64,000 nucleotides of DNA from Gemmatimonadota bacterium (GTDB lineage: Bacteria > Gemmatimonadota > Gemmatimonadetes > Longimicrobiales > Gaopeijiaceae), in assembly GCA_028873595.1 (NCBI GenBank), contig JAPPOV010000024.1, forward strand, positions 1-64,000, in the 5' to 3' direction. The stretch's first letter is position 1. Each line of letters begins with the position of its first letter. The notes under the pieces were generated by a model that worked only from the letters and a program-made list of their open reading frames with translations, did no database searches and had not been told where the DNA came from. Positions 1 through 64,000 of this stretch are shown here, in pieces. The position numbers and the translations under genes are program-made.

Positions 1-53
1 CCCCACCACCACATAACCGACTCGCTCGAGCTCATCATTTGGGACCCGCATGC

Positions 54-1451
54 TCATTTCCCTATACAGAACTCACGGAACACGACATCGAGCACGTCAT
101 CCACGGAGACGGTCCCCAGCAACTCCTCCAGCGCCGACTCGGCAGACCGAAGATGGGTCGCTGCAACCTCGGCTGGCAGCCCCGACTCCAAGCCCTCCCG
201 AAACGCATCGACCTCCACACGGGCGACCCGAAGCGTGCGTGACTGACGCGCCCGAGTCAGAACCGGCACGTCAGGCTCCGCGGTCACGATGCTTCGGTAG
301 ACCAGTTCGGGCAGGCGTTGCGGGAGTTCGTCCAGCCCCGAGCCGGTCTCCACCGACACGCGAACATGGCCCACCAGCCGATCGATGCCAGATACGGCCA
401 CCTCGCCCCCGGTTTTCCGGACCGAAGCCTCCGGTCTCTCATCAAGATCCGACTTCGTCCGGACCAGAATGATCGGAGCACTCGCTCCCTTCGAGAGAAA
501 CTCGACGTCTTCCCGGCTCGGCTCTTCATCAGCCGGGATGCAATAGAGAATGGCATCCGCCCTGCCAAGGTATCCCCGCGCGATCTCGATCCCCATCTCT
601 TCGATGCGCCCCGACGGGTCTCGGAGCCCCGCCGTGTCGACAAGCCGAAAGGGAAAGCCACCCATTTGAGCCACGGCCTCGAGCGCGTCACGGGTCGTCC
701 CCGGCTCTTCGGTGACGATGGCCCGCTCCTCGCCGATCAACGCATTGTACAAAGACGACTTCCCCGCATTCGGACGACCGGCAAAGACCACCAGCGCCCC
801 CTCGCGGAGAAGCTCCCCCTCCGGCGCAGTCGCCAGCAGCACATCAAGGTCTTCGACCATGTCGGTCGCAGCGGCGATTACGCGTTTGAGAGGGACCGGA
901 GGCTCGTCCTCTTCGGGGAAATCCACATGGTGCGCCAGCAATGCCTCGAGGTGCACCAACCGCTCCCGCAACGCCGAAACACGTCGAGACAGGCCGCGCT
1001 CCATCTGAACCACGGCAGCTCGGTGCATTGCCCTGCTTCGTGCATGAATCAGGTCCGCGATCGCCTCCGCCTGAACCAGATCTAGCTTCCCGTGGAGATA
1101 GGCCCGACGGGTGAACTCCCCTCGCTCGGCCCTCCGGGCCCCCGCGCGCGCGCATGCGTCCACCACCATCTCCGAGATCAACCACCCGCCATGGCAGGAC
1201 AACTCGACCATGTCTTCGCCCGTGTAACTGCCTGGACCCTCGTAACGCGTGACGATCGCCTCATCGATCAGCTCGCCAGACTCTGGATCGACCAGGCGCC
1301 GGAGCGCAGGACACCGGACGTCCGGAACCGCACTCTCTCCACCTACGATCCCGGCCAGGACGCTCCTTGCGAGCGGACCGCTCAACCGAACGACCGCAAG
1401 CGCCCCCTCTCCGGGAGGCGTCGACAGCGACACGATCGTGTCGACGTCCAT
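54..1451 (-). CDS. mnmE: tRNA modification GTPase MnmE
   Basis: MnmE is a dimeric GTPase that works with MnmG to install the carboxymethylaminomethyl group on U34 of certain tRNAs. The 465-residue product has the family's full length. The N-terminal tetrahydrofolate-binding domain opens with DTIVSLSTPPGEGALAVVRL. The G domain has a P-loop GRPNAGKSS near residue 223, a DTAGLR G3 motif and TKSD in place of NKxD. The protein ends with the diagnostic C-terminal CIGK. I start it at the ATG at 1451 because family members begin right before DTIV; a GTG two codons upstream is possible. It is the last gene of the leftward origin block, 33 bases after yidC. Confidence 0.97.
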   Translation of the reverse strand: MDVDTIVSLSTPPGEGALAVVRLSGPLARSVLAGIVGGESAVPDVRCPALRRLVDPESGELIDEAIVTRYEGPGSYTGEDMVELSCHGGWLISEMVVDACARAGARRAERGEFTRRAYLHGKLDLVQAEAIADLIHARSRAMHRAAVVQMERGLSRRVSALRERLVHLEALLAHHVDFPEEDEPPVPLKRVIAAATDMVEDLDVLLATAPEGELLREGALVVFAGRPNAGKSSLYNALIGEERAIVTEEPGTTRDALEAVAQMGGFPFRLVDTAGLRDPSGRIEEMGIEIARGYLGRADAILYCIPADEEPSREDVEFLSKGASAPIILVRTKSDLDERPEASVRKTGGEVAVSGIDRLVGHVRVSVETGSGLDELPQRLPELVYRSIVTAEPDVPVLTRARQSRTLRVARVEVDAFREGLESGLPAEVAATHLRSAESALEELLGTVSVDDVLDVVFREFCIGK

Positions 1452-1484
1452 GGTCACCGTGGAAGAGCCGCCTGCGCCCGCAGC

Positions 1485-3218
1485 TTAGTCGCTGACGTTT
1501 AGCGTCAGCGGCGGACCCTGCCTCATCCGGGCGCGCTCGCGCGCGATCCAGATTTGCTGAGGCAGCGTCGCGATGTTCGCCGTGGCGTAATAAAGGTTTA
1601 GCCCGCTCGCGAGGTTCATGAAGATGAAAAGCATCATGGGCGGCATGATGTACATCATCATCTTCATCTGCGGGTTGTCGGTATCGATCGACCGCAGGCT
1701 GATCCATTGCATCAGGAACATCGAGATGGCCAACAGCACCGGAAGGATGTAGAAGGGATCCTTCGCGGAGAGGTCCGGCAGCCACAGGAACGGTACGCCA
1801 CGCAGCTCGATCGTGTTCTGGAAGACGAAGAAGAGCGCGATCAGCACCGGCCACGGCAACAACATCGGGAGACAGCCTGCCAGCGGATTGAAGCCGTGCT
1901 CCTTGTACAGCTTCATCATCTCCTTCTGGAGTTTCTCCGGGTTGTCTTTGTGCTTGTCCTGGATCTGCTTCACCAACGGTTGGACCGCCATGTTTCGCAG
2001 CTGCGCCTTCATCGCCTTGTGGTTCAGCGGGAAGAGCACGACTCGCATCATGACCCCGAACACAATCAGCACCCAGCCGTATCCCATGCTGAACTGCGTG
2101 TGCAGAAACGTCAGCACCGTCATGATGATCGACACGAACGGTCTGATGATCGGTCGGAAGAAGCGCCACCCGTATGGGTTCACTTCCTCCATCCCGTCGC
2201 CCAGTGACGAGAGCAGCGCATACTGCTGCGGCCCCATGAACAGGCGGTACGAGTACGATTCCCCCTCAGACACCGTTCGGGCAGCACCCACCCGGATGCG
2301 TTCCGGCAGCTCCGAAGGCCGGACGAGGAGGCCACCCAGATACCCCGTGTCGTCCACCACGTCGTCGGCCTCGCCCGAGAGCAATGCCGTTACGAAGAAC
2401 TTGCTTCGGAACGCAGCCCAGATGAGCGGGCCTTCAACGACCTCGGATTCGGCCTTGTCGAGAATCGTCGAGCGGATTCCGTCTTGCAGGTGATGGTAGA
2501 CATACGCCATCGACCGCTGCTCGAGCACCGAATCGGCTTCGGCATAGGCGAGACCCTCGCCGAGGTCCGTCACCAGGAGCGCGCGGTCGACCCCGTTCAA
2601 CGAACCCCTCACTCCCACCACGTACTCGTCCGGGTCGAACGTGTAGTCGATCCTCAGAGAGAAGTCGCTTGTCGGGTGGTTGTACACGAACGCCAAGGTC
2701 CGAGCGTCTCCCCCGGGGCTCAGACGGAGACCGTCCTCGGGCTCGACGCTGAACGTGGCTCCCGAGAGATCCACCGTGTCCTGCCCTACGACCACTTTGC
2801 TCCCGAAGTACGGCGATGCACCATCCGGTATCACCTGAACCGGGCCACCTCGATTGATCGCCTCAAACTCGAGAAGCTCTCCGGACGTCAGGCGCGCGCC
2901 TCGTGTCGTGAAGCTGAACCGATACAGAGGACCCTCGACGACCACGTCCAGGACCGGCGGGCCTTCAGCGACCCTCGTGTCCTCCTGCGGACCCTCCGCA
3001 GGGGGCATCCCGGGGGCATCCCCTGCGCCGGACCCGGCCTCTGTGGCCACTGGGGGTGCAACATCTTCGGCCAGCCCGCCCGACGGCGTACCCATCTCGA
3101 CCGAGTCACCGGACAGACCTGCGTCCTCCCCGGGCGGCGGCGGGAACAGCTGGTTCGTGCCCACGAGGACCGCGAGCATGAGAAACACGGCGAGCAGAAA
3201 TCGAGCTTCGGACTTCAT
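1485..3218 (-). CDS. yidC: Membrane protein insertase YidC
   Basis: YidC inserts membrane proteins into the inner membrane, alone or with Sec. The 577 residues follow the diderm layout. One N-terminal membrane segment (about residues 5-25) is followed by a Pro/Gly/Ala-rich linker. Then comes a large periplasmic beta-sandwich domain, and from about residue 350 the conserved five-helix insertase domain, with its positively charged cytoplasmic hairpin and the segment FNPLAGCLPMLLPWPVLIALF. The large periplasmic domain supports an organism with an outer membrane. Its start codon overlaps the yidD stop by one base (TGATG), so the two are probably translationally coupled. Confidence 0.97.
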   Translation of the reverse strand: MKSEARFLLAVFLMLAVLVGTNQLFPPPPGEDAGLSGDSVEMGTPSGGLAEDVAPPVATEAGSGAGDAPGMPPAEGPQEDTRVAEGPPVLDVVVEGPLYRFSFTTRGARLTSGELLEFEAINRGGPVQVIPDGASPYFGSKVVVGQDTVDLSGATFSVEPEDGLRLSPGGDARTLAFVYNHPTSDFSLRIDYTFDPDEYVVGVRGSLNGVDRALLVTDLGEGLAYAEADSVLEQRSMAYVYHHLQDGIRSTILDKAESEVVEGPLIWAAFRSKFFVTALLSGEADDVVDDTGYLGGLLVRPSELPERIRVGAARTVSEGESYSYRLFMGPQQYALLSSLGDGMEEVNPYGWRFFRPIIRPFVSIIMTVLTFLHTQFSMGYGWVLIVFGVMMRVVLFPLNHKAMKAQLRNMAVQPLVKQIQDKHKDNPEKLQKEMMKLYKEHGFNPLAGCLPMLLPWPVLIALFFVFQNTIELRGVPFLWLPDLSAKDPFYILPVLLAISMFLMQWISLRSIDTDNPQMKMMMYIMPPMMLFIFMNLASGLNLYYATANIATLPQQIWIARERARMRQGPPLTLNVSD

Positions 3219-3502
3219 CAGGACGTCAAACCAGGGAGATGGACCCTCTCGGTATGATCCTCGAGTGTCCGATGTTCATGAGTTGAAGGTGCGGGAACCG
3301 GATCGACCCCCTGGCCACCCCATGGATGACACCGACCGATTCGACGCAACGCCAGCCAACCGCCTCGAACCGCTCCGTGAGTTTCGAGTGACTCGATGGC
3401 ATAGGCCGAACACGTCGGCGCGTAGCGGCACGAAGGCAGCGTCCAGGGCGAAATTGCCGCCCGGTAGAACCGAACGATGCCGATCAGAATTCGCCCGAGC
3501 AC
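3218..3502 (-). CDS. yidD: Membrane protein insertion efficiency factor YidD
   Basis: YidD is a small amphipathic protein on the inner face of the membrane that helps YidC-dependent insertion. The 94-residue product has the family core [12 protein letters not shown], then the Cys-containing segment [20 protein letters not shown] and the [15 protein letters not shown] region. I chose the GTG at 3502 because GGAGG lies four bases upstream; a TTG directly before it also reads in frame. The start lies within the 3' end of rnpA (19-base overlap), and the stop overlaps the yidC start. The order rnpA-yidD-yidC is the usual bacterial one. Confidence 0.93.
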
Positions 3503-4032
3503 CAAGCCTCCACCGCTGTCATGACTTCCGCCTCCAGCACCGAGTATTCCGCATCGTACGCCGTCAGCCTCGCGCGGAGGAGTACGTCTGTCGGCGTCCG
3601 ACCTCCTCCCAACCGGGGGAGCGCCTCTCGGCGCCCGATTTCTCGCAGCCGGCGTTTCACGAGATTCCTCTCCACGATCGTGTGACCGTGCTTCGGAACA
3701 ATGAGCCCCAGCCGTGAATGAGGGACGGGGGAAACGTCGAAGAAGACATCCAGATGGCGCGTCCTCTTCCGCTCCCCCCGCTTGAGTAGATTACGAATGT
3801 CGGACCCGAGCCTGATCCGCGCGTCCCTTGGGAGCGCCTCGACCCGATCCGCGCCCGTCGGGCTTACTTGCCGCCGATCTTGACGACCAGCTGTGCCCGG
3901 CCGCGCTTCCGGCGTCGGTTCAGCGTCTTGCGACCGGCGGCCGTTTTCATGCGCGCCCGGAACCCGTGCTTGTTGACCCGCTTGCGGTTGCGCGGCTTGT
4001 ATGTCGGCTTCATTCCTGCCAGCCCGATTCAT
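3484..4032 (-). CDS. rnpA: RNase P protein component, extended, enclosing rpmH
   Basis: This is the protein subunit of RNase P, which matures tRNA 5' ends. The conserved core begins at [21 protein letters not shown] and includes the RNA-binding RNR motif [14 protein letters not shown]. Family members are usually about 110-130 residues. Reading upstream from the core, the frame has no ATG, GTG or TTG until the ATG at 4032, which lies 19 bases before the rpmH start. That start gives 182 residues, so all of rpmH (3864-4013) would be read in another frame inside this gene. The same architecture is described for Thermus rnpA. No Shine-Dalgarno precedes 4032. Initiation on a rare codon closer to the core cannot be excluded. 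The gene identity is certain; the start is inferred. Confidence 0.88.
3864..4013 (-). CDS. rpmH: 50S ribosomal protein L34
   Basis: L34 is a very basic protein of the large ribosomal subunit. Translating 4013 down to the TAA at 3864-3866 gives 49 residues with the family signature: [18 protein letters not shown] at the start, then [19 protein letters not shown]. The C-terminal tail QLVVKIGGK is slightly longer than the usual 44-46 residue protein. AGGA lies unusually close to the ATG (GGCAGGAATG). The gene sits 3' of a likely promoter at 4063-4092 and lies entirely within the extended rnpA frame. Confidence 0.96.
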
Positions 4033-4062
4033 GGTTGTGCTGCGTTTAGAGATGAGCTTGGG

Positions 4063-4092
4063 AAGATAGCTGGCAGCGCCCGAAACGGTCAA
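4063..4092 (-). promoter_or_regulatory. Probable sigma-70-type promoter of the rpmH-rnpA operon
   Basis: On the minus strand, TTGACC (4087-4092) and TATCTT (4063-4068) are separated by 18 bases. Transcription would start near 4056, about 25 bases before the ATG at 4032. That makes 4032 the first possible rnpA start in the message. This is a pattern match only. Confidence 0.55.
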
Positions 4093-4149
4093 CGCTCCGT
4101 GTATTGAAATTCCCCCAAACCCCTTTGTTTCGGGGCCTTTTCGGGCATT

Positions 4150-4178
4150 TTGACATTTCTCCGAACCCTCGGTAGCTT
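4150..4178 (+). promoter_or_regulatory. Probable dnaA promoter
   Basis: A perfect TTGACA -35 (4150-4155) is followed after 17 bases by TAGCTT (4173-4178). Transcription would begin near 4185, leaving a leader of about 135 bases before dnaA. A DnaA-box-like site (TGTGGAAGG, minus strand, about 4215-4223) lies in that leader, which would suit DnaA autoregulation. Confidence 0.5.
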
Positions 4179-4320
4179 GGACGCCCCTCGCGAAAAACGA
4201 CGGCTGTTCCAGACCCTTCCACACCCCGAGAGAGTGCACCTCGATGCCCTGTAGCCTAACCCGATTCACCCCACGCGGCGTCGTGAGACAGCCGCGCCGG
4301 ATCGGGGCTTAGGACCACTC

Positions 4321-5799
4321 GTGGAACTCAGCGCGGCGGATGTGTGGAGTGCGATTCAGGCGGCTGTCCGAGAGCGCATCCCCGAACATGCGTTTCAAAC
4401 CTGGATTGCTGGCGCTCACTGCGTGGCCGTCTCTGCACACGAAATCATCCTCGAGGCCCCCAGCCCCTTCCACGCGGAGTGGCTCGAGGACAAGTATGGT
4501 GAGTTCCTTGTAGACGGCGCTGCCGGCGTCCTCGGCTCGCACGTCTCTCTCGTCGTCCGGAGCGCTTCGTCTGGAGCTGAGAACCCGATGCCCTCGGTTC
4601 GTGTGGAGTGGTCCAACGGGGGGCTCGTCGAAGAGGAGCCTTCACCCTCGGTCGACCGACCGACAAAGACACCGCCTCACCCAAACGCAGCTGCGCCAGC
4701 CAGGGGGCCGTCGGAGCCCGTGGCAGCGCACCCGGCTCCACTCACGGACCCGGGCCTCTTCAGTCGATACACGTTCGACCGATTCGTCGTCGGAGGAAAC
4801 AACCAGCTCGCAGACGCCGCAGGGCGCGCCGTCGCGGACAACCCCGGCCAGCTCTACAACCCGCTCTTCCTTTACGGCGGGGTCGGTCTGGGCAAGACTC
4901 ACCTCATGCACGCGATCGGCCACGCGGCCCTGACCGTCGATCCGCATCGTCGCGTCGCGTACGTCTCCTCCGAGCAGTTCACCAACGAGCTGATTCAGGC
5001 GATTCGGAAGGGGGCTACGGATCGGTTCCGCGCCCGGTATCGTGAAATTGACCTCCTCCTGGTCGACGACATCCACTTCCTGAAGGGGAAGGAAAGCACT
5101 CAGGAAGAGTTCTTCCACACCTTCAACGCGCTGTACGATGCTCAGCGCCAGATCGTCGTGACCAGCGATCGGCCTCCACGAGAGATGGAGGGGCTGGAGC
5201 AGCGCCTTGTTTCTCGTTTTGAGTGGGGCCTCGTCGTCGACCTGAGGCCACCCGACTACGAAACACGCATGGCCATCCTCCGAACCAAAGCGGAGGACGA
5301 AGGACTCGTCCTTGATGACAAGGTGATCGACTACATCGCTCATGCATGTTCGTCGTCCGTGCGCGAGCTCGAAGGGGCGGTTCTCAAGCTTCTCGCAGTG
5401 TCGTCCGTGTGGCACGAAGACATCACCCTGCCGTTCTCCAAACGTGTCCTCGCGCTCCGGAGGCTCGAACAGCGTGATCGAGCCCCTATCGCGTCGCCCG
5501 ACCGCATTACGCGCCTGGTTGCGAACCGCTGGAGGGTCAAACCGGAAGCGCTGGCGTCGAAGGCTCGGTCGAAAGGCATTGCCGAGGCTCGCCACGTCGC
5601 GATGTATGTCGTGCGTGAACTCCTCGGGACTCCGCTCCAGCAAATCGGTGAGATCTACGGGGGCCGGGACCATTCGACCGTCCTGTACTCCATACGGAAG
5701 GTGGAGTCACGCATGGGGGAGGACGAGGATTTCCGGGTTCGGGTTCAGGACGTCCTCGAAGAACTCAGAGGAGAGGCCGGCAGCTCTTTCCACTACTGA
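4321..5799 (+). CDS. dnaA: Chromosomal replication initiator DnaA
   Basis: DnaA binds DnaA boxes, melts the origin and loads the replicative helicase. The 492-residue protein shows all four domains. Domain I is at the N-terminus, and a Pro/Ala-rich linker covers roughly residues 90-145. The AAA+ domain has Walker A GGVGLGKTH (about 186-194) and Walker B LLLVDDIHF (about 246-254). The C-terminal helix-turn-helix domain carries the signature GGRDHSTVLYSIRKVE. The start is a GTG at 4321 with AGGA six bases upstream. It diverges from rpmH, and dnaN follows after a 289-base gap with more DnaA-box-like sites. Confidence 0.98.
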   Translation: MELSAADVWSAIQAAVRERIPEHAFQTWIAGAHCVAVSAHEIILEAPSPFHAEWLEDKYGEFLVDGAAGVLGSHVSLVVRSASSGAENPMPSVRVEWSNGGLVEEEPSPSVDRPTKTPPHPNAAAPARGPSEPVAAHPAPLTDPGLFSRYTFDRFVVGGNNQLADAAGRAVADNPGQLYNPLFLYGGVGLGKTHLMHAIGHAALTVDPHRRVAYVSSEQFTNELIQAIRKGATDRFRARYREIDLLLVDDIHFLKGKESTQEEFFHTFNALYDAQRQIVVTSDRPPREMEGLEQRLVSRFEWGLVVDLRPPDYETRMAILRTKAEDEGLVLDDKVIDYIAHACSSSVRELEGAVLKLLAVSSVWHEDITLPFSKRVLALRRLEQRDRAPIASPDRITRLVANRWRVKPEALASKARSKGIAEARHVAMYVVRELLGTPLQQIGEIYGGRDHSTVLYSIRKVESRMGEDEDFRVRVQDVLEELRGEAGSSFHY

Positions 5800-6088
5800 T
5801 GTGGAAAGGTGTGGAAAACAACCCGGTTCCCCACGGTCTCAGCGGCATCCTGTTCGTCCTCTCCCGAACAACACACCTCTTTCCACACCTGCTTCATCGG
5901 CCAGGGATGGGCCATAAGGGCCTGCAATCCCTCGCTTCGCAGGCCTTGGGTGTCACGTAGTTCAACACATCCACAACGCCTACTACGGCTATGTCATTTG
6001 TATCAAAAGAGAGATAGTATCCAGAACATGTGAAAACTCTTCGCGCCCCCCTCATCACCTCGAATCGGCCGTCAGGAGTATCGTTCCG
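5800..6088. other. Putative replication origin (oriC) between dnaA and dnaN
   Basis: The gap contains several DnaA-box-like nonamers. TGTGGAAAG is at 5800-5808 and TGTGGAAAA at 5810-5818 on the plus strand. TGTGGAAAG recurs on the minus strand at 5879-5887, TGTGGATGT on the minus strand at 5967-5975, and TGTGAAAAC at 6029-6037. An AT-richer stretch at about 5990-6040 could be the unwinding element. A gap between dnaA and dnaN is a common oriC site. An AGGAG lies ten bases before the dnaN start. The exact origin cannot be fixed from this sequence alone. Confidence 0.6.
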
Positions 6089-7195
6089 ATGAACTTCACC
6101 ATCACCCGGCAGAACCTTCACAACGGACTTGCAGCCGTTTCGGCCAGCATTCCTTCGAAGACGACGCTTCCGGTGCTCTCCAACATCCTGTTCGAAGCCT
6201 CAGAGGATGGCGTGTGGATGAGTGGGACGGACCTCGATGTCGCGGTTCGCGTGAAGGTCCTGGCCGATGTGAAGGAACCGGGAAGTCTCACGGCGCCGGG
6301 CAAGAAGCTCCAGGAGATCACCCGCGAACTTCCGGATCAGCCAGTCGACATCACGACTCGTGGTGAGCAGATCGAGCTTTCCTGTGGTGCCAGCCGATTC
6401 AAATTGAACGGCTTGCCGGCAGATGAATTCCCGACCCTGGCCGAAGTCGACTTCTCCGAGGGGATTTCAGTTACAGGAAAGGATCTCAACGGCCTGATCC
6501 ACCACACCTCGTTTGCCGTCTCCACCGAAGAGAGTCGTCCGATTCTCAATGGTGTGCTCTGGGAGCTTCGGGACGGTGAAATGAAGATGGTGGCAACCAA
6601 CGGTCACCGGCTCGCACGCATGGGTGTGAAGGTCGACCCCACGGGCACGCCGTCCGCCGACTTCATCGTACCACCGGCTGCGCTTACCCAGGTTCAGCGG
6701 CTCTTCAAGGATGGCGACCAGCTCGAAGTTGCCCGAAGCGGAAACCACCTCGGGTTTCGTGCGGATACAACGGAGATCTATACGCGCCTCATCGAAGGCA
6801 CGTATCCGAACTACGACCAGGTGATCCCGAAGGACAACGATAAGGTCGCCATTATCGACAAGAAGGCGTTCGCGTCAGCCGTTCGTCGAATGGCTGTGGT
6901 CGCGTCCGATCAGACGCATCGAATCCGTCTTCGCTTCGAGTCCGGTCGGGCTCATCTGAACGTGCTCACTCCCGACCTCGGTGAGGGGCACGACGAAATG
7001 GAGGTCGGTTATGACGGTGAGGAGCTCGAAATCGGGTTTAATGCGAATTACCTCCTCGAAGTCCTCCGCCACATTCCGTCGGACGAGGTGAAGTTCGCGT
7101 TCAAGGCTCCCGAGCGCGCCGCGACAATCGAGCCGGCCGGGGACGACGCGGCAGACTACCTCTGCCTGGTGATGCCACTGCGGCTCATCGACTAG
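6089..7195 (+). CDS. dnaN: DNA polymerase III beta subunit (sliding clamp)
   Basis: DnaN forms the ring-shaped dimer that tethers DNA polymerase III and many repair proteins to DNA. The 368-residue product has the expected length and three repeated clamp domains. Recognisable segments are MNFTITRQNLHNGLAAVSASI at the N-terminus, the middle-domain motif MVATNGHRLARMGV, and the C-terminal ending LVMPLRLID, which resembles the usual MPMRL peptide-pocket ending. It follows dnaA in the same direction and is the last gene before a convergent junction with pyrE. Confidence 0.97.
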   Translation: MNFTITRQNLHNGLAAVSASIPSKTTLPVLSNILFEASEDGVWMSGTDLDVAVRVKVLADVKEPGSLTAPGKKLQEITRELPDQPVDITTRGEQIELSCGASRFKLNGLPADEFPTLAEVDFSEGISVTGKDLNGLIHHTSFAVSTEESRPILNGVLWELRDGEMKMVATNGHRLARMGVKVDPTGTPSADFIVPPAALTQVQRLFKDGDQLEVARSGNHLGFRADTTEIYTRLIEGTYPNYDQVIPKDNDKVAIIDKKAFASAVRRMAVVASDQTHRIRLRFESGRAHLNVLTPDLGEGHDEMEVGYDGEELEIGFNANYLLEVLRHIPSDEVKFAFKAPERAATIEPAGDDAADYLCLVMPLRLID

Positions 7196-7250
7196 GACGC
7201 TTCGGGGAGTACTCGCTCCACGTTCAGTACACACGCAAGCGGGACGCGAC

Positions 7251-7811
7251 CTAAGCGTTCCGGGCCGCCTCGACGAGCTCCGCACCTGTGTAGAGCGAGA
7301 TGAGCGTGAGGCCCTCCTCCTCGTAGAGCGAGGTCGCTGTTTCCGAGCGATTCACAACTGTGAGCACCCCGACGATTTCAGCGCCGTGAGCTCGAACAGC
7401 TTCTACTGCCTGAAGAGTGCTGTGCCCGGTCGTCATCGTGTCCTCGACCATGAGGGCTCGACCGGATTCCGGTAGTCCGCCCTCGATGCGTTGTCCCGTG
7501 CCGTGGTCCTTCACACGCTTACGCACGGAGAACCCGTCGATCGGAGCACCTTCCATGGCACTCACGTGTGCGATGGCATAGGCAATCGGATCAGCCCCCA
7601 TCGTGAGCCCCCCGACATGTGTGGGCTCAAGACCGTGCTCGCGGATTGCGTCATAGGCGACGCGTCCGACGAGACGCTGTCCTTCCGCCGACATCGTCGT
7701 GCGCCGAGCGTCGATGTAGTAATCGGACTTCGCACCACTGGCGAGTGTGAAATCACCGAGACGGACGGAACGTTCGATCAACAGCTGGCGGAGTTCATCT
7801 CTCGCAGTCAT
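7251..7811 (-). CDS. pyrE: Orotate phosphoribosyltransferase
   Basis: PyrE transfers the phosphoribosyl group from PRPP to orotate to make OMP in pyrimidine synthesis. The 186 residues contain the substrate loop region SGAKSDYYIDARRTTM, the segment GGLTMGADPIAYA, and the PRPP-binding signature LMVEDTMTTGHST. I start it at the ATG at 7811 just before ARDELRQLLIERS; an in-frame ATG at 7838 would add nine residues, and neither has a good ribosome-binding site. It lies downstream of a thioesterase gene on the same strand and converges on dnaN. Confidence 0.94.
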   Translation of the reverse strand: MTARDELRQLLIERSVRLGDFTLASGAKSDYYIDARRTTMSAEGQRLVGRVAYDAIREHGLEPTHVGGLTMGADPIAYAIAHVSAMEGAPIDGFSVRKRVKDHGTGQRIEGGLPESGRALMVEDTMTTGHSTLQAVEAVRAHGAEIVGVLTVVNRSETATSLYEEEGLTLISLYTGAELVEAARNA

Positions 7812-7861
7812 AGGCTCGGGACGTCGAGGGTTGGCCATACAATGGGAGTCTTCAGGGGAAG

Positions 7862-8311
7862 CTAACCGCGTATCTGTGTGAGGCCTGCACGCACCTCTTC
7901 CGGGACGCGTATCGGTTTGCGATGGGGCCCGATCCACACGGCAGTGACCAGTGCTCGGGCCACGACGATGCCCGATCCATCGTTTCGCACGATCTCCTGA
8001 CCGAGCTTCATGCTGGTCCGGCGGAAGGAGTCGGCCCAGGTGCGGACCAGGAGCTCGTCCTCGCGTTTTGCCTCCGCGAGGTAATCGACTTCGATCCGGA
8101 CCACGAAAATAGCCCACTGGCGACTGTCCAGTACGTCCCAGTCGAAGCCTGCTTCCTTGAGAGCCTGGAAACGAGCGTGCTCGAAGTACGTCAGGTAGAC
8201 TGCGTGGTTCACGTGACCGAACGAGTCCAATTCGGAGGTGCGAACCGCGAGCGGTGTCTCAGAGACGGGATGCCCGTTCGGAGGCTGATGCGACGAAGTG
8301 GCCTGAGTCAT
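7862..8311 (-). CDS. Acyl-CoA thioesterase, 4-hydroxybenzoyl-CoA thioesterase (YbgC/FadM) type
   Basis: A 149-residue hot-dog-fold thioesterase. The active-site region ELDSFGHVNHAVYLTYFEHAR is typical of the 4HBT/YbgC family, with the catalytic Asp in LDSFGHVNH. The remaining beta-strands (FVVRIEVDYLAEAKRED) fit the fold. Such enzymes hydrolyse acyl-CoA or acyl-ACP thioesters; the substrate cannot be read from the sequence. It precedes pyrE on the same strand with a short gap, so the two may be cotranscribed without a functional link. Confidence 0.87.
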   Translation of the reverse strand: MTQATSSHQPPNGHPVSETPLAVRTSELDSFGHVNHAVYLTYFEHARFQALKEAGFDWDVLDSRQWAIFVVRIEVDYLAEAKREDELLVRTWADSFRRTSMKLGQEIVRNDGSGIVVARALVTAVWIGPHRKPIRVPEEVRAGLTQIRG

Positions 8312-8437
8312 GTCGGAAAGATCGCGGTGCGCCGCTCGGCATCAACTGGACCCACAGCCCGGCATCGACGATTGACCCTGGCATGAAGCGTGCACTCTCT
8401 TGCGGTGCAACGTGTCGGTTCAAGGGGGGTCAATTCA

Positions 8438-8893
8438 GTGTCTCGTCGGGCACGGGTCGTGCGCAGCATACTGAGCATGGGCGTGACGTTCGCTGCGATT
8501 GGGGGTGGCTTCTTTGCCGTACTTACGGCTGTAGCCGCCGCCTTCGGACGCCTCGATTCGAGCGAGCCGTTTTTCGGTATTGCCGCGGGCACGTTCTGGG
8601 GCTTCGCGATCGGCGTCACCTTCTCCACGAGTCTGGCGATCGCCGGGCGAAGGCAGTCGTTCGACTCCCTCTCGATCCCGCGTGTGGCGGTCACCGGCGC
8701 TGCAGGAGGCCTCTTTCTGGCCGGCGCGTTGATCGGAGCCACAACGCTTGCGGGCGACAGCTTCACAGGTGTGACCGAGGCGCTCATCGCCCTGCCCCTG
8801 CTCGGGGCCGGGGCGGGAACGGCGAGCTTGCTGGTTGCACGCAGGGCGAGTCCGAAGCTCGGAGCTAGCGATCAGAGTGAGTCGGTGAAGTAG
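8438..8893 (+). CDS. Hypothetical integral membrane protein
   Basis: I do not recognise a family. The 151-residue product has about four hydrophobic segments: ILSMGVTFAAIGGGFFAVL, a segment around GIAAGTFWGFAIGVTF, VAVTGAAGGLFLAGALIGAT, and ALIALPLLGAGAGTASLLV. A short basic N-terminus suggests that end is cytoplasmic. I chose the GTG at 8438 because a G-rich ribosome-binding site (AAGGGGGG) ends eight bases upstream; an earlier in-frame GTG at 8390 has none. It stands alone between divergent and convergent neighbours. Confidence 0.65.
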   Translation: MSRRARVVRSILSMGVTFAAIGGGFFAVLTAVAAAFGRLDSSEPFFGIAAGTFWGFAIGVTFSTSLAIAGRRQSFDSLSIPRVAVTGAAGGLFLAGALIGATTLAGDSFTGVTEALIALPLLGAGAGTASLLVARRASPKLGASDQSESVK

Positions 8894-8960
8894 TGAGCTG
8901 TCCCGCTCGTGTGTCGTGGGGCGTGCCATCCAGGCGAGGAGGCCGGCCGAGTCATGGTTT

Positions 8961-9659
8961 TCAGGACGCGACGGCTACGCGACCGAAGCGCCGATCCCGT
9001 GCCCGGAAGTCGTCCATCGCGGCGGCCAGCTCCGAGCCGTGGAACTCGGGCCACATGGTCGGCGTGAAGTAGAGCTCCGCGTAGGCGCACTCCCAGAGGA
9101 GGAAGTCGCTCAGTCGGCGCTCTCCGCCTGTCCGGATAAGGAGGTCTACGTCCGGGGCCTCGCCATCCCCGTTCATCGCGTGCCCGATCAGGGTGACCAG
9201 ATCCTTACGCTCGATGTCTGATGCTGCTGCTGCGATGCGAATGGCCTCTAGCATCAAGTCACGACTCGAGTAGTCCACGGCGAGGCGGAGCTCGAGCCGC
9301 TCGCCCCCGGCCGTCTGCTCTTCAGCTCGTTCGATCGCGGTCACCAGACCGGACGCCAGACGGTCCCGGCGACCGATGACCTTCACTCGGACGCCGTTGT
9401 CGCGCAGTTCGTCGATCTCCGTCCTGAGATACCGACGGAAAAGCTTCATGAGCACCGAGACCTCGGACTGCGGACGCTTCCAGTTGTCCGATGAAAACGC
9501 GTACAGCGTGAGCGTACGGATCCCCAGGTCTGGAGCGGCGCCTACCACGCTGCGCACCGACTCCGCTCCCTGGCGGTGGCCCCAGTTCCGGGGTCGCCCC
9601 CGGGCGGTCGCCCAGCGGCCATTCCCGTCCATGATGATCGCGACGTGCAGGTCGGTCAT
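8961..9659 (-). CDS. uppS: Isoprenyl transferase (undecaprenyl diphosphate synthase)
   Basis: UppS condenses isopentenyl diphosphates onto farnesyl diphosphate to make the C55 lipid carrier for cell-wall synthesis. The 232-residue protein opens with [13 protein letters not shown], where Asp11 is the catalytic and Mg-binding residue. It continues with [22 protein letters not shown] and the C-terminal [18 protein letters not shown], all cis-prenyltransferase signatures. The gene ends a short leftward series; the winged-helix gene ends-to-starts four bases upstream. cdsA, the usual partner, is not adjacent. Confidence 0.96.
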
Positions 9660-9663
9660 CTCT

Positions 9664-10053
9664 TCAGCCCTCCCTGGAATGGCGAGTGGCCTCGATGATT
9701 GCCTCCATGTGGCCGAGATATGATTCGAGCTCCTTGCGGCCCGTCCGGGTGAGCTCGTATTCGGTCTTCCGAGTCCGGCCCTCGAACGACTTCGTGCGCT
9801 GGATGTACCCGGCGTCTTCCAGCTTGCTGGCGTGCGATTTCAGGTTGCCGTCCGTGATGCCGAGCAGGTCTCGGAGGTCCGTGAACGTCAGCGACCCGTT
9901 CACGGCGAGCGAGCTGACAATACCAAGACGGGCTCGCTCATGGATCAGTCGATCGAGCTCCAGGGCTTCGGAGCCTCCTTCGGTGGCACCCAGCGACCCT
10001 GCTGGTTGGCGTTCCAGGTCGGCCTTTCTCGCCGCATTGTGCTTAGCCGCCAT
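9664..10053 (-). CDS. Winged-helix transcriptional regulator (HTH_34 type)
   Basis: A 129-residue DNA-binding protein. The region from [18 protein letters not shown] through [20 protein letters not shown] to the wing [18 protein letters not shown] matches the HTH_34 (MarR-like) winged helix. It has no separate ligand domain. Its start overlaps the end of a membrane-protein gene by 11 bases. In this arrangement such regulators usually repress their own operon in many soil and marine bacteria. An inverted repeat upstream of the operon (10698-10712) is a candidate binding site. Confidence 0.85.
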
Positions 10054-10660
10054 GTTTCCTCCAGATCACGACGCCAAAAACGATGTGAAGGCCACCGAAG
10101 CCGATGGCCATCCACAGATCACCCCAGGTCGGGGGCGTGATGAGTGCCAGGCCACCCACAAACATGAAAGCGGCGCCCATCAGCGGCACAGAGCGGACGG
10201 AGTACGAGCCGCCGGTCACCACGCTGGTTCCGTACAGCAGGAGCCACGTGCCCGGCAGGAGTTCCACCGCTCCCAGGCGAAGCAGCGCATAGGTCAGGAC
10301 GGCACCGGCCGCCATGGGCGGAATCACGTTCCACATGAATCGCCGACCCGGTCCGGTGAGCAGCCCCAAACCCTCAGACCTGGATTTTCGCGCCAGGCTG
10401 TACACCGCAATGGCAAGCGATCCGGCTGCGGCCTCAAACCAGACAGTAAGCCACATGATGTCCGACGATGCGGTGGCTGCGAAGCCCGATGCCACGAGAG
10501 CCACGACCCCCATCGCGACCCCGCCCATGCCGGACACGTGGGTGAACGACCCCGACCGCTCCATCGTTTCACGGATGTAACGCAGGTTGTCCATCGCGCG
10601 GTCGTGCAGCGCCATGGGGGCCCGATCAGAGTTGTGAAGCTTTGGTGCGGATGAGGTCAT
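10043..10660 (-). CDS. Hypothetical membrane protein, partner of winged-helix regulator
   Basis: A 205-residue protein of unknown function with about five hydrophobic segments, including GGVAMGVVALVASGFAAT, WFEAAAGSLAIAVYSLA, a Pro-containing segment NVIPPMAAGAVLTYALL, and a C-terminal AIGFGGLHIVFGVVIW. The soluble N-terminus has NLRYIRETMERSGSFTHVSG. I start at the ATG at 10660; ATGs further in are possible. The regulator gene overlaps its end by 11 bases. Membrane proteins of this layout paired with HTH_34 regulators recur in related genomes, but the role is unknown. Confidence 0.75.
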   Translation of the reverse strand: MTSSAPKLHNSDRAPMALHDRAMDNLRYIRETMERSGSFTHVSGMGGVAMGVVALVASGFAATASSDIMWLTVWFEAAAGSLAIAVYSLARKSRSEGLGLLTGPGRRFMWNVIPPMAAGAVLTYALLRLGAVELLPGTWLLLYGTSVVTGGSYSVRSVPLMGAAFMFVGGLALITPPTWGDLWMAIGFGGLHIVFGVVIWRKHGG

Positions 10661-10697
10661 CGATCGAAGTGTCCACCGAGCTGGTCGTATCGCCGAG

Positions 10698-10712
10698 CTT
10701 TGTATCGCAAAG
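10698..10712. promoter_or_regulatory. Inverted repeat, candidate operator
   Basis: CTTTG-TATCG-CAAAG is a perfect 5-bp inverted repeat about 40 bases upstream of the membrane-protein/winged-helix operon. Its size and position suit autorepression by the HTH_34 protein. No binding evidence is available. Confidence 0.35.
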
Positions 10713-10805
10713 TACGTGCCAGCTCGAGGCGCTGCCAATGTTTTCTTCTCGGGGTCGGAAGTCGCCGCGAACCCTGGGTGCGCGAGGGGTGCCGGGCGTC
10801 AGCCG

Positions 10806-11795
10806 TCAGGCACTTGGGGCGAGGACCCTCAGTGCTCCGGGCATGGAGTGTACCTCGACCACTTCGGTCTCCGACGTGCGGACGTCTCCGTCCATCTCGA
10901 ATCGCGGAGGTTCCGGGAATGTGAGCTTGAACATGGTGTCGTCCACGACGTCGACAAGCGGGGACCGTACGTGGCGACCACGCTCGGCTGCCTGGAAGAG
11001 CTTCATCCGCTTGAACCCGGACGCGTCGCCGATCAGACACGCGTGCAGGCGTCCGTCGTCGACCGTCGCGTCGGGGGCGATGGGAAAGCCGCCACCGAAG
11101 TACCGCCCGTTCGACACCGTGAGCATGAGTTGATCAAGCTCTCGGGCTTCGCTCGAACCTGGCTCTATGCGGGCATGAAGGCCCGGAAAGCCGAAGAGCT
11201 GCTGGAGGGCGGTGACCTTGTACAGCAGTTCGCCCCTGAGGAACCGCGCTCCCTTTGCCGCATCGATCACGGCCACGTCGAACCCGAAGCCGACGACGTT
11301 GAGGAAGTTTCGGGTCTCCCACCTGTCCGGATCGTGCTCCGACGCACTGAGTGTGCCGACACGCCCCACGTCGATGGCTCGCGTGTGGCCTTCGGCAAGA
11401 ACGCGCACCGCTTCGGCCGGATTGCGGGGGTCGAACCCGAAGTTGCGGCCGAAGTCGTTCCCTGTGCCACTGGGCAGGATGCCGAGCATGACGTCGTCAC
11501 GCTCGCTCGCGACGAGGCGGTCAGCCACATTGCTCCACGTGCCGTCCCCGCCCACCGCAACGACGACGTCGTAGCCCTCTTCGACGGCGCGCTCGGCGAG
11601 GTCGCGCTCCTCTCCCGGGCGGGTGGTTGCCCCGTACGTTACGTGGTCGAGCGCTTCGTCCAGAAGCGCCCGATAGGCGTTGATCCGTTTGCCCCCCCGC
11701 CCTCGACCGGACGCCGGGTTGAAGACGACGAAGTGCCGTCGAGCGGTCAGAAGTTCACCATCTTGTCGAACGTCTGCAGCCCTTTCCCGTACCAC
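10806..11795 (-). CDS. Diacylglycerol kinase/lipid kinase family protein
   Basis: A soluble lipid kinase of the DagK/YegS family, 329 residues. The catalytic N-domain has HFVVFNPASGRG (nucleotide loop), the GGDGT motif in VVAVGGDGTWSNVA, and LPSGTGNDFGRNFGF. The C-terminal beta-rich domain includes LTVSNGRYFGGGFPIAPDA and ends after FEMDGDVR. It should phosphorylate diacylglycerol or another lipid alcohol with ATP. The start at 11795 is a GTG with GGAGG nearly touching it and would overlap the upstream gene by 49 bases, so the true start may be closer to the HFVVFNP segment. Confidence 0.9.
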   Translation of the reverse strand: MVRERAADVRQDGELLTARRHFVVFNPASGRGRGGKRINAYRALLDEALDHVTYGATTRPGEERDLAERAVEEGYDVVVAVGGDGTWSNVADRLVASERDDVMLGILPSGTGNDFGRNFGFDPRNPAEAVRVLAEGHTRAIDVGRVGTLSASEHDPDRWETRNFLNVVGFGFDVAVIDAAKGARFLRGELLYKVTALQQLFGFPGLHARIEPGSSEARELDQLMLTVSNGRYFGGGFPIAPDATVDDGRLHACLIGDASGFKRMKLFQAAERGRHVRSPLVDVVDDTMFKLTFPEPPRFEMDGDVRTSETEVVEVHSMPGALRVLAPSA

Positions 11796-12418
11796 TCCTC
11801 CCGGAATGGATAGCTGTTCACATCGTCGATCGTGAGGCCCTCCGTCATCGGGTGTTCGTGGAGCGTCAGGCTCCCCGACTCCTCCTCATGTTCGGTGTGC
11901 GTCGCTTCCATGAGAATGTTGACCTTGAACCGGTCCTCGGGATCGACCGTGAAGCACATGTACGTGTTCGCGGCGGCCCCCCGTTCGTGGGACGTCACTG
12001 TCATTTCGAGCACCGGCTGGCCTTCGTCGCTCACCGTGACGACCATCTCATCGTCCGTCTCGGCGAAGTCGATGTCGACGTCCTTCATGTAGTGCGGAAG
12101 ATGCCATCGCTCGATCGCGTGGGCGCGCGATTCCGGAGTCGAGGTGCCCACCATGAACGGGAAGAAGGCGGCTTTCGGCAGCGGCTTTCCCGGCTCGACC
12201 ATGGGAGGCACGACCACGGCAAGCACGATCTCGTCGTATTCCCCCACCATGCTTTCGTTGAAGTGGAACGCCGTGATGGCCAGGATGCTTCGCTCGTGCT
12301 GGACCTCGAGGGGCTCCAGATGGCTCGGCAGAAGCTTCCGCGCATCGGCCGTAGGCATCTCGAAGTAGCCTCCGATGCACATGTCGTAGCCGTAGTACGT
12401 GTTCTCCGAATCGCTCAT
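11747..12418 (-). CDS. Protein resembling the acetoacetate decarboxylase fold
   Basis: A 223-residue soluble protein I recognise only weakly. The pattern ADARKLLPSHLEPLEV, followed by AITAFHFNES and EYDEIVLAVVVPP, is reminiscent of acetoacetate-decarboxylase-like proteins, where such strands line the substrate cone. I cannot identify a catalytic lysine with confidence, so function should be left open. It is the first gene of a leftward pair with the lipid kinase and diverges from plsC across a 93-base gap that probably holds both promoters. Confidence 0.55.
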   Translation of the reverse strand: MSDSENTYYGYDMCIGGYFEMPTADARKLLPSHLEPLEVQHERSILAITAFHFNESMVGEYDEIVLAVVVPPMVEPGKPLPKAAFFPFMVGTSTPESRAHAIERWHLPHYMKDVDIDFAETDDEMVVTVSDEGQPVLEMTVTSHERGAAANTYMCFTVDPEDRFKVNILMEATHTEHEEESGSLTLHEHPMTEGLTIDDVNSYPFREEWYGKGLQTFDKMVNF

Positions 12419-12511
12419 GTCTGAGATCTTCTTCTTATAGGTTGCATCGGAGCGGTCAGGAATCGCAGCCGCTCCATCGGTTACTCTGTCTTATCCATCG
12501 CCCAGAGGGTC

Positions 12512-13291
12512 GTGTCCAGGCTTCGAGGATACCTCGCGCTGCTGTCCGTTTTCGTCTTGTTGCTCGTGAGCGACGTCGTGCAGCGGTTCATCATCTCGCC
12601 CTGGGTGAAGCTGCGCCCCTCGTCCCGGATCCCGGTCCTTGGCCGTTGGATCAACGCGATGGCCGTAGTCGTGACCCTTCCCCTGCGTAGGATCGGGGAT
12701 GCCTCCATGCAGTTCCCGTCTCGCATCGTACCGTGCGAACCCGGGACCCTGATCCTCATGAACCATCAGTCGGTCTTGGACATCCCGCTGGTGGTAAAGT
12801 CCGTGGCAGGCGGGTATCCGCGCATTGTCACGAGGGCCCGCTATCGCCGCTTTATTCCGCTAATCTCGCATATGGTCAGGCTCTATCAATACCCGACCGT
12901 CGACCCCACGGCAAACCCGCGAGACGTCCTCAAAATGGCCCGCGCGATGGCGCACGAGGCCCGTGATTCAGACGTTCCCATCGCGATCTTCCCAGAGGGG
13001 ACCCGGACAAGGGATGGGGCCATCGGCTCGTTCCGAAAGCGTGGCCTGACCAAGGTGCTCAAGGCACGACCCTGGACGGTGTACGTCTTCGTGGTCGACG
13101 GATACTGGCAGAACACGCACGTGAGAGATTTCCTGGCAGACCTTTCTGGCCTGGACGGCCGTGTGGAGCATGCCGCGACCCTCCGGTGGGACGACCCGAA
13201 GGCCGACCCGGCCGAATTCATGGACCAGATTCGAAACGTGATGATCGAGCAGCTGGCCGACATGCGTTCAAGGTCCTCGGCCGAAGCGTGA
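12512..13291 (+). CDS. plsC: 1-acyl-sn-glycerol-3-phosphate acyltransferase (PlsC family)
   Basis: PlsC acylates lysophosphatidic acid to phosphatidic acid at the membrane. The 259 residues carry the two acyltransferase signatures: NHQSVLD (HX4D, His85 and Asp90) and FPEGTRTRDGAIGSFRKRG (about 159-177). An N-terminal hydrophobic segment (YLALLSVFVLLLVSDVVQRF) anchors it. The start is a GTG at 12512 with AGAGGGT just upstream. The stop overlaps the next start by four bases (GTGA), placing phosphatidic acid synthesis directly ahead of a putative CDP-diacylglycerol synthase. Confidence 0.93.
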   Translation: MSRLRGYLALLSVFVLLLVSDVVQRFIISPWVKLRPSSRIPVLGRWINAMAVVVTLPLRRIGDASMQFPSRIVPCEPGTLILMNHQSVLDIPLVVKSVAGGYPRIVTRARYRRFIPLISHMVRLYQYPTVDPTANPRDVLKMARAMAHEARDSDVPIAIFPEGTRTRDGAIGSFRKRGLTKVLKARPWTVYVFVVDGYWQNTHVRDFLADLSGLDGRVEHAATLRWDDPKADPAEFMDQIRNVMIEQLADMRSRSSAEA

Positions 13292-14244
13292 GCCCCTCCG
13301 CGGCAGAGAGTTGGCCCGAGGCGGTTGCCCTCGCCGAGCGTATGGCAGGGCAGGCGAACGGCTCCGTGCGCGTCGTGCTCATGTACGGCTCATGGATCCT
13401 GAAGACGAACCCTGATCGTCACAGTGCGCTCGACTTCGTCGTCGTCGTAGACGACTACCGGACCTTCTACCGTGCCCTGGAAGATCACGCTGAACTCGGG
13501 CATCCGTCCGGTGTCATGGCGGCATTCTCCCGGGTCCTCACACCAAATGTGATTGCGTATGTCCCCGATGACGGCGCTCTCGGTATAGCGAAATGCCTGG
13601 TGATCTCGAAGCCGGACTTTGAGCGGGCACTCGGCCCCGCTCCCCCGGACCATTTCCTGCTCGGCCGCATGGTCCAGCGTGTCGGGGTCTTGTGGACGGA
13701 GTCCGGGGCCGAGGCGTCGTGGATTCGCAGTGTCATCGCAGGCGCCCATGCACGGGTGATTGAGTGGATGGCGCCGTACCTGATCGACTCCTTCGATGCT
13801 TCGGGCCTGGGCCGGCGCATTCTCGAGGTCTGTTATCGGGGGGAGCTGCGCCCAGAGTCCCGAGGACGCGCAGGCAGGGTTTTCGAAGCCCAGGCGGACC
13901 ACTTCGGTCAGGCCCTCGCGCCAGGACTCGAGGCTGCCGTACGTGCGGGTACGCTGCGTGCGCTCGAGGGCGGTCGGTACGAACTGGCGTCAGCGCCGCC
14001 GCCGTCGGTCCGCCGTCGCTGGAGGTGGCACTTCCGACGCTCCAAGGCGCGGGCCACCATGCGGTGGCTCAAGCATATGGTGACGTTTGCAAACTGGCTG
14101 CCGTATATCGTGCGGAAGGTCGAGCGGCATACGGGACGGACCATCGAGCTCACCAGGCTCGAGCGAGCACTTCCACTGCTCTTCCTGTGGCCTCGTGCTC
14201 TACATGTTCTTGTCACGCGTCCCAAGAGAGAACTCAAGCGATGA
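13288..14244 (+). CDS. Tam41-like putative CDP-diacylglycerol synthase
   Basis: A 318-residue protein whose layout resembles mitochondrial Tam41 (Mmp37), a peripheral CTP:phosphatidate cytidylyltransferase. The nucleotidyltransferase signature is MYGSW (Tyr33-Gly34-Ser35), followed by LDFVVVVDD with acidic residues at 49, 55 and 56. Further on, KCLVISKPDFERAL and ILEVCYRGELRPES fall where Tam41 has its later conserved blocks. A basic segment (RRRWRWHFRRSKAR) and an amphipathic C-terminus could bind membranes; there are no clear membrane spans. It lies between a phosphatidate-making and a CDP-DAG-consuming enzyme, with GTGA overlap to plsC. Family assignment is by eye and inferred; other nucleotidyltransferases are possible. 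Confidence 0.6.
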   Translation: MSPSAAESWPEAVALAERMAGQANGSVRVVLMYGSWILKTNPDRHSALDFVVVVDDYRTFYRALEDHAELGHPSGVMAAFSRVLTPNVIAYVPDDGALGIAKCLVISKPDFERALGPAPPDHFLLGRMVQRVGVLWTESGAEASWIRSVIAGAHARVIEWMAPYLIDSFDASGLGRRILEVCYRGELRPESRGRAGRVFEAQADHFGQALAPGLEAAVRAGTLRALEGGRYELASAPPPSVRRRWRWHFRRSKARATMRWLKHMVTFANWLPYIVRKVERHTGRTIELTRLERALPLLFLWPRALHVLVTRPKRELKR

Positions 14245-14251
14245 CTGACCG

Positions 14252-14983
14252 ATGAGAACCGACATGGCCGTATTTCTGGGCATTCTGGCGGTAGCCATTG
14301 CCTCGATGCCGATCTACGCGGTGGTGGGTCGAACGAGGGACGACGCCCATGAGATCGCCGACCGAGGCGGTTTCGTGCTCGGCAGCTTCGTTCGCAGCTG
14401 GTTCTACTGGTTCATATGGCCAATCGAACGCGCATCGCTGGCCATCGGGTTATCGCCGACGGCATACAATGTGACGGGTGTGCTTTGCGGGTGCGCCGCG
14501 GGTGCCTGCTTCGCGACTGGACGAGTGGCTCTGGGCGGCTGGCTTGTCCTTCTGGGTGGCGCGGCCGATGTGCTTGACGGACGCATCGCCCGAGCCCGTG
14601 GCCTGGCGAACGAAACAGGGGCCTTCCTCGATTCGACGCTGGACCGCTTCGCCGAGGTGGGGGCGTTCGTCGGACTCGCCGTGATGTATATGCAGTCGGC
14701 GTCACAATTGGCCGTGGTCGTCACTGCGATGGGCGGGTCGTTACTCGTGAGTTACGCCCGGGCGCGAGGGGAGAGCCTGGGCGTGGTTGCGAAGGTCGGG
14801 ATCATGCAGCGAGCCGAACGGCTGCTGCTTGTCGGCTTCGGTGGGGTCTTCGATCCAGCGGTGACGTCTTGGCAGGGCTGGGCCCCTGGAACGCTTCTTT
14901 TCTGGCTCCTCGGGGCCGTTGCCGTGGGGACGGTGGGGACCGCTGCGTATCGCACGGTGTGGATCGCCCGGCGCCTCGACTGA
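14252..14983 (+). CDS. CDP-alcohol phosphatidyltransferase
   Basis: A 243-residue integral membrane enzyme that transfers a phosphatidyl group from a CDP-activated lipid to an alcohol. The full signature DxxDGxxARx8GxxxDxxxD is present: Asp106, Asp109-Gly110, Ala113-Arg114, Gly123, Asp127, Asp131. About six hydrophobic segments surround it. The segment SYARARGESLG then VGIMQRAERLLL resembles phosphatidylinositol-phosphate-synthase-like and PgsA-like members. The acceptor (glycerol phosphate, inositol phosphate or other) cannot be read from the sequence. It lies seven bases after the Tam41-like gene and probably uses its product. Confidence 0.9.
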   Translation: MRTDMAVFLGILAVAIASMPIYAVVGRTRDDAHEIADRGGFVLGSFVRSWFYWFIWPIERASLAIGLSPTAYNVTGVLCGCAAGACFATGRVALGGWLVLLGGAADVLDGRIARARGLANETGAFLDSTLDRFAEVGAFVGLAVMYMQSASQLAVVVTAMGGSLLVSYARARGESLGVVAKVGIMQRAERLLLVGFGGVFDPAVTSWQGWAPGTLLFWLLGAVAVGTVGTAAYRTVWIARRLD

Positions 14984-15147
14984 ACGAAGTGGCTGGACAC
15001 GATCCCCGCATGTGACCGCAGAGGCTGCCGGGATCTCGGATTCCCGAGGTCCGTATGACCTCGGACCGTGCGCGGTTGTGGCGGGCTCACGGCTCCTGTA
15101 CCGTGGCGGATCTTTCAGCTGCTCCTGCTTTCCCAGAGGGACCTCTC

Positions 15148-15537
15148 ATGCAACGCACAGCCCGCAGCCTCGGCCTCCTTCTCACGATTCTCTCACTGGT
15201 GGCCGTTCCGGCTTCGGCTCAGGACGCCGTTGCGGGCACCTGGCTCATGACCATGAGCTCGCCCGAAATCGGCACGGTGGAGTCCGAGTTCGTCTTCGAG
15301 CAGGACGGTTCGGAGGTTACGGGAACGGCCGAGCTACAGCTGGTGGACGATGTCGAGATCAGTGATGGTCTCTATGAAGACGGCGTGCTGTCCTTCTTGA
15401 TGCACGTGAGCATGGAAGGCCAGTGGTTCACCGTCGAAATGGAAGCGGACGTCGATGGCGACGAAATGGCCGGCGAGGCCTACGTGCCCGAGATGGGCGC
15501 CGGCATGCCCTTTACGGCGAAGCGTCACGGCAACTAG
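15148..15537 (+). CDS. Small exported protein of unknown function
   Basis: A 129-residue product with a cleavable signal peptide (SLGLLLTILSLVAVPASAQD, cleavage after ASA). The mature part is mostly beta-strand, acidic and repeats the theme VAGTWLMTMSSPEIG...FEQDGSEVTGTAEL, ending in EAYVPEMGAGMPFTAKR. This pattern resembles small lipocalin-like or calycin-like secreted proteins that recur in Gemmatimonadota, but I do not assign a function. AGAGGG lies upstream of the ATG at 15148. It converges on modC. Confidence 0.75.
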   Translation: MQRTARSLGLLLTILSLVAVPASAQDAVAGTWLMTMSSPEIGTVESEFVFEQDGSEVTGTAELQLVDDVEISDGLYEDGVLSFLMHVSMEGQWFTVEMEADVDGDEMAGEAYVPEMGAGMPFTAKRHGN

Positions 15538-15555
15538 CCGGGCGGCTGCGGCCGC

Positions 15556-16281
15556 TCAGCCCGCGGCGACGAATTCCGCCACGAAGTCGTTGATGGGGTT
15601 GGCCCGGACGGTGTCGAGCAGTCCCTGCTGCACGACGCGACCGTCGTGCAGCACCACGACGGCCGCGTCGATTGCCGCAACGTCACGAACGTCGTGAGTC
15701 ACGATGATCGAGGGCCGACTGAACGCCTTCAAGCGCTCGGCGAGAAAGGAGCGGACTGCGCGCCGCCGTGACGCGTCCAGCGCTGCCAGCGGCTCGTCCA
15801 GGAGCAGAAGCTCCGGGTTGAGCACCAGCGCGCGCGCTAACGCAACGCGTTGTTGTTCTCCGCCGGAGAGGCGCGCGACCCCGCGGTCTGCGAGATGTCC
15901 GCAGGCGAGGTCCTCGAGTACGCGGAGTGCGCAGGAGCGGCGCTCGCGAACGGGGGCCCGATTCGGCCCGTGCGAAAGGCCGAACGCGACGTTCTCCACA
16001 ACGCTCAGGTGGGAAAAAAGTCCGTACCCCTGAGGGACGTAGCCGACCCGACGCCGCTCGATGGGTACGTGGACGTTCTGATCGGTGCTCTCCAGGACGA
16101 CGTCACCGATGGTGACATGCGCCTGCTGGACCTCGATCGCTCCCGCGATGACACGAAGCAGTGTGGTCTTTCCGCTGCCGTTCGGCCCGACCAACGCGAC
16201 AGGCCGTGCATCCCCGGCAAGAGAGACATCGAGGTCGAAGGTGCCGATCCTCGCCTTCACTGAAACATGCCAGGAGGTCAT
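15556..16281 (-). CDS. modC: Molybdate-type ABC transporter ATP-binding protein
   Basis: The ATPase of a molybdate/tungstate-type importer, 241 residues. It has Walker [10 protein letters not shown] (about 31-39), the signature [17 protein letters not shown], Walker [13 protein letters not shown] and the switch His in [10 protein letters not shown]. It stops soon after the ATPase core. Escherichia coli ModC is about 350 residues because of a C-terminal molybdate-binding MOP/TOBE domain, which is absent here, so oxyanion feedback through that domain is not expected. Its ATG overlaps the modB stop by four bases. Confidence 0.88.
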
Positions 16282-17096
16282 GGGGCGCTCCGCGTGACGG
16301 AGCGACGAACTGCCGGGGCAAAGCGGAGCGCCATAAGGAGTACGACACCCACGGCGCCGAGGACGAGTGAAAACACCACGGCCAACCGGACGTCTGTTTC
16401 CAGTGCCGAAAAGATGGCAAGCGGCATGGTCTGGGTTCGACCGGGCATGTTGCCGGCGAACAAGAGCGTGGCCCCGAATTCTCCCAACGCCCGCGCCCAG
16501 GCCAACGAGGCTCCGACAAGTAGGCCTGGAATGGCAATGGGGATCGCGACGCGGATGAATGCGACGGGAGGAGATGCCCCCAGGGTCCGTGCCACGATCA
16601 GCGCGTCCGGCTCGACCTTCCGAAACGCGTTCGCCGCGGCCTGCACGAAGAACGGGGCCGAGACCACGAGCTGTGCCAGAACAACCGCACCGGTCGTGAA
16701 CGGGATCGAGACCTCGATGGTTCCGAGCATCGGACCGAGGAGGCCTTGCCGCCCGAACGTCTCGAGAAGGGCAACACCGACGACGGCCGGCGGAATCACG
16801 ATCGGCAGATCGACGAGGATCTCCGTCACGCGCGCGATCCGTGATCGAGACGATGCGAGCCACCATGCCAGGGGCGTGCCGAGCAGGACAGTGACGACAA
16901 GGCTCGTCAGTGTGGTGCGCAGGCTTAGCAGAAGGGCGGGAGCGAAGAGAGGGTGATTCGTACCCGCCCGCAGGTCCGCAGCCGGCGTCGAAATTACGAG
17001 GGCTAAGAACGGGAGTACCAGCAGCCCCACGAGGGTGATGCCGAAAAGGGCCCCCATGCTCGTGAGGGCTGATCCGCCCTTCCATCGCGCCATCAT
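16278..17096 (-). CDS. modB: Molybdate-type ABC transporter permease
   Basis: The membrane channel subunit, 272 residues, with about six transmembrane helices. The cytoplasmic EAA loop that docks the ATPase reads [20 protein letters not shown]. The following [25 protein letters not shown] is typical of ModB/WtpB permeases. It overlaps modA and modC by four bases each, a tight three-gene transport operon. Molybdate versus tungstate cannot be separated from the sequence alone. Confidence 0.92.
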
Positions 17097-17914
17097 ATCT
17101 CTCCTACGAAGCCGAAGGACATGAAGACCTCGCGTGCGACAGGAGTTTTCAGGAAGTCGAGGAACCGGCGGGCTTTCTGCTCCTGGTCGGTCGACGTCGT
17201 GATGGCGATGGAGAAGCGAGCCCGGACGTTGATGTCGCCCGGAATCGGTATGACACGGACATGCTCCGAAGCCTGCGCATCAGTGCGGTACACGAGCGCC
17301 GCGTCCGCCTCGCCGACCTCGACCTTGGCGCGCACGATCCTGACATTCGCTTCCATCGATACAACTCGTTGTCGCACGCGTTCCACGAAGGGCGCCCCGA
17401 ATCGGGCCGACGCGTTGTGCAGGACTGCCCTAGTGTAGGCCCCAATCGGCACGTACTCGGTGCCGATGACAATACTCGAAGCCCGGTCGAGTTCGTCGAA
17501 GCGGTCGATGTCGGCGGGATTGTCTGCCGGCACGATGACGACCAGGTCCGTCATGGCGAGCACGCTTGGGGTTCGAACAAGCTTTCCGTCTTCGAGTGCG
17601 CTCATGTGTTCCTCGTTGGCGGACACATAAACGTCTGCGGGAGCACCCTGCTCGACCTGGAAGCGGAGGGTCTGGCTTCCGGCGAACGAGATCTCGAGGT
17701 CGGTGTCGATGTGCTCCTTCTCGAATACGCGCTCGAGTTCGCCAAGGACGTCGGTCAGAGACGACGCGGCGAAGATCGACAGGGTGGACCGATCGCCTTG
17801 GTCAGTCCGACCGGTGCAACCGGTCGCTGAGAGGCTTGCCGCTGCGACACACACCACGGCACGCAGCTTAGGCACAAGTCTGAGGCGCTGAGGGTGTGTC
17901 CGGAGCTGGAGCAT
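17093..17914 (-). CDS. modA: Molybdate-type ABC transporter substrate-binding lipoprotein
   Basis: The oxyanion-binding protein, about 273 residues from the ATG at 17914. The signal region [15 protein letters not shown] has a lipobox, so it is probably lipid-anchored. The mature domain has the ModA hallmarks [44 protein letters not shown] and a late [20 protein letters not shown] at 17875 would give a shorter, more ordinary signal peptide, so the start is uncertain. The 5' end overlaps a short truncated lipoprotein frame. First gene of modABC. Confidence 0.9.
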
Positions 17915-18077
17915 GAGAGGTCAGGCTCACACTCGAGGCCGACAAGGAGATCGATGTAGCCACAGGAGTTGGCTGGGGGGCGGGCTCTGTGGTGCTGTTG
18001 CCACAGGACCAGAGAGAAATCACTACTCCGACCAAGACGGACCTAGCCACAGAGGAACGGAACTCAGGCTTAATCAT
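17868..18077 (-). pseudogene. Probable remnant of a bacterial-Ig lipoprotein gene
   Basis: A 69-codon frame starting MIKPEFRSSVARSVL with a lipobox (VVISLWSC) and a Pro-rich linker. It then has VATSISLSASSVSLTS, the usual opening strand of a bacterial Ig-like (Big_2) domain. It then loses the pattern and stops inside modA. Intact relatives continue for hundreds of residues, so this looks like a 5' remnant cut off when modABC came to lie here. A genuine tiny lipoprotein is the alternative. Confidence 0.4.
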
Positions 18078-18687
18078 GGATTGTCTTTTAACGGTTGGAG
18101 CCTGCCGTTGCCGTGGCGGCGTGGGAAAGGTCGGCCTCCCCCGCTTGGCCCTCGGCTAAGCGACATCGCGTGAGCTAGCGCTCATTTGGACCAGAAGAGG
18201 GGGCACGTTCTAGCAGATAGTGAATAGGGCCACCCGCGTCACAAGCATCTAGAGAGGAATACCTTATAGGCAGTAGCGTTCCCGATTTTCTTTGCTGTCC
18301 GTGGGAGCGTTCCGGAACGCCTCTTAGGCGACACAGCCAATATACCGATGAATATCCTAGCGGACCTCGGCACGGCCATCGATAACACTGCTCGACTCGC
18401 TTGGCGGGCAGCTAGCCACTTTCGTGGGCCCTCCGACAGTCCTGTATCTTAGTCGCCTACCTGCATCAGAAGGCGATAGCTGTCTAACTGTTCTACCCCG
18501 ACCTAGTGGCGCCAGCCGAGCTTCAGCTAGACGTTTTAGCGGACGAACACGCTGCTGATCGCGACGACGAGCCTCAAACGGAGGCCCCTGTGGGCAGCGG
18601 GGTTATGCACGCTATAAGCAAGCTGAACCGAAAAACGACCGACCCAAGAAGGGCCAGCCGCTCCGGTAAAACGTTGTGCTGCAATGA
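18078..18687. other. Long stretch without a convincing gene next to tRNA-Asn
   Basis: About 610 bases between the truncated lipoprotein frame and the 3' side of tRNA-Asn. No frame has coding character or a recognisable protein. I see small palindromes (such as GAGCTAGCGCTC) but no repeat array, integrase or clear attachment-site copy. It is probably degraded sequence downstream of the tRNA. Confidence 0.5.
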
Positions 18688-18760
18688 CTCCGGCGACAGG
18701 ACTCGAACCTGTGACCCGCTGATTAACAGTCAGCTGCTCTACCAACTGAGCTACGCCGGA
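18688..18760 (-). tRNA. tRNA-Asn (GTT)
   Basis: On the minus strand the 73-base gene starts TCCGGCGTAGCTCAG and folds into a cloverleaf. The acceptor arms TCCGGCG and CGCCGGA pair perfectly. The anticodon loop CTGTTAA gives anticodon GTT (Asn). The T arm contains GGTTCGAGTCC. The discriminator base is G and the CCA end is not encoded. A TTGACA promoter lies about 60 bases upstream. Confidence 0.96.
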
Positions 18761-18795
18761 CTTGAACCGCGCTGGTGCTGATTCACTCGGGGCAT

Positions 18796-18825
18796 AAATA
18801 AGGTTCTGAGTGATAAACGTGTCAA
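18796..18825 (-). promoter_or_regulatory. Probable promoter of tRNA-Asn
   Basis: On the minus strand a perfect TTGACA (18820-18825) is followed after 18 bases by TTATTT (18796-18801), 35 bases upstream of the tRNA. TATTTA with a 19-base spacer is an equivalent reading of the -10. Confidence 0.5.
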
Positions 18826-18906
18826 CCAGGTAGACCGGCCTGCAAGTTCACGGTGCTCACAAGCTCGGCGACGGCATGCCAGCGGGAGGCGCTTGTTGAT
18901 CCTCTG

Positions 18907-20190
18907 CTAGTTCAACACCCCCGGCAGTCGCCGCACAACGATCGTCGGCACGTCGAAGGCATCCCTCTCGATCCAGGCGGTTAGGCCGTTCGGTCCGAAA
19001 GCTGCCGGCATCTGCAGTGAGCCTATAGGGAGTGTCCCCACGTACTGCCCCTCGGGTGTCATGATGTCGATCGCGCCCTGATCGGTGGGCTCATCGCCGC
19101 GACGCTGGGCCCAGATCTTACCGCTCCAGCTCGTTGCGAGGCGCAGGAGCACGGGTAGCTCCGGGTAGAACTGAAGCTGGTCGATCTGCCCACGCATCAG
19201 TTCGCGCATGGCCTCCTGGCTGATCGGACGCGCCCCGCCGGACCCGTCGTTGGTCAGGATACCCATACGCAGCCCTTGCCCCTCTTCCAGGTCCGCGAGC
19301 CGCCGGTGCTTCTCCGCTTCCTGGATTCGGGCGGTGACCTCGCGAGGTTGATGATTCCGCGTCAGCACCCGGCTCCGTCCGCCGTCGGATCTCACGATGT
19401 TGATCTCGTAGGCGCTCGAGTCCGCGTATGCGACGCCTCCGTCGGGCAGCACTCCGACGAGGAGCCGGGGTTCGAAGGTGCGCGGTCCTGCCATGGACAT
19501 CTGGATACGCACGCCGCCGCCTTCCAGCCGTTGTGGGCGGTCGCCTCTCGGCGGGTGCCACGCCTCCGCGAGGGTCTCGACGTCCGCCACGTCTCCTGTG
19601 AGCGAGACGACGTCGATAGGGCGGGTGTCAGAGATGACGGGTATACCTCCTGGGCCGCTACGCATGGAGGTCGCCATGCTACCCCCGCCCGAAACGATGG
19701 CCGTTCCGCTGGGGTGCGACGCGATCTCACCGAGCCGGATCATGTCCCCGGGACCCATGGAAACCATCCGCTCGAAGGCGCCGTCCGCGTCGAAGAGTTG
19801 GTAGGATCGATGCCCCAGGTCGGCGATGACGAGCGAACCGTCCGGCATCGCAGTGAAGGCCGTCGGCATTCGAAATTCGCCGGGCCCTTCTCCTGCCTGG
19901 CCCACGGTGCGAACGAAGGTGCCCCGGGCATCCACGACCGTCACCTGGGAGGCCTGGCGGTCCAGAATAAAGAGGTTCCCTGCCGCATCGAAGGAGAGGC
20001 CGGTGATCTCACCGAAGGTCTCCCACAGGTCGCCATCGAAGGAGCCCACTCGGTAAACCTCTTCGAAATCCGTGCTCAGGGCACGGTCGTCGGCAGGAAG
20101 TTCTATCGTCGTCTGGCCGTGTGCGTTCTGACCGTTCATCCCCAGAGCGATCACCGCGATCCCCACGCCTGCCCGCTGTCCAACCCTCAT
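18907..20190 (-). CDS. Exported six-bladed beta-propeller protein
   Basis: A 427-residue secreted protein with a signal peptide (GVGIAVIALGMNGQNAHGQ) and NHL-like beta-propeller repeats. These include EITGLSFDAAGNLFILDRQASQVTVVD, GEGPGEFRMPTAFTAMPDGSLVIADLG, and a C-terminal blade with KIWAQRRGDE and EGQYVGTLPIG. Proteins of this type are abundant in Gemmatimonadota and relatives, usually without assigned function; they may bind ligands or partners outside the inner membrane. GGAGGAGAG lies just before the ATG at 20190, which fixes the start. Monocistronic, diverging from the aconitase-family gene. Confidence 0.82.
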   Translation of the reverse strand: MRVGQRAGVGIAVIALGMNGQNAHGQTTIELPADDRALSTDFEEVYRVGSFDGDLWETFGEITGLSFDAAGNLFILDRQASQVTVVDARGTFVRTVGQAGEGPGEFRMPTAFTAMPDGSLVIADLGHRSYQLFDADGAFERMVSMGPGDMIRLGEIASHPSGTAIVSGGGSMATSMRSGPGGIPVISDTRPIDVVSLTGDVADVETLAEAWHPPRGDRPQRLEGGGVRIQMSMAGPRTFEPRLLVGVLPDGGVAYADSSAYEINIVRSDGGRSRVLTRNHQPREVTARIQEAEKHRRLADLEEGQGLRMGILTNDGSGGARPISQEAMRELMRGQIDQLQFYPELPVLLRLATSWSGKIWAQRRGDEPTDQGAIDIMTPEGQYVGTLPIGSLQMPAAFGPNGLTAWIERDAFDVPTIVVRRLPGVLN

Positions 20191-20391
20191 CTCAACTCTC
20201 CTCCGGACGACTTGTGTTGCTGCACCAGACCTGTAGACGGTCGAGGAAGCACGAAGCGTTGGCTCCAGGCGACGTGGGTGTCCGCCACCGAAACCACTTG
20301 CCCGCGCTCTCTGGTCCAGCACCTTTCAGATCCCACTTGAGCCGGCTTGTGCCGGTGACGGAGGGTCAGCCGAGACTCGCAAGGGACGCGC

Positions 20392-22515
20392 ATGATCAAG
20401 GACCTCCTCGACCGCACGGTCGAAAAGCGTGCGACCACATTGAAGTTCGATGGTCGAATCCTCTACCTACTCGATGATGCGGAGCGGGTCAAAGGCCAGC
20501 TCTACGACGGGCAGGACATCGAACTGACGGATGCCCTGAAGGCGAACTTGCGAGATCAGATCTCGACCGACGAGATCACACCGGCGTACATCTGCTTCTT
20601 CTATGACGAGACACTGGGCGACTTCCCGTATCTCGGCCTCCGCACGACGAATCAGTCCACCGGCGAAACGGAGTACCCGGTGACGCGCAATGCGGTGCGC
20701 GACGGCGGCTTCGTGTGCTCCGTGGCCGGGAAGCGTCGGGGTAAGGGCAGCAGCCGGGAAGCGAGTCCCTACGCCGAACTCCACGCCGGCATCAAGGTCG
20801 TCGTGGCCGAAAGCATCGAGCGCATCTACAACGAGAACTGTCAGAACCTCGGTGTTCTGGCGACGAACGACTTCAGTATCATCGATCGGATCAAGGCAGG
20901 TGAAGAGATCCAGCTCTCCGAGTTTACCGAGGGCAAGGACGAGATCACCCGCCAGATCATCGAATACGGCGGCCTGTTCGAGTTCAATGTGGCCCGACTC
21001 CAGGGCAAGGTCTCGATCCCGCTGACCTCTGCTCAGGGCGGTGCGCCTGCCGAAGGGGCAGCGACGATGGAGGCGCCGGCGCCGACGCGCCCCATGACCC
21101 TGGCGGAAAAGATCTTCGCGAAGCACCTCGTGACCGATGCCGCAGCGGGCGAGATGGGCGTGAACTGGGTGAAGCCTGGAGACGCGGGCTTCTTTCGGAC
21201 CGACATCCGCTTCAGTCACGAGTATGTGACGCCGATGGCCTCGATCTTCTTCGAGGACAAGGTCGGCCCTGAGGCGAAGGTGGTCGACAAGGACTCGATC
21301 TTGTTCTTCCGCGACCACCTCACCTTCCTCGACAAGGTCATGAGCCAGGAGCGTATCGAGCAGGGTCTGCTCGAAGTAGCCAACGAGCTCGAGGTCAAGC
21401 AGCGAACCTTCGCCGAGAAGCAGGGCGTGAAGCTGTACGGCGAGCAGATGGGGCAACGGCTCGGTTCTCAGGCAATCTGTCACTCGAAGATCCTCGAGGA
21501 GTATGCCGAGCCCGGGATGCTGATCATCGGCACCGACTCACACACCCCGCATGCCGGGGCGATCGGAGCTGTGGCATTCGGGGTGGGGACGACGGCGATC
21601 TTCAACTCGTGGATCACGAAGGACGTGCGGGTGAAGGTCCCGCAGTCGTTCAAGGTCGTGGTCACGGGTGAGCCTGCGCCGAACGTGACCGCGAAGGACT
21701 ACATGCTCGAGATCCTGCGCCACCCGTATATCCGCGACGGTGAGGCCATTGGGCAGATCATCGAGTACGCTGGCCCCGCCGTGGAAGCGCTCTCCGTCGA
21801 CGAGCGGGCGACGATGACGAACATGGCGGCCGAGGTCGGCGCCTTCACGGGGATCATCGCGGCGGACGAGAAGTCCGTGGAGTTCATGGTGAGTGAGCGC
21901 GGGATGGATCGGGCCCGGGCCGAGGCGCTCATCGAGGGGACGCAGTCCGATCCGGACGCCGAGTACGTGAAGGTCATCGAGATCGACGCCTCCACGATTC
22001 GCCCCATGGCCGCGCTTCCGAACGATCCGGGCAACGGCGTCTTCATCGACGAGCTGGGCGACACACCCATCCGAATCGATATCGCCTACGCCGGCTCCTG
22101 CACGGCCGGGAAGAAGGAGGACATGGACATGTACGCGCGGGTCTTTGCCGAGGCCGACGCGCAGGGACTTCGCGTGCACTCCGACGTTCAGGTCTTCATT
22201 CAGTGCGGGTCGACCGAGGTCCGTGAATACTGCCGCGAGCAGGGCTACCTCGACCTTTTCGAGAAGATGGGTGCGGAGTTCATCGAGCCCGGATGCGGTG
22301 CGTGCATCGCGGCGGGTCCCGGTGTCACGAGCTCGCCGGACGAGGTTTCGATCTCTTCACAGAACCGCAACTTCCCAGGCCGCTCCGGTCCCGGAAACCT
22401 CTATCTCGGCTCCCCCTATTCGGTGGCGGCGAGTGCGGTGTGCGGGTACGTGACGAGCTGGACTCCGGGGCAGCAGTTCGAGCCGGTCGACGCGAGGAAG
22501 CTGGCGACCGTCTGA
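20392..22515 (+). CDS. Aconitase-family hydratase with N-terminal swivel domain
   Basis: A 707-residue fused enzyme of the aconitase/isopropylmalate dehydratase superfamily. The swivel (LeuD-like) domain comes first, with the substrate motif KGSSREASPYAELHAG. A Pro/Ala linker near residue 225-240 leads to the iron-sulfur domains. These carry GTDSHTPHAGAIGAVAFG and the [4Fe-4S] ligands Cys570 (GSCTAGKK), Cys635 and Cys638 (GCGAC). Aconitase A and LeuCD-derived fusions usually carry the swivel domain last; AcnB has it before the core but after a HEAT-like domain that is absent here. It probably dehydrates/hydrates a tricarboxylate-like acid; citrate, homocitrate or isopropylmalate cannot be decided. 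Confidence 0.85.
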   Translation: MIKDLLDRTVEKRATTLKFDGRILYLLDDAERVKGQLYDGQDIELTDALKANLRDQISTDEITPAYICFFYDETLGDFPYLGLRTTNQSTGETEYPVTRNAVRDGGFVCSVAGKRRGKGSSREASPYAELHAGIKVVVAESIERIYNENCQNLGVLATNDFSIIDRIKAGEEIQLSEFTEGKDEITRQIIEYGGLFEFNVARLQGKVSIPLTSAQGGAPAEGAATMEAPAPTRPMTLAEKIFAKHLVTDAAAGEMGVNWVKPGDAGFFRTDIRFSHEYVTPMASIFFEDKVGPEAKVVDKDSILFFRDHLTFLDKVMSQERIEQGLLEVANELEVKQRTFAEKQGVKLYGEQMGQRLGSQAICHSKILEEYAEPGMLIIGTDSHTPHAGAIGAVAFGVGTTAIFNSWITKDVRVKVPQSFKVVVTGEPAPNVTAKDYMLEILRHPYIRDGEAIGQIIEYAGPAVEALSVDERATMTNMAAEVGAFTGIIAADEKSVEFMVSERGMDRARAEALIEGTQSDPDAEYVKVIEIDASTIRPMAALPNDPGNGVFIDELGDTPIRIDIAYAGSCTAGKKEDMDMYARVFAEADAQGLRVHSDVQVFIQCGSTEVREYCREQGYLDLFEKMGAEFIEPGCGACIAAGPGVTSSPDEVSISSQNRNFPGRSGPGNLYLGSPYSVAASAVCGYVTSWTPGQQFEPVDARKLATV

Positions 22516-22646
22516 TCGGTCGCGCCACGTACGCGTCTGGGACAATGCCCGTGGAGCGGTTCGGAGGGTGACGAAGCCGGCTTGCCGGCCTGGTCCTCCC
22601 GATCTACGATCGCCGGCCACCCGAGAACTTCAGGCAGGACAGGACC

Positions 22647-23639
22647 ATGCGCAGGATCGGCTTCGCTCTACCACTCGCCCTCTGTACCCTGGTCTCCGCG
22701 TGCGGCGGAGAGACCGACTCTGCCGCTTCGGGCGCGGGTTCGATGGAGATGGCCGCCGCCGAGCACCTGAATCCGCTGGTGACGCTCCACGAGGCCGACC
22801 AACCGCTCTTCGGCCTCTATGCGCCGAGTCCGGGTGGCCGCGCCCGGCCGGGTGCGCCTCCGCCGCCTGTGAAGTCACCCGAGGAACGCGCCTCGGAGAC
22901 GATGGCGTACGGCATGAGCGATTACGTCTTCGACGGGAGCATGGAAGGTGGTGTGGAGCGCGGACTTCCTGCGTTCTTGGAGCTCCGTGACGCCATGCAG
23001 GCCGCGGGGGCGGACGCCTCCAGTCGCCCGTTCATCGTGAAGATGTCGAAGATCGAGAGCGAGGCTCAGGCGATCCGCGAGGTCGACATGCAGCTCGACG
23101 CGGGCGTGAGCGGGATCATGTTTGTCGAGGTCGAGAGCGCCGAAGAAGCACAGTGGGGACTCAATGCCATGCGCTATACCGCCAACGGTGGCACGCGCCC
23201 CGGCGGTGTCGGCTCGGCTCCCGGCTACTGGGGTGTGAGCGAAGACGAGTACCGCGAGAAGGCCGACCTGTGGCCTCTGAACCCGGACGGAGAGCTGGTC
23301 AGCTGGGTGATCGTCGAGAGCCACGAAGGTCTCGCCAATGTGCGCGAGATTGCGGCCGTACCCGGGGTCGGCGTGTTGTGGCCGGGCGCAGGGACCCTGC
23401 GCCGCCTGTTCTCCAGCGTGGACGCGGATGGTCAGCGCGTCCTCGACGACGAGGGCTGGGAAAATGCGATCCAGAGTGTGCTCTCCGCGTGCAAGGAGTT
23501 CGACGTCCCATGCGGCTATCCTGCGAATGCCAGTGACATCGAGATGCGGATGGAGCAGGGCTTCAGCGTCTTCGTGATGGGCTGGGGCGAGAGCGGGTTC
23601 GAGACGGTCGAGATGGGGCGTCGGTTGGCGGGTCGCTGA
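22647..23639 (+). CDS. Lipoprotein with an HpcH/HpaI aldolase-like domain
   Basis: A 330-residue protein with a lipoprotein signal (LALCTLVSACGG; lipobox LVSAC). The rest resembles HpcH/HpaI aldolase/citrate-lyase-type TIM barrels. The resemblance lies in GVSGIMFVEVESAEEAQWGLNAM, then VIVESHEGLANVREIAAVPGVGVLWPGAGTLRR, where the Glu and the PG(V)xxxxxG segment fall as in the family. Members are normally cytoplasmic metal-dependent aldolases, so an exported version is odd. Whether metal-binding Glu and Asp are all kept needs alignment. It follows the aconitase-family gene by 131 bases in the same direction. Confidence 0.72.
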   Translation: MRRIGFALPLALCTLVSACGGETDSAASGAGSMEMAAAEHLNPLVTLHEADQPLFGLYAPSPGGRARPGAPPPPVKSPEERASETMAYGMSDYVFDGSMEGGVERGLPAFLELRDAMQAAGADASSRPFIVKMSKIESEAQAIREVDMQLDAGVSGIMFVEVESAEEAQWGLNAMRYTANGGTRPGGVGSAPGYWGVSEDEYREKADLWPLNPDGELVSWVIVESHEGLANVREIAAVPGVGVLWPGAGTLRRLFSSVDADGQRVLDDEGWENAIQSVLSACKEFDVPCGYPANASDIEMRMEQGFSVFVMGWGESGFETVEMGRRLAGR

Positions 23640-23899
23640 TCCTTCGGGCGCGCGGGTCGAGACTCTGATCGAGGTCGACCCACGGATCCGGGCCGAGGGT
23701 GCGAGCGAGCGCCGCTTCCCGGACGACAGCCTCCAGAGGTACTCACACCTGAAGTAGCGCCCCGGGCACCCGTTGTGAATAAAGAGCTTATGGGGTCTCT
23801 CGGTTTCTGGCACTCTTCGTGCAACAGTCTGGTTCTGTCTGGAGGGATGCCGTCTTCCTTCCTGAACTCGCTGATCCGCCCCAACAGAAGGGAGCTCTC

Positions 23900-24592
23900 A
23901 TGAGCACGCTCAAACTCAACTCGAAGCTCGGTCTACTCGCCGCTCTCGCCGTCGCTGGCTCTGCCGGGGCGTGCAAGACGGTCAGCCCCGAAGACATGGA
24001 TGCCAACCTCGCCGCTCTTCGCGCCGAGATGCAGGGCGAGATGGCGGCCGGGGACGATGCAGTCCGTTTCGACATGGACGGTCGCTTCGCCGACATGGAT
24101 CGTCGTTTCGCCAGCCTTGAGCAGGACCTCCAGGAGATGGAGCGCGACTTCGAGGTTTCGATCGCCCGTCTCGAGGACGAGCTGCGCTTCAACGTGCCCG
24201 TCTACTTCGGCTTCGATGACGCTACGGTCGAGGCGGAGGACGAGGAGGTCCTCGCCCGCTTCGGTTCCGTCGCGCAGAAGTACTATCCCGATGCGCAGGT
24301 CACGGTCGAGGGCTTCACGGACCCGTCCGGTGACGAGAACTACAACCTCTGGCTCGGTGAGCAGCGCGCGAACGCAGTCGCCACGTACCTCGTCGAGAGC
24401 ACGGCGATGACGGAGGATCGTGTAAAGGCCGTCAGCTACGGTGAGGACACCCGGCGTCTCGTCTCGGACGGTTGGGGCCCGGGCGTGTCCGGTTGGGAGA
24501 ACCGTCGTGTCGTGCTCGTCATCGACCACGATGGTGAGCCGCCGATGATGGCGACGGAAGTGGAAGCCGAGGGTCCGTCCACGGAGGGCTGA
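23900..24592 (+). CDS. OmpA/Pal-family lipoprotein
   Basis: A 230-residue outer-membrane lipoprotein that probably binds peptidoglycan. The signal peptide ends in a lipobox (AVAGSAGAC). A charged, heptad-like region follows (about residues 35-100), likely a coiled coil. The C-terminal OmpA domain begins VPVYFGFDDATVEAED. It has TVEGFTDPSGDENYNLWLGEQRANAVATYL, where Asp and Arg bind diaminopimelate, and ends GWENRRVVLVID. AAGGGAG precedes the ATG at 23900. It stands alone and is followed by a strong hairpin. Confidence 0.9.
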   Translation: MSTLKLNSKLGLLAALAVAGSAGACKTVSPEDMDANLAALRAEMQGEMAAGDDAVRFDMDGRFADMDRRFASLEQDLQEMERDFEVSIARLEDELRFNVPVYFGFDDATVEAEDEEVLARFGSVAQKYYPDAQVTVEGFTDPSGDENYNLWLGEQRANAVATYLVESTAMTEDRVKAVSYGEDTRRLVSDGWGPGVSGWENRRVVLVIDHDGEPPMMATEVEAEGPSTEG

Positions 24593-24630
24593 TCCCGCCA
24601 CACCTCGAACCGGCTCGATCGGTTCGTCTT

Positions 24631-24665
24631 GAGAGGGTCGCCGGGGTTGGTCCGGCGGCCCTCTC
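24631..24665 (+). terminator. Hairpin downstream of the OmpA lipoprotein gene
   Basis: GAGAGGGTCGCCGG (24631-24644) pairs with CCGGCGGCCCTCTC (24652-24665) around a 7-base loop; one pair is G-T. It lies 38 bases past the stop. No T-run follows, so it could be a terminator or a stabilising 3' structure. Confidence 0.5.
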
Positions 24666-24783
24666 GTTCGTGGTGTCGCAGATGGATACCCGAGGCCTCT
24701 TCCGTGGCCCGATATACGCACTCTTTCCTCCCGCGGGGTTGAAGGCCATCGTACGCCGAAGCGTCCCGCAAACGAGGTTAGTC

Positions 24784-25671
24784 TTGGCTCACGTTCCTCC
24801 GTTCAAGCCCGACCCGCGCCTCTTCCCGTTCGAGTCCCGGTGGTTCGAAAGTCGCGCGGGGGCCGTGCACTATGTCGATGAGGGTGAGGGCGACCCGATC
24901 CTGCTGCTGCATGGGAACCCGACATGGAGCTTCGTCTACCGCGGGATCATCATTCGGCTGCGCAAGAAGTACCGTTGCATTGCACTCGACTATCCCGGCT
25001 TTGGGCTCTCTGCTCGTCCTGAGAACTATGGGTACACGCCCGGTGAGCACGCGGAGGTGGTTCGCGATTTCGTACGCCACCTCGATCTCCAGAAACTGAC
25101 GATCATGGGCCAGGACTGGGGCGGACCGATCGGGCTGCGCGTGGCGGCCGATGAGCTCACTCGTCTGCGTAGCCTCGTCATGGGCAACACGTGGTTCTGG
25201 CCGCTCGATTCCTGGCAGGGCAAGGTGTTCTCGTACGTGATGTCGATGGCTCCCATGCAGACGCAGCTGATCTCGCGCAACTTCTTCGTCGAGAAGGTCA
25301 TCCCATTCGGGGTGAAGCATCCGCTTCCGGATGAAGTCATGCATCATTATCGAGAGGCGATGCCGACACCGAAGAGTCGGGTCGGTGCTGCGGAGCTTCC
25401 GGTACAGTTGATGGGCGCCAAGTCCTGGCTCGCCGAGCTCGAGCGGGACGTTCGGGACGTGCTGTCGAACGTTCCGCTGCTTCTGACGTGGGGGCTTCTC
25501 GACCCCATGTTCACCCCCCGTTTCATGGAGCGATTTCGGGAAGCCTTTGCGCACTCGGAGGTCTTCCGACTCGATGCGAAGCATTACATCCAGGAGGACT
25601 CTCCCAAGGAGATTGCCGAGGCGATCGACTCCTTCCTGTCGCCCTCGGCCGGGTCCGCGGCAGCGCGGTGA
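24784..25671 (+). CDS. Haloalkane-dehalogenase-like alpha/beta hydrolase
   Basis: A 295-residue alpha/beta hydrolase. LLLHGNPTWSFVYRGII has the oxyanion-hole HGNPTW of haloalkane dehalogenases. The nucleophile elbow GQDWGGPIG has Asp as nucleophile rather than Ser. The late AKHYIQEDSPKEIAEAI supplies the catalytic His. The Trp next to Asp suits a halide-binding pair. I start at the TTG at 24784, with GAGG six bases upstream; the ATG at 24682 is the alternative. True dehalogenase activity is not proven by these motifs, since related hydrolases share them. It overlaps crcB by four bases. Confidence 0.83.
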   Translation: MAHVPPFKPDPRLFPFESRWFESRAGAVHYVDEGEGDPILLLHGNPTWSFVYRGIIIRLRKKYRCIALDYPGFGLSARPENYGYTPGEHAEVVRDFVRHLDLQKLTIMGQDWGGPIGLRVAADELTRLRSLVMGNTWFWPLDSWQGKVFSYVMSMAPMQTQLISRNFFVEKVIPFGVKHPLPDEVMHHYREAMPTPKSRVGAAELPVQLMGAKSWLAELERDVRDVLSNVPLLLTWGLLDPMFTPRFMERFREAFAHSEVFRLDAKHYIQEDSPKEIAEAIDSFLSPSAGSAAAR

Positions 25672-26051
25672 CCCCGCTGGTCGTAGGCGTAGGGGGCGCA
25701 ATCGGCGCGATCGCACGTTACTACCTGTCGGACTGGATGCGGGTGGCTGCCGGGCAGGGTCTGCCGTGGGGGACGTTCGTCGTGAACGTCGCAGGCTCGT
25801 TTGCCCTCGGCCTCCTGCTGGTGTGGCTGCAGGCTGCTGCACCGAGCGACCACGTTCGTCAATTCGCAGCGATCGGTGTGCTCGGCTCGTTTACGACGTT
25901 CAGTACGTTCAGTTACGAGACGGTCACGCTCATCCGGGCTGGGGAAGTCGTGCGGGCCGGAGGGTACGCCTTGGGATCTCTGACCGTGGGCGTTCTGGCA
26001 GTCATGGCTGGGATCGGGCTCGCCATGGCGATGGTAGGGTCTCGCGCATGA
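25668..26051 (+). CDS. crcB: Fluoride channel CrcB/Fluc
   Basis: A 127-residue membrane protein with four helices, the size of Fluc fluoride exporters. Signatures are VGVGGAIGAIARYYLSDW at the N-terminus, WGTFVVNVAGSFALG with the pore Asn, and GVLGSFTTFSTFSYET with the Phe-rich pore motif. The GTG start overlaps the hydrolase stop (GTGA), and its own stop overlaps a possible ATG of the next frame. If the upstream hydrolase defluorinates or dehalogenates, a halide exporter in the same operon is sensible, but that is inference. Confidence 0.93.
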   Translation: MTPLVVGVGGAIGAIARYYLSDWMRVAAGQGLPWGTFVVNVAGSFALGLLLVWLQAAAPSDHVRQFAAIGVLGSFTTFSTFSYETVTLIRAGEVVRAGGYALGSLTVGVLAVMAGIGLAMAMVGSRA

Positions 26052-26080
26052 ACACCGACTTGAAGAAGGGGGACACCGTG

Positions 26081-26545
26081 ATGAAGGTCCGGAGCATGGG
26101 GGCACTGCTTGTCGCGCTGGCGTTTACTGCGGGGAGCTGCAGGCCTGGAGATTCGGAGGTCGAGATGACGCCCCGGCCTGCGGATCCGTTCACCATGGAG
26201 GTTGGCGATTGCTTCAATGACACCGAAATGGGCGTGAATGAAGTGACAGAAGTCCCGGCAGTTCCGTGTTCGGTACCCCATGACAATGAGGTCTACGCGC
26301 TGTTCGACCTCGCGGCGGGTCCTTTTCCAGGCGATGCACAGGTGGATGCAATCGCCGGTCAGGGGTGTTACGAGCGCTTCGAGGACGCGATCGGTCGATC
26401 CTACGACGAATCCGAGATCGCGTTCATCTCGATGTACCCGACTGAGGACTCTTGGACGGGAATCGGCGACCGTGAGGTCGTATGCATCGCCTACCACATG
26501 GAATACGAGAAGTTGACCGGCTCGGTGCTCGGCAGTGGCCGGTGA
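26081..26545 (+). CDS. Septum-formation-family lipoprotein
   Basis: A 154-residue lipoprotein (signal ALLVALAFTAGSC). The mature part fits the small septum-formation domain: VGDCFND, VPCSVPHDNEVYALFDL, GCYERFEDAIG, and YPTEDSWTGIGDREVVCIAY, with four conserved Cys likely forming disulfides. I chose ATG 26081 because AAGGGGG lies upstream; ATG 26048 would overlap the crcB stop and add eleven residues. In actinobacteria the domain is linked to division, but its role here is unknown. Last gene of the hydrolase-crcB operon. Confidence 0.75.
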   Translation: MKVRSMGALLVALAFTAGSCRPGDSEVEMTPRPADPFTMEVGDCFNDTEMGVNEVTEVPAVPCSVPHDNEVYALFDLAAGPFPGDAQVDAIAGQGCYERFEDAIGRSYDESEIAFISMYPTEDSWTGIGDREVVCIAYHMEYEKLTGSVLGSGR

Positions 26546-26575
26546 CCTGCGACGCAACGGGCATGCAGGCCTGAT

Positions 26576-26593
26576 CCAGAACGATCGTTCTGG
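26576..26593 (+). terminator. Probable terminator after the hydrolase-crcB operon
   Basis: CCAGAACGATCGTTCTGG is a perfect 18-base palindrome that can form a 7-bp stem with a GATC loop, followed by TTT. It is 30 bases past the lipoprotein stop. Confidence 0.5.
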
Positions 26594-26670
26594 TTTCGGT
26601 GCGCCGCATGAATGCTCGATGTGGCTCACCGTCCCCGCTGCGCCCGAACCGACGGGTGCGCGGGACTTCA

Positions 26671-26743
26671 TGGTCGCTGCAGGACTCGAACCTGCGACAT
26701 CTACGATGTGAACGTAGCGCTCTACCAGCTGAGCTAAGCGACC
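26671..26743 (-). tRNA. tRNA-Val (CAC)
   Basis: The minus strand reads GGTCGCTTAGCTCAGCTGG onward. The acceptor arms GGTCGCT and AGCGACC pair perfectly. The anticodon stem CTACG/CGTAG encloses TTCACAT, giving anticodon CAC (Val). The T arm is CAGGTTCGAGTCCTG. The discriminator is A; CCA is not encoded. It lies downstream of tRNA-Glu, separated by a perfect hairpin. Confidence 0.96.
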
Positions 26744-26750
26744 GTTGAGA

Positions 26751-26787
26751 CGTTCGAGGTCCGGGCAGGTGGCCCGGACCTCGAACG
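26751..26787. repeat. Perfect 15-bp inverted repeat between two tRNA genes
   Basis: CGTTCGAGGTCCGGG (26751-26765) and CCCGGACCTCGAACG (26773-26787) are exact complements around a 7-base loop. The element sits 7 bases before the tRNA-Val 5' end and 3 bases after the tRNA-Glu 3' end. In the shared transcript it would be a very stable stem, perhaps a processing signal or an attenuator. No T-run follows. Confidence 0.85.
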
Positions 26788-26790
26788 CCA

Positions 26791-26863
26791 TACCCCTACG
26801 GGGACTCGAACCCCGGTCTTCGCCGTGAGAGGGCGATATCCTAGGCCACTAGACGATAGGGGC
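26791..26863 (-). tRNA. tRNA-Glu (CTC)
   Basis: The minus strand reads GCCCCTATCGTCTAGTGG onward. The acceptor pairs GCCCCTA with TAGGGGT (first pair G-U). The anticodon loop CTCTCAC gives anticodon CTC (Glu). The T arm is CGGGGTTCGAGTCCCCG. The discriminator is A; CCA is not encoded. It is the first tRNA of the Glu-Val pair. Confidence 0.96.
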
Positions 26864-26894
26864 ATGCAAAACCCTTCATTTCTGAAGGGGCAAA

Positions 26895-26923
26895 ATAGTA
26901 AAAGAGCTGTGATGGCGGCTCAA
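26895..26923 (-). promoter_or_regulatory. Probable promoter of the tRNA-Glu/tRNA-Val unit
   Basis: On the minus strand TTGAGC (26918-26923) and TACTAT (26895-26900) are 17 bases apart. Between it and tRNA-Glu lies a 7-bp hairpin (CCCTTCA 26872-26878 with TGAAGGG 26883-26889) at the 5' end of the transcript. Confidence 0.5.
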
Positions 26924-27040
26924 CCCCTCTCAACGTTTTCGAGAGCGTATGCGTCCTGAGTGTGGGAACAGTGTTGAGCAGCCGCCGATGGCATGGGGTC
27001 GCAGGCGGCGCTAACCGGTTTGTTTACAGGGAGTTGAGGG

Positions 27041-27355
27041 ATGCGGGCGGTGGAGTCGGTTTCAAAACTGAACACGGAGTCCGTCCGTGGCTGGATGAAC
27101 GGCCGCAAGGGATGGAAACGGCGTTCAAACAAGCTCACGAAAGAGTTCGTCTTTGCGAACTTTCGAGACTCTATCGTCTTCGTGAATCGAGTAGCGACCA
27201 TCGCCGACGGTCGTAAACATCATCCTGACATGGACGTCCGCTGCGGGAGCGTGACTCTGTCTCTCTCGACCCCGGAGGTCGGTGGGATCAGCGAGAAGGA
27301 CCTCGATCTCGCGGAACAGATCGATTTTGCGACGTCGTGGAACAGCGGGAATTGA
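27041..27355 (+). CDS. phhB: 4a-hydroxytetrahydrobiopterin dehydratase
   Basis: A 104-residue pterin-4a-carbinolamine dehydratase, which recycles the pterin cofactor of aromatic amino-acid hydroxylases and also occurs without a hydroxylase. The family pattern is complete: KLTKEFVFANFRDSIVFVNRVATIAD, then the catalytic HHPDMDV, and STPEVGGISEKDLDLAEQID. GGGAG lies shortly before the ATG. No phenylalanine hydroxylase is in the window, so its partner is unknown. Monocistronic, convergent with the HAD phosphatase. Confidence 0.93.
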   Translation: MRAVESVSKLNTESVRGWMNGRKGWKRRSNKLTKEFVFANFRDSIVFVNRVATIADGRKHHPDMDVRCGSVTLSLSTPEVGGISEKDLDLAEQIDFATSWNSGN

Positions 27356-27408
27356 AGGAAGACGAATTCAGTGCGAAATAAAGTTCTGGGAGCGTAGCCG
27401 AGACCTCC

Positions 27409-28074
27409 TCAGCCGGACGAGCGCGGGGGCGTGACCGCCAGCACGTCCTGCAGGTCGTTGAAGAAAAAGTCCGGTTGCTCCGCTTCCAGAACTTGGCGGT
27501 CGATGGGTCCCCAGCCCACGGCCGCCGTTTTCGTACCCGCCAACCGCCCGGCGCGAACATCGTGCGGAGAGTCGCCGACGAAGAGGACCGAGCCAGGATC
27601 GTCGGCCAGATCCAGAGCATCCATCGCCTTGAGGACCGGTTCAGGATGTGGCTTGGCGTGATCGACCTGATCCCCGAAGACGACGTGCTCGACTTCGTCG
27701 TGTAGCCCACACACCTCGAGCGTTCGTCTTCCGATCCGGTGTCCCTTGCTCGTCACGATCCCGACGCGGGTGCCTCGATCGCGAAGCGTTCGCACGACGG
27801 CTACGGCACCCGGGAACGAGGAGACCATGTTGTCGTGGATGCTGCGCTGGTAGGCGACGTACGTGTCTCGCATGGCGAGTCGCTCGGTCTCGGATCGTGC
27901 GTAGTCGTACAACTGAATCGGGAGTGGCTTGCCCATCGATGCGAGGAATGCGTCGGTCGACGGATCCTCGCCGAGGTGCTGCCTCATCGTGTAGCGAAAA
28001 CTGTGCAGGATCAGGTCGAGGGTGTCGGCGAGAGTGCCGTCGAGATCAAACAGAACGCCGCGCCAGGCCATCAC
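27409..28074 (-). CDS. HAD-family phosphatase (phosphoglycolate phosphatase/PpaX type)
   Basis: A 221-residue HAD hydrolase. Motif I is LFDLDGTLADT with the nucleophile Asp, motif II GIVTSKG, the Lys of motif III in HAKPHPEPVLKAM, and motif IV FVGDSPHDVRAGRLAGT. The helical cap between motifs I and II places it with phosphoglycolate phosphatases and PpaX pyrophosphatases; substrate is unsure. It overlaps the upstream lipase gene by four bases at the end of a three-gene chain. Confidence 0.88.
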   Translation of the reverse strand: MMAWRGVLFDLDGTLADTLDLILHSFRYTMRQHLGEDPSTDAFLASMGKPLPIQLYDYARSETERLAMRDTYVAYQRSIHDNMVSSFPGAVAVVRTLRDRGTRVGIVTSKGHRIGRRTLEVCGLHDEVEHVVFGDQVDHAKPHPEPVLKAMDALDLADDPGSVLFVGDSPHDVRAGRLAGTKTAAVGWGPIDRQVLEAEQPDFFFNDLQDVLAVTPPRSSG

Positions 28075-28775
28075 GTGCCCTTCAGAAAGGCAAGGATCAG
28101 GGCGAACACCTCTTCATCACGAAGGAGACCCGCGTGCGTCGGGCAACAGAGCTCATGGTTCATGAGTCCGGGCAGCGTTGCGCTTTCCCCGGGAAGGATA
28201 TGCGTATCGACGATGGTCCGGATCGTGATCGCATCGACTTCGAGTGGTGTGGGCTGTCCGGTATTCAGCGAGTCCAGGAATGGGCTGTCGGGTATCATTT
28301 CATCGCGGCCCGCTCCCCATGCCAGATGGGCGGACAGGGTGCCCCGGTGGGGTGACCCCAGGAAGACTGAGCGACGGATTCCGTGCTCGGGGTTTCTCAG
28401 GATGTACCAGCGCGTCGCGAGTCCGCCCATGGAATGCGCGACCACGTCCACCTGGTCGGCGCCCGTGCGCGCACGCAGCTCCTCGACGGCGGCTTCGATC
28501 TCGCGAGCGTGATCGCGGTTGCTGCCGGTGGGTTCTCCGAAGGTGATGGCCTTCACGCGGTCGTTCGCCCACCCGGCGCCCAGGAGGCGGATCCTGAGCG
28601 CAGCCAGATCGCGCTCTGTGTCGAGCCATCCCGGAACCAGAAGCACGGGCACCTGGCCGGCCAGGGGTGCGGCAAGAACTCCGGATGCGCCGAGTGCGAC
28701 CGCGAACGACGCGAGTCGACGGCGCAGGCGCAGAGCGGTGCGGCGCTCGGAACGGGGCACTCGCGCGCGAATCAT
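28071..28775 (-). CDS. Exported lipase/esterase of the alpha/beta hydrolase fold
   Basis: A 234-residue hydrolase with an N-terminal hydrophobic export segment (LASFAVALGASGVLAAPLAGQ). The sequence VPVLLVPGWLDTE matches the oxyanion region and VDVVAHSMGGLATRWYI the nucleophile elbow, with Ser in AHSMGG. This suits class 2 (EstA/LipA-like) triacylglycerol lipases. His is probably in ATLPGLMNHELCCPTHAGL. It overlaps the aminotransferase upstream and the phosphatase downstream by four bases each, so they are likely cotranscribed, though no shared pathway is obvious. Confidence 0.82.
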   Translation of the reverse strand: MIRARVPRSERRTALRLRRRLASFAVALGASGVLAAPLAGQVPVLLVPGWLDTERDLAALRIRLLGAGWANDRVKAITFGEPTGSNRDHAREIEAAVEELRARTGADQVDVVAHSMGGLATRWYILRNPEHGIRRSVFLGSPHRGTLSAHLAWGAGRDEMIPDSPFLDSLNTGQPTPLEVDAITIRTIVDTHILPGESATLPGLMNHELCCPTHAGLLRDEEVFALILAFLKGT

Positions 28776-30130
28776 GGTGTGCGCCCCACGATATCGCCGA
28801 TGACCCGGACCGAGTGCTCGACCTGTTGCTCCGTCAGTGTCGCGGGAGGCGTGAGTTCCAGCACGTGGCCGTGGTCACCCCCTGGCAGCAGGATGAGGCC
28901 CTCGAGCAGTGCGGCCTCGGCGACCCTGGCACCACGGCCGCGCGCCGGAGTGAGGGCCTCGTCTTCGACAAACTCGATCCCGAGCAGGAGGCCAACACCA
29001 CGCACGTCTGCGACGCCGGGGGCATCCATCAGTCGACTCCGCAATCCACCGAGGAGTGCGTCACCGACCTCACGCGATCGGCGGGGAATGTCGTGCGACT
29101 GGATTGCGTCGAGGACGGCGGCGGCGGCAGTGCAGGACAAGGGATGTCCGAGGAACGTACTCGTGTGAATCGCCTCACCATCGCTCACGGGCCACGCGTC
29201 CATGACACGAGAGGGTGCGATGCACGCCGAGATCGGCATGCCTCCTCCCAGCGCCTTTCCCACGACGACAATGTCGGGCTCAAGCCCCAGGACAGAAGAC
29301 ACGAGCGGCGCGCCACATCGCCCCATGCCCGTCATGATCTCGTCGGCGATGAGAAGCACGTCGAACTCTCTGGCGAGCGACGAGAGCCCGGCCAAGAATG
29401 CCTCGGGCGGAATCCGGGCCCCGCCCCGTGCCTGGATGGGCTCGATGATGATCGTACCGATTGGATCGCCGTTCGGTGCGCCGTGCTTCAGCGCATCCCG
29501 TACAGCTTCGAGCGAGTCTGCTCCATCGGGAGTCGGGTCACGCAGGTGATCCGGAAAGGGGGCGAAGGCGACGCCGCCATACAGACGATCTTCGAAGAGG
29601 GCTCTGAAGTGTGGACGTGGCGTAGCGGACAGGGATCCCGCCGTGAGGCCGTGATACGCCCCCTCGAAAGCCAGCACACCAGGGCGCCCGCTGGCGAGCG
29701 CGCCGGTCTTGAGCGCCGCTTCGACCGCTTCGGAGCCGCCGGTCGAGAGGATCGCCTTCGTCTCCGGCCATGGGCCAAACGCGGCCAGCTTCTCGAGCAA
29801 TTCGAGTTTCGGCGCAGGCGGATGGATATCACCCATCCCGTGGATGAGGGACGAGCCTCCACGCAGCGCCTCCTGTACAACCGGACTGGCATGACCGAGG
29901 AGTGCAACGCCGAAGGCCGATGTGAGGTCGACGAAGACGTTCCCGTCCGCATCGAGCACGTTGGCACCGACTGCTTCGGTCCAGAAGACGGGCCAGTGCT
30001 CGCTCACGAAGGTCACGTTCCGGGACTCGACTTCGTGCAGTCGCTTCGCCATGGCCGCTGAGGCGGGGCCCGGTGGTCGGACGTGGATGCGGGGAAGCTC
30101 CCGACCCGAGACGCGCGTGGCCTCAGTCAT
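28772..30130 (-). CDS. Class III aminotransferase
   Basis: A 452-residue PLP-dependent aminotransferase of the 4-aminobutyrate/ornithine transaminase type. Visible motifs are ILSTGGSEAVEAALKTG (phosphate-binding loop), FEGAYHG, IIIEPIQARGGARIPP, and LIADEIMTGMGRCG with the PLP Asp. VVVGKALGGGMPISA has the Schiff-base Lys. The amino donor is not predictable. First gene of a chain aminotransferase-lipase-phosphatase, 48 bases after fabI on the same strand. Confidence 0.9.
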   Translation of the reverse strand: MTEATRVSGRELPRIHVRPPGPASAAMAKRLHEVESRNVTFVSEHWPVFWTEAVGANVLDADGNVFVDLTSAFGVALLGHASPVVQEALRGGSSLIHGMGDIHPPAPKLELLEKLAAFGPWPETKAILSTGGSEAVEAALKTGALASGRPGVLAFEGAYHGLTAGSLSATPRPHFRALFEDRLYGGVAFAPFPDHLRDPTPDGADSLEAVRDALKHGAPNGDPIGTIIIEPIQARGGARIPPEAFLAGLSSLAREFDVLLIADEIMTGMGRCGAPLVSSVLGLEPDIVVVGKALGGGMPISACIAPSRVMDAWPVSDGEAIHTSTFLGHPLSCTAAAAVLDAIQSHDIPRRSREVGDALLGGLRSRLMDAPGVADVRGVGLLLGIEFVEDEALTPARGRGARVAEAALLEGLILLPGGDHGHVLELTPPATLTEQQVEHSVRVIGDIVGRTP

Positions 30131-30178
30131 GCGGCGTCATGCCGCCCGAGAAGAGCGCCAGAGGCATCTTGGGCCGAC

Positions 30179-31078
30179 TCAGTCCTCCGAGAGCTGGGTC
30201 TCGGCCTGCATCCCCATTGCATGGTACCCCTTGTCCACGTGCAGCGTCTCGCCGGTGATCCCCGAAGCGAGCGGTGAGCAAAGGAAGGCGGCAGCGGAGC
30301 CGACTTCCTCGGCCGTGTTCGCTTCGGGCAACGCAGCGTTCTCCTCGTAGTACTCGACCATCTTCTGGATGGTGCCGATCGCCTTCGCTGCACGACTCGC
30401 CAGAGGGCCAGCGCTGATCGTGTTCACTCGAATCCCGAAGCGGCGCCCGGCTTCGAACGCAAGCGTACGCGTGTCTCCTTCCAGGGCCGCCTTCGCCGAG
30501 CTCATGCCTCCGCCGTATCCGGGAATGACCCGTTCTGCGGCGAGGTACGAGAGTGACACCACCGAGCCGCCGGAGCGCATGAGTGGACCGAACCGCTGGA
30601 CCATGCTCACGAGTGAGTATGCGCTGGCGCTCAGTGCGGCGAGGTAGCCGGATCGACTTGTGTCGATCAGGGCGTTTTGTACCTCGGGGCCGTTGGCCAG
30701 AGAGTGCACGACAATGTCGAGGCATTCATCACCGAAGTCGCTTCGCAGCGCATCTGCCACTCCCTGAATCGTGTACCCCTGCAAATCGACGTACCGCTTG
30801 TCCTGCCGGATGTCCTCCGGAACGTCGTCGGGCGTATCGAAGACAGCGTCGAGCGGGTAGATCCGTTCAAACTCGATCTCACCCCCACCAGGCAGCGACA
30901 TATCGAGTTTTCCGCGCTCGAGGCTCTTCGTGAAGATCCTCATCGTAGGTGGCCAGGTGCCGACACACACGGTCGCCCCTGCCTGCGCCAGCGCTTGCAC
31001 GATGGCCCATCCGTAGCCCTTGTCGTCTGCGATGCCGGCGACGAACGCCCGCTTACCGGTCAGGTCGATCGAAAGCAT
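30179..31078 (-). CDS. fabI: Enoyl-[acyl-carrier-protein] reductase (FabI, plant-like subtype)
   Basis: FabI reduces enoyl-ACP with NAD(P)H in fatty-acid elongation. The 299 residues begin [21 protein letters not shown]. They carry a long insertion (roughly residues 45-85, around [20 protein letters not shown]) found in plant, Chlamydia and apicomplexan enzymes rather than the short E. coli form. The catalytic Tyr and Lys lie in [27 protein letters not shown] and the substrate loop follow. I start at the ATG at 31078; an upstream GTG adds three residues. Confidence 0.94.
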
Positions 31079-31120
31079 GAAACCCACTCTTCAGAAGTGA
31101 CGGCGAGGAAAGGTAGACGA

Positions 31121-32260
31121 TCAACGGGCCTCGGCGGACCCCCGACGTCCCGCTGTCCAGAACAGTAGAGCCGCCGTCAGGACAAGAGCTGCGATCCCAC
31201 CCAGTGCACCCGCGGCATCGACCGCCCAGGCCCAGATGGGAATCACGAACGTGACGGCCGCGATGATCAGCACGGAGTCCAATTGACGCCGGTCCGCATA
31301 CGCGAAGAAGGCCACTCCAGTGGTCGAGACGATCAGCGTGGCCAGACCGGGGCCCCCGTGGAACGTCTCATGCGCCGTAAGGGAGCCAAGGCCAACCCAT
31401 GCCAGGCACTGGAGGGAGAGAAGTCTCTCGAGAACAGTGCGCTCTACTCGCGGAGTGCCCTGTTCCAACTCGCGCACGGTGAGTGTGACGGACAGCGCCC
31501 ACCATAAATCAATGGGAATGAACGCTTCCTCGTCGAGGGACAGTGGGCCGAAGGCGGTCAGCGCCACAAGCACGAACCCCGCACCGATGGCCAGGATGAA
31601 GGCGTTGAGGGCCCAGGGGTGACGGTCGCCTGTCTCGTCCGAACGCAATGTCCGGAGCAGTGACAGGACTCCTGCGATGAGGACTGCATCGAGAATCCAG
31701 ATGATGCCATCACCCGACAGCGGGGTGGAACGATCCAGAAAGACAGCAAGAAATCCCAGGCCCGTGATCAGGTGTACCCCGGGCATGAGGGGATCGCGCC
31801 GCATGGCTCTCGGAGTGAGGATGACCGGAATCACGAGAGCACTGAGGCCGAACAGCGTTCCGCCGAGTGACTGATCGGGCCAGACCTGTTCCGAGTAGAC
31901 GTATGCCGAGAAGAGGAGTCCGATGCCGGCAGCCTGGAGCGCGTACGAGCTCGGCTTCCATCGACCCCTCGACTCCAGAAGGATGCCTCCCGCTGTGACC
32001 GCGACGGCGGCCACCGTCAGGATGATCGTTCGACCCATTTCGCCGTAGCGCGGCCACGCCCAGGTCAGGAATACACCGCCTGCGATGACGAGCACGACGG
32101 CGCCCGTGATCGCGAGCACGTACTGGCTCGTCCGAGTCGATCGCGCTGCCGCGTGGGCCGATTCGACTGCCTTCAGTCGCTCGGCGGTTTCCGCGTCGAT
32201 GATCGAGGAACCCAACCATCGATCGATGGCTGAATTGACGATGTCCTGTCGCAAGCTCAT
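31121..32260 (-). CDS. DUF2157-family multi-pass membrane protein
   Basis: A 379-residue protein with a soluble N-terminus (IVNSAIDRWLGSSIIDAETAERLKAVE) of the DUF2157 kind. About ten hydrophobic segments follow, for example YVLAITGAVVLVIAGGVFL and TIILTVAAVAVTAGGILL. The family has no known biochemical function. It lies between fabI and a cation antiporter on the same strand, with gaps of 42 and 81 bases. Confidence 0.78.
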   Translation of the reverse strand: MSLRQDIVNSAIDRWLGSSIIDAETAERLKAVESAHAAARSTRTSQYVLAITGAVVLVIAGGVFLTWAWPRYGEMGRTIILTVAAVAVTAGGILLESRGRWKPSSYALQAAGIGLLFSAYVYSEQVWPDQSLGGTLFGLSALVIPVILTPRAMRRDPLMPGVHLITGLGFLAVFLDRSTPLSGDGIIWILDAVLIAGVLSLLRTLRSDETGDRHPWALNAFILAIGAGFVLVALTAFGPLSLDEEAFIPIDLWWALSVTLTVRELEQGTPRVERTVLERLLSLQCLAWVGLGSLTAHETFHGGPGLATLIVSTTGVAFFAYADRRQLDSVLIIAAVTFVIPIWAWAVDAAGALGGIAALVLTAALLFWTAGRRGSAEAR

Positions 32261-32341
32261 GAACTGAACATGGGTCCTGGGGTGTGGGTCGAGCCAGCGT
32301 CGGTGATGAGCCGCGTAGCCTGTGGCCTGACACGGCTCCTG

Positions 32342-33304
32342 CTACAGCAGGAACATGAATGCTCCGACATAGGCCGTCAGCAGGACCGCACCTTCCCACC
32401 TTCGGATCCGCCAACCGCTTCTGAGAACAGGCAGAAGCAGCATCGAGAGAGCCACGACGGCTGCCATCTCACGCTGGATCAAGCCTTCGGGGATCGCGAT
32501 GGGGTGAAGGCTCGAGGTGACGCCCAGAACCGCTGCGACATTGAAAATGTTGGAGCCGATGACGTTGCCGACCGCGATGTCTGCCTCTTTGCGAACGGCG
32601 GCAACGAGTGATGTTGCGAGCTCCGGGAGAGACGTGCCGACCGCCACCACCGTGAGGCCGATGACCACCTGGGAGATTCCCAGTGCGGAAGCCACGTCGA
32701 CTGCGCCTTCCACGATGCAGTAGCCGCCGAAGACCAGGCATCCCGAGCCGGCAAGAATCAGAAGAACGTCTGGCGGGTGGACGAGAGGGGACGCCGAATC
32801 CGACGCCTCCATGAACTCTTCATACTCGGTGAGAACCTCCGGAGCTTCGTCTCCGGCGGTTCGAAAAACGAAGACGAGATAGCCGACGAGCGCGACGAGA
32901 AGAATCACACCGTCACCGCGTGTCAGCATGCCGTCCCAGGCCAGAACGACGAGCGAACCGGTCACCATGAGCATGATGGGAGCCTCTCTCCAGACGACTC
33001 GTGCATGCACCTCGAGGGGGCGTATCACCGATGTCAGCCCGAGGATCAGGCCGATATTGGCGAGGTTCGACCCCATGACGTTGCCGAGGGCGAGGTTCGC
33101 GTTGCCCCCGAGAGCGGCCATGGTGCTCACGACAAGCTCGGGGGCGGAAGTCCCGAAAGAGACCACACTCAGTCCGATGATGATCGGGCTGACGCCGAGC
33201 GTAGCCGAAAGTCGAGCGGAGCCTCGAACCAGCCATTCGGCACCGTAGTACAGTACGCCCACACCGAGTGTGAGAATCGCGACGGCGAAGGCGAGATCAG
33301 CCAC
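32342..33304 (-). CDS. Calcium/sodium antiporter, CaCA family (YrbG type)
   Basis: A 320-residue, ten-helix cation/Ca exchanger. The two inverted alpha-repeats are clear: VSFGTSAPELVVSTMAALGG with NVMGSNLANIGLILG, and VAVGTSLPELATSLVAAVR with NVIGSNIFNVAAVLG. The two Glu residues in the PEL motifs bind the cation. It should exchange Ca2+ or another divalent ion against Na+, K+ or H+. Its start overlaps the end of polX by eight bases. Confidence 0.93.
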   Translation of the reverse strand: MADLAFAVAILTLGVGVLYYGAEWLVRGSARLSATLGVSPIIIGLSVVSFGTSAPELVVSTMAALGGNANLALGNVMGSNLANIGLILGLTSVIRPLEVHARVVWREAPIMLMVTGSLVVLAWDGMLTRGDGVILLVALVGYLVFVFRTAGDEAPEVLTEYEEFMEASDSASPLVHPPDVLLILAGSGCLVFGGYCIVEGAVDVASALGISQVVIGLTVVAVGTSLPELATSLVAAVRKEADIAVGNVIGSNIFNVAAVLGVTSSLHPIAIPEGLIQREMAAVVALSMLLLPVLRSGWRIRRWEGAVLLTAYVGAFMFLL

Positions 33305-35057
33305 GGCGGTCTAGCCAGGAGCGAAACTCAGGCAGGGTTCGTGTGTTGAGGACGTCCTTTGCGCTCAGCCAGCCACGTCGGGCCTGGTCAATGCCGAAGC
33401 GCATGTCTGCGAGGCCACGTGGGGAGTGGGCGTCCGTGCTGATCACCACCGGCACGCCGAGCTCCTTCGCCCGATACACGTGTGTGTCCTTGAGGTCGAG
33501 CCGGTTAGGGTTCGCATTGAGCTCGACGGCGACGCCGAGGTCCGCGGCGGCTTCCAGCACAGCCTCGATGTCCATCTCGAAGGGTTCCCGACGATTGATC
33601 CGACGGCCGGTCGGATGCGCGAGGATGTCGACCGTCGGGTGGGCCATCGCCTTGAGCACGCGGTCCGTCATGGTTGAACGGTCCATATCCATGAAGGAGT
33701 GGATCGAGATGACCACCACGTCGAGTTCGCCGAGAACATCGTCGGGCATGTCGAGTGACCCGTCCTTCAGGATGTCGATCTCGACACTCTTGAAAATCTC
33801 GATGCCATCGACGCGCTCGCGGACCTCATCGATCTCTGCCCACTGCTTGCGGGCGCGCTCAGGTGTGAGCCCCTGGACCATCGCCATCGCCTGGCTATGG
33901 TCGGTGACCGCGATGTATTCGTAGCCCAGCGCTTTGCACGCCTGAGCCATCTCTTCGAGCGAAGCCGCGCCATCGCTCCATGTCGAGTGCATCTGGAGAT
34001 CCCCGCGGATCTGGTCGAGGGTCACCAGCTCCGGCAACGTGCCTTCGATCGCCGCTTCTACCTCGCCCCGGTTCTCGCGGAGCTCAGGGGGAACCCACGC
34101 CATGCCGAGCGCTTCGTAGACCTCCGCTTCGGTGTCGCCTGCGAGGCGTTGGCCGTCTTCCTTGCCGATTTCGTCTGCTTCGCTGTTCTCGGGCACGCGA
34201 AAGACGCCCCACTCGTTCACGCGAAGACCCTGTCGTACGGCTCGGGTACGTACCGAGACGTTGTGCTCTTTGGATCCCGTGAAGTACTGCAGGGCGGCCC
34301 CGAACGAGCGACCGGGGATGACACGGAGGTCTACCTGCAGTCCGGAGTGGAGAAGGGCCGAGCCTTTGGTTTCACCTGCCCCGAGCACGCGCGCGACCCC
34401 GCTATAGGAGACGAAGCGAGAGACCACCTCCGCACCATTACCCTCGAAGCGCGCAAGAATGTCGACATCACCAATCGTCTCCTTCCTTCTCCGCAGGCTA
34501 CCCGCAACAACGGCCTCTGCGACACCCGGAGTGGCGCGGACGTATTCGAGCAGCCCCGCGATCAGCTTTTCGGCCTCGTGGACCTGGAACCGACCAGTGT
34601 GCTTGCGATGGTCGTCAATCGAATTGCGAATCTTGTCTGCGCTCTTCGCACCGAACCCGCCAAGTTGCTGGACCGTGCCGGTGTCCAGAGCGGCTTCGAG
34701 CTCGTCGACACTCTTCACGCCGAGCTCGTCGAAGAGTTTCTTCGCTTTCTTTGGCCCGACACCGTCCAGACGAACCAGCTCCACGAGCGCAATCGGGTAC
34801 TCCGCCGAAACCTCTTCGAGACGTGTGATGCGGCCGGTCTTCAGGAGTTCGGTTACGTGTTTCGCGACACTCTTGCCGACACCGGGAAGCTCGGTGAGAT
34901 CCTCCCCGGCCTCGACCATGGACTCGAGCGTCCGTGTCAGGTTGTTGATGGTCGCGACGGCGTTGCGGTAGGCTCGGATCCGGAACGGGCTGGCTCCCTG
35001 GATCTCGAGCAGGTCGGCAAGGGTTGTGAGCGTTCGGGCAACGTCGAGGTTTTCCAT
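33297..35057 (-). CDS. polX: DNA polymerase/3'-5' exonuclease PolX
   Basis: PolX is a family X repair polymerase fused to a PHP phosphoesterase. The 586 residues show helix-hairpin-helix motifs (ELPGVGKSVAKHV and VRLDGVGPKKAKKL), the nucleotidyltransferase palm (GSLRRRKETIGDVDIL with catalytic Asp pair), and a C-terminal PHP domain from about residue 355 (LQMHSTWSDG, AVTDHS, ISTDAHSP). I start at 35057, where the family usually begins; an ATG at 35093 overlaps the ligA stop. Lying directly behind ligA, it could form a gap-filling and sealing pair. Confidence 0.94.
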   Translation of the reverse strand: MENLDVARTLTTLADLLEIQGASPFRIRAYRNAVATINNLTRTLESMVEAGEDLTELPGVGKSVAKHVTELLKTGRITRLEEVSAEYPIALVELVRLDGVGPKKAKKLFDELGVKSVDELEAALDTGTVQQLGGFGAKSADKIRNSIDDHRKHTGRFQVHEAEKLIAGLLEYVRATPGVAEAVVAGSLRRRKETIGDVDILARFEGNGAEVVSRFVSYSGVARVLGAGETKGSALLHSGLQVDLRVIPGRSFGAALQYFTGSKEHNVSVRTRAVRQGLRVNEWGVFRVPENSEADEIGKEDGQRLAGDTEAEVYEALGMAWVPPELRENRGEVEAAIEGTLPELVTLDQIRGDLQMHSTWSDGAASLEEMAQACKALGYEYIAVTDHSQAMAMVQGLTPERARKQWAEIDEVRERVDGIEIFKSVEIDILKDGSLDMPDDVLGELDVVVISIHSFMDMDRSTMTDRVLKAMAHPTVDILAHPTGRRINRREPFEMDIEAVLEAAADLGVAVELNANPNRLDLKDTHVYRAKELGVPVVISTDAHSPRGLADMRFGIDQARRGWLSAKDVLNTRTLPEFRSWLDRRG

Positions 35058-35085
35058 CAGCGTAGCCGATGTCGTCGGGTCCACC

Positions 35086-37134
35086 TCATGCATCACCACC
35101 GTCGAGAGTGCCGCCGTGGTCCGTCAGTCGAACGAGGAACTCATCGAAATCGAGGACCTCGACGCCGAGCTTCTCCGCTTTCGCGAGCTTCGAGCCGGCT
35201 TTCTCTCCTGCCACGACAAACGCGGTCTTCTTCGATACCGAGCCCGAGGTGCTTCCTCCGACGGAACGCCACGCAGTCTCCGCTACTACCCGGGGGACGG
35301 GGATTGCGCCGGTGAAGACTGCGGTGCCGAGGTCCGGCAGGTCGCAGGACGTCAACTCTACGGTCTTTGGCTCGACGCCTCGGGCAAGGACACCATCGAC
35401 GGCTGCCGCATTCCGTTCGTCGGCGAAGAAGCTCGTAATTGCCTCCGACATCCGTGGTCCGATGCCGTCGATCTCGACCAATTGCTGCGTCGTCGCCCGC
35501 CGGATCGCGTCGAATGAACCGAAACGCTCGGCGAGCGTCCGTGCGACGGTAACACCCACCTCCGGAATCCCCAGTGCAATGAGAAAGCGGTTGAGGTCCG
35601 GGGTGCGTTTCGATGCGATCGCTTCGACGAGGGCTGTGGCCGACTTCTCGCCGAACCCTTCCAGAGCGACCAGGTGGTCCGGTGTGACGTCGAAGAGTTC
35701 GGCGAGCTGCGTCACAAGTCCACGATCGACGAGAAGGTTTGCCGTTTCCTCGCCCAGCCCTTCGATGTCGAGCGCGGAGCGGGAGCCAAAATGGATGATG
35801 CGTCCCTTGAGCTGGGCGTTGCAGCCGAAGCGGTTGGGACAGACAAGGCGAGGGCCGTCCTCGATCACCGGTGTCTCACATACCGGGCAGCGATCGGGCA
35901 TGTCGAAGGGTGGAGACCGGTCGTCGTGATGCTCGATCACTTCCACGACTTGAGGGATGACGTCACCCGCTCTCTGGATACGCACCGTGTCATGCTCACG
36001 GAGGTCCTTTCGCCGGAGCTCTTCTCTGTTGTGCAGCGAGGCTCGCGAGACCGTGACGCCGCCCACGACGACAGGCCGTAGCCATGCGACGGGCGTGAGG
36101 ACGCCTGTCCGGCCCACCTGGATGTCGATCTTCTCGATGACTGTGACTTCCTGACGGGGAGCGAACTTGAGAGCCATCGCCCATCGGGGGTGATGAGAGG
36201 TCGCGCCCATCGCGCGCCGGGCCGCGAGGTCGTCGAGTTTGACGACGACACCATCGATCTCGTAGTCGAGCTCGTCGCGCTGTTCTTCATACGCGGAGTG
36301 GTATGCGAGCACCTCGTCGACCGTGGTCGCAGTCTGGATGCGTTCCGGGACACGGAAGCCCCATTCGCGAATCGCTTCGACTCCGGCGATGTCAGAGGTG
36401 AACGAGTCGCCCTCGACCACGAGCACGTCATAGACGAGCACGTCGAGCTTGCGTGATGCCGTCACGCGGGAGTCGAGCTGTCGGATTGATCCGGCAGCTG
36501 AATTGCGCGGCGACGCATACGGCTCGAGGCCTGCTTCGGCTATACGAGCGTTGAAGTCCGCGAAGTCCGAGATGTACATCAGGACTTCTCCGCGAAGAGC
36601 AAGCAGCTTAGGCGCGGGGCGCACGGTTGTGCGCAGGCGGAGGGGGACGGTGGGGATCGTCCTGATGTTCGCGGTCACACGCTCGCCTTGCTGGCCGTTG
36701 CCGCGCGTGACAGCACGAGTCAGAACCCCGTCCTCGTACACGAGTTCGATCGAGGCCCCGTCGAGCTTCGGTTCGAGGATGTAGCGAGGTGTGACACCGT
36801 CACCAAGGGCACGGCGAACCCGTTCGTCGAAGCGCACGAAGTCCTCCGGTTTCTCCGACGAATCCAGAGACAGGAGGGCGGCGACGTGCTCAACGGTTTC
36901 GAACTTGTCCTGCGGCGGCGCGCCGACGCGCTTGGTCGGCGAGTCAGGCGATTCGAGAGCCGGGTACTGTCCTTCCAGCGCCTGGAGGCGGCGAAAGAGA
37001 TCATCGTATTCGGCGTCGCCGATTTCGGGACGTGCCTCGTGGTAATAGAGGTATGCGTGACGCCTCAGCTCCGAGCGGAGGGTTTCGGCCTCCTCGAGGA
37101 TCGCGTTCGGTATGTCGTGATTCGCGTCGGTCAC
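35086..37134 (-). CDS. ligA: NAD-dependent DNA ligase LigA
   Basis: LigA seals nicks in replication and repair using NAD+. The 682-residue product begins near ILEEAETLRSELRRHAYLYY. It has the adenylated Lys in EPKLDGASIEL (about residue 121), an OB fold, and a Cys4 zinc finger (CPVCETP and CPNRFGC, from about 415). Helix-hairpin-helix repeats (LEGFGEKSATALVEAI and IDGIGPRMSEAI) and a BRCT domain with SVSKKTAFVVAGEKAGSKL follow. I start at the GTG at 37134 because it gives the family length; there is no clear ribosome-binding site. It heads the leftward ligA-polX-antiporter unit. Confidence 0.96.
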   Translation of the reverse strand: MTDANHDIPNAILEEAETLRSELRRHAYLYYHEARPEIGDAEYDDLFRRLQALEGQYPALESPDSPTKRVGAPPQDKFETVEHVAALLSLDSSEKPEDFVRFDERVRRALGDGVTPRYILEPKLDGASIELVYEDGVLTRAVTRGNGQQGERVTANIRTIPTVPLRLRTTVRPAPKLLALRGEVLMYISDFADFNARIAEAGLEPYASPRNSAAGSIRQLDSRVTASRKLDVLVYDVLVVEGDSFTSDIAGVEAIREWGFRVPERIQTATTVDEVLAYHSAYEEQRDELDYEIDGVVVKLDDLAARRAMGATSHHPRWAMALKFAPRQEVTVIEKIDIQVGRTGVLTPVAWLRPVVVGGVTVSRASLHNREELRRKDLREHDTVRIQRAGDVIPQVVEVIEHHDDRSPPFDMPDRCPVCETPVIEDGPRLVCPNRFGCNAQLKGRIIHFGSRSALDIEGLGEETANLLVDRGLVTQLAELFDVTPDHLVALEGFGEKSATALVEAIASKRTPDLNRFLIALGIPEVGVTVARTLAERFGSFDAIRRATTQQLVEIDGIGPRMSEAITSFFADERNAAAVDGVLARGVEPKTVELTSCDLPDLGTAVFTGAIPVPRVVAETAWRSVGGSTSGSVSKKTAFVVAGEKAGSKLAKAEKLGVEVLDFDEFLVRLTDHGGTLDGGDA

Positions 37135-37334
37135 GGCTGTAGCTCGAGGTGGGTTCCCAACGACCGACAATATCGCTCCTTCGGCGCTCCAGGGGCACCG
37201 AAGGAATCCCGCGGGATCTCGCTGGGTGCGGCTTGCACCGTAGCGGGATTCCCCGGCCTCACTGATCTTGTCGGTTCTCTGCGTCGACCCGGCTGGTCGG
37301 GATGGCGCGCGTACGAAGGGCATCTGGAGGTATC

Positions 37335-38975
37335 ATGAAGAGGCATCATCCCCTGGGACGGCTGCTGGGAGCGATCGCCGCAGTTCTGATCACGAGTACC
37401 GGTCTTGCCGCACAGCAGGGCGGCATGGAGGAGACCAACCCCCGTCGTGCCGACGAGGGCGACGGTCCGCACGAGCGGCTGATTCTCCGGGGCGGCACGT
37501 ACATCGATGGCGCTGGAAGCCCGCCACTCGGGCCGGTCGATATCGTCATTGAAGACGACCGAATCGTGGAGATTCGCGCTGTCGGCTTCCCCATGGCGCC
37601 GATCAACGAGTCGCGTCGTCCAGACGGTGCCACACAGGAGATCGACGTTTCGGGGATGTATATCCTTCCCGGTCTGGTCGACATGCACGTCCACACAGGC
37701 GGAGCCGGCAAGGCGCCTCAGGCGGAATACGCCCACAAGCTGTGGATGGGCAACGGCATTACCACGGCGCGTGGTGTGGGCTTTGGTCCGATGATGTGGT
37801 CGCTCGAGCAGAAAGCGCGTTCCGAGGCGAATGAGATCGTCGCTCCACGCATGTTCGTCTACGCCCGTCCGGGCGAAGCTTGGGATCGTGGTCCCGTTAC
37901 GACACCGGAGATGGCCCGGGAGTGGGTGCGCTGGGCTGCCAACGTCGATGTGGACGGAGCACGAATCGACGGACTCAAGCTCACGTCGTACCCCCCCGCG
38001 ATCATGGAGGCGCTGATCGATGAAGCGCACCAGCATGGCCTCGGGACGGTCGCGCACCTGGCGCAGACGGGCGTGGCCCGAATGAACGCGCTTGATGCGG
38101 CCGAGCTGGGTCTCGACATGATGACCCATTACTACGGTCTCTTCGAGGCGCTGTTCGAGGAGCGGACGATCCAGGATTTTCCGGCCGACTACAACTACCA
38201 GAACGAGCAGCATCGTTTCGGTCAGGTGGGACGACTCTGGAATCAGTCCGCGGAGCCGGGCTCCGAAGCATGGAATGATCTCATCGACCGCTTTCTCGAG
38301 CTCGACTTCGGCATCGACCCCACGATGTCGATCTACGAAGCCAGCCGTGATGTCATGCGTGCGCGGGAGGCTGAATGGCACGAGGAGTACACGCTGCCCA
38401 GCCAGTGGGACTTCTATCAGCCCAGCCGGGAGGCGCATGGGTCGTACTGGTTCTACTGGACCACTGAGGACGAGTATCACTGGCAGCAGTTTTACCGGAA
38501 GTGGATGACGTTCCTCAACGACTACAAGAACGCCGGCGGGATTGTCACGACGGGGTCGGACTCCGGCTTCATCTACAAGCTTTACGGCTTCGATTACATC
38601 CGGGAGCTGGAGCTCCTGCGTGAGGCGGGGTTCAACCCGCTCGAGGTGATCCGTGCCGCCACGTACCATGGCGCACTGCAGCTCCACAAGCCGAAGGGGA
38701 TGGAGAACGACCTGCAGTTCGGCGTCCTCGAGGTCGGAGCGAAGGCGGACATGATCATCGTGCCCGAGAACCCGCTTGCGAACCTCAAGGTCCTTTACGG
38801 CACGGGAACCCCGCGACTGAATGATGACACCGGTGAGGTCGAACGGGTCGGTGGCATCACCTACACCATCAAGGACGGAATCGTCTACGACGCCAGGCAG
38901 CTCCTGGAGGACGTACGCCAGATGGTTCGAGACGCCCGGGCCAATCCGGTGTCCGAGCAGGGCGGTAGCATGTAG
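37335..38975 (+). CDS. Exported amidohydrolase
   Basis: A 546-residue metal-dependent hydrolase with a signal peptide (LLGAIAAVLITSTGLAAQQ). The amidohydrolase barrel opens with GLVDMHVHTGG, the HxH metal motif. A carboxylated-Lys-type position may be in IDGLKLTSY. HGLGTVAHLAQTG supplies another His, DMMTHYYG a fourth, and IVTTGSDSGF the catalytic Asp. The C-terminal strand GVLEVGAKADMIIVPENPL is typical of imidazolonepropionase/prolidase-like members. GGAGG lies just before the ATG. Substrate unknown; several such exported amidohydrolases occur in related bacteria, suggesting peptide or cyclic amide scavenging. Confidence 0.88.
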   Translation: MKRHHPLGRLLGAIAAVLITSTGLAAQQGGMEETNPRRADEGDGPHERLILRGGTYIDGAGSPPLGPVDIVIEDDRIVEIRAVGFPMAPINESRRPDGATQEIDVSGMYILPGLVDMHVHTGGAGKAPQAEYAHKLWMGNGITTARGVGFGPMMWSLEQKARSEANEIVAPRMFVYARPGEAWDRGPVTTPEMAREWVRWAANVDVDGARIDGLKLTSYPPAIMEALIDEAHQHGLGTVAHLAQTGVARMNALDAAELGLDMMTHYYGLFEALFEERTIQDFPADYNYQNEQHRFGQVGRLWNQSAEPGSEAWNDLIDRFLELDFGIDPTMSIYEASRDVMRAREAEWHEEYTLPSQWDFYQPSREAHGSYWFYWTTEDEYHWQQFYRKWMTFLNDYKNAGGIVTTGSDSGFIYKLYGFDYIRELELLREAGFNPLEVIRAATYHGALQLHKPKGMENDLQFGVLEVGAKADMIIVPENPLANLKVLYGTGTPRLNDDTGEVERVGGITYTIKDGIVYDARQLLEDVRQMVRDARANPVSEQGGSM

Positions 38976-39319
38976 CTCCTCCGGAGCATTCACGGGAAGC
39001 ACGAGCTTCCAGGGACAGGCGCCCCTGCCCGATCCATGGGTGGGGGCGCTTCGTCTATCTCGAACATGAAATAGAAGCGATGTTCTAATAAAGGGTCCTC
39101 CTGTCTTGAGCGTGCTACGCTGAGCCCTGTCCCAGAGGAGTTCGGGTGAAGCCTTCTCGGGATCCCGCTCGAGGGCCTCGACACGCTCTCCATCGCCATC
39201 GAGCATCCGTGCTCGTTGTCGCCGGCCGTGGCCTGATCTACGGGTACCCATTGGTCCGGATCTCTCTCGTACGTATTGTCGAGGGCTCTCAGGATCCATG
39301 GGCTACAGGGGAAGACGAC
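38976..39319. other. Intergenic stretch with a terminator-like hairpin
   Basis: GCGCCCC (39019-39025) pairs with GGGGCGC (39043-39049), extended by CCC/GGG inside, about 45 bases past the amidohydrolase stop, and probably ends that transcript. I see no gene in the rest up to the small frame at 39320. Confidence 0.45.
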
Positions 39320-39436
39320 ATGGAGCTGCACCCGCGTGACATCGATGGCGACGTCGTTCGACCCATGCGCGACTCGTATTCGGGACAGGACAGTCAACTC
39401 GCCACCGCAATCTGCGTGTCTCCGGAGAGCCGGTGA
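39320..39436 (+). CDS. Possible 38-residue leader peptide
   Basis: A short frame from the ATG at 39320 (MELHPRDIDGDVVRPMRD...) with GGGGAAG ten bases upstream. Its TGA overlaps the GTG of the aminotransferase gene (GTGA), so translation of the two could be coupled. Codons look similar to neighbouring genes, but there is no family resemblance. Chance is a real alternative. Confidence 0.25.
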   Translation: MELHPRDIDGDVVRPMRDSYSGQDSQLATAICVSPESR

Positions 39437-40665
39437 GCAGCGGGGCAAAGGCCCTGGAGTCGTCCGGCCGGGTCTTCACGGACGCGGAGATTCGCCAATA
39501 TCGGGACGACACCCCGGGACTTCAGCACCGCATCCATTTCAACAGCGCCGGCGCCTCGCTGATGCCCAAACCGGTAATAAGCTGTATTACCGGTTATATT
39601 GAGCTTGAGGCTGAGATCGGTGGGTATGAAGCAGCCGCTGCCGAGGCGGAGGGCATCGCACGGGCCTACGAGCACACCGCAGCGCTGATCGGAGCCCTGC
39701 CGGACCGCTTGGCGATGACCGAGCACGCGACCGCGTCCTTCGTGGCCGCGCTGTCATCGGTACCCTTTCGGCGAGGTGATGTACTGGTGACAACCCGTCA
39801 GGATTACGTCTCCAATCAGATCCAGTACCTGGCGCTCGCGGATCGCTTCGGGGTGGAGGTCCTTCGGGCGCCTGACGCTCCGGAGGGCGGGGTAGACCTT
39901 CAGGCGATGGAAGAACTCATCCATCGCCGTCGCCCGAAGCTCGTCGCAATCACGCAGATTCCCACCAACTCGGGGCTCGTTCAGGATGCCTATGCCGTCG
40001 GTGCGATGTGTCGGGCCCGAGATGTGCTCTACCTCGTGGACGGCTGTCAATCAGTCGGCCAGATGCCGATCGACGTCGAGGCGATGGGATGTGACTTCTT
40101 TTCCGCCACATCGAGGAAGTACCTGCGGGGCCCCCGCGGAGCAGGGTTCCTCTATGTGTCCGATCGCGTCATCGATGCCGGCCTGGAACCGCTCTTTCCC
40201 GACATGCGCGGTGCGGACTGGATCGCCCCCGACCTATACCAGCCGGCTCCGGATGCCCGCCGCTTCGAGAGCTGGGAGTACGCGTGGGCCCTGGTGCTCG
40301 CCACCGGGGCCGCCGCGGAATACGCGACTGCCGTTGGGCTCGACCGTATCGAAGCACGGGCCCGGAGGTTGGCCCGCGAACTTCGCGAGCGACTTGCCAG
40401 CGTCGACCGCGTCCGGGTCCTCGACCGCGGTGCCGAGCTCGGAGCGATCGTTACCGCTTCATTCGATGGCTACACGCCCGGCGACCTCGTGACGGAGCTC
40501 CGGCGCAGAGGCATCAATACGTCCTCACAGACACGGATCGACGCGGTCCTCGATTACGACGAAAAAGGTGTCGACGGAGCACTCCGGATGTCGCCACACT
40601 ATTTCAACGACGAAGCTGATCTCGATGCTCTAGAAGGGGCGCTCCGGGAGATCCTGGCACCGTGA
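39433..40665 (+). CDS. Class V aminotransferase (cysteine desulfurase/epimerase-like)
   Basis: A 410-residue PLP enzyme. HFNSAGASLMPKPV is the typical N-terminal substrate loop of class V enzymes such as cysteine desulfurases and isopenicillin-N-epimerase-like proteins. DVLYLVDGCQSVGQMPID holds the PLP Asp and Gln, and FFSATSRKYLRGPRGAGFLYV the Schiff-base Lys. No Cys-containing desulfurase loop is evident near the C-terminus, so a desulfurase role is doubtful. GTG start at 39433. Monocistronic apart from the possible small frame. Confidence 0.86.
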   Translation: MSSGAKALESSGRVFTDAEIRQYRDDTPGLQHRIHFNSAGASLMPKPVISCITGYIELEAEIGGYEAAAAEAEGIARAYEHTAALIGALPDRLAMTEHATASFVAALSSVPFRRGDVLVTTRQDYVSNQIQYLALADRFGVEVLRAPDAPEGGVDLQAMEELIHRRRPKLVAITQIPTNSGLVQDAYAVGAMCRARDVLYLVDGCQSVGQMPIDVEAMGCDFFSATSRKYLRGPRGAGFLYVSDRVIDAGLEPLFPDMRGADWIAPDLYQPAPDARRFESWEYAWALVLATGAAAEYATAVGLDRIEARARRLARELRERLASVDRVRVLDRGAELGAIVTASFDGYTPGDLVTELRRRGINTSSQTRIDAVLDYDEKGVDGALRMSPHYFNDEADLDALEGALREILAP

Positions 40666-40761
40666 CTCCGTCGACGTCCCTGTCGCGAGGGCGCCGGTGA
40701 AGAATCTCCGCGTCTCGTCCGTACCCACTCGTACGAGCATGTCGCTCGCAGGGGAGTAAGG

Positions 40762-41328
40762 GTGCAACGTCAGCTGGAAATCGAATTGATCCGCAAGTGC
40801 AAGGCCGGGCAGTCCCGGTTCTACGAACCCCTGGTTCGATCCTACGAGCCCGCAGGCATGCGGCTCGCTGTTGCCATGATGGGTAACGCCGAGGACGCGA
40901 AGGACGCTCTGCAACTTGCGTTCATCAAGACATACGACACGCTGCCGCGTTTCGATCTGCGACGGCCATTCGGTCCCTGGTTCTTTCAGATCCTGCGGAA
41001 CCAGTGCCGAGACATGCTTCGTAGCCGAACGGCGAAGTTCAACTTCGAAGCGCTCGACGAGGGTATCGAGCAACGCCCCGGTAGTGTGGAGCGCGGGCCG
41101 GAGCGGATTCGTCAGCGTAATGCCGCAAGAGAACTGCTATGGAAGGGCCTCGAATCCATCGGCACGGAGCATCGAGAGATTCTGGTACTCAAGGAACTCG
41201 AGGGTTTCAGGTACGCGGAGATCGCACAGATCCTGGACATCCCGGAAGGAACCGTAGCAAGCCGGCTCTACCATGCTCGAACCGCGTTGAAACGCGCTCT
41301 GACCAATCTGGACGCGGAGTACCCGTAG
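40762..41328 (+). CDS. ECF-type RNA polymerase sigma factor
   Basis: A 188-residue sigma-70-family factor with only regions 2 and 4. Region 2 runs from FYEPLVRSYEPAGMRLAVAM through AEDAKDALQLAFIKTYDTLPRF to PWFFQILRNQCRDMLR. Region 4 has LVLKELEGFRYAEIAQILDIPEGTVASRLYHARTALK. It starts at a GTG with GGGGAG upstream. The next gene, three bases away, has anti-sigma features, so it is probably held inactive at the membrane until an envelope signal arrives. It heads an operon that continues to 47850. Confidence 0.95.
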   Translation: MQRQLEIELIRKCKAGQSRFYEPLVRSYEPAGMRLAVAMMGNAEDAKDALQLAFIKTYDTLPRFDLRRPFGPWFFQILRNQCRDMLRSRTAKFNFEALDEGIEQRPGSVERGPERIRQRNAARELLWKGLESIGTEHREILVLKELEGFRYAEIAQILDIPEGTVASRLYHARTALKRALTNLDAEYP

Positions 41329-41331
41329 GTT

Positions 41332-41778
41332 ATGGAACAGCAACCCTCCCCGCGCGCCGGTTCGGTTGGCCCCGACGACCTCATGCGATATCTCGACGGA
41401 GAGATGACGCCCGAGGAACGCGACCACGTCGACTCCGAGCTTGCCCAGTCCACCGAACTGAATCGAGAACTCGCAAAGTACCGTTCGCTCAAGGAAGACG
41501 TGCAGGGGTTGACCTTCCGGGCCGGTCCGCCGAACCGGTCGGTGTGGGATGACGTGAATCGAAAGCTGAACCGGCCTATGGGCTTTGCCTTCCTCGTCGC
41601 GGGGCTCGTCATCTGGCTCACCTACGGGACATTCCTCTTCGCGACCTCTACGGCGTCCCGATGGGAGAAGCTGGGTACGGCCGCCATTGCCATCGGTATG
41701 CTGCAGCTCCTCGCTTCCGTCGTCTGGGATCGGTATCGCGATTGGCAGACGGACCCTTACAAGAGCGTACATCGATGA
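41332..41778 (+). CDS. Putative membrane anti-sigma factor
   Basis: A 148-residue protein with a short helical N-terminus (PDDLMRYLDGEMTPEERDHVDSELAQS), as in anti-sigma domains, and two hydrophobic segments (AFLVAGLVIWLTYGTFLF and LGTAAIAIGMLQLLASVV). The classic zinc motif HxxxCxxC is missing: the protein has no Cys. It starts three bases after the sigma gene and overlaps the next by four. Its role as antagonist of the upstream sigma factor is inferred from context and layout. Confidence 0.75.
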   Translation: MEQQPSPRAGSVGPDDLMRYLDGEMTPEERDHVDSELAQSTELNRELAKYRSLKEDVQGLTFRAGPPNRSVWDDVNRKLNRPMGFAFLVAGLVIWLTYGTFLFATSTASRWEKLGTAAIAIGMLQLLASVVWDRYRDWQTDPYKSVHR

Positions 41779-42104
41779 TCGTCGTGACGACTCCTATTGT
41801 GTCTGGCTTTGAGATCTCGGACGTGCTGGGCCTCGTGCGGGGCAGTTCCATTCGCAGCAAGCATGCTGGGAAGGACATCATCGCTGCCATGCGCAACCTC
41901 ACCGGTGGTGAGATCTTCGAGTACACGAAGATGCTGGCGCAGGCACGCGAGCAGGCTGTGGATCGCATGATCGAAGAAGCTCAGCTCCTCGACGCAGATG
42001 CCGTGGTCTCCGTTCGGTTTCAGACGTCGATGGTCATGCGCGGAGCGGCCGAGATGCTCTGCTACGGAACCGCCGTCAGGCTGGCGCAGAACAACGACGA
42101 GTAG
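41775..42104 (+). CDS. YbjQ-family (UPF0145) protein
   Basis: A 109-residue soluble protein of the YbjQ/UPF0145 family, which forms pentameric rings of unclear function and is sometimes called heavy-metal-binding. Typical segments are VVTTPIVSGFEISDVLGLVRGSSIRS, then EIFEYTKMLAQAREQAVDRMIEEA, and LDADAVVSVRFQTS. The ATG overlaps the anti-sigma stop (ATGA). Its place in the sigma operon is the only hint to its job. Confidence 0.9.
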   Translation: MIVVTTPIVSGFEISDVLGLVRGSSIRSKHAGKDIIAAMRNLTGGEIFEYTKMLAQAREQAVDRMIEEAQLLDADAVVSVRFQTSMVMRGAAEMLCYGTAVRLAQNNDE

Positions 42105-42140
42105 GCATCTTCGGTCCTTCTCTCCCGGACCGGATGACAC

Positions 42141-44078
42141 GTGGCTGCACTCGCCATCTTCGAGCCCGACCTGCGCGCTTTTCTTCAGCTGACAAGAGCT
42201 CTGTCGGGCGAGCACCGGCTCGTGTCGTGTGCGACCTGGAACGCCCTCCGCAGCGCGATCCAGCGAGAAGAGGTGGAGGCTTGTCTGGTAGCCTGGCCTG
42301 CCTCTGCGCGTGGCCACACCGCGCCGGACCGGATCGCCGAGCTTCGAGCATTGCGCCCTGGAGTTGGGATCGTCGCATGCGTGGAGTCGGGAGATCGATC
42401 CGGCGTCCCCCTGGACCGGGTCGACGGGGTCCTGGACCCGCATCTGGAATCCGCCCGGATTCGGGCTGACCTCAAGGCGGCCCTCACCGTCGTGCGCTCG
42501 GGCTCGGCTCAACTCACTCGCATGCACGGCGCTCCAGGAGCGGATGCCGCCGCTGGCTTCTCACGTAAGCCCGCCCTGCAGCGGGCTGGATCATTCCTCT
42601 TGATGATCGCCCTGACGGGCTGCGCCATGCTCGGAGGGGGTGGAGTCGATGGATCAGCCATCCGGGAGGTACTCCAGACGGAGCCGATCGATCAGCTTCA
42701 CGTGGGTGTGTATGCGATCGACCTGGCATCAGGCCGCACGCTCTTTTCGCACAATGCGCACCGGAAGTTCATCCCGGCATCAAACCAGAAGATTCTGGTC
42801 ACCGCCACGGCCATGTCTCTCTTCGGGCCCGACCATCGCTTCCGGACAGACGTCTGGGCAGCCGGCGAGATCGTGGGCTCGTTTGTGGACGGTGATCTCG
42901 TCGTGGTCGGTTCTGGCGATCCAACGTTTTCGGACCGGTACTGGACCTCCGGCGCCGACGCGCTCCGAGCGATCGCGGACAGCCTGAAGTCGCGAGGCGT
43001 TCGACACGTCGGTGGACGTCTTGTCGTCGACGTGTCCGCGTGGGATTCGGCAACGGTTGGCCCGACCTGGGAGGTGGAGGACCTCCGGTACGGCTATGGC
43101 TCGACCGGAGGGGCCTTTGCGATCGATGAAGGAGAGCTGGATTTGGTCGTGTCGAGCGGTCCGTCGGTCGGTGATCCGGCACCGGTGTCGTGGTCACCAC
43201 TCGGGACCCGGGACTTCGTTCGCTCTCGACTGACCACGGCGCCGGTGGACAGTGCTACCCGGGTGCGCCCCGACTACCTGCCGGAGTCGCGGGTGCTCGT
43301 GCTTGAAGGGCGAGTGGAGCTCGGGACCGTCGACACCGTGTCGGTCGCCATGCGAGACCCCGTCCGCCAGTCAGCTGCTTCCCTCGCGAGGGCCGTGGAC
43401 GACGCCGGTATCGAAGTGGAGGGCGGCTTGCGGGTTCGCTGGACTGGAGACGTCCCGGATCAGGAGACGTGCACGCATGGCAACGAGAGTGCATGCCCGG
43501 GCAGTCAGCCTCTCTTCAGCATGTACTCGCCACCCGTATCGACGATCGTCGCCGGCATTCTCGAGCCGAGCCAGAACTGGATGACGGAGCAGACGGTCCG
43601 GGCGCTTGGTGCCCGTTATGGAGACGAAGGCTCATGGCGGGAAGGCGTCGATGTCGTCGAGGCGTTTCTGGTCAACGAAGTCGGGGTTCGCCCGTCTGAC
43701 ATCTCGGCTCGGGACGGGTCGGGCCTCTCCTTTTACAACCTGGTTACTCCGCGTGCGATCGTTCGGATTCTTACGGAGATGCACCAGATGCCGTGGGCTG
43801 CCGAATACCGGGATGCGATGGCGGAGCCGGGTGAAGAAGACTCGACCCTCGAGAACCGGCTGAACGGGTTGGAGGGGCGAGTGTTCGCCAAGACCGGAAC
43901 GATTTCGAACGTGAACTCTCTGTCCGGTTATCTCGTACGGGATAATGGCCAGGAGATCGCCTTTTCGATTCTGTCGAATGGATCAGGCATGCCCGCTTCC
44001 CGGGTCCGGGGTGCCATTGACGAGATCGCTCGTGCTCTGGCACACGAACGAGACGCAGACCGCCGGACGGTACGATGA
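42141..44078 (+). CDS. DacB-like D-Ala-D-Ala carboxypeptidase with N-terminal receiver-like extension
   Basis: A 645-residue frame. From about residue 165 it is a class C penicillin-binding protein (PBP4/DacB), which cleaves D-Ala-D-Ala in peptidoglycan. The active-site motifs are SNQK (SxxK), DGSGLSFYN and KTGT near residue 583. Before it is a lipoprotein-type signal (SFLLMIALTGC) at about 150-162. The first 127 residues resemble a response-regulator receiver domain (ALAIFEPDLRAFLQL, EACLVAW, ALRPGVGIVACVE) and are in the same open frame. An ATG at 42522 could start an ordinary DacB lipoprotein, leaving the N-part as a separate or alternative product. Overlaps the peptidase gene by four bases. 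Confidence 0.85.
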   Translation: MAALAIFEPDLRAFLQLTRALSGEHRLVSCATWNALRSAIQREEVEACLVAWPASARGHTAPDRIAELRALRPGVGIVACVESGDRSGVPLDRVDGVLDPHLESARIRADLKAALTVVRSGSAQLTRMHGAPGADAAAGFSRKPALQRAGSFLLMIALTGCAMLGGGGVDGSAIREVLQTEPIDQLHVGVYAIDLASGRTLFSHNAHRKFIPASNQKILVTATAMSLFGPDHRFRTDVWAAGEIVGSFVDGDLVVVGSGDPTFSDRYWTSGADALRAIADSLKSRGVRHVGGRLVVDVSAWDSATVGPTWEVEDLRYGYGSTGGAFAIDEGELDLVVSSGPSVGDPAPVSWSPLGTRDFVRSRLTTAPVDSATRVRPDYLPESRVLVLEGRVELGTVDTVSVAMRDPVRQSAASLARAVDDAGIEVEGGLRVRWTGDVPDQETCTHGNESACPGSQPLFSMYSPPVSTIVAGILEPSQNWMTEQTVRALGARYGDEGSWREGVDVVEAFLVNEVGVRPSDISARDGSGLSFYNLVTPRAIVRILTEMHQMPWAAEYRDAMAEPGEEDSTLENRLNGLEGRVFAKTGTISNVNSLSGYLVRDNGQEIAFSILSNGSGMPASRVRGAIDEIARALAHERDADRRTVR

Positions 44079-46801
44079 CAGATTTTGATTTTCCCGAGCT
44101 TCCATCCGATGACGAACTCGGGATCACCGATGAGGATCGTGAAGTCTATGAGAAGGACTTCGCAGGCGGTGAGCCGGAGACGAGCGACCCTGAACTGTCA
44201 GCACTGCTGAAGGATGTTCCGGCCAAGCCATCGGCAGAGGCTGGAGTCGCGTCGGCAGCTGGAGCCGGAGGCCCCGTGGCGGCTGCTGCCGGGCCCGGGG
44301 TAATCAGGAGAAAGTGGCGTGGTCCGATCACGTTTGTCCTCCTGCTGCTCGTCTCAACATTTGCCAGTAGTCGGACCGGCCTACCGCGGCCGGTGCCAGC
44401 GAATGCTCCTGACTCTGTCTTCTCTTCCGCCCGGGCGATGTCGACGTTGGTCGATATGGCGCGTCGGTCTCACCCACCGGGATCGCCTGAGCACACCCGC
44501 GTGCGTGACTTCGTCGTGTCGGAGATGAGGGCTCTGGGGATGGACCCGGAGATCCAGACCGCGACGAGCCTCATCCAGTCAGAGGCGCGGGCACGCGCTG
44601 CGACGGTACGAAATGTCGTAGCCAGAATTCCGGGAACTGCGCCGACGGGCGGGGTGCTGATCACGGCTCATTACGACAGCAGGGAAGGCGCTGTCGGTGC
44701 TGGCGACGATGGTTCGGGTGTGGTCGCGGCCCTCGAGGCGATCCGGGCCCTGCAGACCGGTCCGCCGCTCCGGAACGATCTGATCGTCGTCTTCACGGAC
44801 GCCGAGGAGTTGGGCCTCCTGGGCGCTCGGGCCTTCGTGAACGAGCATGCGCTGATGGACGACGCAGACGTCGTCCTCTCGTTCGAGATGCGAGGCGGTG
44901 GGGGTCCCTCGATCATGTTCGAGACCGCCGATCAGAATGGGTGGATCGTACGCACGATGAAGGAGTGGGATAGCCACCCGTTCGCAAACTCGATGTCGTA
45001 CGAGGTCTACAAGCGCATGCCGAACGGGACGGATTTCACTCCGTTCATCGAGGCGGGGGCACAGGGCCTGAACTATGCGGCGATCGACAATGCCCACGTG
45101 TACCACCAGGCCTTCGATACGCCGGACAACCTATCCGAGGCCACGCTCCAGCATCATGGAATTCATGCCCTGGGAGCGTTGAGGTACTACGGTGAGGCCG
45201 ACCTGACCCAGGTGAATGACGGCAACGTCGTGTACGGGTCGATTCCGGGCATCGGCCTGATCGTGTACGGCCAGGGCTGGGTCCTGCCCCTCTCCGGACT
45301 GCTGCTCGTGATGCTGGTCATCACGGTTCTCGTGGGTCGTCGTCTCGGTGCGACGCCGAAAGGCGTGGCACTTGGGGTCGCAGGGTCACTCGTGGTTCTG
45401 AGTGTTGCGTACGGGGTGGGCTACAGCCTCATGCAATGGCTGCCTGGCGTGCACGGTGAGGATGGAATGCTGCATGGCTCGGTCTTTCATGAGGAAGGCT
45501 GGTACATGTTGACGCTGGCCTTCAGCACGCTGTTCATCGTTACGGCTGTTACGGGTGTTCTGAGCCGGTGGGTGACGATCGTGGAGTTGGCGATTGGTGC
45601 GCTCTTCGTACCGAGCGGCCTTGCGGTGGCGCTCGGTTTCGTCGCGCCGCTCGCCGCGATGAACCTCCAGTGGCCGACCATCGCCGCCGCTGTTTCGGTC
45701 GCGCTTCTGACCCTGCTCAAGGACCGCCGGGAAGCGATTGTGGGCTGGGTCACTGCATTGCTGCTCGCCATCCCCGTGATTCTGGTGTTCCAGCAGATCG
45801 TCGAGCTCGTGTGGATGGCGCTCACCCTGCGGTTGGCCGGCGTGCTCGCGGTGCTGATGGGCGTCATGCTCCTTCTCTGTCTTCCGGCATTGAATGCTCT
45901 GCGGCACCCGAATGCCTGGTGGGCACCGCTCACGGCAGCGGTGCTTGCAGGTGTCTCCCTCGGTATCGGCGTACTCGGGGCCCGGGCAAACGCGGAGCGG
46001 CCTGCACCAAGCACATTGGTCTACGCATACGAGCACGGGAGCGGAGATGCGGTCTGGGCGACGTCGCCAGGCGAGCAGGATCGCCCCGGAGCGATCTGGG
46101 CAGCGTCTGCAGCGCAGGCGTCGTTCGATGAGACGCGTGACCTGTCGGCATTCGGTTTTCTGAGCCAGGAGGTCCCGGTTGCGGCTGCCCCGGTCTTTGA
46201 AGCAGCGCCACCCGAGACGTACGTGATCGCGGACACGATCGAGAGCGGTGTGCGTCTTGTGGATGTCCGCGTTCGGTCGCGCATCGGGGCCGAGCTGATG
46301 CAGTTCCATCTGATGGAAGGAGTCGTGCTGGAGTCGATCAACGGCACGCTTTTGGAGGATCCGGGCTCGGTCCGGATCGCAGAGCATTGGGGTGAGCCAG
46401 ATGGGTTTGTGGCGCTGAACCTCCGCATGCCCGAGGACGCACCGATTGGGGTCCACGTGGTCGAGCACCTGCTTCGTCCGGACGAGGTTGTCGGAGAGGG
46501 CCGGTTTGATCGACCGGGCCGCCTCGCGCCGAATGTGAACTGGATGAGTGATCGAGCAATGCTCCGGTTCTCGGTGGCCGCATTGGCGGACCCCCGGCAT
46601 GCGACCGTGGTCGTGCCGCCACCCCCTTCGGGCATGTTCGAACAAGGTGAGGGTGCTGTGGTGGATACGCTGCGGAATAGTGAGGGCGCAGGGGAAGTGA
46701 CAGAAGGGAGACCTCCCGTTCTCGACCCCCTTCAGACCGATTCGACTTCGGGGGGCGCTCTGGGGGTGGACACGGTCACCGCCGCGGGCGGCAACTCTTG
46801 A
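44075..46801 (+). CDS. Membrane-bound M28-family metallopeptidase
   Basis: A 908-residue protein. An acidic, Ala/Gly-rich cytoplasmic N-terminus of about 85 residues precedes one membrane span (ITFVLLLLVSTFASS). The M28 zinc aminopeptidase domain has ITAHYDSREGAVGAGDDGSG (about 195-215), FTDAEELGLLGARAF (about 242) and a late His in DNAHVYHQAFDTPD. From about residue 390 there are some eight transmembrane helices, then a C-terminal soluble beta-rich domain. This resembles the ER-metallopeptidase/Fxna layout. Linked to dacB and the PHP gene by 4-base overlaps. Confidence 0.88.
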   Translation: MTDFDFPELPSDDELGITDEDREVYEKDFAGGEPETSDPELSALLKDVPAKPSAEAGVASAAGAGGPVAAAAGPGVIRRKWRGPITFVLLLLVSTFASSRTGLPRPVPANAPDSVFSSARAMSTLVDMARRSHPPGSPEHTRVRDFVVSEMRALGMDPEIQTATSLIQSEARARAATVRNVVARIPGTAPTGGVLITAHYDSREGAVGAGDDGSGVVAALEAIRALQTGPPLRNDLIVVFTDAEELGLLGARAFVNEHALMDDADVVLSFEMRGGGGPSIMFETADQNGWIVRTMKEWDSHPFANSMSYEVYKRMPNGTDFTPFIEAGAQGLNYAAIDNAHVYHQAFDTPDNLSEATLQHHGIHALGALRYYGEADLTQVNDGNVVYGSIPGIGLIVYGQGWVLPLSGLLLVMLVITVLVGRRLGATPKGVALGVAGSLVVLSVAYGVGYSLMQWLPGVHGEDGMLHGSVFHEEGWYMLTLAFSTLFIVTAVTGVLSRWVTIVELAIGALFVPSGLAVALGFVAPLAAMNLQWPTIAAAVSVALLTLLKDRREAIVGWVTALLLAIPVILVFQQIVELVWMALTLRLAGVLAVLMGVMLLLCLPALNALRHPNAWWAPLTAAVLAGVSLGIGVLGARANAERPAPSTLVYAYEHGSGDAVWATSPGEQDRPGAIWAASAAQASFDETRDLSAFGFLSQEVPVAAAPVFEAAPPETYVIADTIESGVRLVDVRVRSRIGAELMQFHLMEGVVLESINGTLLEDPGSVRIAEHWGEPDGFVALNLRMPEDAPIGVHVVEHLLRPDEVVGEGRFDRPGRLAPNVNWMSDRAMLRFSVAALADPRHATVVVPPPPSGMFEQGEGAVVDTLRNSEGAGEVTEGRPPVLDPLQTDSTSGGALGVDTVTAAGGNS

Positions 46802-47850
46802 GTACCTGCTCGCGGTTGACGTTGCGACCTCGGCATCGTGGACTTCTCACGGCGGTCGTCTTCCTGGTGGCGTGCGGGTCACCCGAAGAGGAGTCGATCT
46901 CGTTTGCCGCTGATCCGGTATTCGATATCCCGAACTGGTCGGGCCATTGGTTCAAGGGCAACACTCATGCGCACACCACGAACAGCGACGGGGATTCCTC
47001 GCCGGAGTACGTCGCGCAGTGGTATAAGGACCACGGATATGCCTTTCTGGTCTTGACCGACCACAACGTCTTCACCGACCCAGCGACGCTGGCCCACCTC
47101 GTGGACGAGGACTTCCTTCTGATCCCTGGCGAGGAGGTGACGTCCAGCTTCGAGGACGCCTCGGTGCACGTGAACGGGCTGAATCTCCCCCACGTCGTGG
47201 AGGCCAGGCAGGCAGAGACGCTGGTGGCCACGATTCAGGCCAACGTGGACGCGATTCGTGAGGTCGAGGGTGTGCCGCACATCAACCATCCCAATTTCCG
47301 TTGGTCCTTCGGTGCGGAAGAGCTGGCGCAGGTGGAGAACGACCGTCTCCTCGAGATCTGGAATGGCCATCCGACGGTGCACAACGACGGTGGCGGTGGC
47401 TCTCCTTCGCTCGAGGAGATCTGGGACATCCTGCTGACCGGGGGGAAGACCATCTTCGGGATCGCCGTGGACGACGCTCATCACTTCCAGGGGGAGTTCC
47501 ACCCCGATCGCTCGAACCCCGGCCGGGGCTGGGTCTCCGTGCGAGCTGACGCGCTGGATGCGGTTTCGTTGATGGAGAGTCTCGAGGCGGGGCACTTCTA
47601 CGCGAGTACGGGCGTGGAACTGACCGAGATCGCTGTCCTTCCGCGCACACTCGAGCTTCACATCGCGCAGGATCGTGACTTCAAGTATGAGACCACGTTC
47701 ATCGGAGCATCGGGCGAAGTTCTGCTCGAGACCGGGGAGAATCCGGCGATCTTCCAGTTGTCTGAGGATGTGGGATACGTTCGAGCGCGTGTTCGTAACT
47801 CCCGCTCGGACTATGCGTGGACCCAGCCGATTTTCATCACCCGACGCTGA
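46798..47850 (+). CDS. Exported PHP-domain phosphoesterase-like lipoprotein
   Basis: A 350-residue protein starting at a TTG that overlaps the M28 stop (TTGA). The signal LLTAVVFLVACG has a lipobox. The PHP domain shows FKGNTHAHTTNSDG, VLTDHNVF, IPGEEVTS and VPHINHPNFRW, then an Asp/His pair in VDDAHHF, that is, the metal ligands of PHP enzymes. The domain usually hydrolyses phosphoesters. Location at the envelope and last position in the sigma operon suggest a role outside the cytoplasm, but the substrate is unknown. Confidence 0.82.
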   Translation: MSTCSRLTLRPRHRGLLTAVVFLVACGSPEEESISFAADPVFDIPNWSGHWFKGNTHAHTTNSDGDSSPEYVAQWYKDHGYAFLVLTDHNVFTDPATLAHLVDEDFLLIPGEEVTSSFEDASVHVNGLNLPHVVEARQAETLVATIQANVDAIREVEGVPHINHPNFRWSFGAEELAQVENDRLLEIWNGHPTVHNDGGGGSPSLEEIWDILLTGGKTIFGIAVDDAHHFQGEFHPDRSNPGRGWVSVRADALDAVSLMESLEAGHFYASTGVELTEIAVLPRTLELHIAQDRDFKYETTFIGASGEVLLETGENPAIFQLSEDVGYVRARVRNSRSDYAWTQPIFITRR

Positions 47851-47997
47851 GCGAAGCGATCATCATGTGCGCTCGAAGGCGCCGGGCAGGGTGACCCGTA
47901 CGGATTGCCAAATGACTTCGCATATAACAATTGTGTAGCCTGTGCACTCCGAACTTGTACAATGGTGCCCAGACAACGTCCTCACGGAGCATGAGAC

Positions 47998-48795
47998 ATG
48001 ACGAAGACGATGCGATGGCTTTCCCGAACCGCGCTTGTGGCTGCGTTGGTTGGTGGGGCCGCGTGTGACGATGCGACCTCGCTCGAGAGCCTCGACGACA
48101 CGATGACCATCGACGCCGCGATGGTGGCGGCCGACGCGACCATCCAGGAGGCCCGCATGTGGAGGGAGCCCTTCCTCTTCGGGTCCGTGCCGGCGGTTAG
48201 CGCATCCGATTCTGAAACGCAGTCGACCGCACACTCGGGCGGGCGCAGGATGTGGAGTGGCTCGCTGGAACGCAGCCGAAGCGTCGTCTTCTATGACGAG
48301 GCCGGGGTCGAGCAGGATGCCTACGATGCGCTGACGACGGACCAAATCCACATCGATCACGTCATGTCCGGCCTGGTCGAGCGGGAGCGATTCACCGCCC
48401 AGATCGAGCGGGAGCGCAGCATGGTCGTCAGCGGACTCGTCGGCGACGAGTCGACTCGCACGTGGAATGGCTCAGCGGACAGCTTCACTGCTCGAAGCGG
48501 TGTGCTGGAAGACGGCACGGAGCGATCTCACTCGATGACCGGTGCAGCCTCGTACATGAACATTGTGGTGCCGACCCCTGGGACGGAGCCCGGCTACCCG
48601 CTCTCCGGAACGATCGAACGGTCCATGGTCGGGACCCGCACGAACGCAGAGGGCACCAGGACGCGTGAGGTGACCGTCGTCATCACCTTCAACGGGACCC
48701 AGTTCGCGGACGCCACCGTGAACGGTGAAGCGATCGAAATCGACCTCGCGGCCCAGGATGGACGACGTCCGTTCCGCCGCAAGCGAGGGGGATGA
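47998..48795 (+). CDS. Lipoprotein of unknown function
   Basis: A 265-residue lipoprotein with signal LVAALVGGAACDD (lipobox GGAAC). The mature region is rich in Ser, Thr, Arg and Glu and seems beta-stranded, with repeated short elements: SGSLERSRSVVFYDEAG, SGLVERERFTAQIERERSM, ADSFTARSGVLEDGTERSHS, and SGTIERSMVGTRTNAEG. The spaced SG..ER repeats suggest an elongated, repetitive fold. No family is recognised. A long hairpin follows its stop, where it converges on the next gene. Confidence 0.7.
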   Translation: MTKTMRWLSRTALVAALVGGAACDDATSLESLDDTMTIDAAMVAADATIQEARMWREPFLFGSVPAVSASDSETQSTAHSGGRRMWSGSLERSRSVVFYDEAGVEQDAYDALTTDQIHIDHVMSGLVERERFTAQIERERSMVVSGLVGDESTRTWNGSADSFTARSGVLEDGTERSHSMTGAASYMNIVVPTPGTEPGYPLSGTIERSMVGTRTNAEGTRTREVTVVITFNGTQFADATVNGEAIEIDLAAQDGRRPFRRKRGG

Positions 48796-48822
48796 TCGAT
48801 AAAACACAACACGGGTTCTGAA

Positions 48823-48859
48823 AACGGGGGTGGCGGACAGCGAGTTCGCCACCCCCGTT
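48823..48859. terminator. Bidirectional terminator-like hairpin
   Basis: AACGGGGGTGGCG (48823-48835) pairs perfectly with CGCCACCCCCGTT (48847-48859) around an 11-base loop, between convergent genes. On the minus strand TTTT follows the stem, so it best serves the leftward gene. Confidence 0.7.
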
Positions 48860-48869
48860 CGCTAGGCCG

Positions 48870-50102
48870 TCAGTTCGGCTCGAAGAATCCCATGTGCTCG
48901 AGCATGTAGTCACGGATGACACGAGCGAGAACCGCTGCGTACGCGCGTCGATTTGCGTCCGAGTCTCGGACGCCCACGAAGTGATGCTCGAGCTGAATTC
49001 CGCTCACCAGCTCGGTATCGGACAGTGACCCGTGCTCGCGCGTGCTGTATCCGCCGGTGAAGTACGGGTCCTGTCCAGGCATGGGGTTTTCCGGACTCGG
49101 GATCGCTGGGATTCCTTCGGCCTCGAGCATTCCTCCTAAGCTGACGGCTCCCCGCACAACCTCGGCAAAAGGAATCGGCGAGTCTCGGCCAATCTCGCGG
49201 ATGCTCGACCGTAATACGTAGCTCAGTGAATTGATGGACGCGTCCGGTTGGTTCAGGTCGTCACGGGTCAGAAGGTATCCGAGCTCGATTCGGGGAATCG
49301 GGTGCCCGTGCCCATGCATATCGAAGAACATACCTTCCCCATTCGTCGTGATCGTGACGCGAGCGGATCGAATGAAGTCGTGGTACTCGGTCCACGCACG
49401 TTCTGCGAAAGGATTCCCCTCCGCGGCCTCCTGGATCTCACGGTTGGGGTCCATCTTCGCTCGCTCCAAATGGGCGAGTACCACGTGAGGCCCGAACCCG
49501 GTCAGCTCTATAAGCGCATCCCGTACCTTCAGCGTGAGGTCGAGCGTGTTCTTGTCCGTCACCTGTGTGCCGCCCTGGCGATTCGGAATTTCAGGCGGCG
49601 CCAGTCCACCTCCGTGTGGGGCTGAAAGCACGACCGGAAGCTCACCGGGGATGTACTCGATGTAGTTTCGCCGACCGAAGTAGCTGACCCCAGGTTCGAA
49701 GGATGCAAGCGCGGGAGGTTCGTAGACCTCGATCAGCGCCGTGTCCGCCGTGCCGGCGAGCCGAGCGACGACCAGGGCTTCCCCCGATGCAACACCACGA
49801 ACCTGACCCTCGTTATCTACTGCAGCGACGGCCGGGTTCGAGCTGAACCATTCGACTCCGGCCGTGGTCGCGCCGGTGCCTGCCGGCCCGAGTGCTCGTA
49901 CCGTGAAGGTCTCGTTGTCCCCGAGCAGGATCAAAGCCACCTCGGGCGCGACCTGAATCTGCCGCACCTCGACGCCCGCAGGGTCGTCGCAGGAGCCGGC
50001 GGGCACGATTAGCAAGAGCGCCAAGAGGACGTGATGCGGTAGCCGCGCCAACCGGGCAGCGGCTCGGGAGCGGTCGCCGACGGAGAGGGTGAGAGGGAGC
50101 AT
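48870..50102 (-). CDS. Ig-domain lipoprotein with N-formylglutamate-amidohydrolase-like domain
   Basis: A 410-residue protein. The signal VLLALLLIVPAGSCDD carries a lipobox. A bacterial Ig-like domain follows (IQVAPEVALILLGDNETFTVRALG, then EWFSSNPAVAAVDNEGQVRGVASG). From about residue 135 the sequence resembles N-formylglutamate amidohydrolases: LPVVLSAPHGGGLAPPEI, TQVTDKNTLDLTLKV, FFDMHGHGHPIPRIELGYL, with His and Glu likely binding metal. The family usually works in the cytoplasm on histidine-degradation products; here it is on the surface side, so another amide substrate is likely. The catalytic assignment is by eye. Confidence 0.72.
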   Translation of the reverse strand: MLPLTLSVGDRSRAAARLARLPHHVLLALLLIVPAGSCDDPAGVEVRQIQVAPEVALILLGDNETFTVRALGPAGTGATTAGVEWFSSNPAVAAVDNEGQVRGVASGEALVVARLAGTADTALIEVYEPPALASFEPGVSYFGRRNYIEYIPGELPVVLSAPHGGGLAPPEIPNRQGGTQVTDKNTLDLTLKVRDALIELTGFGPHVVLAHLERAKMDPNREIQEAAEGNPFAERAWTEYHDFIRSARVTITTNGEGMFFDMHGHGHPIPRIELGYLLTRDDLNQPDASINSLSYVLRSSIREIGRDSPIPFAEVVRGAVSLGGMLEAEGIPAIPSPENPMPGQDPYFTGGYSTREHGSLSDTELVSGIQLEHHFVGVRDSDANRRAYAAVLARVIRDYMLEHMGFFEPN

Positions 50103-50337
50103 ACGGTCAATGTACGACGCCTCAACTCTCGAACCCAACCGGTCTGTCGTTGCCGTGACAGAGCAGCCCGGCGGCCTCATTGTGTGCTCCGTGCGTAGGG
50201 TGATTCTGCTTCCGGGAGACGTGGGGAGAGAATCGGCCCGGTCTTTTCTCGACCTGGCGAGCGGAACGTCGACGCTGGCTGGCTTATGTGGTCGTATGTG
50301 GCCACCCCGAGATCGTGTACATGCTGTCGGAGGATCG

Positions 50338-52542
50338 ATGACGAAGCGCTTCAACTTCATCCTGCTGAGTCTTGTCCTCGTGGTCGCCGTTTCGGCGCAC
50401 GAGGTCAGAGCTCAAGACCCGTCGACTTCGTCGGCCGATTCTGCGCAGGCGCTCTCGCAGCGTGTGGAGATCATTCGGACCGAGTACGGTATCCCGCATA
50501 TCATCGCCGAGGACTGGAAGGCCTTCGGTTTCGCCATGGGGTGGGTACAGTCGGAAGACTATGGCGATCAGGTTGCGATCGGGATCGTCCGAGGCCGTGG
50601 GGTCTACGCTCGGCACACGGGACGTGATTCCATCGGGGGCGATTTTGCGGGGCGAGAGGCGCATGCGGTTGCAACGGCCCGCTACGGTTCCCTCGAGCCA
50701 CGAGCGAAGGCTGTCTACGACGGGTATGCGGAGGGGGTAAACGAGTACGCTCGTCAACATCCGCACCTCTTCCCCGAGTGGCTGGTCCCCGACTTCACGG
50801 GGGTCGATGCCCTCGCGAACGATGTGTACACGTGGAGCCGCAGTGACGCGGCCGCTTTCGTCCGCGCCGAGGTGCGCCGTGCCGAAGAGCGCACCGGTCG
50901 CCTTCCGGAGCTGCGCCCCGAGTCACCGACTTCCTGGAGCCACGCGGAACTACAGGACGCCGCCGTCGATCCCGCCGTCGACGGATCGAATGCCTGGGCG
51001 TTGGACGGCTCACGGACGACTTCGGGCCACGCCATTTTGCTCCGAAATCCCCACCTCTCATGGCTCGCCGGCTACTACGAAGCGCACGTTCGGATCGGAG
51101 ACGAGCTCGAATTCTATGGCGATTTCCGGATCGGAGGCGCCTTCGGGATTATCGGAGGCTTCAATCGGCATCTCGGGTGGGCGACTACGAACAACTCGCC
51201 GCGATACTCTCAGGTCTACGCCGTGCCGCGTCATCCGACCCGCGATGACCACCTGCTCATCGATGGCCGTGCAGTCGCGTTACGCGACTCGACGATCACC
51301 GTCGACTGGAGCAATCCGGATGGCACCTTCGGGGTCGAAGCCGAAGTGACGTCCTGGAGCCCCTGGGGACCTGTTATTCACCGCGACGATGACTACGGGT
51401 ATGTGCTTACCGACCCGCGGGACGGCCAGTATCAGCGCGGTGAGCAACTGGTCCGGATGATGACGTCGGAGTCGCTCGACGAGTGGCTCGACGTGATGCG
51501 GATGCGTGCGCATGTAAGCTCGAACTTCACGTATGCCGATGCGGCCGGAAATATCGCACTCTACTACAACGCCCGGATTCCGGACCTGCCCCACGAACCG
51601 ACGGGAGACTCCGCCGCGATCGCTCGGTCCACATCCGACATGTGGACCGAGGTTGCCGACTGGGAACGTCTTCCACTCTATGTGAATCCGCCGGGCGGGT
51701 ATGTGCAGCAGGCCAACGATACTCCCGACTTTATCAACCTGAACGTTGTTTTGGAGCGAGACTCGGTCGCGCATAACCTGCCGGAAGCACGTCTGCGCCT
51801 GCGTAGCCAGCTTTCGTTCGCGTTGATTCACGGTGAGGAGCGACTAAGCCTGGAAGATGTCGTCGAGCGTAAGCACACCCCCCGGATGCTGGCCGCTGAG
51901 CGGATGGTGGATGATCTCCTTGGCGCGATCGACGCCGCCGACCCAACAGCGCGGCTTGAGCGTGCGCGACGAATCCTCGGGGGCTGGGATCGCACCGCCT
52001 CCACCTCGAGTCGTGGCGGCGTGCTCTTCAAGGCCTGGTTCAACACCTATATGGAGGTGACGGACACGCTCGCATACCGAATTGAGTGGGATGCGGCCGC
52101 GCCTGTCGAAACGCCTGTAGGGGTGGGAAAGCCAGGCCGCGCTTTGGCTGCGTTGCGGATTGCGATGGAGGATCTCGACGAGGACGGGATCGCTACGGAC
52201 GCGCGATGGGGTGACGTACATCGTGTTGTACACGGGGATGTCGATGAACCTGTCGCTGGATGCGAAAGTGGCCTTGGATGTTTTCGGACGCTGTCGTTTG
52301 CAGAACTTCAGGACGGGCGTCGTGCTGTGAACCGTGGTGATGCGTGGGTCTTTGCGGTCGAGTTCGGCCAGATCCCTAGGGGGTACTCGATTCTCGCGTA
52401 CGGTCAGAGCCGGCTCGAGGACTCTCCCCATCACGCCGACCAAGCCGCGATGTTCGCTCGAGGTGAGATGAAGCCGATTCTGTGGAGTGAGGACCAGATC
52501 GACGGTGCTACGATCCGCAGGTACCGACCAGGTGCTCGCTGA
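50338..52542 (+). CDS. Penicillin acylase family amidase
   Basis: A 734-residue exported Ntn hydrolase. The signal peptide is FILLSLVLVVAVSAHEVRAQ. An alpha-chain with VEIIRTEYGIPHIIAEDWKAFGFAMGWVQSEDYG precedes the processing site. There DGSNAWALDGSRTTSG places the nucleophile Ser at about residue 216 after autocleavage. RNPHLSW, FGIIGGFNRHLGWATTNN and LYYNARIPDLP follow as in the family. It may cleave acyl-homoserine lactones or other N-acyl compounds. GGAGG precedes the ATG at 50338; the 235-base gap to the divergent Ig lipoprotein probably holds both promoters. Confidence 0.9.
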   Translation: MTKRFNFILLSLVLVVAVSAHEVRAQDPSTSSADSAQALSQRVEIIRTEYGIPHIIAEDWKAFGFAMGWVQSEDYGDQVAIGIVRGRGVYARHTGRDSIGGDFAGREAHAVATARYGSLEPRAKAVYDGYAEGVNEYARQHPHLFPEWLVPDFTGVDALANDVYTWSRSDAAAFVRAEVRRAEERTGRLPELRPESPTSWSHAELQDAAVDPAVDGSNAWALDGSRTTSGHAILLRNPHLSWLAGYYEAHVRIGDELEFYGDFRIGGAFGIIGGFNRHLGWATTNNSPRYSQVYAVPRHPTRDDHLLIDGRAVALRDSTITVDWSNPDGTFGVEAEVTSWSPWGPVIHRDDDYGYVLTDPRDGQYQRGEQLVRMMTSESLDEWLDVMRMRAHVSSNFTYADAAGNIALYYNARIPDLPHEPTGDSAAIARSTSDMWTEVADWERLPLYVNPPGGYVQQANDTPDFINLNVVLERDSVAHNLPEARLRLRSQLSFALIHGEERLSLEDVVERKHTPRMLAAERMVDDLLGAIDAADPTARLERARRILGGWDRTASTSSRGGVLFKAWFNTYMEVTDTLAYRIEWDAAAPVETPVGVGKPGRALAALRIAMEDLDEDGIATDARWGDVHRVVHGDVDEPVAGCESGLGCFRTLSFAELQDGRRAVNRGDAWVFAVEFGQIPRGYSILAYGQSRLEDSPHHADQAAMFARGEMKPILWSEDQIDGATIRRYRPGAR

Positions 52543-52851
52543 CCGGAGTCGTTCAGCAGATGCCGGAGAAGCACAACAGAAACTAGGAGCGAGTTCTTAT
52601 GCAAAGCCTGTAAACCCTGGTATAACAATAGGGTAAAGAGGCACGGCTCCTTTGTTCTGGTGCCCTCGTAAGGATGAGGTAACCATTGGGTAACCCCTAG
52701 GCTTGTTTGGAACCGGTGATCGGCCGACGAGCCAGAACCCCTCTCTGTGAATCTGGGGGGGGGTAGTGCTGGTACGACCCGACACACACCGACAGCCACG
52801 CTGTTTCCTCACAACCAGACCCCTCACGCACTCCATTACTATCGAATAGAA
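52543..52851. other. Intergenic stretch bordering an AT-rich insert
   Basis: About 310 bases with no supportable gene. It contains a duplicated GGTAACC (about 52679-52698) and composition shifts toward AT near 52830, where the following membrane gene begins. No transposase remnant is visible. Confidence 0.4.
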
Positions 52852-53250
52852 GTGGATAGAAAATTCATCTATTACATGGTTTTTGGTGTTTCTTTTTTGC
52901 TCTTTCCCGTAGTCCAGGATTACATCAGACCAAATTATGATGGAAGCAATGAACTAATCGTTTACTTACTTGGAGTTGCCCCAAATTTCCTGCCGGGCAT
53001 TGGACTGCCTGCCCTGTTATACGTAGTGATTCCAGAAGCATTTAACCCCGATACATATCTATTTGAGAACAGATTTTATTGGTCAGTTGCTATTTCCGTG
53101 GCGGGTTTAGTTGGCAATGAGGTCATTACAAGGTTTACACCCGGGAGAGGTGTTTTTGATTGGAATGATATTTTGTGGACCCTCATAGGAACGGGCTTGT
53201 TTGTATTGATCCGATGGAAGGAGAATTCACTGTTTTGTGCCGATCAGTGA
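52852..53250 (+). CDS. AT-rich hypothetical membrane protein, probably acquired
   Basis: About 132 residues with four hydrophobic segments: MVFGVSFLLFPVV, LIVYLLGVAPNFLPGIGL, FYWSVAISVAGLVGNEVI, and DILWTLIGTGLFVLIRW. The C-terminal DWNDILWTLIGTG is faintly like VanZ-type proteins. Codons are clearly AT-rich (many AAA, ATT, TTT, TAT), unlike every neighbour, so recent transfer is likely. The start is unsure: the same frame is open from 52747, and ATG 52876 is another option. Confidence 0.6.
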   Translation: MDRKFIYYMVFGVSFLLFPVVQDYIRPNYDGSNELIVYLLGVAPNFLPGIGLPALLYVVIPEAFNPDTYLFENRFYWSVAISVAGLVGNEVITRFTPGRGVFDWNDILWTLIGTGLFVLIRWKENSLFCADQ

Positions 53251-53515
53251 CGGTCCATCAGATATAAGTTGGTCTGCACGCTTGCTTGGCTTTTCGGGCG
53301 TGAGCCGAGTGAGCAGCATCGAATCTGTCATTCCTTCAGAATCGTGATCGTGATCGGGGCAGGGATAAGGGTATGGTAGGTAGAGGCGTCAGGGTGGGAC
53401 CCTGCCTAATAGGTATAGGCGTGATAGCTGGGTGATATACGTCTAGGTGATCGGCGTTGATGGTGGTGCTATCCGAGATAGCAGATGCTGGTATGGATTC
53501 CCGAAATGAGGTGAG
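53251..53515. other. Intergenic stretch upstream of the Lut operon
   Basis: I see no gene here. There are short tandem copies of GTGATC near 53344-53356 and a small palindrome around 53470. The promoter of the Lut operon is likely in or after this stretch, but none stands out. Confidence 0.35.
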
Positions 53516-53842
53516 ATGTCTGCTCTGGTGAAGAGGCACCCGGCCTTTTCCTTGAGGTCGACCCTTAACGACGACGACCAGCAGCGACCAGATATGAATC
53601 GACGGCCCGCGGTCACGCTTGCCGTGACCAATGAATGGACGTGTGACGCGCATCCGTGTGTAGAGGGTGTCGCCACGGACACGCACGCAGCACTTCGTGA
53701 ACACTTGGGAGCGCGATGGGTTCTTGTCGAACCTCCTAGGAATCCGAGGCTTTCGCTCTTTCTACTGAACGACGAGCGGTCTCGGTTTGCGTTGGAAACA
53801 CAGCGGAAAGCGGTCTTCGAAGGGCTCGAGGTCACGCCGTGA
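53516..53842 (+). CDS. Possible small hypothetical protein ahead of lutA
   Basis: A 108-codon frame whose TGA overlaps the lutA GTG by four bases (GTGA). The later part, RWVLVEPPRNPRLSLFLLNDERSRF, has protein-like character and GC-rich codons; an ATG at about 53594 (MNRRPAVTLAV) is a second start option. No family is recognised. The coupling to lutA supports it, but overlapping antisense frames mean it could be chance. Confidence 0.35.
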   Translation: MSALVKRHPAFSLRSTLNDDDQQRPDMNRRPAVTLAVTNEWTCDAHPCVEGVATDTHAALREHLGARWVLVEPPRNPRLSLFLLNDERSRFALETQRKAVFEGLEVTP

Positions 53843-54582
53843 AGGTCGCACTCTTCGTGACGTGCCTCGGAGACCAGTTCTTCGCTGCGGCGTGTGCAGA
53901 CGCTGTCCGGCTTCTTCGACGCGTAGGAGCGGACGTCTCGTTTCCGACAGGGCAGACATGCTGCGGACAACCGGCGTACAACTCCGGGTATCGCGGTGAA
54001 GCACTTCGGATGATGAAACACACGATCGATGTCTTCAGTGAGGCTGACTACGTCGTGCTCCCGTCCGGCAGCTGCGCTGGCATGGTGCGTGTGCTTTACC
54101 CCGATCTCGCAGATTCGGAGGAGCTGAGCGCCGTTACGAATGATCTCGCTTCCCGGACGTATGAGCTCTCACAGTTCCTCGTCGACGTCATGGACGTTGG
54201 TCGCCTGGGTGAGGGTCTTCGTGGATGCCGAGTGGCGTACCACCACGGATGTCATGCACTCCGTGAACTGGGCGTCGCAGACGAGCCCGTGTCGTTGCTT
54301 CGAGGGGTCGGTGCGGAGGTGGTCGAGTGGTCCGCGGACCGGGAATGCTGTGGGTTCGGGGGGACATTCGCGGCGAAGCTGCCCGAAGTGTCCGCGGCCA
54401 TGGCCGATCACAAGCTCGACACGCTCCCCGAGGTCGACGTCGTGACGTCGGCCGACGGTGGGTGCCTGCTACAGCTTGGAGGTCGAGCCCGGCGACGCGC
54501 TCTACCTGTGCCCTTCGAACATCTCGCCAGCCTGCTGTGGCAGGGGGTTCAGGGCGCCGCTGTGGGTGGGGCTTCGGAATGA
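53839..54582 (+). CDS. lutA: LutA-like (Fe-S)-binding oxidoreductase subunit
   Basis: LutA is a Cys-rich subunit of the LutABC L-lactate dehydrogenase complex that oxidises lactate to pyruvate. The 247 residues have two CCG domains: GQTCCGQPAYNSG with GSCAGMVR, and HHGCHALRELG with ECCGFGGTF, which bind iron-sulfur clusters. It starts at a GTG. Its stop overlaps lutB (ATGA). The operon order lutA-lutB-lutC matches Bacillus subtilis. Confidence 0.92.
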   Translation: MKVALFVTCLGDQFFAAACADAVRLLRRVGADVSFPTGQTCCGQPAYNSGYRGEALRMMKHTIDVFSEADYVVLPSGSCAGMVRVLYPDLADSEELSAVTNDLASRTYELSQFLVDVMDVGRLGEGLRGCRVAYHHGCHALRELGVADEPVSLLRGVGAEVVEWSADRECCGFGGTFAAKLPEVSAAMADHKLDTLPEVDVVTSADGGCLLQLGGRARRRALPVPFEHLASLLWQGVQGAAVGGASE

Positions 54583-55985
54583 GCCTTCCTCCCCCTGACT
54601 ATCGACCGGCAGCTTATCGTAAGGCGGCTGCGCGTAGCCTGCGGAACATGCCGGAGGTGCGGGAGTCGGTGGGCTCTGCGACTCGAACATTCGATGCCAG
54701 GCGAACCGAGGCGTACTCGGCAGTGGAAACCGATCGCTGGAGAGATTGGGCCCGGGATGTGAAGGGGCATGCGCTCACGCGTCTCGACGAGTACCTCGAG
54801 CAGGCGGAGCGCAACCTTGTCCAGAACGGCGTACACGTTCACTGGGCGGCGTCGGCCGATGACGTGCATCGGGTGCTCGCGGAGGTCGTGTCGGTGCATG
54901 ACGTCCGGACCGTCGTGAAGGCGAAGAGCATGCTGAGTGAGGAGCTCGAAGTGAACGCGTACCTCGAGTCGCTCGGAGTTCGCCCTGCCGAGACGGATCT
55001 GGGGGAGTACATCATCCAGCTTCTGGATGAGCCGCCGAGTCACATTGTCGGGCCGGCGATCCATCGCAGTCTGGAGGACTGCCGTGCTCTCTTTCACGAG
55101 CGGTTCGGAACACCGATCGATGCGGAACCCGACGAACTCGCGTCGGCGGCGCGGGTCGCGCTTCGAGAGGATTTTCTCGCCGCGGATCTGGGGATCTCGG
55201 GAGGCAACTTCCTCGTGGCCGACACGGGGTCTGTCGCCCTCATCGAGAACGAAGGCAACATCCGACTGACGACGTCGGTTCCGCGCGTGCACGTCGCTCT
55301 CGTCGGTATCGAGAAGATCGTCCCGCGACTCGAGGACCTGGCGGGCCTGCTTCAGCTGACGGCGCGTGCCGCGACGGGTCAACCTATCGGGCTCTTCGTC
55401 TCGCTCATTCAGGGCCCTCGGAAGGATGATGAGATCGATGGCCCCGAGGAGGTGCACGTCGTCTTTGTCGACAACGGGCGGACCGACCTCTTCAACGACG
55501 ATACCGCCTGGGAGGCACTTCGTTGTGTGCGCTGTGGTGCCTGCTTGAACATCTGCCCCGTATATCGGCAGACGGGCGGACACGCATATGGATGGACGTA
55601 CCCTGGGCCGATCGGAGCGATCATCTCGCCGGGTCTCCTAGGACTGGAGAATGCGCTTCCACTCCCCCACGCTTCGAGCCTGTGTGGCGCGTGTGCGGAC
55701 GTGTGCCCAGTGCGAATTCCGATCCCCGAACTGCTGCTTCACTGGCGCGAGCGCGCCGCGGACGAGGGGCAGACCCCGGCCGGCGAGCGCTTCGGGATGC
55801 GGACGTATGCGGGTTTCGCTGAGCGCCCACGTGCGTTTTCAACGGCTGCGGGTGCGCTCCGATGGACACCGTGGAGGGCTGTGGGAAAGGCTCTTCCCGT
55901 GCTGAGTGGCTGGCTCCAAGAGCGAGAGGCTCCGCGCCCGAGCCCGAAGTCGTTCCGGGATCTATGGAATGAGGGCATCGAGTGA
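54579..55985 (+). CDS. lutB: LutB-like iron-sulfur protein
   Basis: A 468-residue LutB/YkgF protein. An LUD domain forms the N-terminal two thirds (SMLSEELEVNAYLESLG, TDLGEYIIQL, GISGGNFLVADTGSVALIENEGN). Two [4Fe-4S] ferredoxin motifs follow: CVRCGACLNICPVYRQTGG and CGACADVCPVRIPIPEL. The ATG at 54579 overlaps the lutA stop. It passes electrons from the hydroxyacid to the respiratory chain as part of LutABC. Confidence 0.93.
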   Translation: MSLPPPDYRPAAYRKAAARSLRNMPEVRESVGSATRTFDARRTEAYSAVETDRWRDWARDVKGHALTRLDEYLEQAERNLVQNGVHVHWAASADDVHRVLAEVVSVHDVRTVVKAKSMLSEELEVNAYLESLGVRPAETDLGEYIIQLLDEPPSHIVGPAIHRSLEDCRALFHERFGTPIDAEPDELASAARVALREDFLAADLGISGGNFLVADTGSVALIENEGNIRLTTSVPRVHVALVGIEKIVPRLEDLAGLLQLTARAATGQPIGLFVSLIQGPRKDDEIDGPEEVHVVFVDNGRTDLFNDDTAWEALRCVRCGACLNICPVYRQTGGHAYGWTYPGPIGAIISPGLLGLENALPLPHASSLCGACADVCPVRIPIPELLLHWRERAADEGQTPAGERFGMRTYAGFAERPRAFSTAAGALRWTPWRAVGKALPVLSGWLQEREAPRPSPKSFRDLWNEGIE

Positions 55986-56569
55986 GCGCGCGCGATGAAA
56001 TCCTGGGCGCCCTGCGCCTGGCTCGTGAGCGTCGACCCTTCATTGAGCATCCGGGTCGTTTCGGAGCGTGGAGACCGGTCGAGGCACCGGGCCCGCTGGA
56101 CGGATTCGAGGCGATGTTCACACAAGCCGGCGGAGAGGTCGTTCGGGTATCGAGCGACACCGAGCGGGACGACTGGCTTCGGGCCTTCCTTCGCGACGTC
56201 CAGCACCTCTCGTTGGGCGCGGGGGTTCCCCGGGACATTGTCGGCCTCGGGTCTGCAGTAGTCGATTTCGGCGAGGAGCATACCGCAGAGGTGGGTATCT
56301 CGGTGGCCCGAGGAGCAATCGCCGAAACCGGGTCCCTCGTCATGGACGCGCGCGATGGTCGCCGAGCGCAACTTCTCCCGCCTGTTCTCGTCGTCCTTGT
56401 GGACACGTCGACGGTGCATGCGACCCTTGCGGACGCGCTCGAGTCCGTGCGTCACGACCTGCCCGCGGCGATCGGACTGCACTCGGGTCCGTCCAAGTCA
56501 GCGGACATCGGTCAGGTGATGGTGCGGGGGGTGCACGGGCCAGGTCGGGTGATCGCTCTGTTGGCCTAG
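55982..56569 (+). CDS. lutC: LutC-like LUD-domain protein
   Basis: The third LutABC subunit, 195 residues, with a single LUD domain: IVGLGSAVVDFGEEHTAEVGISVARGAIAETGSLVMDA and a conserved end SKSADIGQVMVRGVHGPGRV. The GTG start overlaps the lutB stop by four bases. Complexes of this sort are cytoplasmic. Confidence 0.92.
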   Translation: MSARDEILGALRLARERRPFIEHPGRFGAWRPVEAPGPLDGFEAMFTQAGGEVVRVSSDTERDDWLRAFLRDVQHLSLGAGVPRDIVGLGSAVVDFGEEHTAEVGISVARGAIAETGSLVMDARDGRRAQLLPPVLVVLVDTSTVHATLADALESVRHDLPAAIGLHSGPSKSADIGQVMVRGVHGPGRVIALLA

Positions 56570-56628
56570 TCCGGGTTCGGGACGTACCGTCACGCACCCA
56601 TCCACGACTTTCGAACCGGAGTCTTGTC

Positions 56629-58023
56629 TTGAGCGATTCGAGCCATCCGCAACTGAACCGTGTCATGCGAGTCCGTGACGGTCTCGCGGTCACGGTCGGA
56701 ATCGTCATCGGTGCCGGCATCCTCGGTACCCCAGGGCTCATCGCCGGCTACCTGGGTGATCCGTTCGTCATCCTCGGGATGTGGTTCTTCGGTGGTGTCA
56801 TGGCCGGGCTCAGCACACTCATGCTGGCGGAAATGGCCGCGGCCCTCCCGGAAGCGGGCGGCAAGTACGTGTACGCCCGACATGCCTGGGGCGACACGAT
56901 GGGATTCGTCGCGGGGTGGTCCGAGATTTTCGTGACGCGGGGCTTCAGTGGAGCATCGAAGGCCGTCCTGATCTCGGGATATCTTTTCATGCTCGCTCAC
57001 GGGACGACGGAAGTACCCGAAACCGTCTTCTTCGTCCTCGAGGGTCCTTCCTGGCTCGGCGACATCGAGTTGTCGTGGGTGGGGGTCGTCGCACTCGCGG
57101 TGGTTCTGGCCTACTTCGTTCTGCACACTCGGGGGCTGAAGGCCAGTACGACCTTTCAGAACGTCACGACGGCGATCAAGGTGGTGATCGTCCTGGCGAT
57201 CGCGGCCGTTGGTATCGTCGGAGGAACGGCGTCGGCCGGGGCGGAAAGTGCGCCGCTCATTTCCGGAGAAGCCACGGCTGGACTCCTCGGCTATGCCCTG
57301 GCCTACCAGTCGATTTCCTTCGCGTACTATGGGTGGGAAGACGCGGCAAAGATGTCGGAGGAGGTGGTCGATCCGGCGAAATCGCTACCCAAGATCCTGC
57401 TGGGTGGAGCGATCGCCGTGATGGTGCTCTACCTCCTCATGAACATCTCCTTCCTGTCGGCGATGACGCCGGCAGAGATGGCCGGTGCCGACCTCGTGGC
57501 GAGGGAGGCCACGGCCGCGGTCTTCGGACAGACAGCAGGGCTCGTGGTGCTCGTCGCCAGCCTCCTGATCCTCGTCAGCAGCGCGAACGTGAACTTCCTC
57601 GGCCTGCCCCGAGTTGCTTTTGGACTCGCTCGCGAGGGGCTCGCACCCCGCTCTCTCGCGAACGTGGACGCGAGGGGTACACCGCGGAACGCTCTGATCA
57701 TGATCACGATCTGGATCGGTGCGCTCGCGCTCACAGCCAGCTTCGAGACCCTGATCCGATTCATGATGACCATCGCGATCACAGTCGATACGATGGTCCT
57801 GCTCGGGTACTTCAAGCTGAGGGCCTCTCGACCCGACCTCGTGCGCCCCTTCCGTATGCCGGGACACCCCGTGCTGCCGGCAGTCACGCTGGTGCTCTAC
57901 GTGGCGATACTTGCCATCCTGATCTATACGCAGCCCGACCTAGCCATGGGTGCCGGCGCCATGATCGGTGCCATGCTCTTCGCCGGGATCATTACGACGC
58001 GCGCGAAGCTCACACGCGCTTAG
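56629..58023 (+). CDS. APC-family amino acid/organic solute permease
   Basis: A 464-residue transporter with twelve hydrophobic segments. The APC signature lies in helix 1: GLAVTVGIVIGAGILGTPGLIAGYLG. It continues with EMAAALPEAGGKYVYARHAWGD and SISFAYYGWEDAAKMSEEVVDPAKSLPK, as in amino-acid permeases. A TTG at 56629 with CCGGAG upstream is the best start. It lies between lutC and the two decarboxylase subunits on the same strand, so it is likely to import the substrate of this pathway. Confidence 0.88.
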   Translation: MSDSSHPQLNRVMRVRDGLAVTVGIVIGAGILGTPGLIAGYLGDPFVILGMWFFGGVMAGLSTLMLAEMAAALPEAGGKYVYARHAWGDTMGFVAGWSEIFVTRGFSGASKAVLISGYLFMLAHGTTEVPETVFFVLEGPSWLGDIELSWVGVVALAVVLAYFVLHTRGLKASTTFQNVTTAIKVVIVLAIAAVGIVGGTASAGAESAPLISGEATAGLLGYALAYQSISFAYYGWEDAAKMSEEVVDPAKSLPKILLGGAIAVMVLYLLMNISFLSAMTPAEMAGADLVAREATAAVFGQTAGLVVLVASLLILVSSANVNFLGLPRVAFGLAREGLAPRSLANVDARGTPRNALIMITIWIGALALTASFETLIRFMMTIAITVDTMVLLGYFKLRASRPDLVRPFRMPGHPVLPAVTLVLYVAILAILIYTQPDLAMGAGAMIGAMLFAGIITTRAKLTRA

Positions 58024-58026
58024 GAC

Positions 58027-58560
58027 GTGTCACGACGGACGGTCGACGGCCTCATGCGGGCCGGCATCACGCACGTAGTCGGGATCCCGGACAACACGTC
58101 GGGCCCACTGTTCGACGAAGTCGTCCGCCACCCGAAGATCCGTCTTGTCCCAGTGACGCGAGAAGGTGAGGCGTTTGCCCTCGCCTCGGGGTTGTGGCTC
58201 GGAGGTGCGTCGCCTCTGGTCGTCATTCAAAACACCGGCTTGCTCGAAGCGGGCGACGGTCTTCGCGGAACCGCCCAGCGAATGGGTGCGCCGATCCCGT
58301 TCGTGGTTACGGGGCGCGGATACGCCAAGATGGAGCGCGCGGGTGTACGGCGGGACGACCCTCGGACCCGTGAGCTTCTGATACGAGCGGACGTCGACTC
58401 CACTGCGCTGCTCACGGAGCCAACACTCGATGCGTGGGGCATTCCGTACGAGCGGTGTGACGCTGACCGTGATCCCGTGGAGGCCATGGCGGCCCTGATC
58501 GTCGCGGCAGGGGTTGCCCGTCTCCCGTCGGCCCTCGTGTTGACCCGGGCGCTCGACTGA
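58027..58560 (+). CDS. ThDP-dependent 2-oxoacid decarboxylase, ComD-like subunit
   Basis: A 177-residue protein matching the pyrimidine-binding half of a thiamine-diphosphate enzyme, as in sulfopyruvate decarboxylase subunit alpha (ComD) and phosphonopyruvate decarboxylase. Motifs are GIPDNTSGPLFDEV, TREGEAFALASGLWLGG (Glu activating ThDP) and VIQNTGLLEAGDGLRG. It starts at a GTG three bases after the permease. The partner subunit begins at its stop (one-base overlap). The substrate is probably a 3-carbon 2-oxoacid, with sulfopyruvate or phosphonopyruvate as candidates. Confidence 0.82.
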   Translation: MSRRTVDGLMRAGITHVVGIPDNTSGPLFDEVVRHPKIRLVPVTREGEAFALASGLWLGGASPLVVIQNTGLLEAGDGLRGTAQRMGAPIPFVVTGRGYAKMERAGVRRDDPRTRELLIRADVDSTALLTEPTLDAWGIPYERCDADRDPVEAMAALIVAAGVARLPSALVLTRALD

Positions 58561-59156
58561 TGATGACGGTCGCCCAGCTCCTGGAGCCGCTCGCGCGGCA
58601 CCGGACGAATGAGGTCGTCGTCACCACGATGAGCGTCGTGCGTCCATGGGGAACGCTGTCCAGGAGCGACCTCGACTTTGCCTCTGCGGACAGTGCCATG
58701 GGTCATGCCGCTGACCTCGCGCTGGGTATCGCGCTCGCGCAGCCCGAGCGTCGAGTCGTCTGCCTGAACGGGGACGGAAGCATGCTCATGTGCCTCGGAA
58801 CCCTGGCAACAGCGGTCGGAGCCGATGCCTCGAACTTCGTGCTCGTGGTTTGTGACAACGGAGAGTACGAGATCACTGGCCACCAGCCGGTCCCTGCCTC
58901 CGGTCGGGTGGACTATGCCGGGATGGCGAAGGCAGCCGGCTTTCCGACCGTCCATCACTTCGACGATCCTCGTGCGTGGGCCAAGGCCGTTCCCGAGATC
59001 TTGAGCGGGTCCGGCCCCACGTTCGTCCACGTCGTGACTGAGCCCGGCGAGCAGGGCTCAATCGGCCGCACGAGCGATGAGAAGGCGAGGTATCTCCAGC
59101 ACTCGCTCGCCGAGTGGGCGGAGGTCATGCAGGCGGCGCTTGCCAGTTCGACTTAA
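58560..59156 (+). CDS. ThDP-dependent 2-oxoacid decarboxylase, ComE-like subunit
   Basis: A 198-residue partner carrying the diphosphate-binding half. The ThDP-Mg motif is LNGDGSMLMCLGTLATA and continues with VLVVCDNGEYEITGHQPVP, the GDGS-N pattern. ASADSAMGHAADLALGIALAQPERRVV is the family lead-in. The resemblance is to ComE and the C-half of phosphonopyruvate decarboxylase. Both subunits form one active site. Last clear gene of the Lut operon. Confidence 0.84.
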   Translation: MMTVAQLLEPLARHRTNEVVVTTMSVVRPWGTLSRSDLDFASADSAMGHAADLALGIALAQPERRVVCLNGDGSMLMCLGTLATAVGADASNFVLVVCDNGEYEITGHQPVPASGRVDYAGMAKAAGFPTVHHFDDPRAWAKAVPEILSGSGPTFVHVVTEPGEQGSIGRTSDEKARYLQHSLAEWAEVMQAALASST

Positions 59157-59255
59157 CGAACTTCTCCGGGCCCGACTCCAATTCGCACGAACATTCGACG
59201 AAGCCGGCGTGTTGCTGCTTCGGTCCACTCAGGTGGTGCGCAGGGAGCTGGAACG

Positions 59256-59936
59256 ATGAAAGACAAACAGACTTGGACTCTGCCTCTGGTCGCGGTCCTT
59301 ACCCTCGGTGCAGGAGAGGTGGCCGGGCAGAGCGAACGACGGGAACGGGGACCGCGCGTCGGAATAGATGCAGAAATCGTGATGTCGATGCGGGATCGAC
59401 TCGAGCTCGACGACGAGCAGGTCAGGCAGCTCGATACATGGCGGGCAGAGCGTGTGGCCCGGCACAATGAGGAACGTGCAGGGATGGAAGAGATGCGATC
59501 CCAGCTTCGTGCCGGCCAGATCGAACGCAGCGAGGTCATGGCGTACATGGAGCAGCGCCGCGACGCGGTTCGCGCTTCCGGCGAGGATTCCCGGGCCAGG
59601 CTCGAGGGTATCCTGAATGCCTCGCAGCTGCAGGCCTATGACAGTGTCGTGCGTGAGCGGCGCGCGTTCGCGAAGGGTCGCGCCAGCGCTATGCGCGGCA
59701 CACGCGGAGGTATTCGTGGCGGGCGCATGGGTATCCGGGGCGATCGCAGCCGTCTGCGCGCAGGCCGCCACGGGGTTCGTGGTCGTTTGGGTCGACGAGG
59801 AGACAGCCCCGGTTTTCGGGGGGGACGTGGATGGTCTCGACAGGATGTCCGCTTCCGGCGTGGGCCTCGCGGTGAGGACTTGAGGCCCGAGGGGGACACG
59901 GTGCTCGACCCACATGGAGTTCTCGAGCCGACCTGA
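59256..59936 (+). CDS. Exported Spy/CpxP-like protein with Arg-Gly-rich tail
   Basis: A 226-residue exported protein. The signal region is WTLPLVAVLTLGAGEVAGQ. The next 110 residues are helical and charged: MRDRLELDDEQVRQLDTWR, then ERSEVMAYMEQRRDAV, LEGILNASQLQAYDSVV, like LTxxQ-type periplasmic chaperones (Spy/CpxP). From about residue 148 the tail is full of RG/GR pairs (GTRGGIRGGRMGIRGDRSR...). That low-complexity, basic tail is unusual. GGGAG precedes the ATG. Confidence 0.7.
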   Translation: MKDKQTWTLPLVAVLTLGAGEVAGQSERRERGPRVGIDAEIVMSMRDRLELDDEQVRQLDTWRAERVARHNEERAGMEEMRSQLRAGQIERSEVMAYMEQRRDAVRASGEDSRARLEGILNASQLQAYDSVVRERRAFAKGRASAMRGTRGGIRGGRMGIRGDRSRLRAGRHGVRGRLGRRGDSPGFRGGRGWSRQDVRFRRGPRGEDLRPEGDTVLDPHGVLEPT

Positions 59937-59966
59937 CGTCAGCGCACCTCGTCAGGGAGGCTTACT

Positions 59967-59994
59967 GCCCCACCCGGCTCCGGTCGGGTGGGGC
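59967..59994. terminator. Terminator-like hairpin between convergent genes
   Basis: GCCCCACCCG (59967-59976) and CGGGTGGGGC (59985-59994) pair exactly over an 8-base loop, between the rightward RG-rich protein gene and the leftward M6 protease gene. No long T-run on either side. Confidence 0.6.
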
Positions 59995-60021
59995 GCTCTG
60001 CTTTGCGGGGACAGCGTTCTG

Positions 60022-61920
60022 TCAGAAGCCGTTGCTGCGGATCCACTTCCTCAGGTCGCCCACATCGAAGCGGCCGTTGTCGTTGCCGATCTCGTCGAGG
60101 TAGTCTCGGTCGCCCTCGGTCAGTGCGTCGTCCGACGGGTCGAGGAAGCTCTCGATCATGTTAGTGGCCGTGACGACCCATTCAACCGTTGCGTTGACCG
60201 TCACGCTCACCGCTTCCGACGTACTGCCGAGCCGATCCTGGACGGCGAAGGAATACGAATTCTCGCCGACCTCACGAAGGGAGCCCACGAGGAAGAGCTC
60301 ATCCCCGACGTTCTGCAGCGAGAACCCGTCCGGGAGGGTGCCTACGCCGGTGTACGGGCCGTGTCCTCCGGCAATCCTGACGGGAACTGCGAAGCTGCGC
60401 ACCTGCATTACCTCGACGACGTCGGTGCGTTCAATGAGTCGGGGCGTCTGCCCCGTTGATATGACCAGCCGAGCGACGTCTCCTTCCACGGAGACCTCGT
60501 GAATCATGACCGGTGACCAGCTCCCGTTCCGTCGGACGAGGGACGGAGTCGTCTCCGCGTTCAGCTTGCCGACCACGCCATCGACACCCCACGCGTCACC
60601 TGGTTCGCCTCGATTCCCCCCCTCCGGGGTGATCCTGAGCAGGCCCCGATTCGCGTCCTGTTCGATCATGGTCAGATAGTACGGATCGCTTGACGCGGGG
60701 TCCGGACGGATGCTGGCATACGAGTCTTCCTTGTAGAGCAACACGCCGGAGGCAGGGAGTCCATGGTCGAAGCCGACCTGCGCACGGAACTCCGCGAAGA
60801 GGTACTCGGTGCCGTTCTCGTCGAGCGGGATGCGCAGAACGTCCCCATCCAATTGGGCTGGGTCCAGCAAGATCTCCTCGTTCCAGACTTCGCCCAGCTC
60901 GAGATAGTCGATCCAGCCGAGCGTTCCCTTGGAGTGACCCATCATATGCGCAGGGCCATACGGTTCGCGGGTCGATCCGACCGGACCGCAGCCCCATGAG
61001 CCCGCGGCCATCAGTGCCCAGCAGCCGAGGACCCAACGGCGGCCTTCGGGGCCGAGGTCGCGATCAACCCAGTGGTAGTAGTCGGGAAATCCAAGGGCAT
61101 GGCCGAACTCGTGCGCGATCACGCCCGCGTCTTGTACGACGTTGCCGCTGCAGTCCGATGCACTCTGAGTGATGTAGTCCTGCACCAGAATGGGCTGGCC
61201 GCCGATGCCGATGTCGTTGGTCTGGTAGGGCGCTCCTGTCTGTGCCTCGATTCTCCAACGGTGCGGCCAGATCGCCGGCCCACCACACGATGCAGCGACC
61301 TCGAGAAACTCCACGGTAACCACGTCGACGAACCCGTCGTCATCTCCGCTGTTGGGGATGCCGTCCGGGCCGTCGTTGTCATACTGAGTGAAGTCGATGT
61401 CTCCGTCGACCTGGCCCAGCATGTCGACGATCCACTCGCCGACGCGGGCGTCCGCACCGAGTGCGAAGTTGGTGCCCACGACTTCCGCCATCGTCAGACC
61501 CGTGCGAACCCAGCCGATGACATCCCCTGTCACGGTGAGAGCCCCACGCGACATCTCGAGGTAGGACTCCGTAATCGTGCCTCGTTCCGACGGCCCGTCG
61601 AAGAGCGACTCACGGACCATCTGCGCCGAGATTCGGGGCTCCTCTTCGGAATCGGAAAACAGGCCGAGGATGACAGGCAGCCGAACCTCACCGAAGGCGG
61701 AGGTCCGAGCCGGTGTGGTCCGTCGGAAGAGGGCGCGCTCGAACTCGTATGCGGTCGGATCCTGCTGCACGCGCTGGTAGTAGCCAGAGGGTAGAGCGAT
61801 TCCCTTCACTCGTGCAGTGACCTCGATGTCCTGGGCGGCCAGATCTGTCGTCTGGGCGAACGAGCCCGCGAGGAGCAGCGTGATTGCGGCAAGGATGCCG
61901 CTGATCGTGCGGGTGCTCAT
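60022..61920 (-). CDS. Exported M6-family metalloprotease
   Basis: A 632-residue secreted zinc protease. The signal peptide ends around LLLAGSFAQTTDLAAQD. The M6 (immune inhibitor A-type) domain has the zinc motif in VIAHEFGHALGFPDYY (HExxH near residue 268) and a later Met in CWALMAAGSWG. Near the end, DEIGNDNGRFDVGDLRKWI looks like one dockerin-type Ca-binding repeat. Its start overlaps the upstream lipoprotein stop by four bases. Confidence 0.87.
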   Translation of the reverse strand: MSTRTISGILAAITLLLAGSFAQTTDLAAQDIEVTARVKGIALPSGYYQRVQQDPTAYEFERALFRRTTPARTSAFGEVRLPVILGLFSDSEEEPRISAQMVRESLFDGPSERGTITESYLEMSRGALTVTGDVIGWVRTGLTMAEVVGTNFALGADARVGEWIVDMLGQVDGDIDFTQYDNDGPDGIPNSGDDDGFVDVVTVEFLEVAASCGGPAIWPHRWRIEAQTGAPYQTNDIGIGGQPILVQDYITQSASDCSGNVVQDAGVIAHEFGHALGFPDYYHWVDRDLGPEGRRWVLGCWALMAAGSWGCGPVGSTREPYGPAHMMGHSKGTLGWIDYLELGEVWNEEILLDPAQLDGDVLRIPLDENGTEYLFAEFRAQVGFDHGLPASGVLLYKEDSYASIRPDPASSDPYYLTMIEQDANRGLLRITPEGGNRGEPGDAWGVDGVVGKLNAETTPSLVRRNGSWSPVMIHEVSVEGDVARLVISTGQTPRLIERTDVVEVMQVRSFAVPVRIAGGHGPYTGVGTLPDGFSLQNVGDELFLVGSLREVGENSYSFAVQDRLGSTSEAVSVTVNATVEWVVTATNMIESFLDPSDDALTEGDRDYLDEIGNDNGRFDVGDLRKWIRSNGF

Positions 61921-62309
61921 CGAGTCACCTCCACGCTGTAGGCACCGGTATCGGCTCGGAGTTCATCGTCGGGCCCCGCGACTTCCTCTACCACCACGTC
62001 TGGCATCTGCAGTGTGTCGGCAAGCGCGAACCGGAACTCGATGAGGCCGCCGTCCGGATTGATCAGAACCACGCGGGCTCCGTTCTCATCGAGTCGGGGG
62101 AAGGCCTCGGTTGGCGCGATCGCGGAGACCGATTGGATGCCGTGTCCGTACAGAGAGACGACGGCAGCCCCTTCATCGCCATTCGGACCTACAAGCGTCG
62201 CGGTGAGTGTCCCTGGGCCGGGGACCGGCGAGTCTTCGCCGCAGGCAGCAAGGCCGGTAAGCATGATGACGCCCGCGAATCGGGCGGCGAGAGTGGTGAG
62301 TCGGGTCAT
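61917..62309 (-). CDS. Small lipoprotein
   Basis: A 130-residue lipoprotein (signal FAGVIMLTGLAACGE, lipobox GLAAC). The mature part reads as one small beta-sandwich: GTLTATLVGPNGDEGAAVVSLYG and EAFPRLDENGARVVLINPDGGLIEFRFAL. This resembles cohesin-like or Ig-like proteins that carry DNG or PDG turns. No function is known. I start at the ATG at 62309. It lies between the LVIVD protein and the M6 protease on one transcript. Confidence 0.7.
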   Translation of the reverse strand: MTRLTTLAARFAGVIMLTGLAACGEDSPVPGPGTLTATLVGPNGDEGAAVVSLYGHGIQSVSAIAPTEAFPRLDENGARVVLINPDGGLIEFRFALADTLQMPDVVVEEVAGPDDELRADTGAYSVEVTR

Positions 62310-62350
62310 GTCGTTCTCGGTCTGTGGCGGGCGGTCGACGTTACGGTGTC

Positions 62351-64000
62351 CTACGACACCGGCCGTTCCGTGGGCTGCATCTGCACGGCCCACATTCCTG
62401 AATTGATATCAGCAAAGAAGATGTTGCCCTTCCAGGGCATGACTCCCCATGCCGCGGCGGAGTTGGGGATGTACCCCAGCGGATCGAACGCCTTGAAGAC
62501 CGATAGCTCACGACCCTGTGTGTAGAGGTTCCCCATGAGATCGCCGGAAATGTCGACCATCCGCACTCCACCTTCATAATAGGCTTGATAAAGGATGTCG
62601 TTCTCGACCCACATGTTGTGGGTCCCGTATTCGCTCACCTCATACCGGGCGAGCTGCACGGGGTTCATGGGGTCGGTGAAGTCGACGATCTGCGTGTATC
62701 CCGATGTTGCGCGCGGGTATCCGCCCTTCCCTGTCTCTGGATTGTACTGCTGGCGGTGATCGGGCCCGGTGCCCTGCCACGCGAGACCGTTTCTCTGGAC
62801 GCGCTCGTCACCGACGATCAGAAGCATCCGGCCGGTTGACTCCTGGTAGTACGGGAAGACTGCGTGGGTGGAGCCCGTCGTGAGAGGGAAGGATGTCACG
62901 AAGACCGGGTTCTCGATGGAGCCGCCCCACTCGCCGTTCCCGACATCGACGACAACGATCCCCGTTTCCCACTCCGCCGAATAGGCGAGGCCGTCATGTA
63001 CCCAAACGTCGTGCACGCGTGAGTTGGGGTGGTTGTACTCACTGACGTAGCGTGGATTCGCGAGATCGCGCACGTCGATGATGACGTATTTGTCGCCGCC
63101 GGCGAGTGCGAACAGGTAGTCCTCCGTAGCGTACATGTTATGAACACCGCCGGTCACGCCGTTGCCCTCGAACGTGGAGGCCACTCGCGGATGTGCCGGA
63201 TCTGTGAGGTCGAGAATCACCACGCCATTGCGGCGATTCGATGCGCCCTCTCGTGATATCGCAGCATATCGGCCGTCGGGTGAGGCCTTCACGTCGTTGG
63301 TCGTGCGCGCGTCGACCTGGATCGAGTCGGTCTTGAAGATGTTCGACGGGTCAGTGACGTCCCAGACCATGCTGATACCGTCGCCGAACTTTGATCCGGT
63401 CAGCGCGTAGTCGCGACCATCGACGCCTTCCCAGATCCAGAGGTCTGTCGTGAAGACGCGTGACTCTCGCCCCTGTCCGACGACGTCCAGCGTGCGCACC
63501 GCATTTCGCGAGACGACTCGGAAGGAGAACTCAGCTCGTACCGAGCCTGTCGAAGCCACGGCGGTGTATACCCCGGGCACGTCGGCCACCATCCTTCCCT
63601 GCTCGATCTGCGCGGGTCCCGCGGGCGCGCGAATCGAGTCGTCCGCCTGATAGAGGTAGCTCCACGAAAGAGGTACGTCGTCGATCCGTGAACCCTGCGC
63701 GTCGTACGCAGCTGCATCGAAGCTCTGAACGTCGCCGGTACGCACCTGAATCTGGCCTCCACGCAATTCGAGACGCGTCACCGGGCTGTCTTCGACCTCG
63801 TGTATGAGACTTCCCGTGATACCGTCCACAGAGGCCGTGATCGTTACCGAGCCAACGCTGACACCCCGGACGTTGCCGAATGGATCAACCGTCGCAACCG
63901 ATTCATCCGACGACGACCAGGTGACCTCAGGGTAGGGGCGAGCGGTCCCGTCGGCGTGGGATGCGGACGCACGGTGGAGAATCCGGGTGCCGGCGAAAAG
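62351..64000 (-). CDS. LVIVD-repeat secreted protein, 5' end outside the window
   Basis: At least 549 residues; the frame is open to the window edge, so the N-terminus is missing. The visible N-part has a bacterial Ig-like segment (VTWSSSDESVATVDPFGNVRG, then VSVGSVTITASVDG) at about 63850-63970. A beta-sandwich region comes next. LVIVD/beta-propeller repeats follow: GVVILDLTDPAHPRVASTFEG, YVIIDVRDLANPRYVSEYNH, IVDFTDPMNPVQLARYEVSEYG, and VRMVDISGD. Such proteins are surface or periplasmic and of unknown ligand. It precedes the small lipoprotein by 41 bases. Confidence 0.82.
   Translation of the reverse strand, partial: LFAGTRILHRASASHADGTARPYPEVTWSSSDESVATVDPFGNVRGVSVGSVTITASVDGITGSLIHEVEDSPVTRLELRGGQIQVRTGDVQSFDAAAYDAQGSRIDDVPLSWSYLYQADDSIRAPAGPAQIEQGRMVADVPGVYTAVASTGSVRAEFSFRVVSRNAVRTLDVVGQGRESRVFTTDLWIWEGVDGRDYALTGSKFGDGISMVWDVTDPSNIFKTDSIQVDARTTNDVKASPDGRYAAISREGASNRRNGVVILDLTDPAHPRVASTFEGNGVTGGVHNMYATEDYLFALAGGDKYVIIDVRDLANPRYVSEYNHPNSRVHDVWVHDGLAYSAEWETGIVVVDVGNGEWGGSIENPVFVTSFPLTTGSTHAVFPYYQESTGRMLLIVGDERVQRNGLAWQGTGPDHRQQYNPETGKGGYPRATSGYTQIVDFTDPMNPVQLARYEVSEYGTHNMWVENDILYQAYYEGGVRMVDISGDLMGNLYTQGRELSVFKAFDPLGYIPNSAAAWGVMPWKGNIFFADINSGMWAVQMQPTERPVS

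Follow-up and report, generated by a model that had tools for sequence, protein, structure and literature searches.

A Tam41-like nucleotidyltransferase in a conserved lipid operon of Gemmatimonadota and its proposed link to sphingolipid synthesis

The locus described here raises the question of what a soluble nucleotidyltransferase-like protein does between two genes of phospholipid synthesis. The window, i.e. the whole stretch of DNA analyzed (64,000 nucleotides from a Gemmatimonadota bacterium), sits in contig 26 of a 3.2 Mb genome and contains three closely packed genes:

12512..13291, + strand: PlsC-like acyltransferase (259 aa, GTG start, NHQSVLD and FPEGTRTRDG motifs)
13288..14244, + strand: Tam41-fold nucleotidyltransferase, proposed lipid-phosphate cytidylyltransferase acting on ceramide-1-phosphate or phosphatidate (318 aa)
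14252..14983, + strand: CDP-alcohol phosphotransferase of the phosphatidylinositol-phosphate (PIP) synthase type, 'class A' (243 aa)

A preliminary description had read them as an operon in which a Tam41-like protein supplies a missing CTP:phosphatidate cytidylyltransferase step.

A conserved operon in a genome with an intact CdsA

The PlsC stop codon and the GTG start of the middle gene overlap as GTGA, and the third open reading frame starts 7 bp past the stop of the middle one; coordinates, motifs and CDP-alcohol signature were all confirmed as first described. The PlsC-like protein scores 45.8 bits against PF01553, above the Pfam cut-off of 23, and 39.2 bits against the NCBIfam model AGP_acyltrn, under the cut-off of 102.95. 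In 25 genomes, the window's included, the phosphotransferase gene adjoins the middle gene on the same strand at all 25 loci, and PlsC adjoins it at 23. A second set of 23 loci, which includes four from genomes of the first 25, gives 22 for the phosphotransferase (the exception, L075, is cut by a contig end) and 18 for PlsC. The three genes thus form a unit conserved beyond chance, which agrees with the operon originally proposed.

The step that the operon was thought to fill is present elsewhere. The genome encodes a CdsA (PF01148, 167 bits) with membrane segments by hydropathy and the complete signature KD-x5-PGHGG-x2-DR-x-D (KDSGTLFPGHGGVLDRID), and its gene adjoins a canonical UppS-type gene and a Dxr-like reading frame (Dxr named by eye). 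Because of this intact enzyme the CDP-DAG step is not missing, and a gap-filling role for the operon is ruled out. PgsA and PssA also score above the cut-offs of their NCBIfam models, and the genome has a further two CDP-alcohol phosphotransferases; with CdsA, they make the operon a second set.

The nucleotidyltransferase and its partner phosphotransferase

The middle protein carries the motifs MYGS (residues 32-35) and DFVVVVDD (49-56). Taken alone, it scores under the gathering cut-offs of both PF09139 (Tam41/Mmp37; 10.5 bits, cut-off 24) and the Pfam Polbeta model (11.7 bits, cut-off 26.9), and a single-sequence search of the PDB returned only chance matches to retinoid receptors. Its AlphaFold2 model (pLDDT 85.3, pTM 0.85), however, shows the nucleotidyltransferase domain and helical domain of the Tam41 fold and matches 7ecd, 6ig4 and 6ig2 (Foldseek, VIA); furthermore, a profile of the family matches 6ig2 with an E of 1e-4. 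The positions G34, S35, D49, K102, R127 and R188 are invariant in the family and were aligned with 6ig2, D49 being kept in 46 of 46 aligned members. Tam41 is described as having one catalytic acid instead of three, together with conserved basic residues (PMC11646218), and the middle protein shows the one-acid pattern, with hydrophobic residues following D49. PF09139 matches six of the 46 members at E <= 0.01 (best 5.7e-8); across the phylum it matches in 3 of 298 cases, none over the cut-off, and in none of 14 controls. Hence, of the check suggested earlier, the profile part gave no significant match for the protein alone, while the predicted fold and the acidic residue bear out the assignment. 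The protein was also rightly called soluble: no segment exceeds 1.6 in hydropathy (19-residue window), and PF01148, the integral-membrane CdsA type, does not match it.

Judged by sequence and model, the middle protein is Tam41-like. That it should instead be an unrelated nucleotidyltransferase of the aminoglycoside/MNT type, with only the core fold in common, seems very improbable to us; what speaks for it are weak Pfam matches at E <= 1 to Adenyl_transf (12 of 26 members) and Polbeta (16 of 26); at E <= 0.01 the counts are two and one of 46.

Two Tam41 enzymes serve as points of comparison: that of a Firmicutes bacterium (PDB 7ecd), reportedly by Kimura et al. in 2022, and the mitochondrial one of S. 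pombe (6ig2/6ig4), reportedly by Jiao et al. in 2019. The middle protein is 13% identical to 7ecd, which the family sequence profile misses in a PDB search, and differs from it in being fixed in an operon with PlsC and a CDP-alcohol phosphotransferase that is tied to a serine-palmitoyltransferase-like (SPT-like) gene. To the S. pombe enzyme it is 17% identical, and unlike the mitochondrial protein it stands in neither a mitochondrial nor a cardiolipin setting; apart from a remote common fold, the data say nothing about where the mitochondrial enzyme came from, contrary to what had been suggested. Nor is a bacterial Tam41 new in itself (Kimura 2022, as cited in PMC11646218; PDB 7ecd): what is new is the fold to which this family is assigned and the fact that it is paired with a PIP-synthase-type enzyme.

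This third protein has the complete signature D106-x2-D109-G-x2-A-R-x8-G123-x3-D127-x3-D131 and scores 44.1 bits against PF01066 (cut-off 22). Its top NCBIfam models are those of archaetidylinositol-phosphate and phosphatidylinositol-phosphate synthases, both under their equivalog cut-offs (NF040950, 127.1 bits against 180; NF045883, 96.4 against 170), and the closest PDB entries are the mycobacterial and Renibacterium PIP synthases (E 1.5e-16 to 5.4e-16). A search of 395 genomes separates two classes, class A (E <= 1e-60; 65 genomes) and class B (E about 1e-21 to 1e-39), which accounts for the remainder of the 357 genomes with a match. Class A and the Tam41-like gene occur together in 64 genomes; two have only the Tam41-like gene and one only class A, two of these three exceptions lying at contig ends and the third, G338, being without a match. 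A second match is found in 24 of the 65 class A genomes (in G396 it is a second class A gene), and none at E 1e-20 in the other 41, the window's included. Class B adjoins the inositol-phosphate gene Ino1 in 13 of 14 Gemmatimonadota loci (L096-L109), some of which were picked because both matches shared one contig. In the window's genome, Ino1 is present without a class B PIP synthase beside it.

All 57 class A sequences and all 14 of class B have the signature acids. In M. tuberculosis PgsA1, R94, S132, Y133, R137, R152, R155 and R195 form the inositol-phosphate pocket (PMC6506517). Their counterparts R132, S167, Y168, R187, R190 and R234 are invariant where present, and R172 is R or K; the equivalence of R234 with R195 is our reading of a site at which the pairwise PDB alignment is off by two. 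Both classes keep the residues lining this pocket. They differ at two sites, which are fixed as F133 and G173 in class A; class B, like the M. tuberculosis enzyme, carries I/V/L at the first and A at the second.

Neighbors, plasmid homologs and the proposed link to sphingolipids

Upstream of the operon, three further genes of the window come into play:

8961..9659, - strand: second undecaprenyl-diphosphate-synthase-type prenyltransferase (PF01255, 251.7 bits; NF011412, 342.1, cut-off 334)
10806..11795, - strand: YegS/BmrU-type lipid kinase, diacylglycerol or sphingolipid kinase (PF00781, 107.5 bits; TIGR00147, 134.2, cut-off 118.65)
11747..12418, - strand: acetoacetate-decarboxylase-like (ADC-like) protein, divergent from the operon (PF06314, 37.1 bits, cut-off 29.8)

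In many relatives, PlsC and the ADC-like gene are separated by a further gene, about 430-480 codons long. Six of its products were scanned and belong to the BioF/Kbl/serine-palmitoyltransferase family; all stay under every equivalog cut-off and score as high for the BioF/Kbl as for the SPT models of NCBIfam. Against the PDB, one of them comes closest to the Sphingobacterium serine palmitoyltransferase (2e-85), ahead of a BioF/Kbl protein at 4.8e-76. Of the 25 loci at which 3.5 kb or more of upstream sequence is available, 10 have this SPT-like gene inside the cluster. In the window's genome the orthologue (68% identical) lies elsewhere, and directly after it comes a second ADC-like gene (L116:7386-8051), a paralogue 38.8% identical to the one beside the operon. 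ADC-like proteins are thus neighbors of the Tam41-like operon as well as of the SPT-like gene, and a role in long-chain-base chemistry is possible.

Among the 395 genomes, 60 have both the Tam41-like and the SPT-like gene, six only the former, 13 only the latter and 316 neither; short fragments (about 45 positions, 17 genomes) were left out of the Tam41-like count. Fisher's test gives 9e-51, a value that ignores shared ancestry. Within genus g41, five of the 23 members listed have both genes, one has only the SPT-like gene and 17 have neither. Of the six genomes with a Tam41-like gene alone (G005, G125, G172, G291, G349 and G391), four are 85-89% complete; G125, a single contig at 93%, and G172, at 96%, are not so easily excused by incompleteness. 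This tie of the family to the SPT-like gene across a phylum is new. Two other markers proved less useful. Ino1 occurs in 360 of the 395 genomes, and dependence on it is a weak test; the CerS family is too common (43 of 56 relatives), being present in many genomes that lack the two genes, and it is absent from four genomes that do have both (G007, G017, G020 and G026).

Homologs outside the phylum were found on plasmids. A tblastn search of 72,556 plasmid records with the middle protein gave seven matches, at 89-92% coverage and 23-30% identity, from Roseomonas (four), Pseudomonas (two) and Diaphorobacter (one). Five of these homologs match the middle protein by blastp at E 4e-17 to 6e-6, and the alignment with them has 20 invariant columns. 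Genomic context was viewed for six of the seven. Both R. marmotae and R. haemaphysalidis have a gene order that starts with a phosphocholine-cytidylyltransferase-family gene, a nucleotidyltransferase, a GNAT-domain 'dATP pyrophosphohydrolase' and two LptF/LptG genes; it continues with HIT, metallophosphoesterase, CDP-alcohol phosphotransferase and diacylglycerol-kinase-family genes and then the homolog ('hypothetical protein'), and ends with an aminotransferase class I/II and an acyl carrier protein. According to PMC11324152, the Caulobacter genes CC_1152 to CC_1162 comprise two nucleotidyltransferases, CerS, transport genes, a phosphoesterase, a CDP-alcohol-type enzyme, ceramide kinase, CC_1161 (CpgC) and Spt. 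Because the Roseomonas order follows this one, the homolog sits in the CpgC slot, an assignment made by the gene order described in that paper. The middle protein is homologous to the CpgC-slot proteins over its full length, and PF09139 matches none of the five at E 0.1.

CpgC is already known as a gene. Its mutants are reported to lack CPG and CPG2 and to have moderately raised ceramide, and both ceramide kinase and CpgC are required for ceramide phosphoglycerate in Caulobacter (PMC11324152). The same authors note an InterPro CDP-DAG-synthase domain in CC_1161 and put forward an NDP-activated ceramide as a speculation (PMC11324152); a 2026 preprint has CpgC act 'via an unidentified mechanism' (PMC13228409). 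On Sphingomonas and Acidisoma plasmids, clusters with SPT and CerS-type genes showed no homolog, lipid kinase or CDP-alcohol phosphotransferase in the stretch viewed, which suggests that these three form a phospho-head-group module.

Several further observations were made along the way. Phosphosphingolipid-type clusters lie on plasmids of Diaphorobacter (pDCB2, L120), Pseudomonas BYT-5 (pBYT5-2, L122) and Pseudomonas JS425 (pPNP1, L119), two of which PLSDB types as conjugative. YghO of Escherichia coli and Pseudomonas veronii records (H24-H27) is 43% identical to the Roseomonas GNAT-domain protein in the CerS slot and may therefore be a ceramide-synthase-type N-acyltransferase. One genome (G019) has a second, CpgC-like family member (L136:39-2408), convergent to a fusion of NTP-transferase and CDP-alcohol phosphotransferase and with lipid-transport-like genes nearby (neighbors named by eye).

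The lipid kinase gene is part of the cluster at most loci. The window's kinase has no blastp match (E <= 10) among the five plasmid-locus lipid kinases and scores as an ordinary YegS/diacylglycerol kinase, so that orthology with the ceramide kinase CpgB finds no blastp support. CpgB phosphorylates both diacylglycerol and ceramide in vitro (PMC10331486); a YegS-type kinase can therefore not be assigned a substrate from its name. PlsC, too, was rejected as the counterpart of an acyltransferase on the Diaphorobacter plasmid (no blastp match at E <= 10). At 8961-10738, three genes precede the kinase: the second UppS-type gene, one for a winged-helix regulator (HTH_34) and one for a membrane protein that no Pfam model matches; this trio accompanies the cluster at 10 of 31 loci. 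Among the neighbors kept in at least 4 of the 31 loci, judged by labels and lengths and not all identified, no conserved head-group transferase of the inositol-phosphoceramide-synthase type was found.

Which lipid phosphate may be activated?

We propose, with a probability of roughly one half, that the middle protein is a CTP:ceramide-1-phosphate cytidylyltransferase of the Tam41 type and supplies an inositol-phosphosphingolipid synthase. According to this model, the SPT-like enzyme would make a long-chain base, which would be N-acylated and phosphorylated, the YegS-type enzyme beside the operon being the candidate kinase. The Tam41-like enzyme, soluble and membrane-associating, would bind CTP as Tam41 does, dock to the membrane by its C-terminal helices and move CMP from CTP onto ceramide-1-phosphate, yielding CDP-ceramide; the class A phosphotransferase would then swap CMP for inositol phosphate (from Ino1) to give an inositol-phosphate sphingolipid. 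Direct support comes from the operon, the fold, the shared active-site residues, the CpgC-slot homology, the co-occurrence with the SPT-like gene and the inositol-phosphate pocket in the sequence; from these we infer CTP as the nucleotide, ceramide-1-phosphate as the substrate, the order of steps and what the kinase, PlsC and the ADC-like protein do. To our knowledge, all characterized Tam41 enzymes use phosphatidate. Because of the SPT-like co-occurrence and the plasmid homologs in sphingolipid loci, however, phosphatidate, the substrate named in the preliminary description, is not the likeliest here. Against ceramide stand the non-CpgB kinase, the six SPT-less genomes, the CerS absences, the sub-cut-off scores of the SPT-like proteins, the lack of PF09139 matches in the CpgC-slot proteins and the family profile's miss of 7ecd, and PlsC, which has no clear role in a CDP-ceramide pathway, counts against it as well.

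A second CDP-DAG synthase is the main competitor, and a possible if less probable one. PlsC and the kinase would make phosphatidic acid and the phosphotransferase phosphatidylinositol phosphate, and the link to SPT would be indirect: phosphatidylinositol would give its head group to ceramide, the kinase would re-phosphorylate the leftover diacylglycerol, and the operon would close the cycle. Under this reading PlsC and the YegS-type kinase, and likewise the Tam41-like enzyme and the PIP-synthase-type protein, have textbook roles; CDP-DAG is the product of the Firmicutes Tam41 (Kimura 2022, as cited in PMC11646218), and in Bacteroides phosphatidylinositol derived from a PIP synthase feeds inositol sphingolipids (PMC9246714). 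Moreover, in the 41 class A genomes without a second PIP-synthase-like gene, class A may be the sole PIP synthase. On the other hand, CdsA is present and intact, the class B PIP synthases beside Ino1 (13 of 14 loci) have no adjoining Tam41-like gene, the transferase that would hand the head group to ceramide is missing from the neighbors kept in at least 4 of 31 loci, and Caulobacter, as described in PMC11324152, needs both ceramide kinase and CpgC for ceramide phosphoglycerate. That the cytidylyltransferase acts on another lipid phosphate, for instance that of a long-chain base, a polyprenol or a lyso- or ether lipid, we hold to be improbable: the second UppS-type neighbor would fit, as would an ADC-like gene and a PlsC left without assigned role by the ceramide model, but the UppS-type gene is limited to 10 of 31 loci and the SPT-like gene is the stronger partner.

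Compared with known systems, the locus shares with that of CpgC the link to SPT as well as to a lipid kinase and CDP-alcohol phosphotransferase, and homologs of the middle protein take the CpgC slot on Roseomonas plasmids; it differs in its PIP-synthase-type phosphotransferase, its kinase, the presence of PlsC and a cluster without LptF/LptG or CpgD. With Bacteroides BT_1522-1526 and the alternative cluster of B. vulgatus it has in common that a single organism combines sphingolipid synthesis with Ino1 and a PIP-synthase-type enzyme (PMC9246714). There, however, the CDP-DAG has another origin or an NTP-transferase from a different family takes part, and the account of these inositol-lipid clusters, as far as drawn on here, mentions no Tam41-fold protein (PMC9246714).

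Slightly short of even odds, in our estimate, is the fuller picture of a CDP-ceramide assembly line, a sphingoid counterpart of phospholipid synthesis that runs from lipid phosphate via CDP-lipid to head-group exchange, in which the same family carries out the CpgC step in Caulobacter and an inositol-phosphate sphingolipid is made directly, without head-group transfer from phosphatidylinositol. A full-text search of 5.39 million open-licence papers found no mention of 'CDP-ceramide', and literature searches listed no report of inositol sphingolipids in Gemmatimonadota. Were the CDP-DAG alternative true, one lipid branch would have a second, soluble CDP-DAG synthase beside the normal CdsA. If the ceramide reading is true, inositol sphingolipids are predicted in Gemmatimonadota, CpgC would gain a chemical identity, CDP-ceramide would be a biological intermediate, and the Tam41 family would be widened from glycerophospholipids to sphingolipids.
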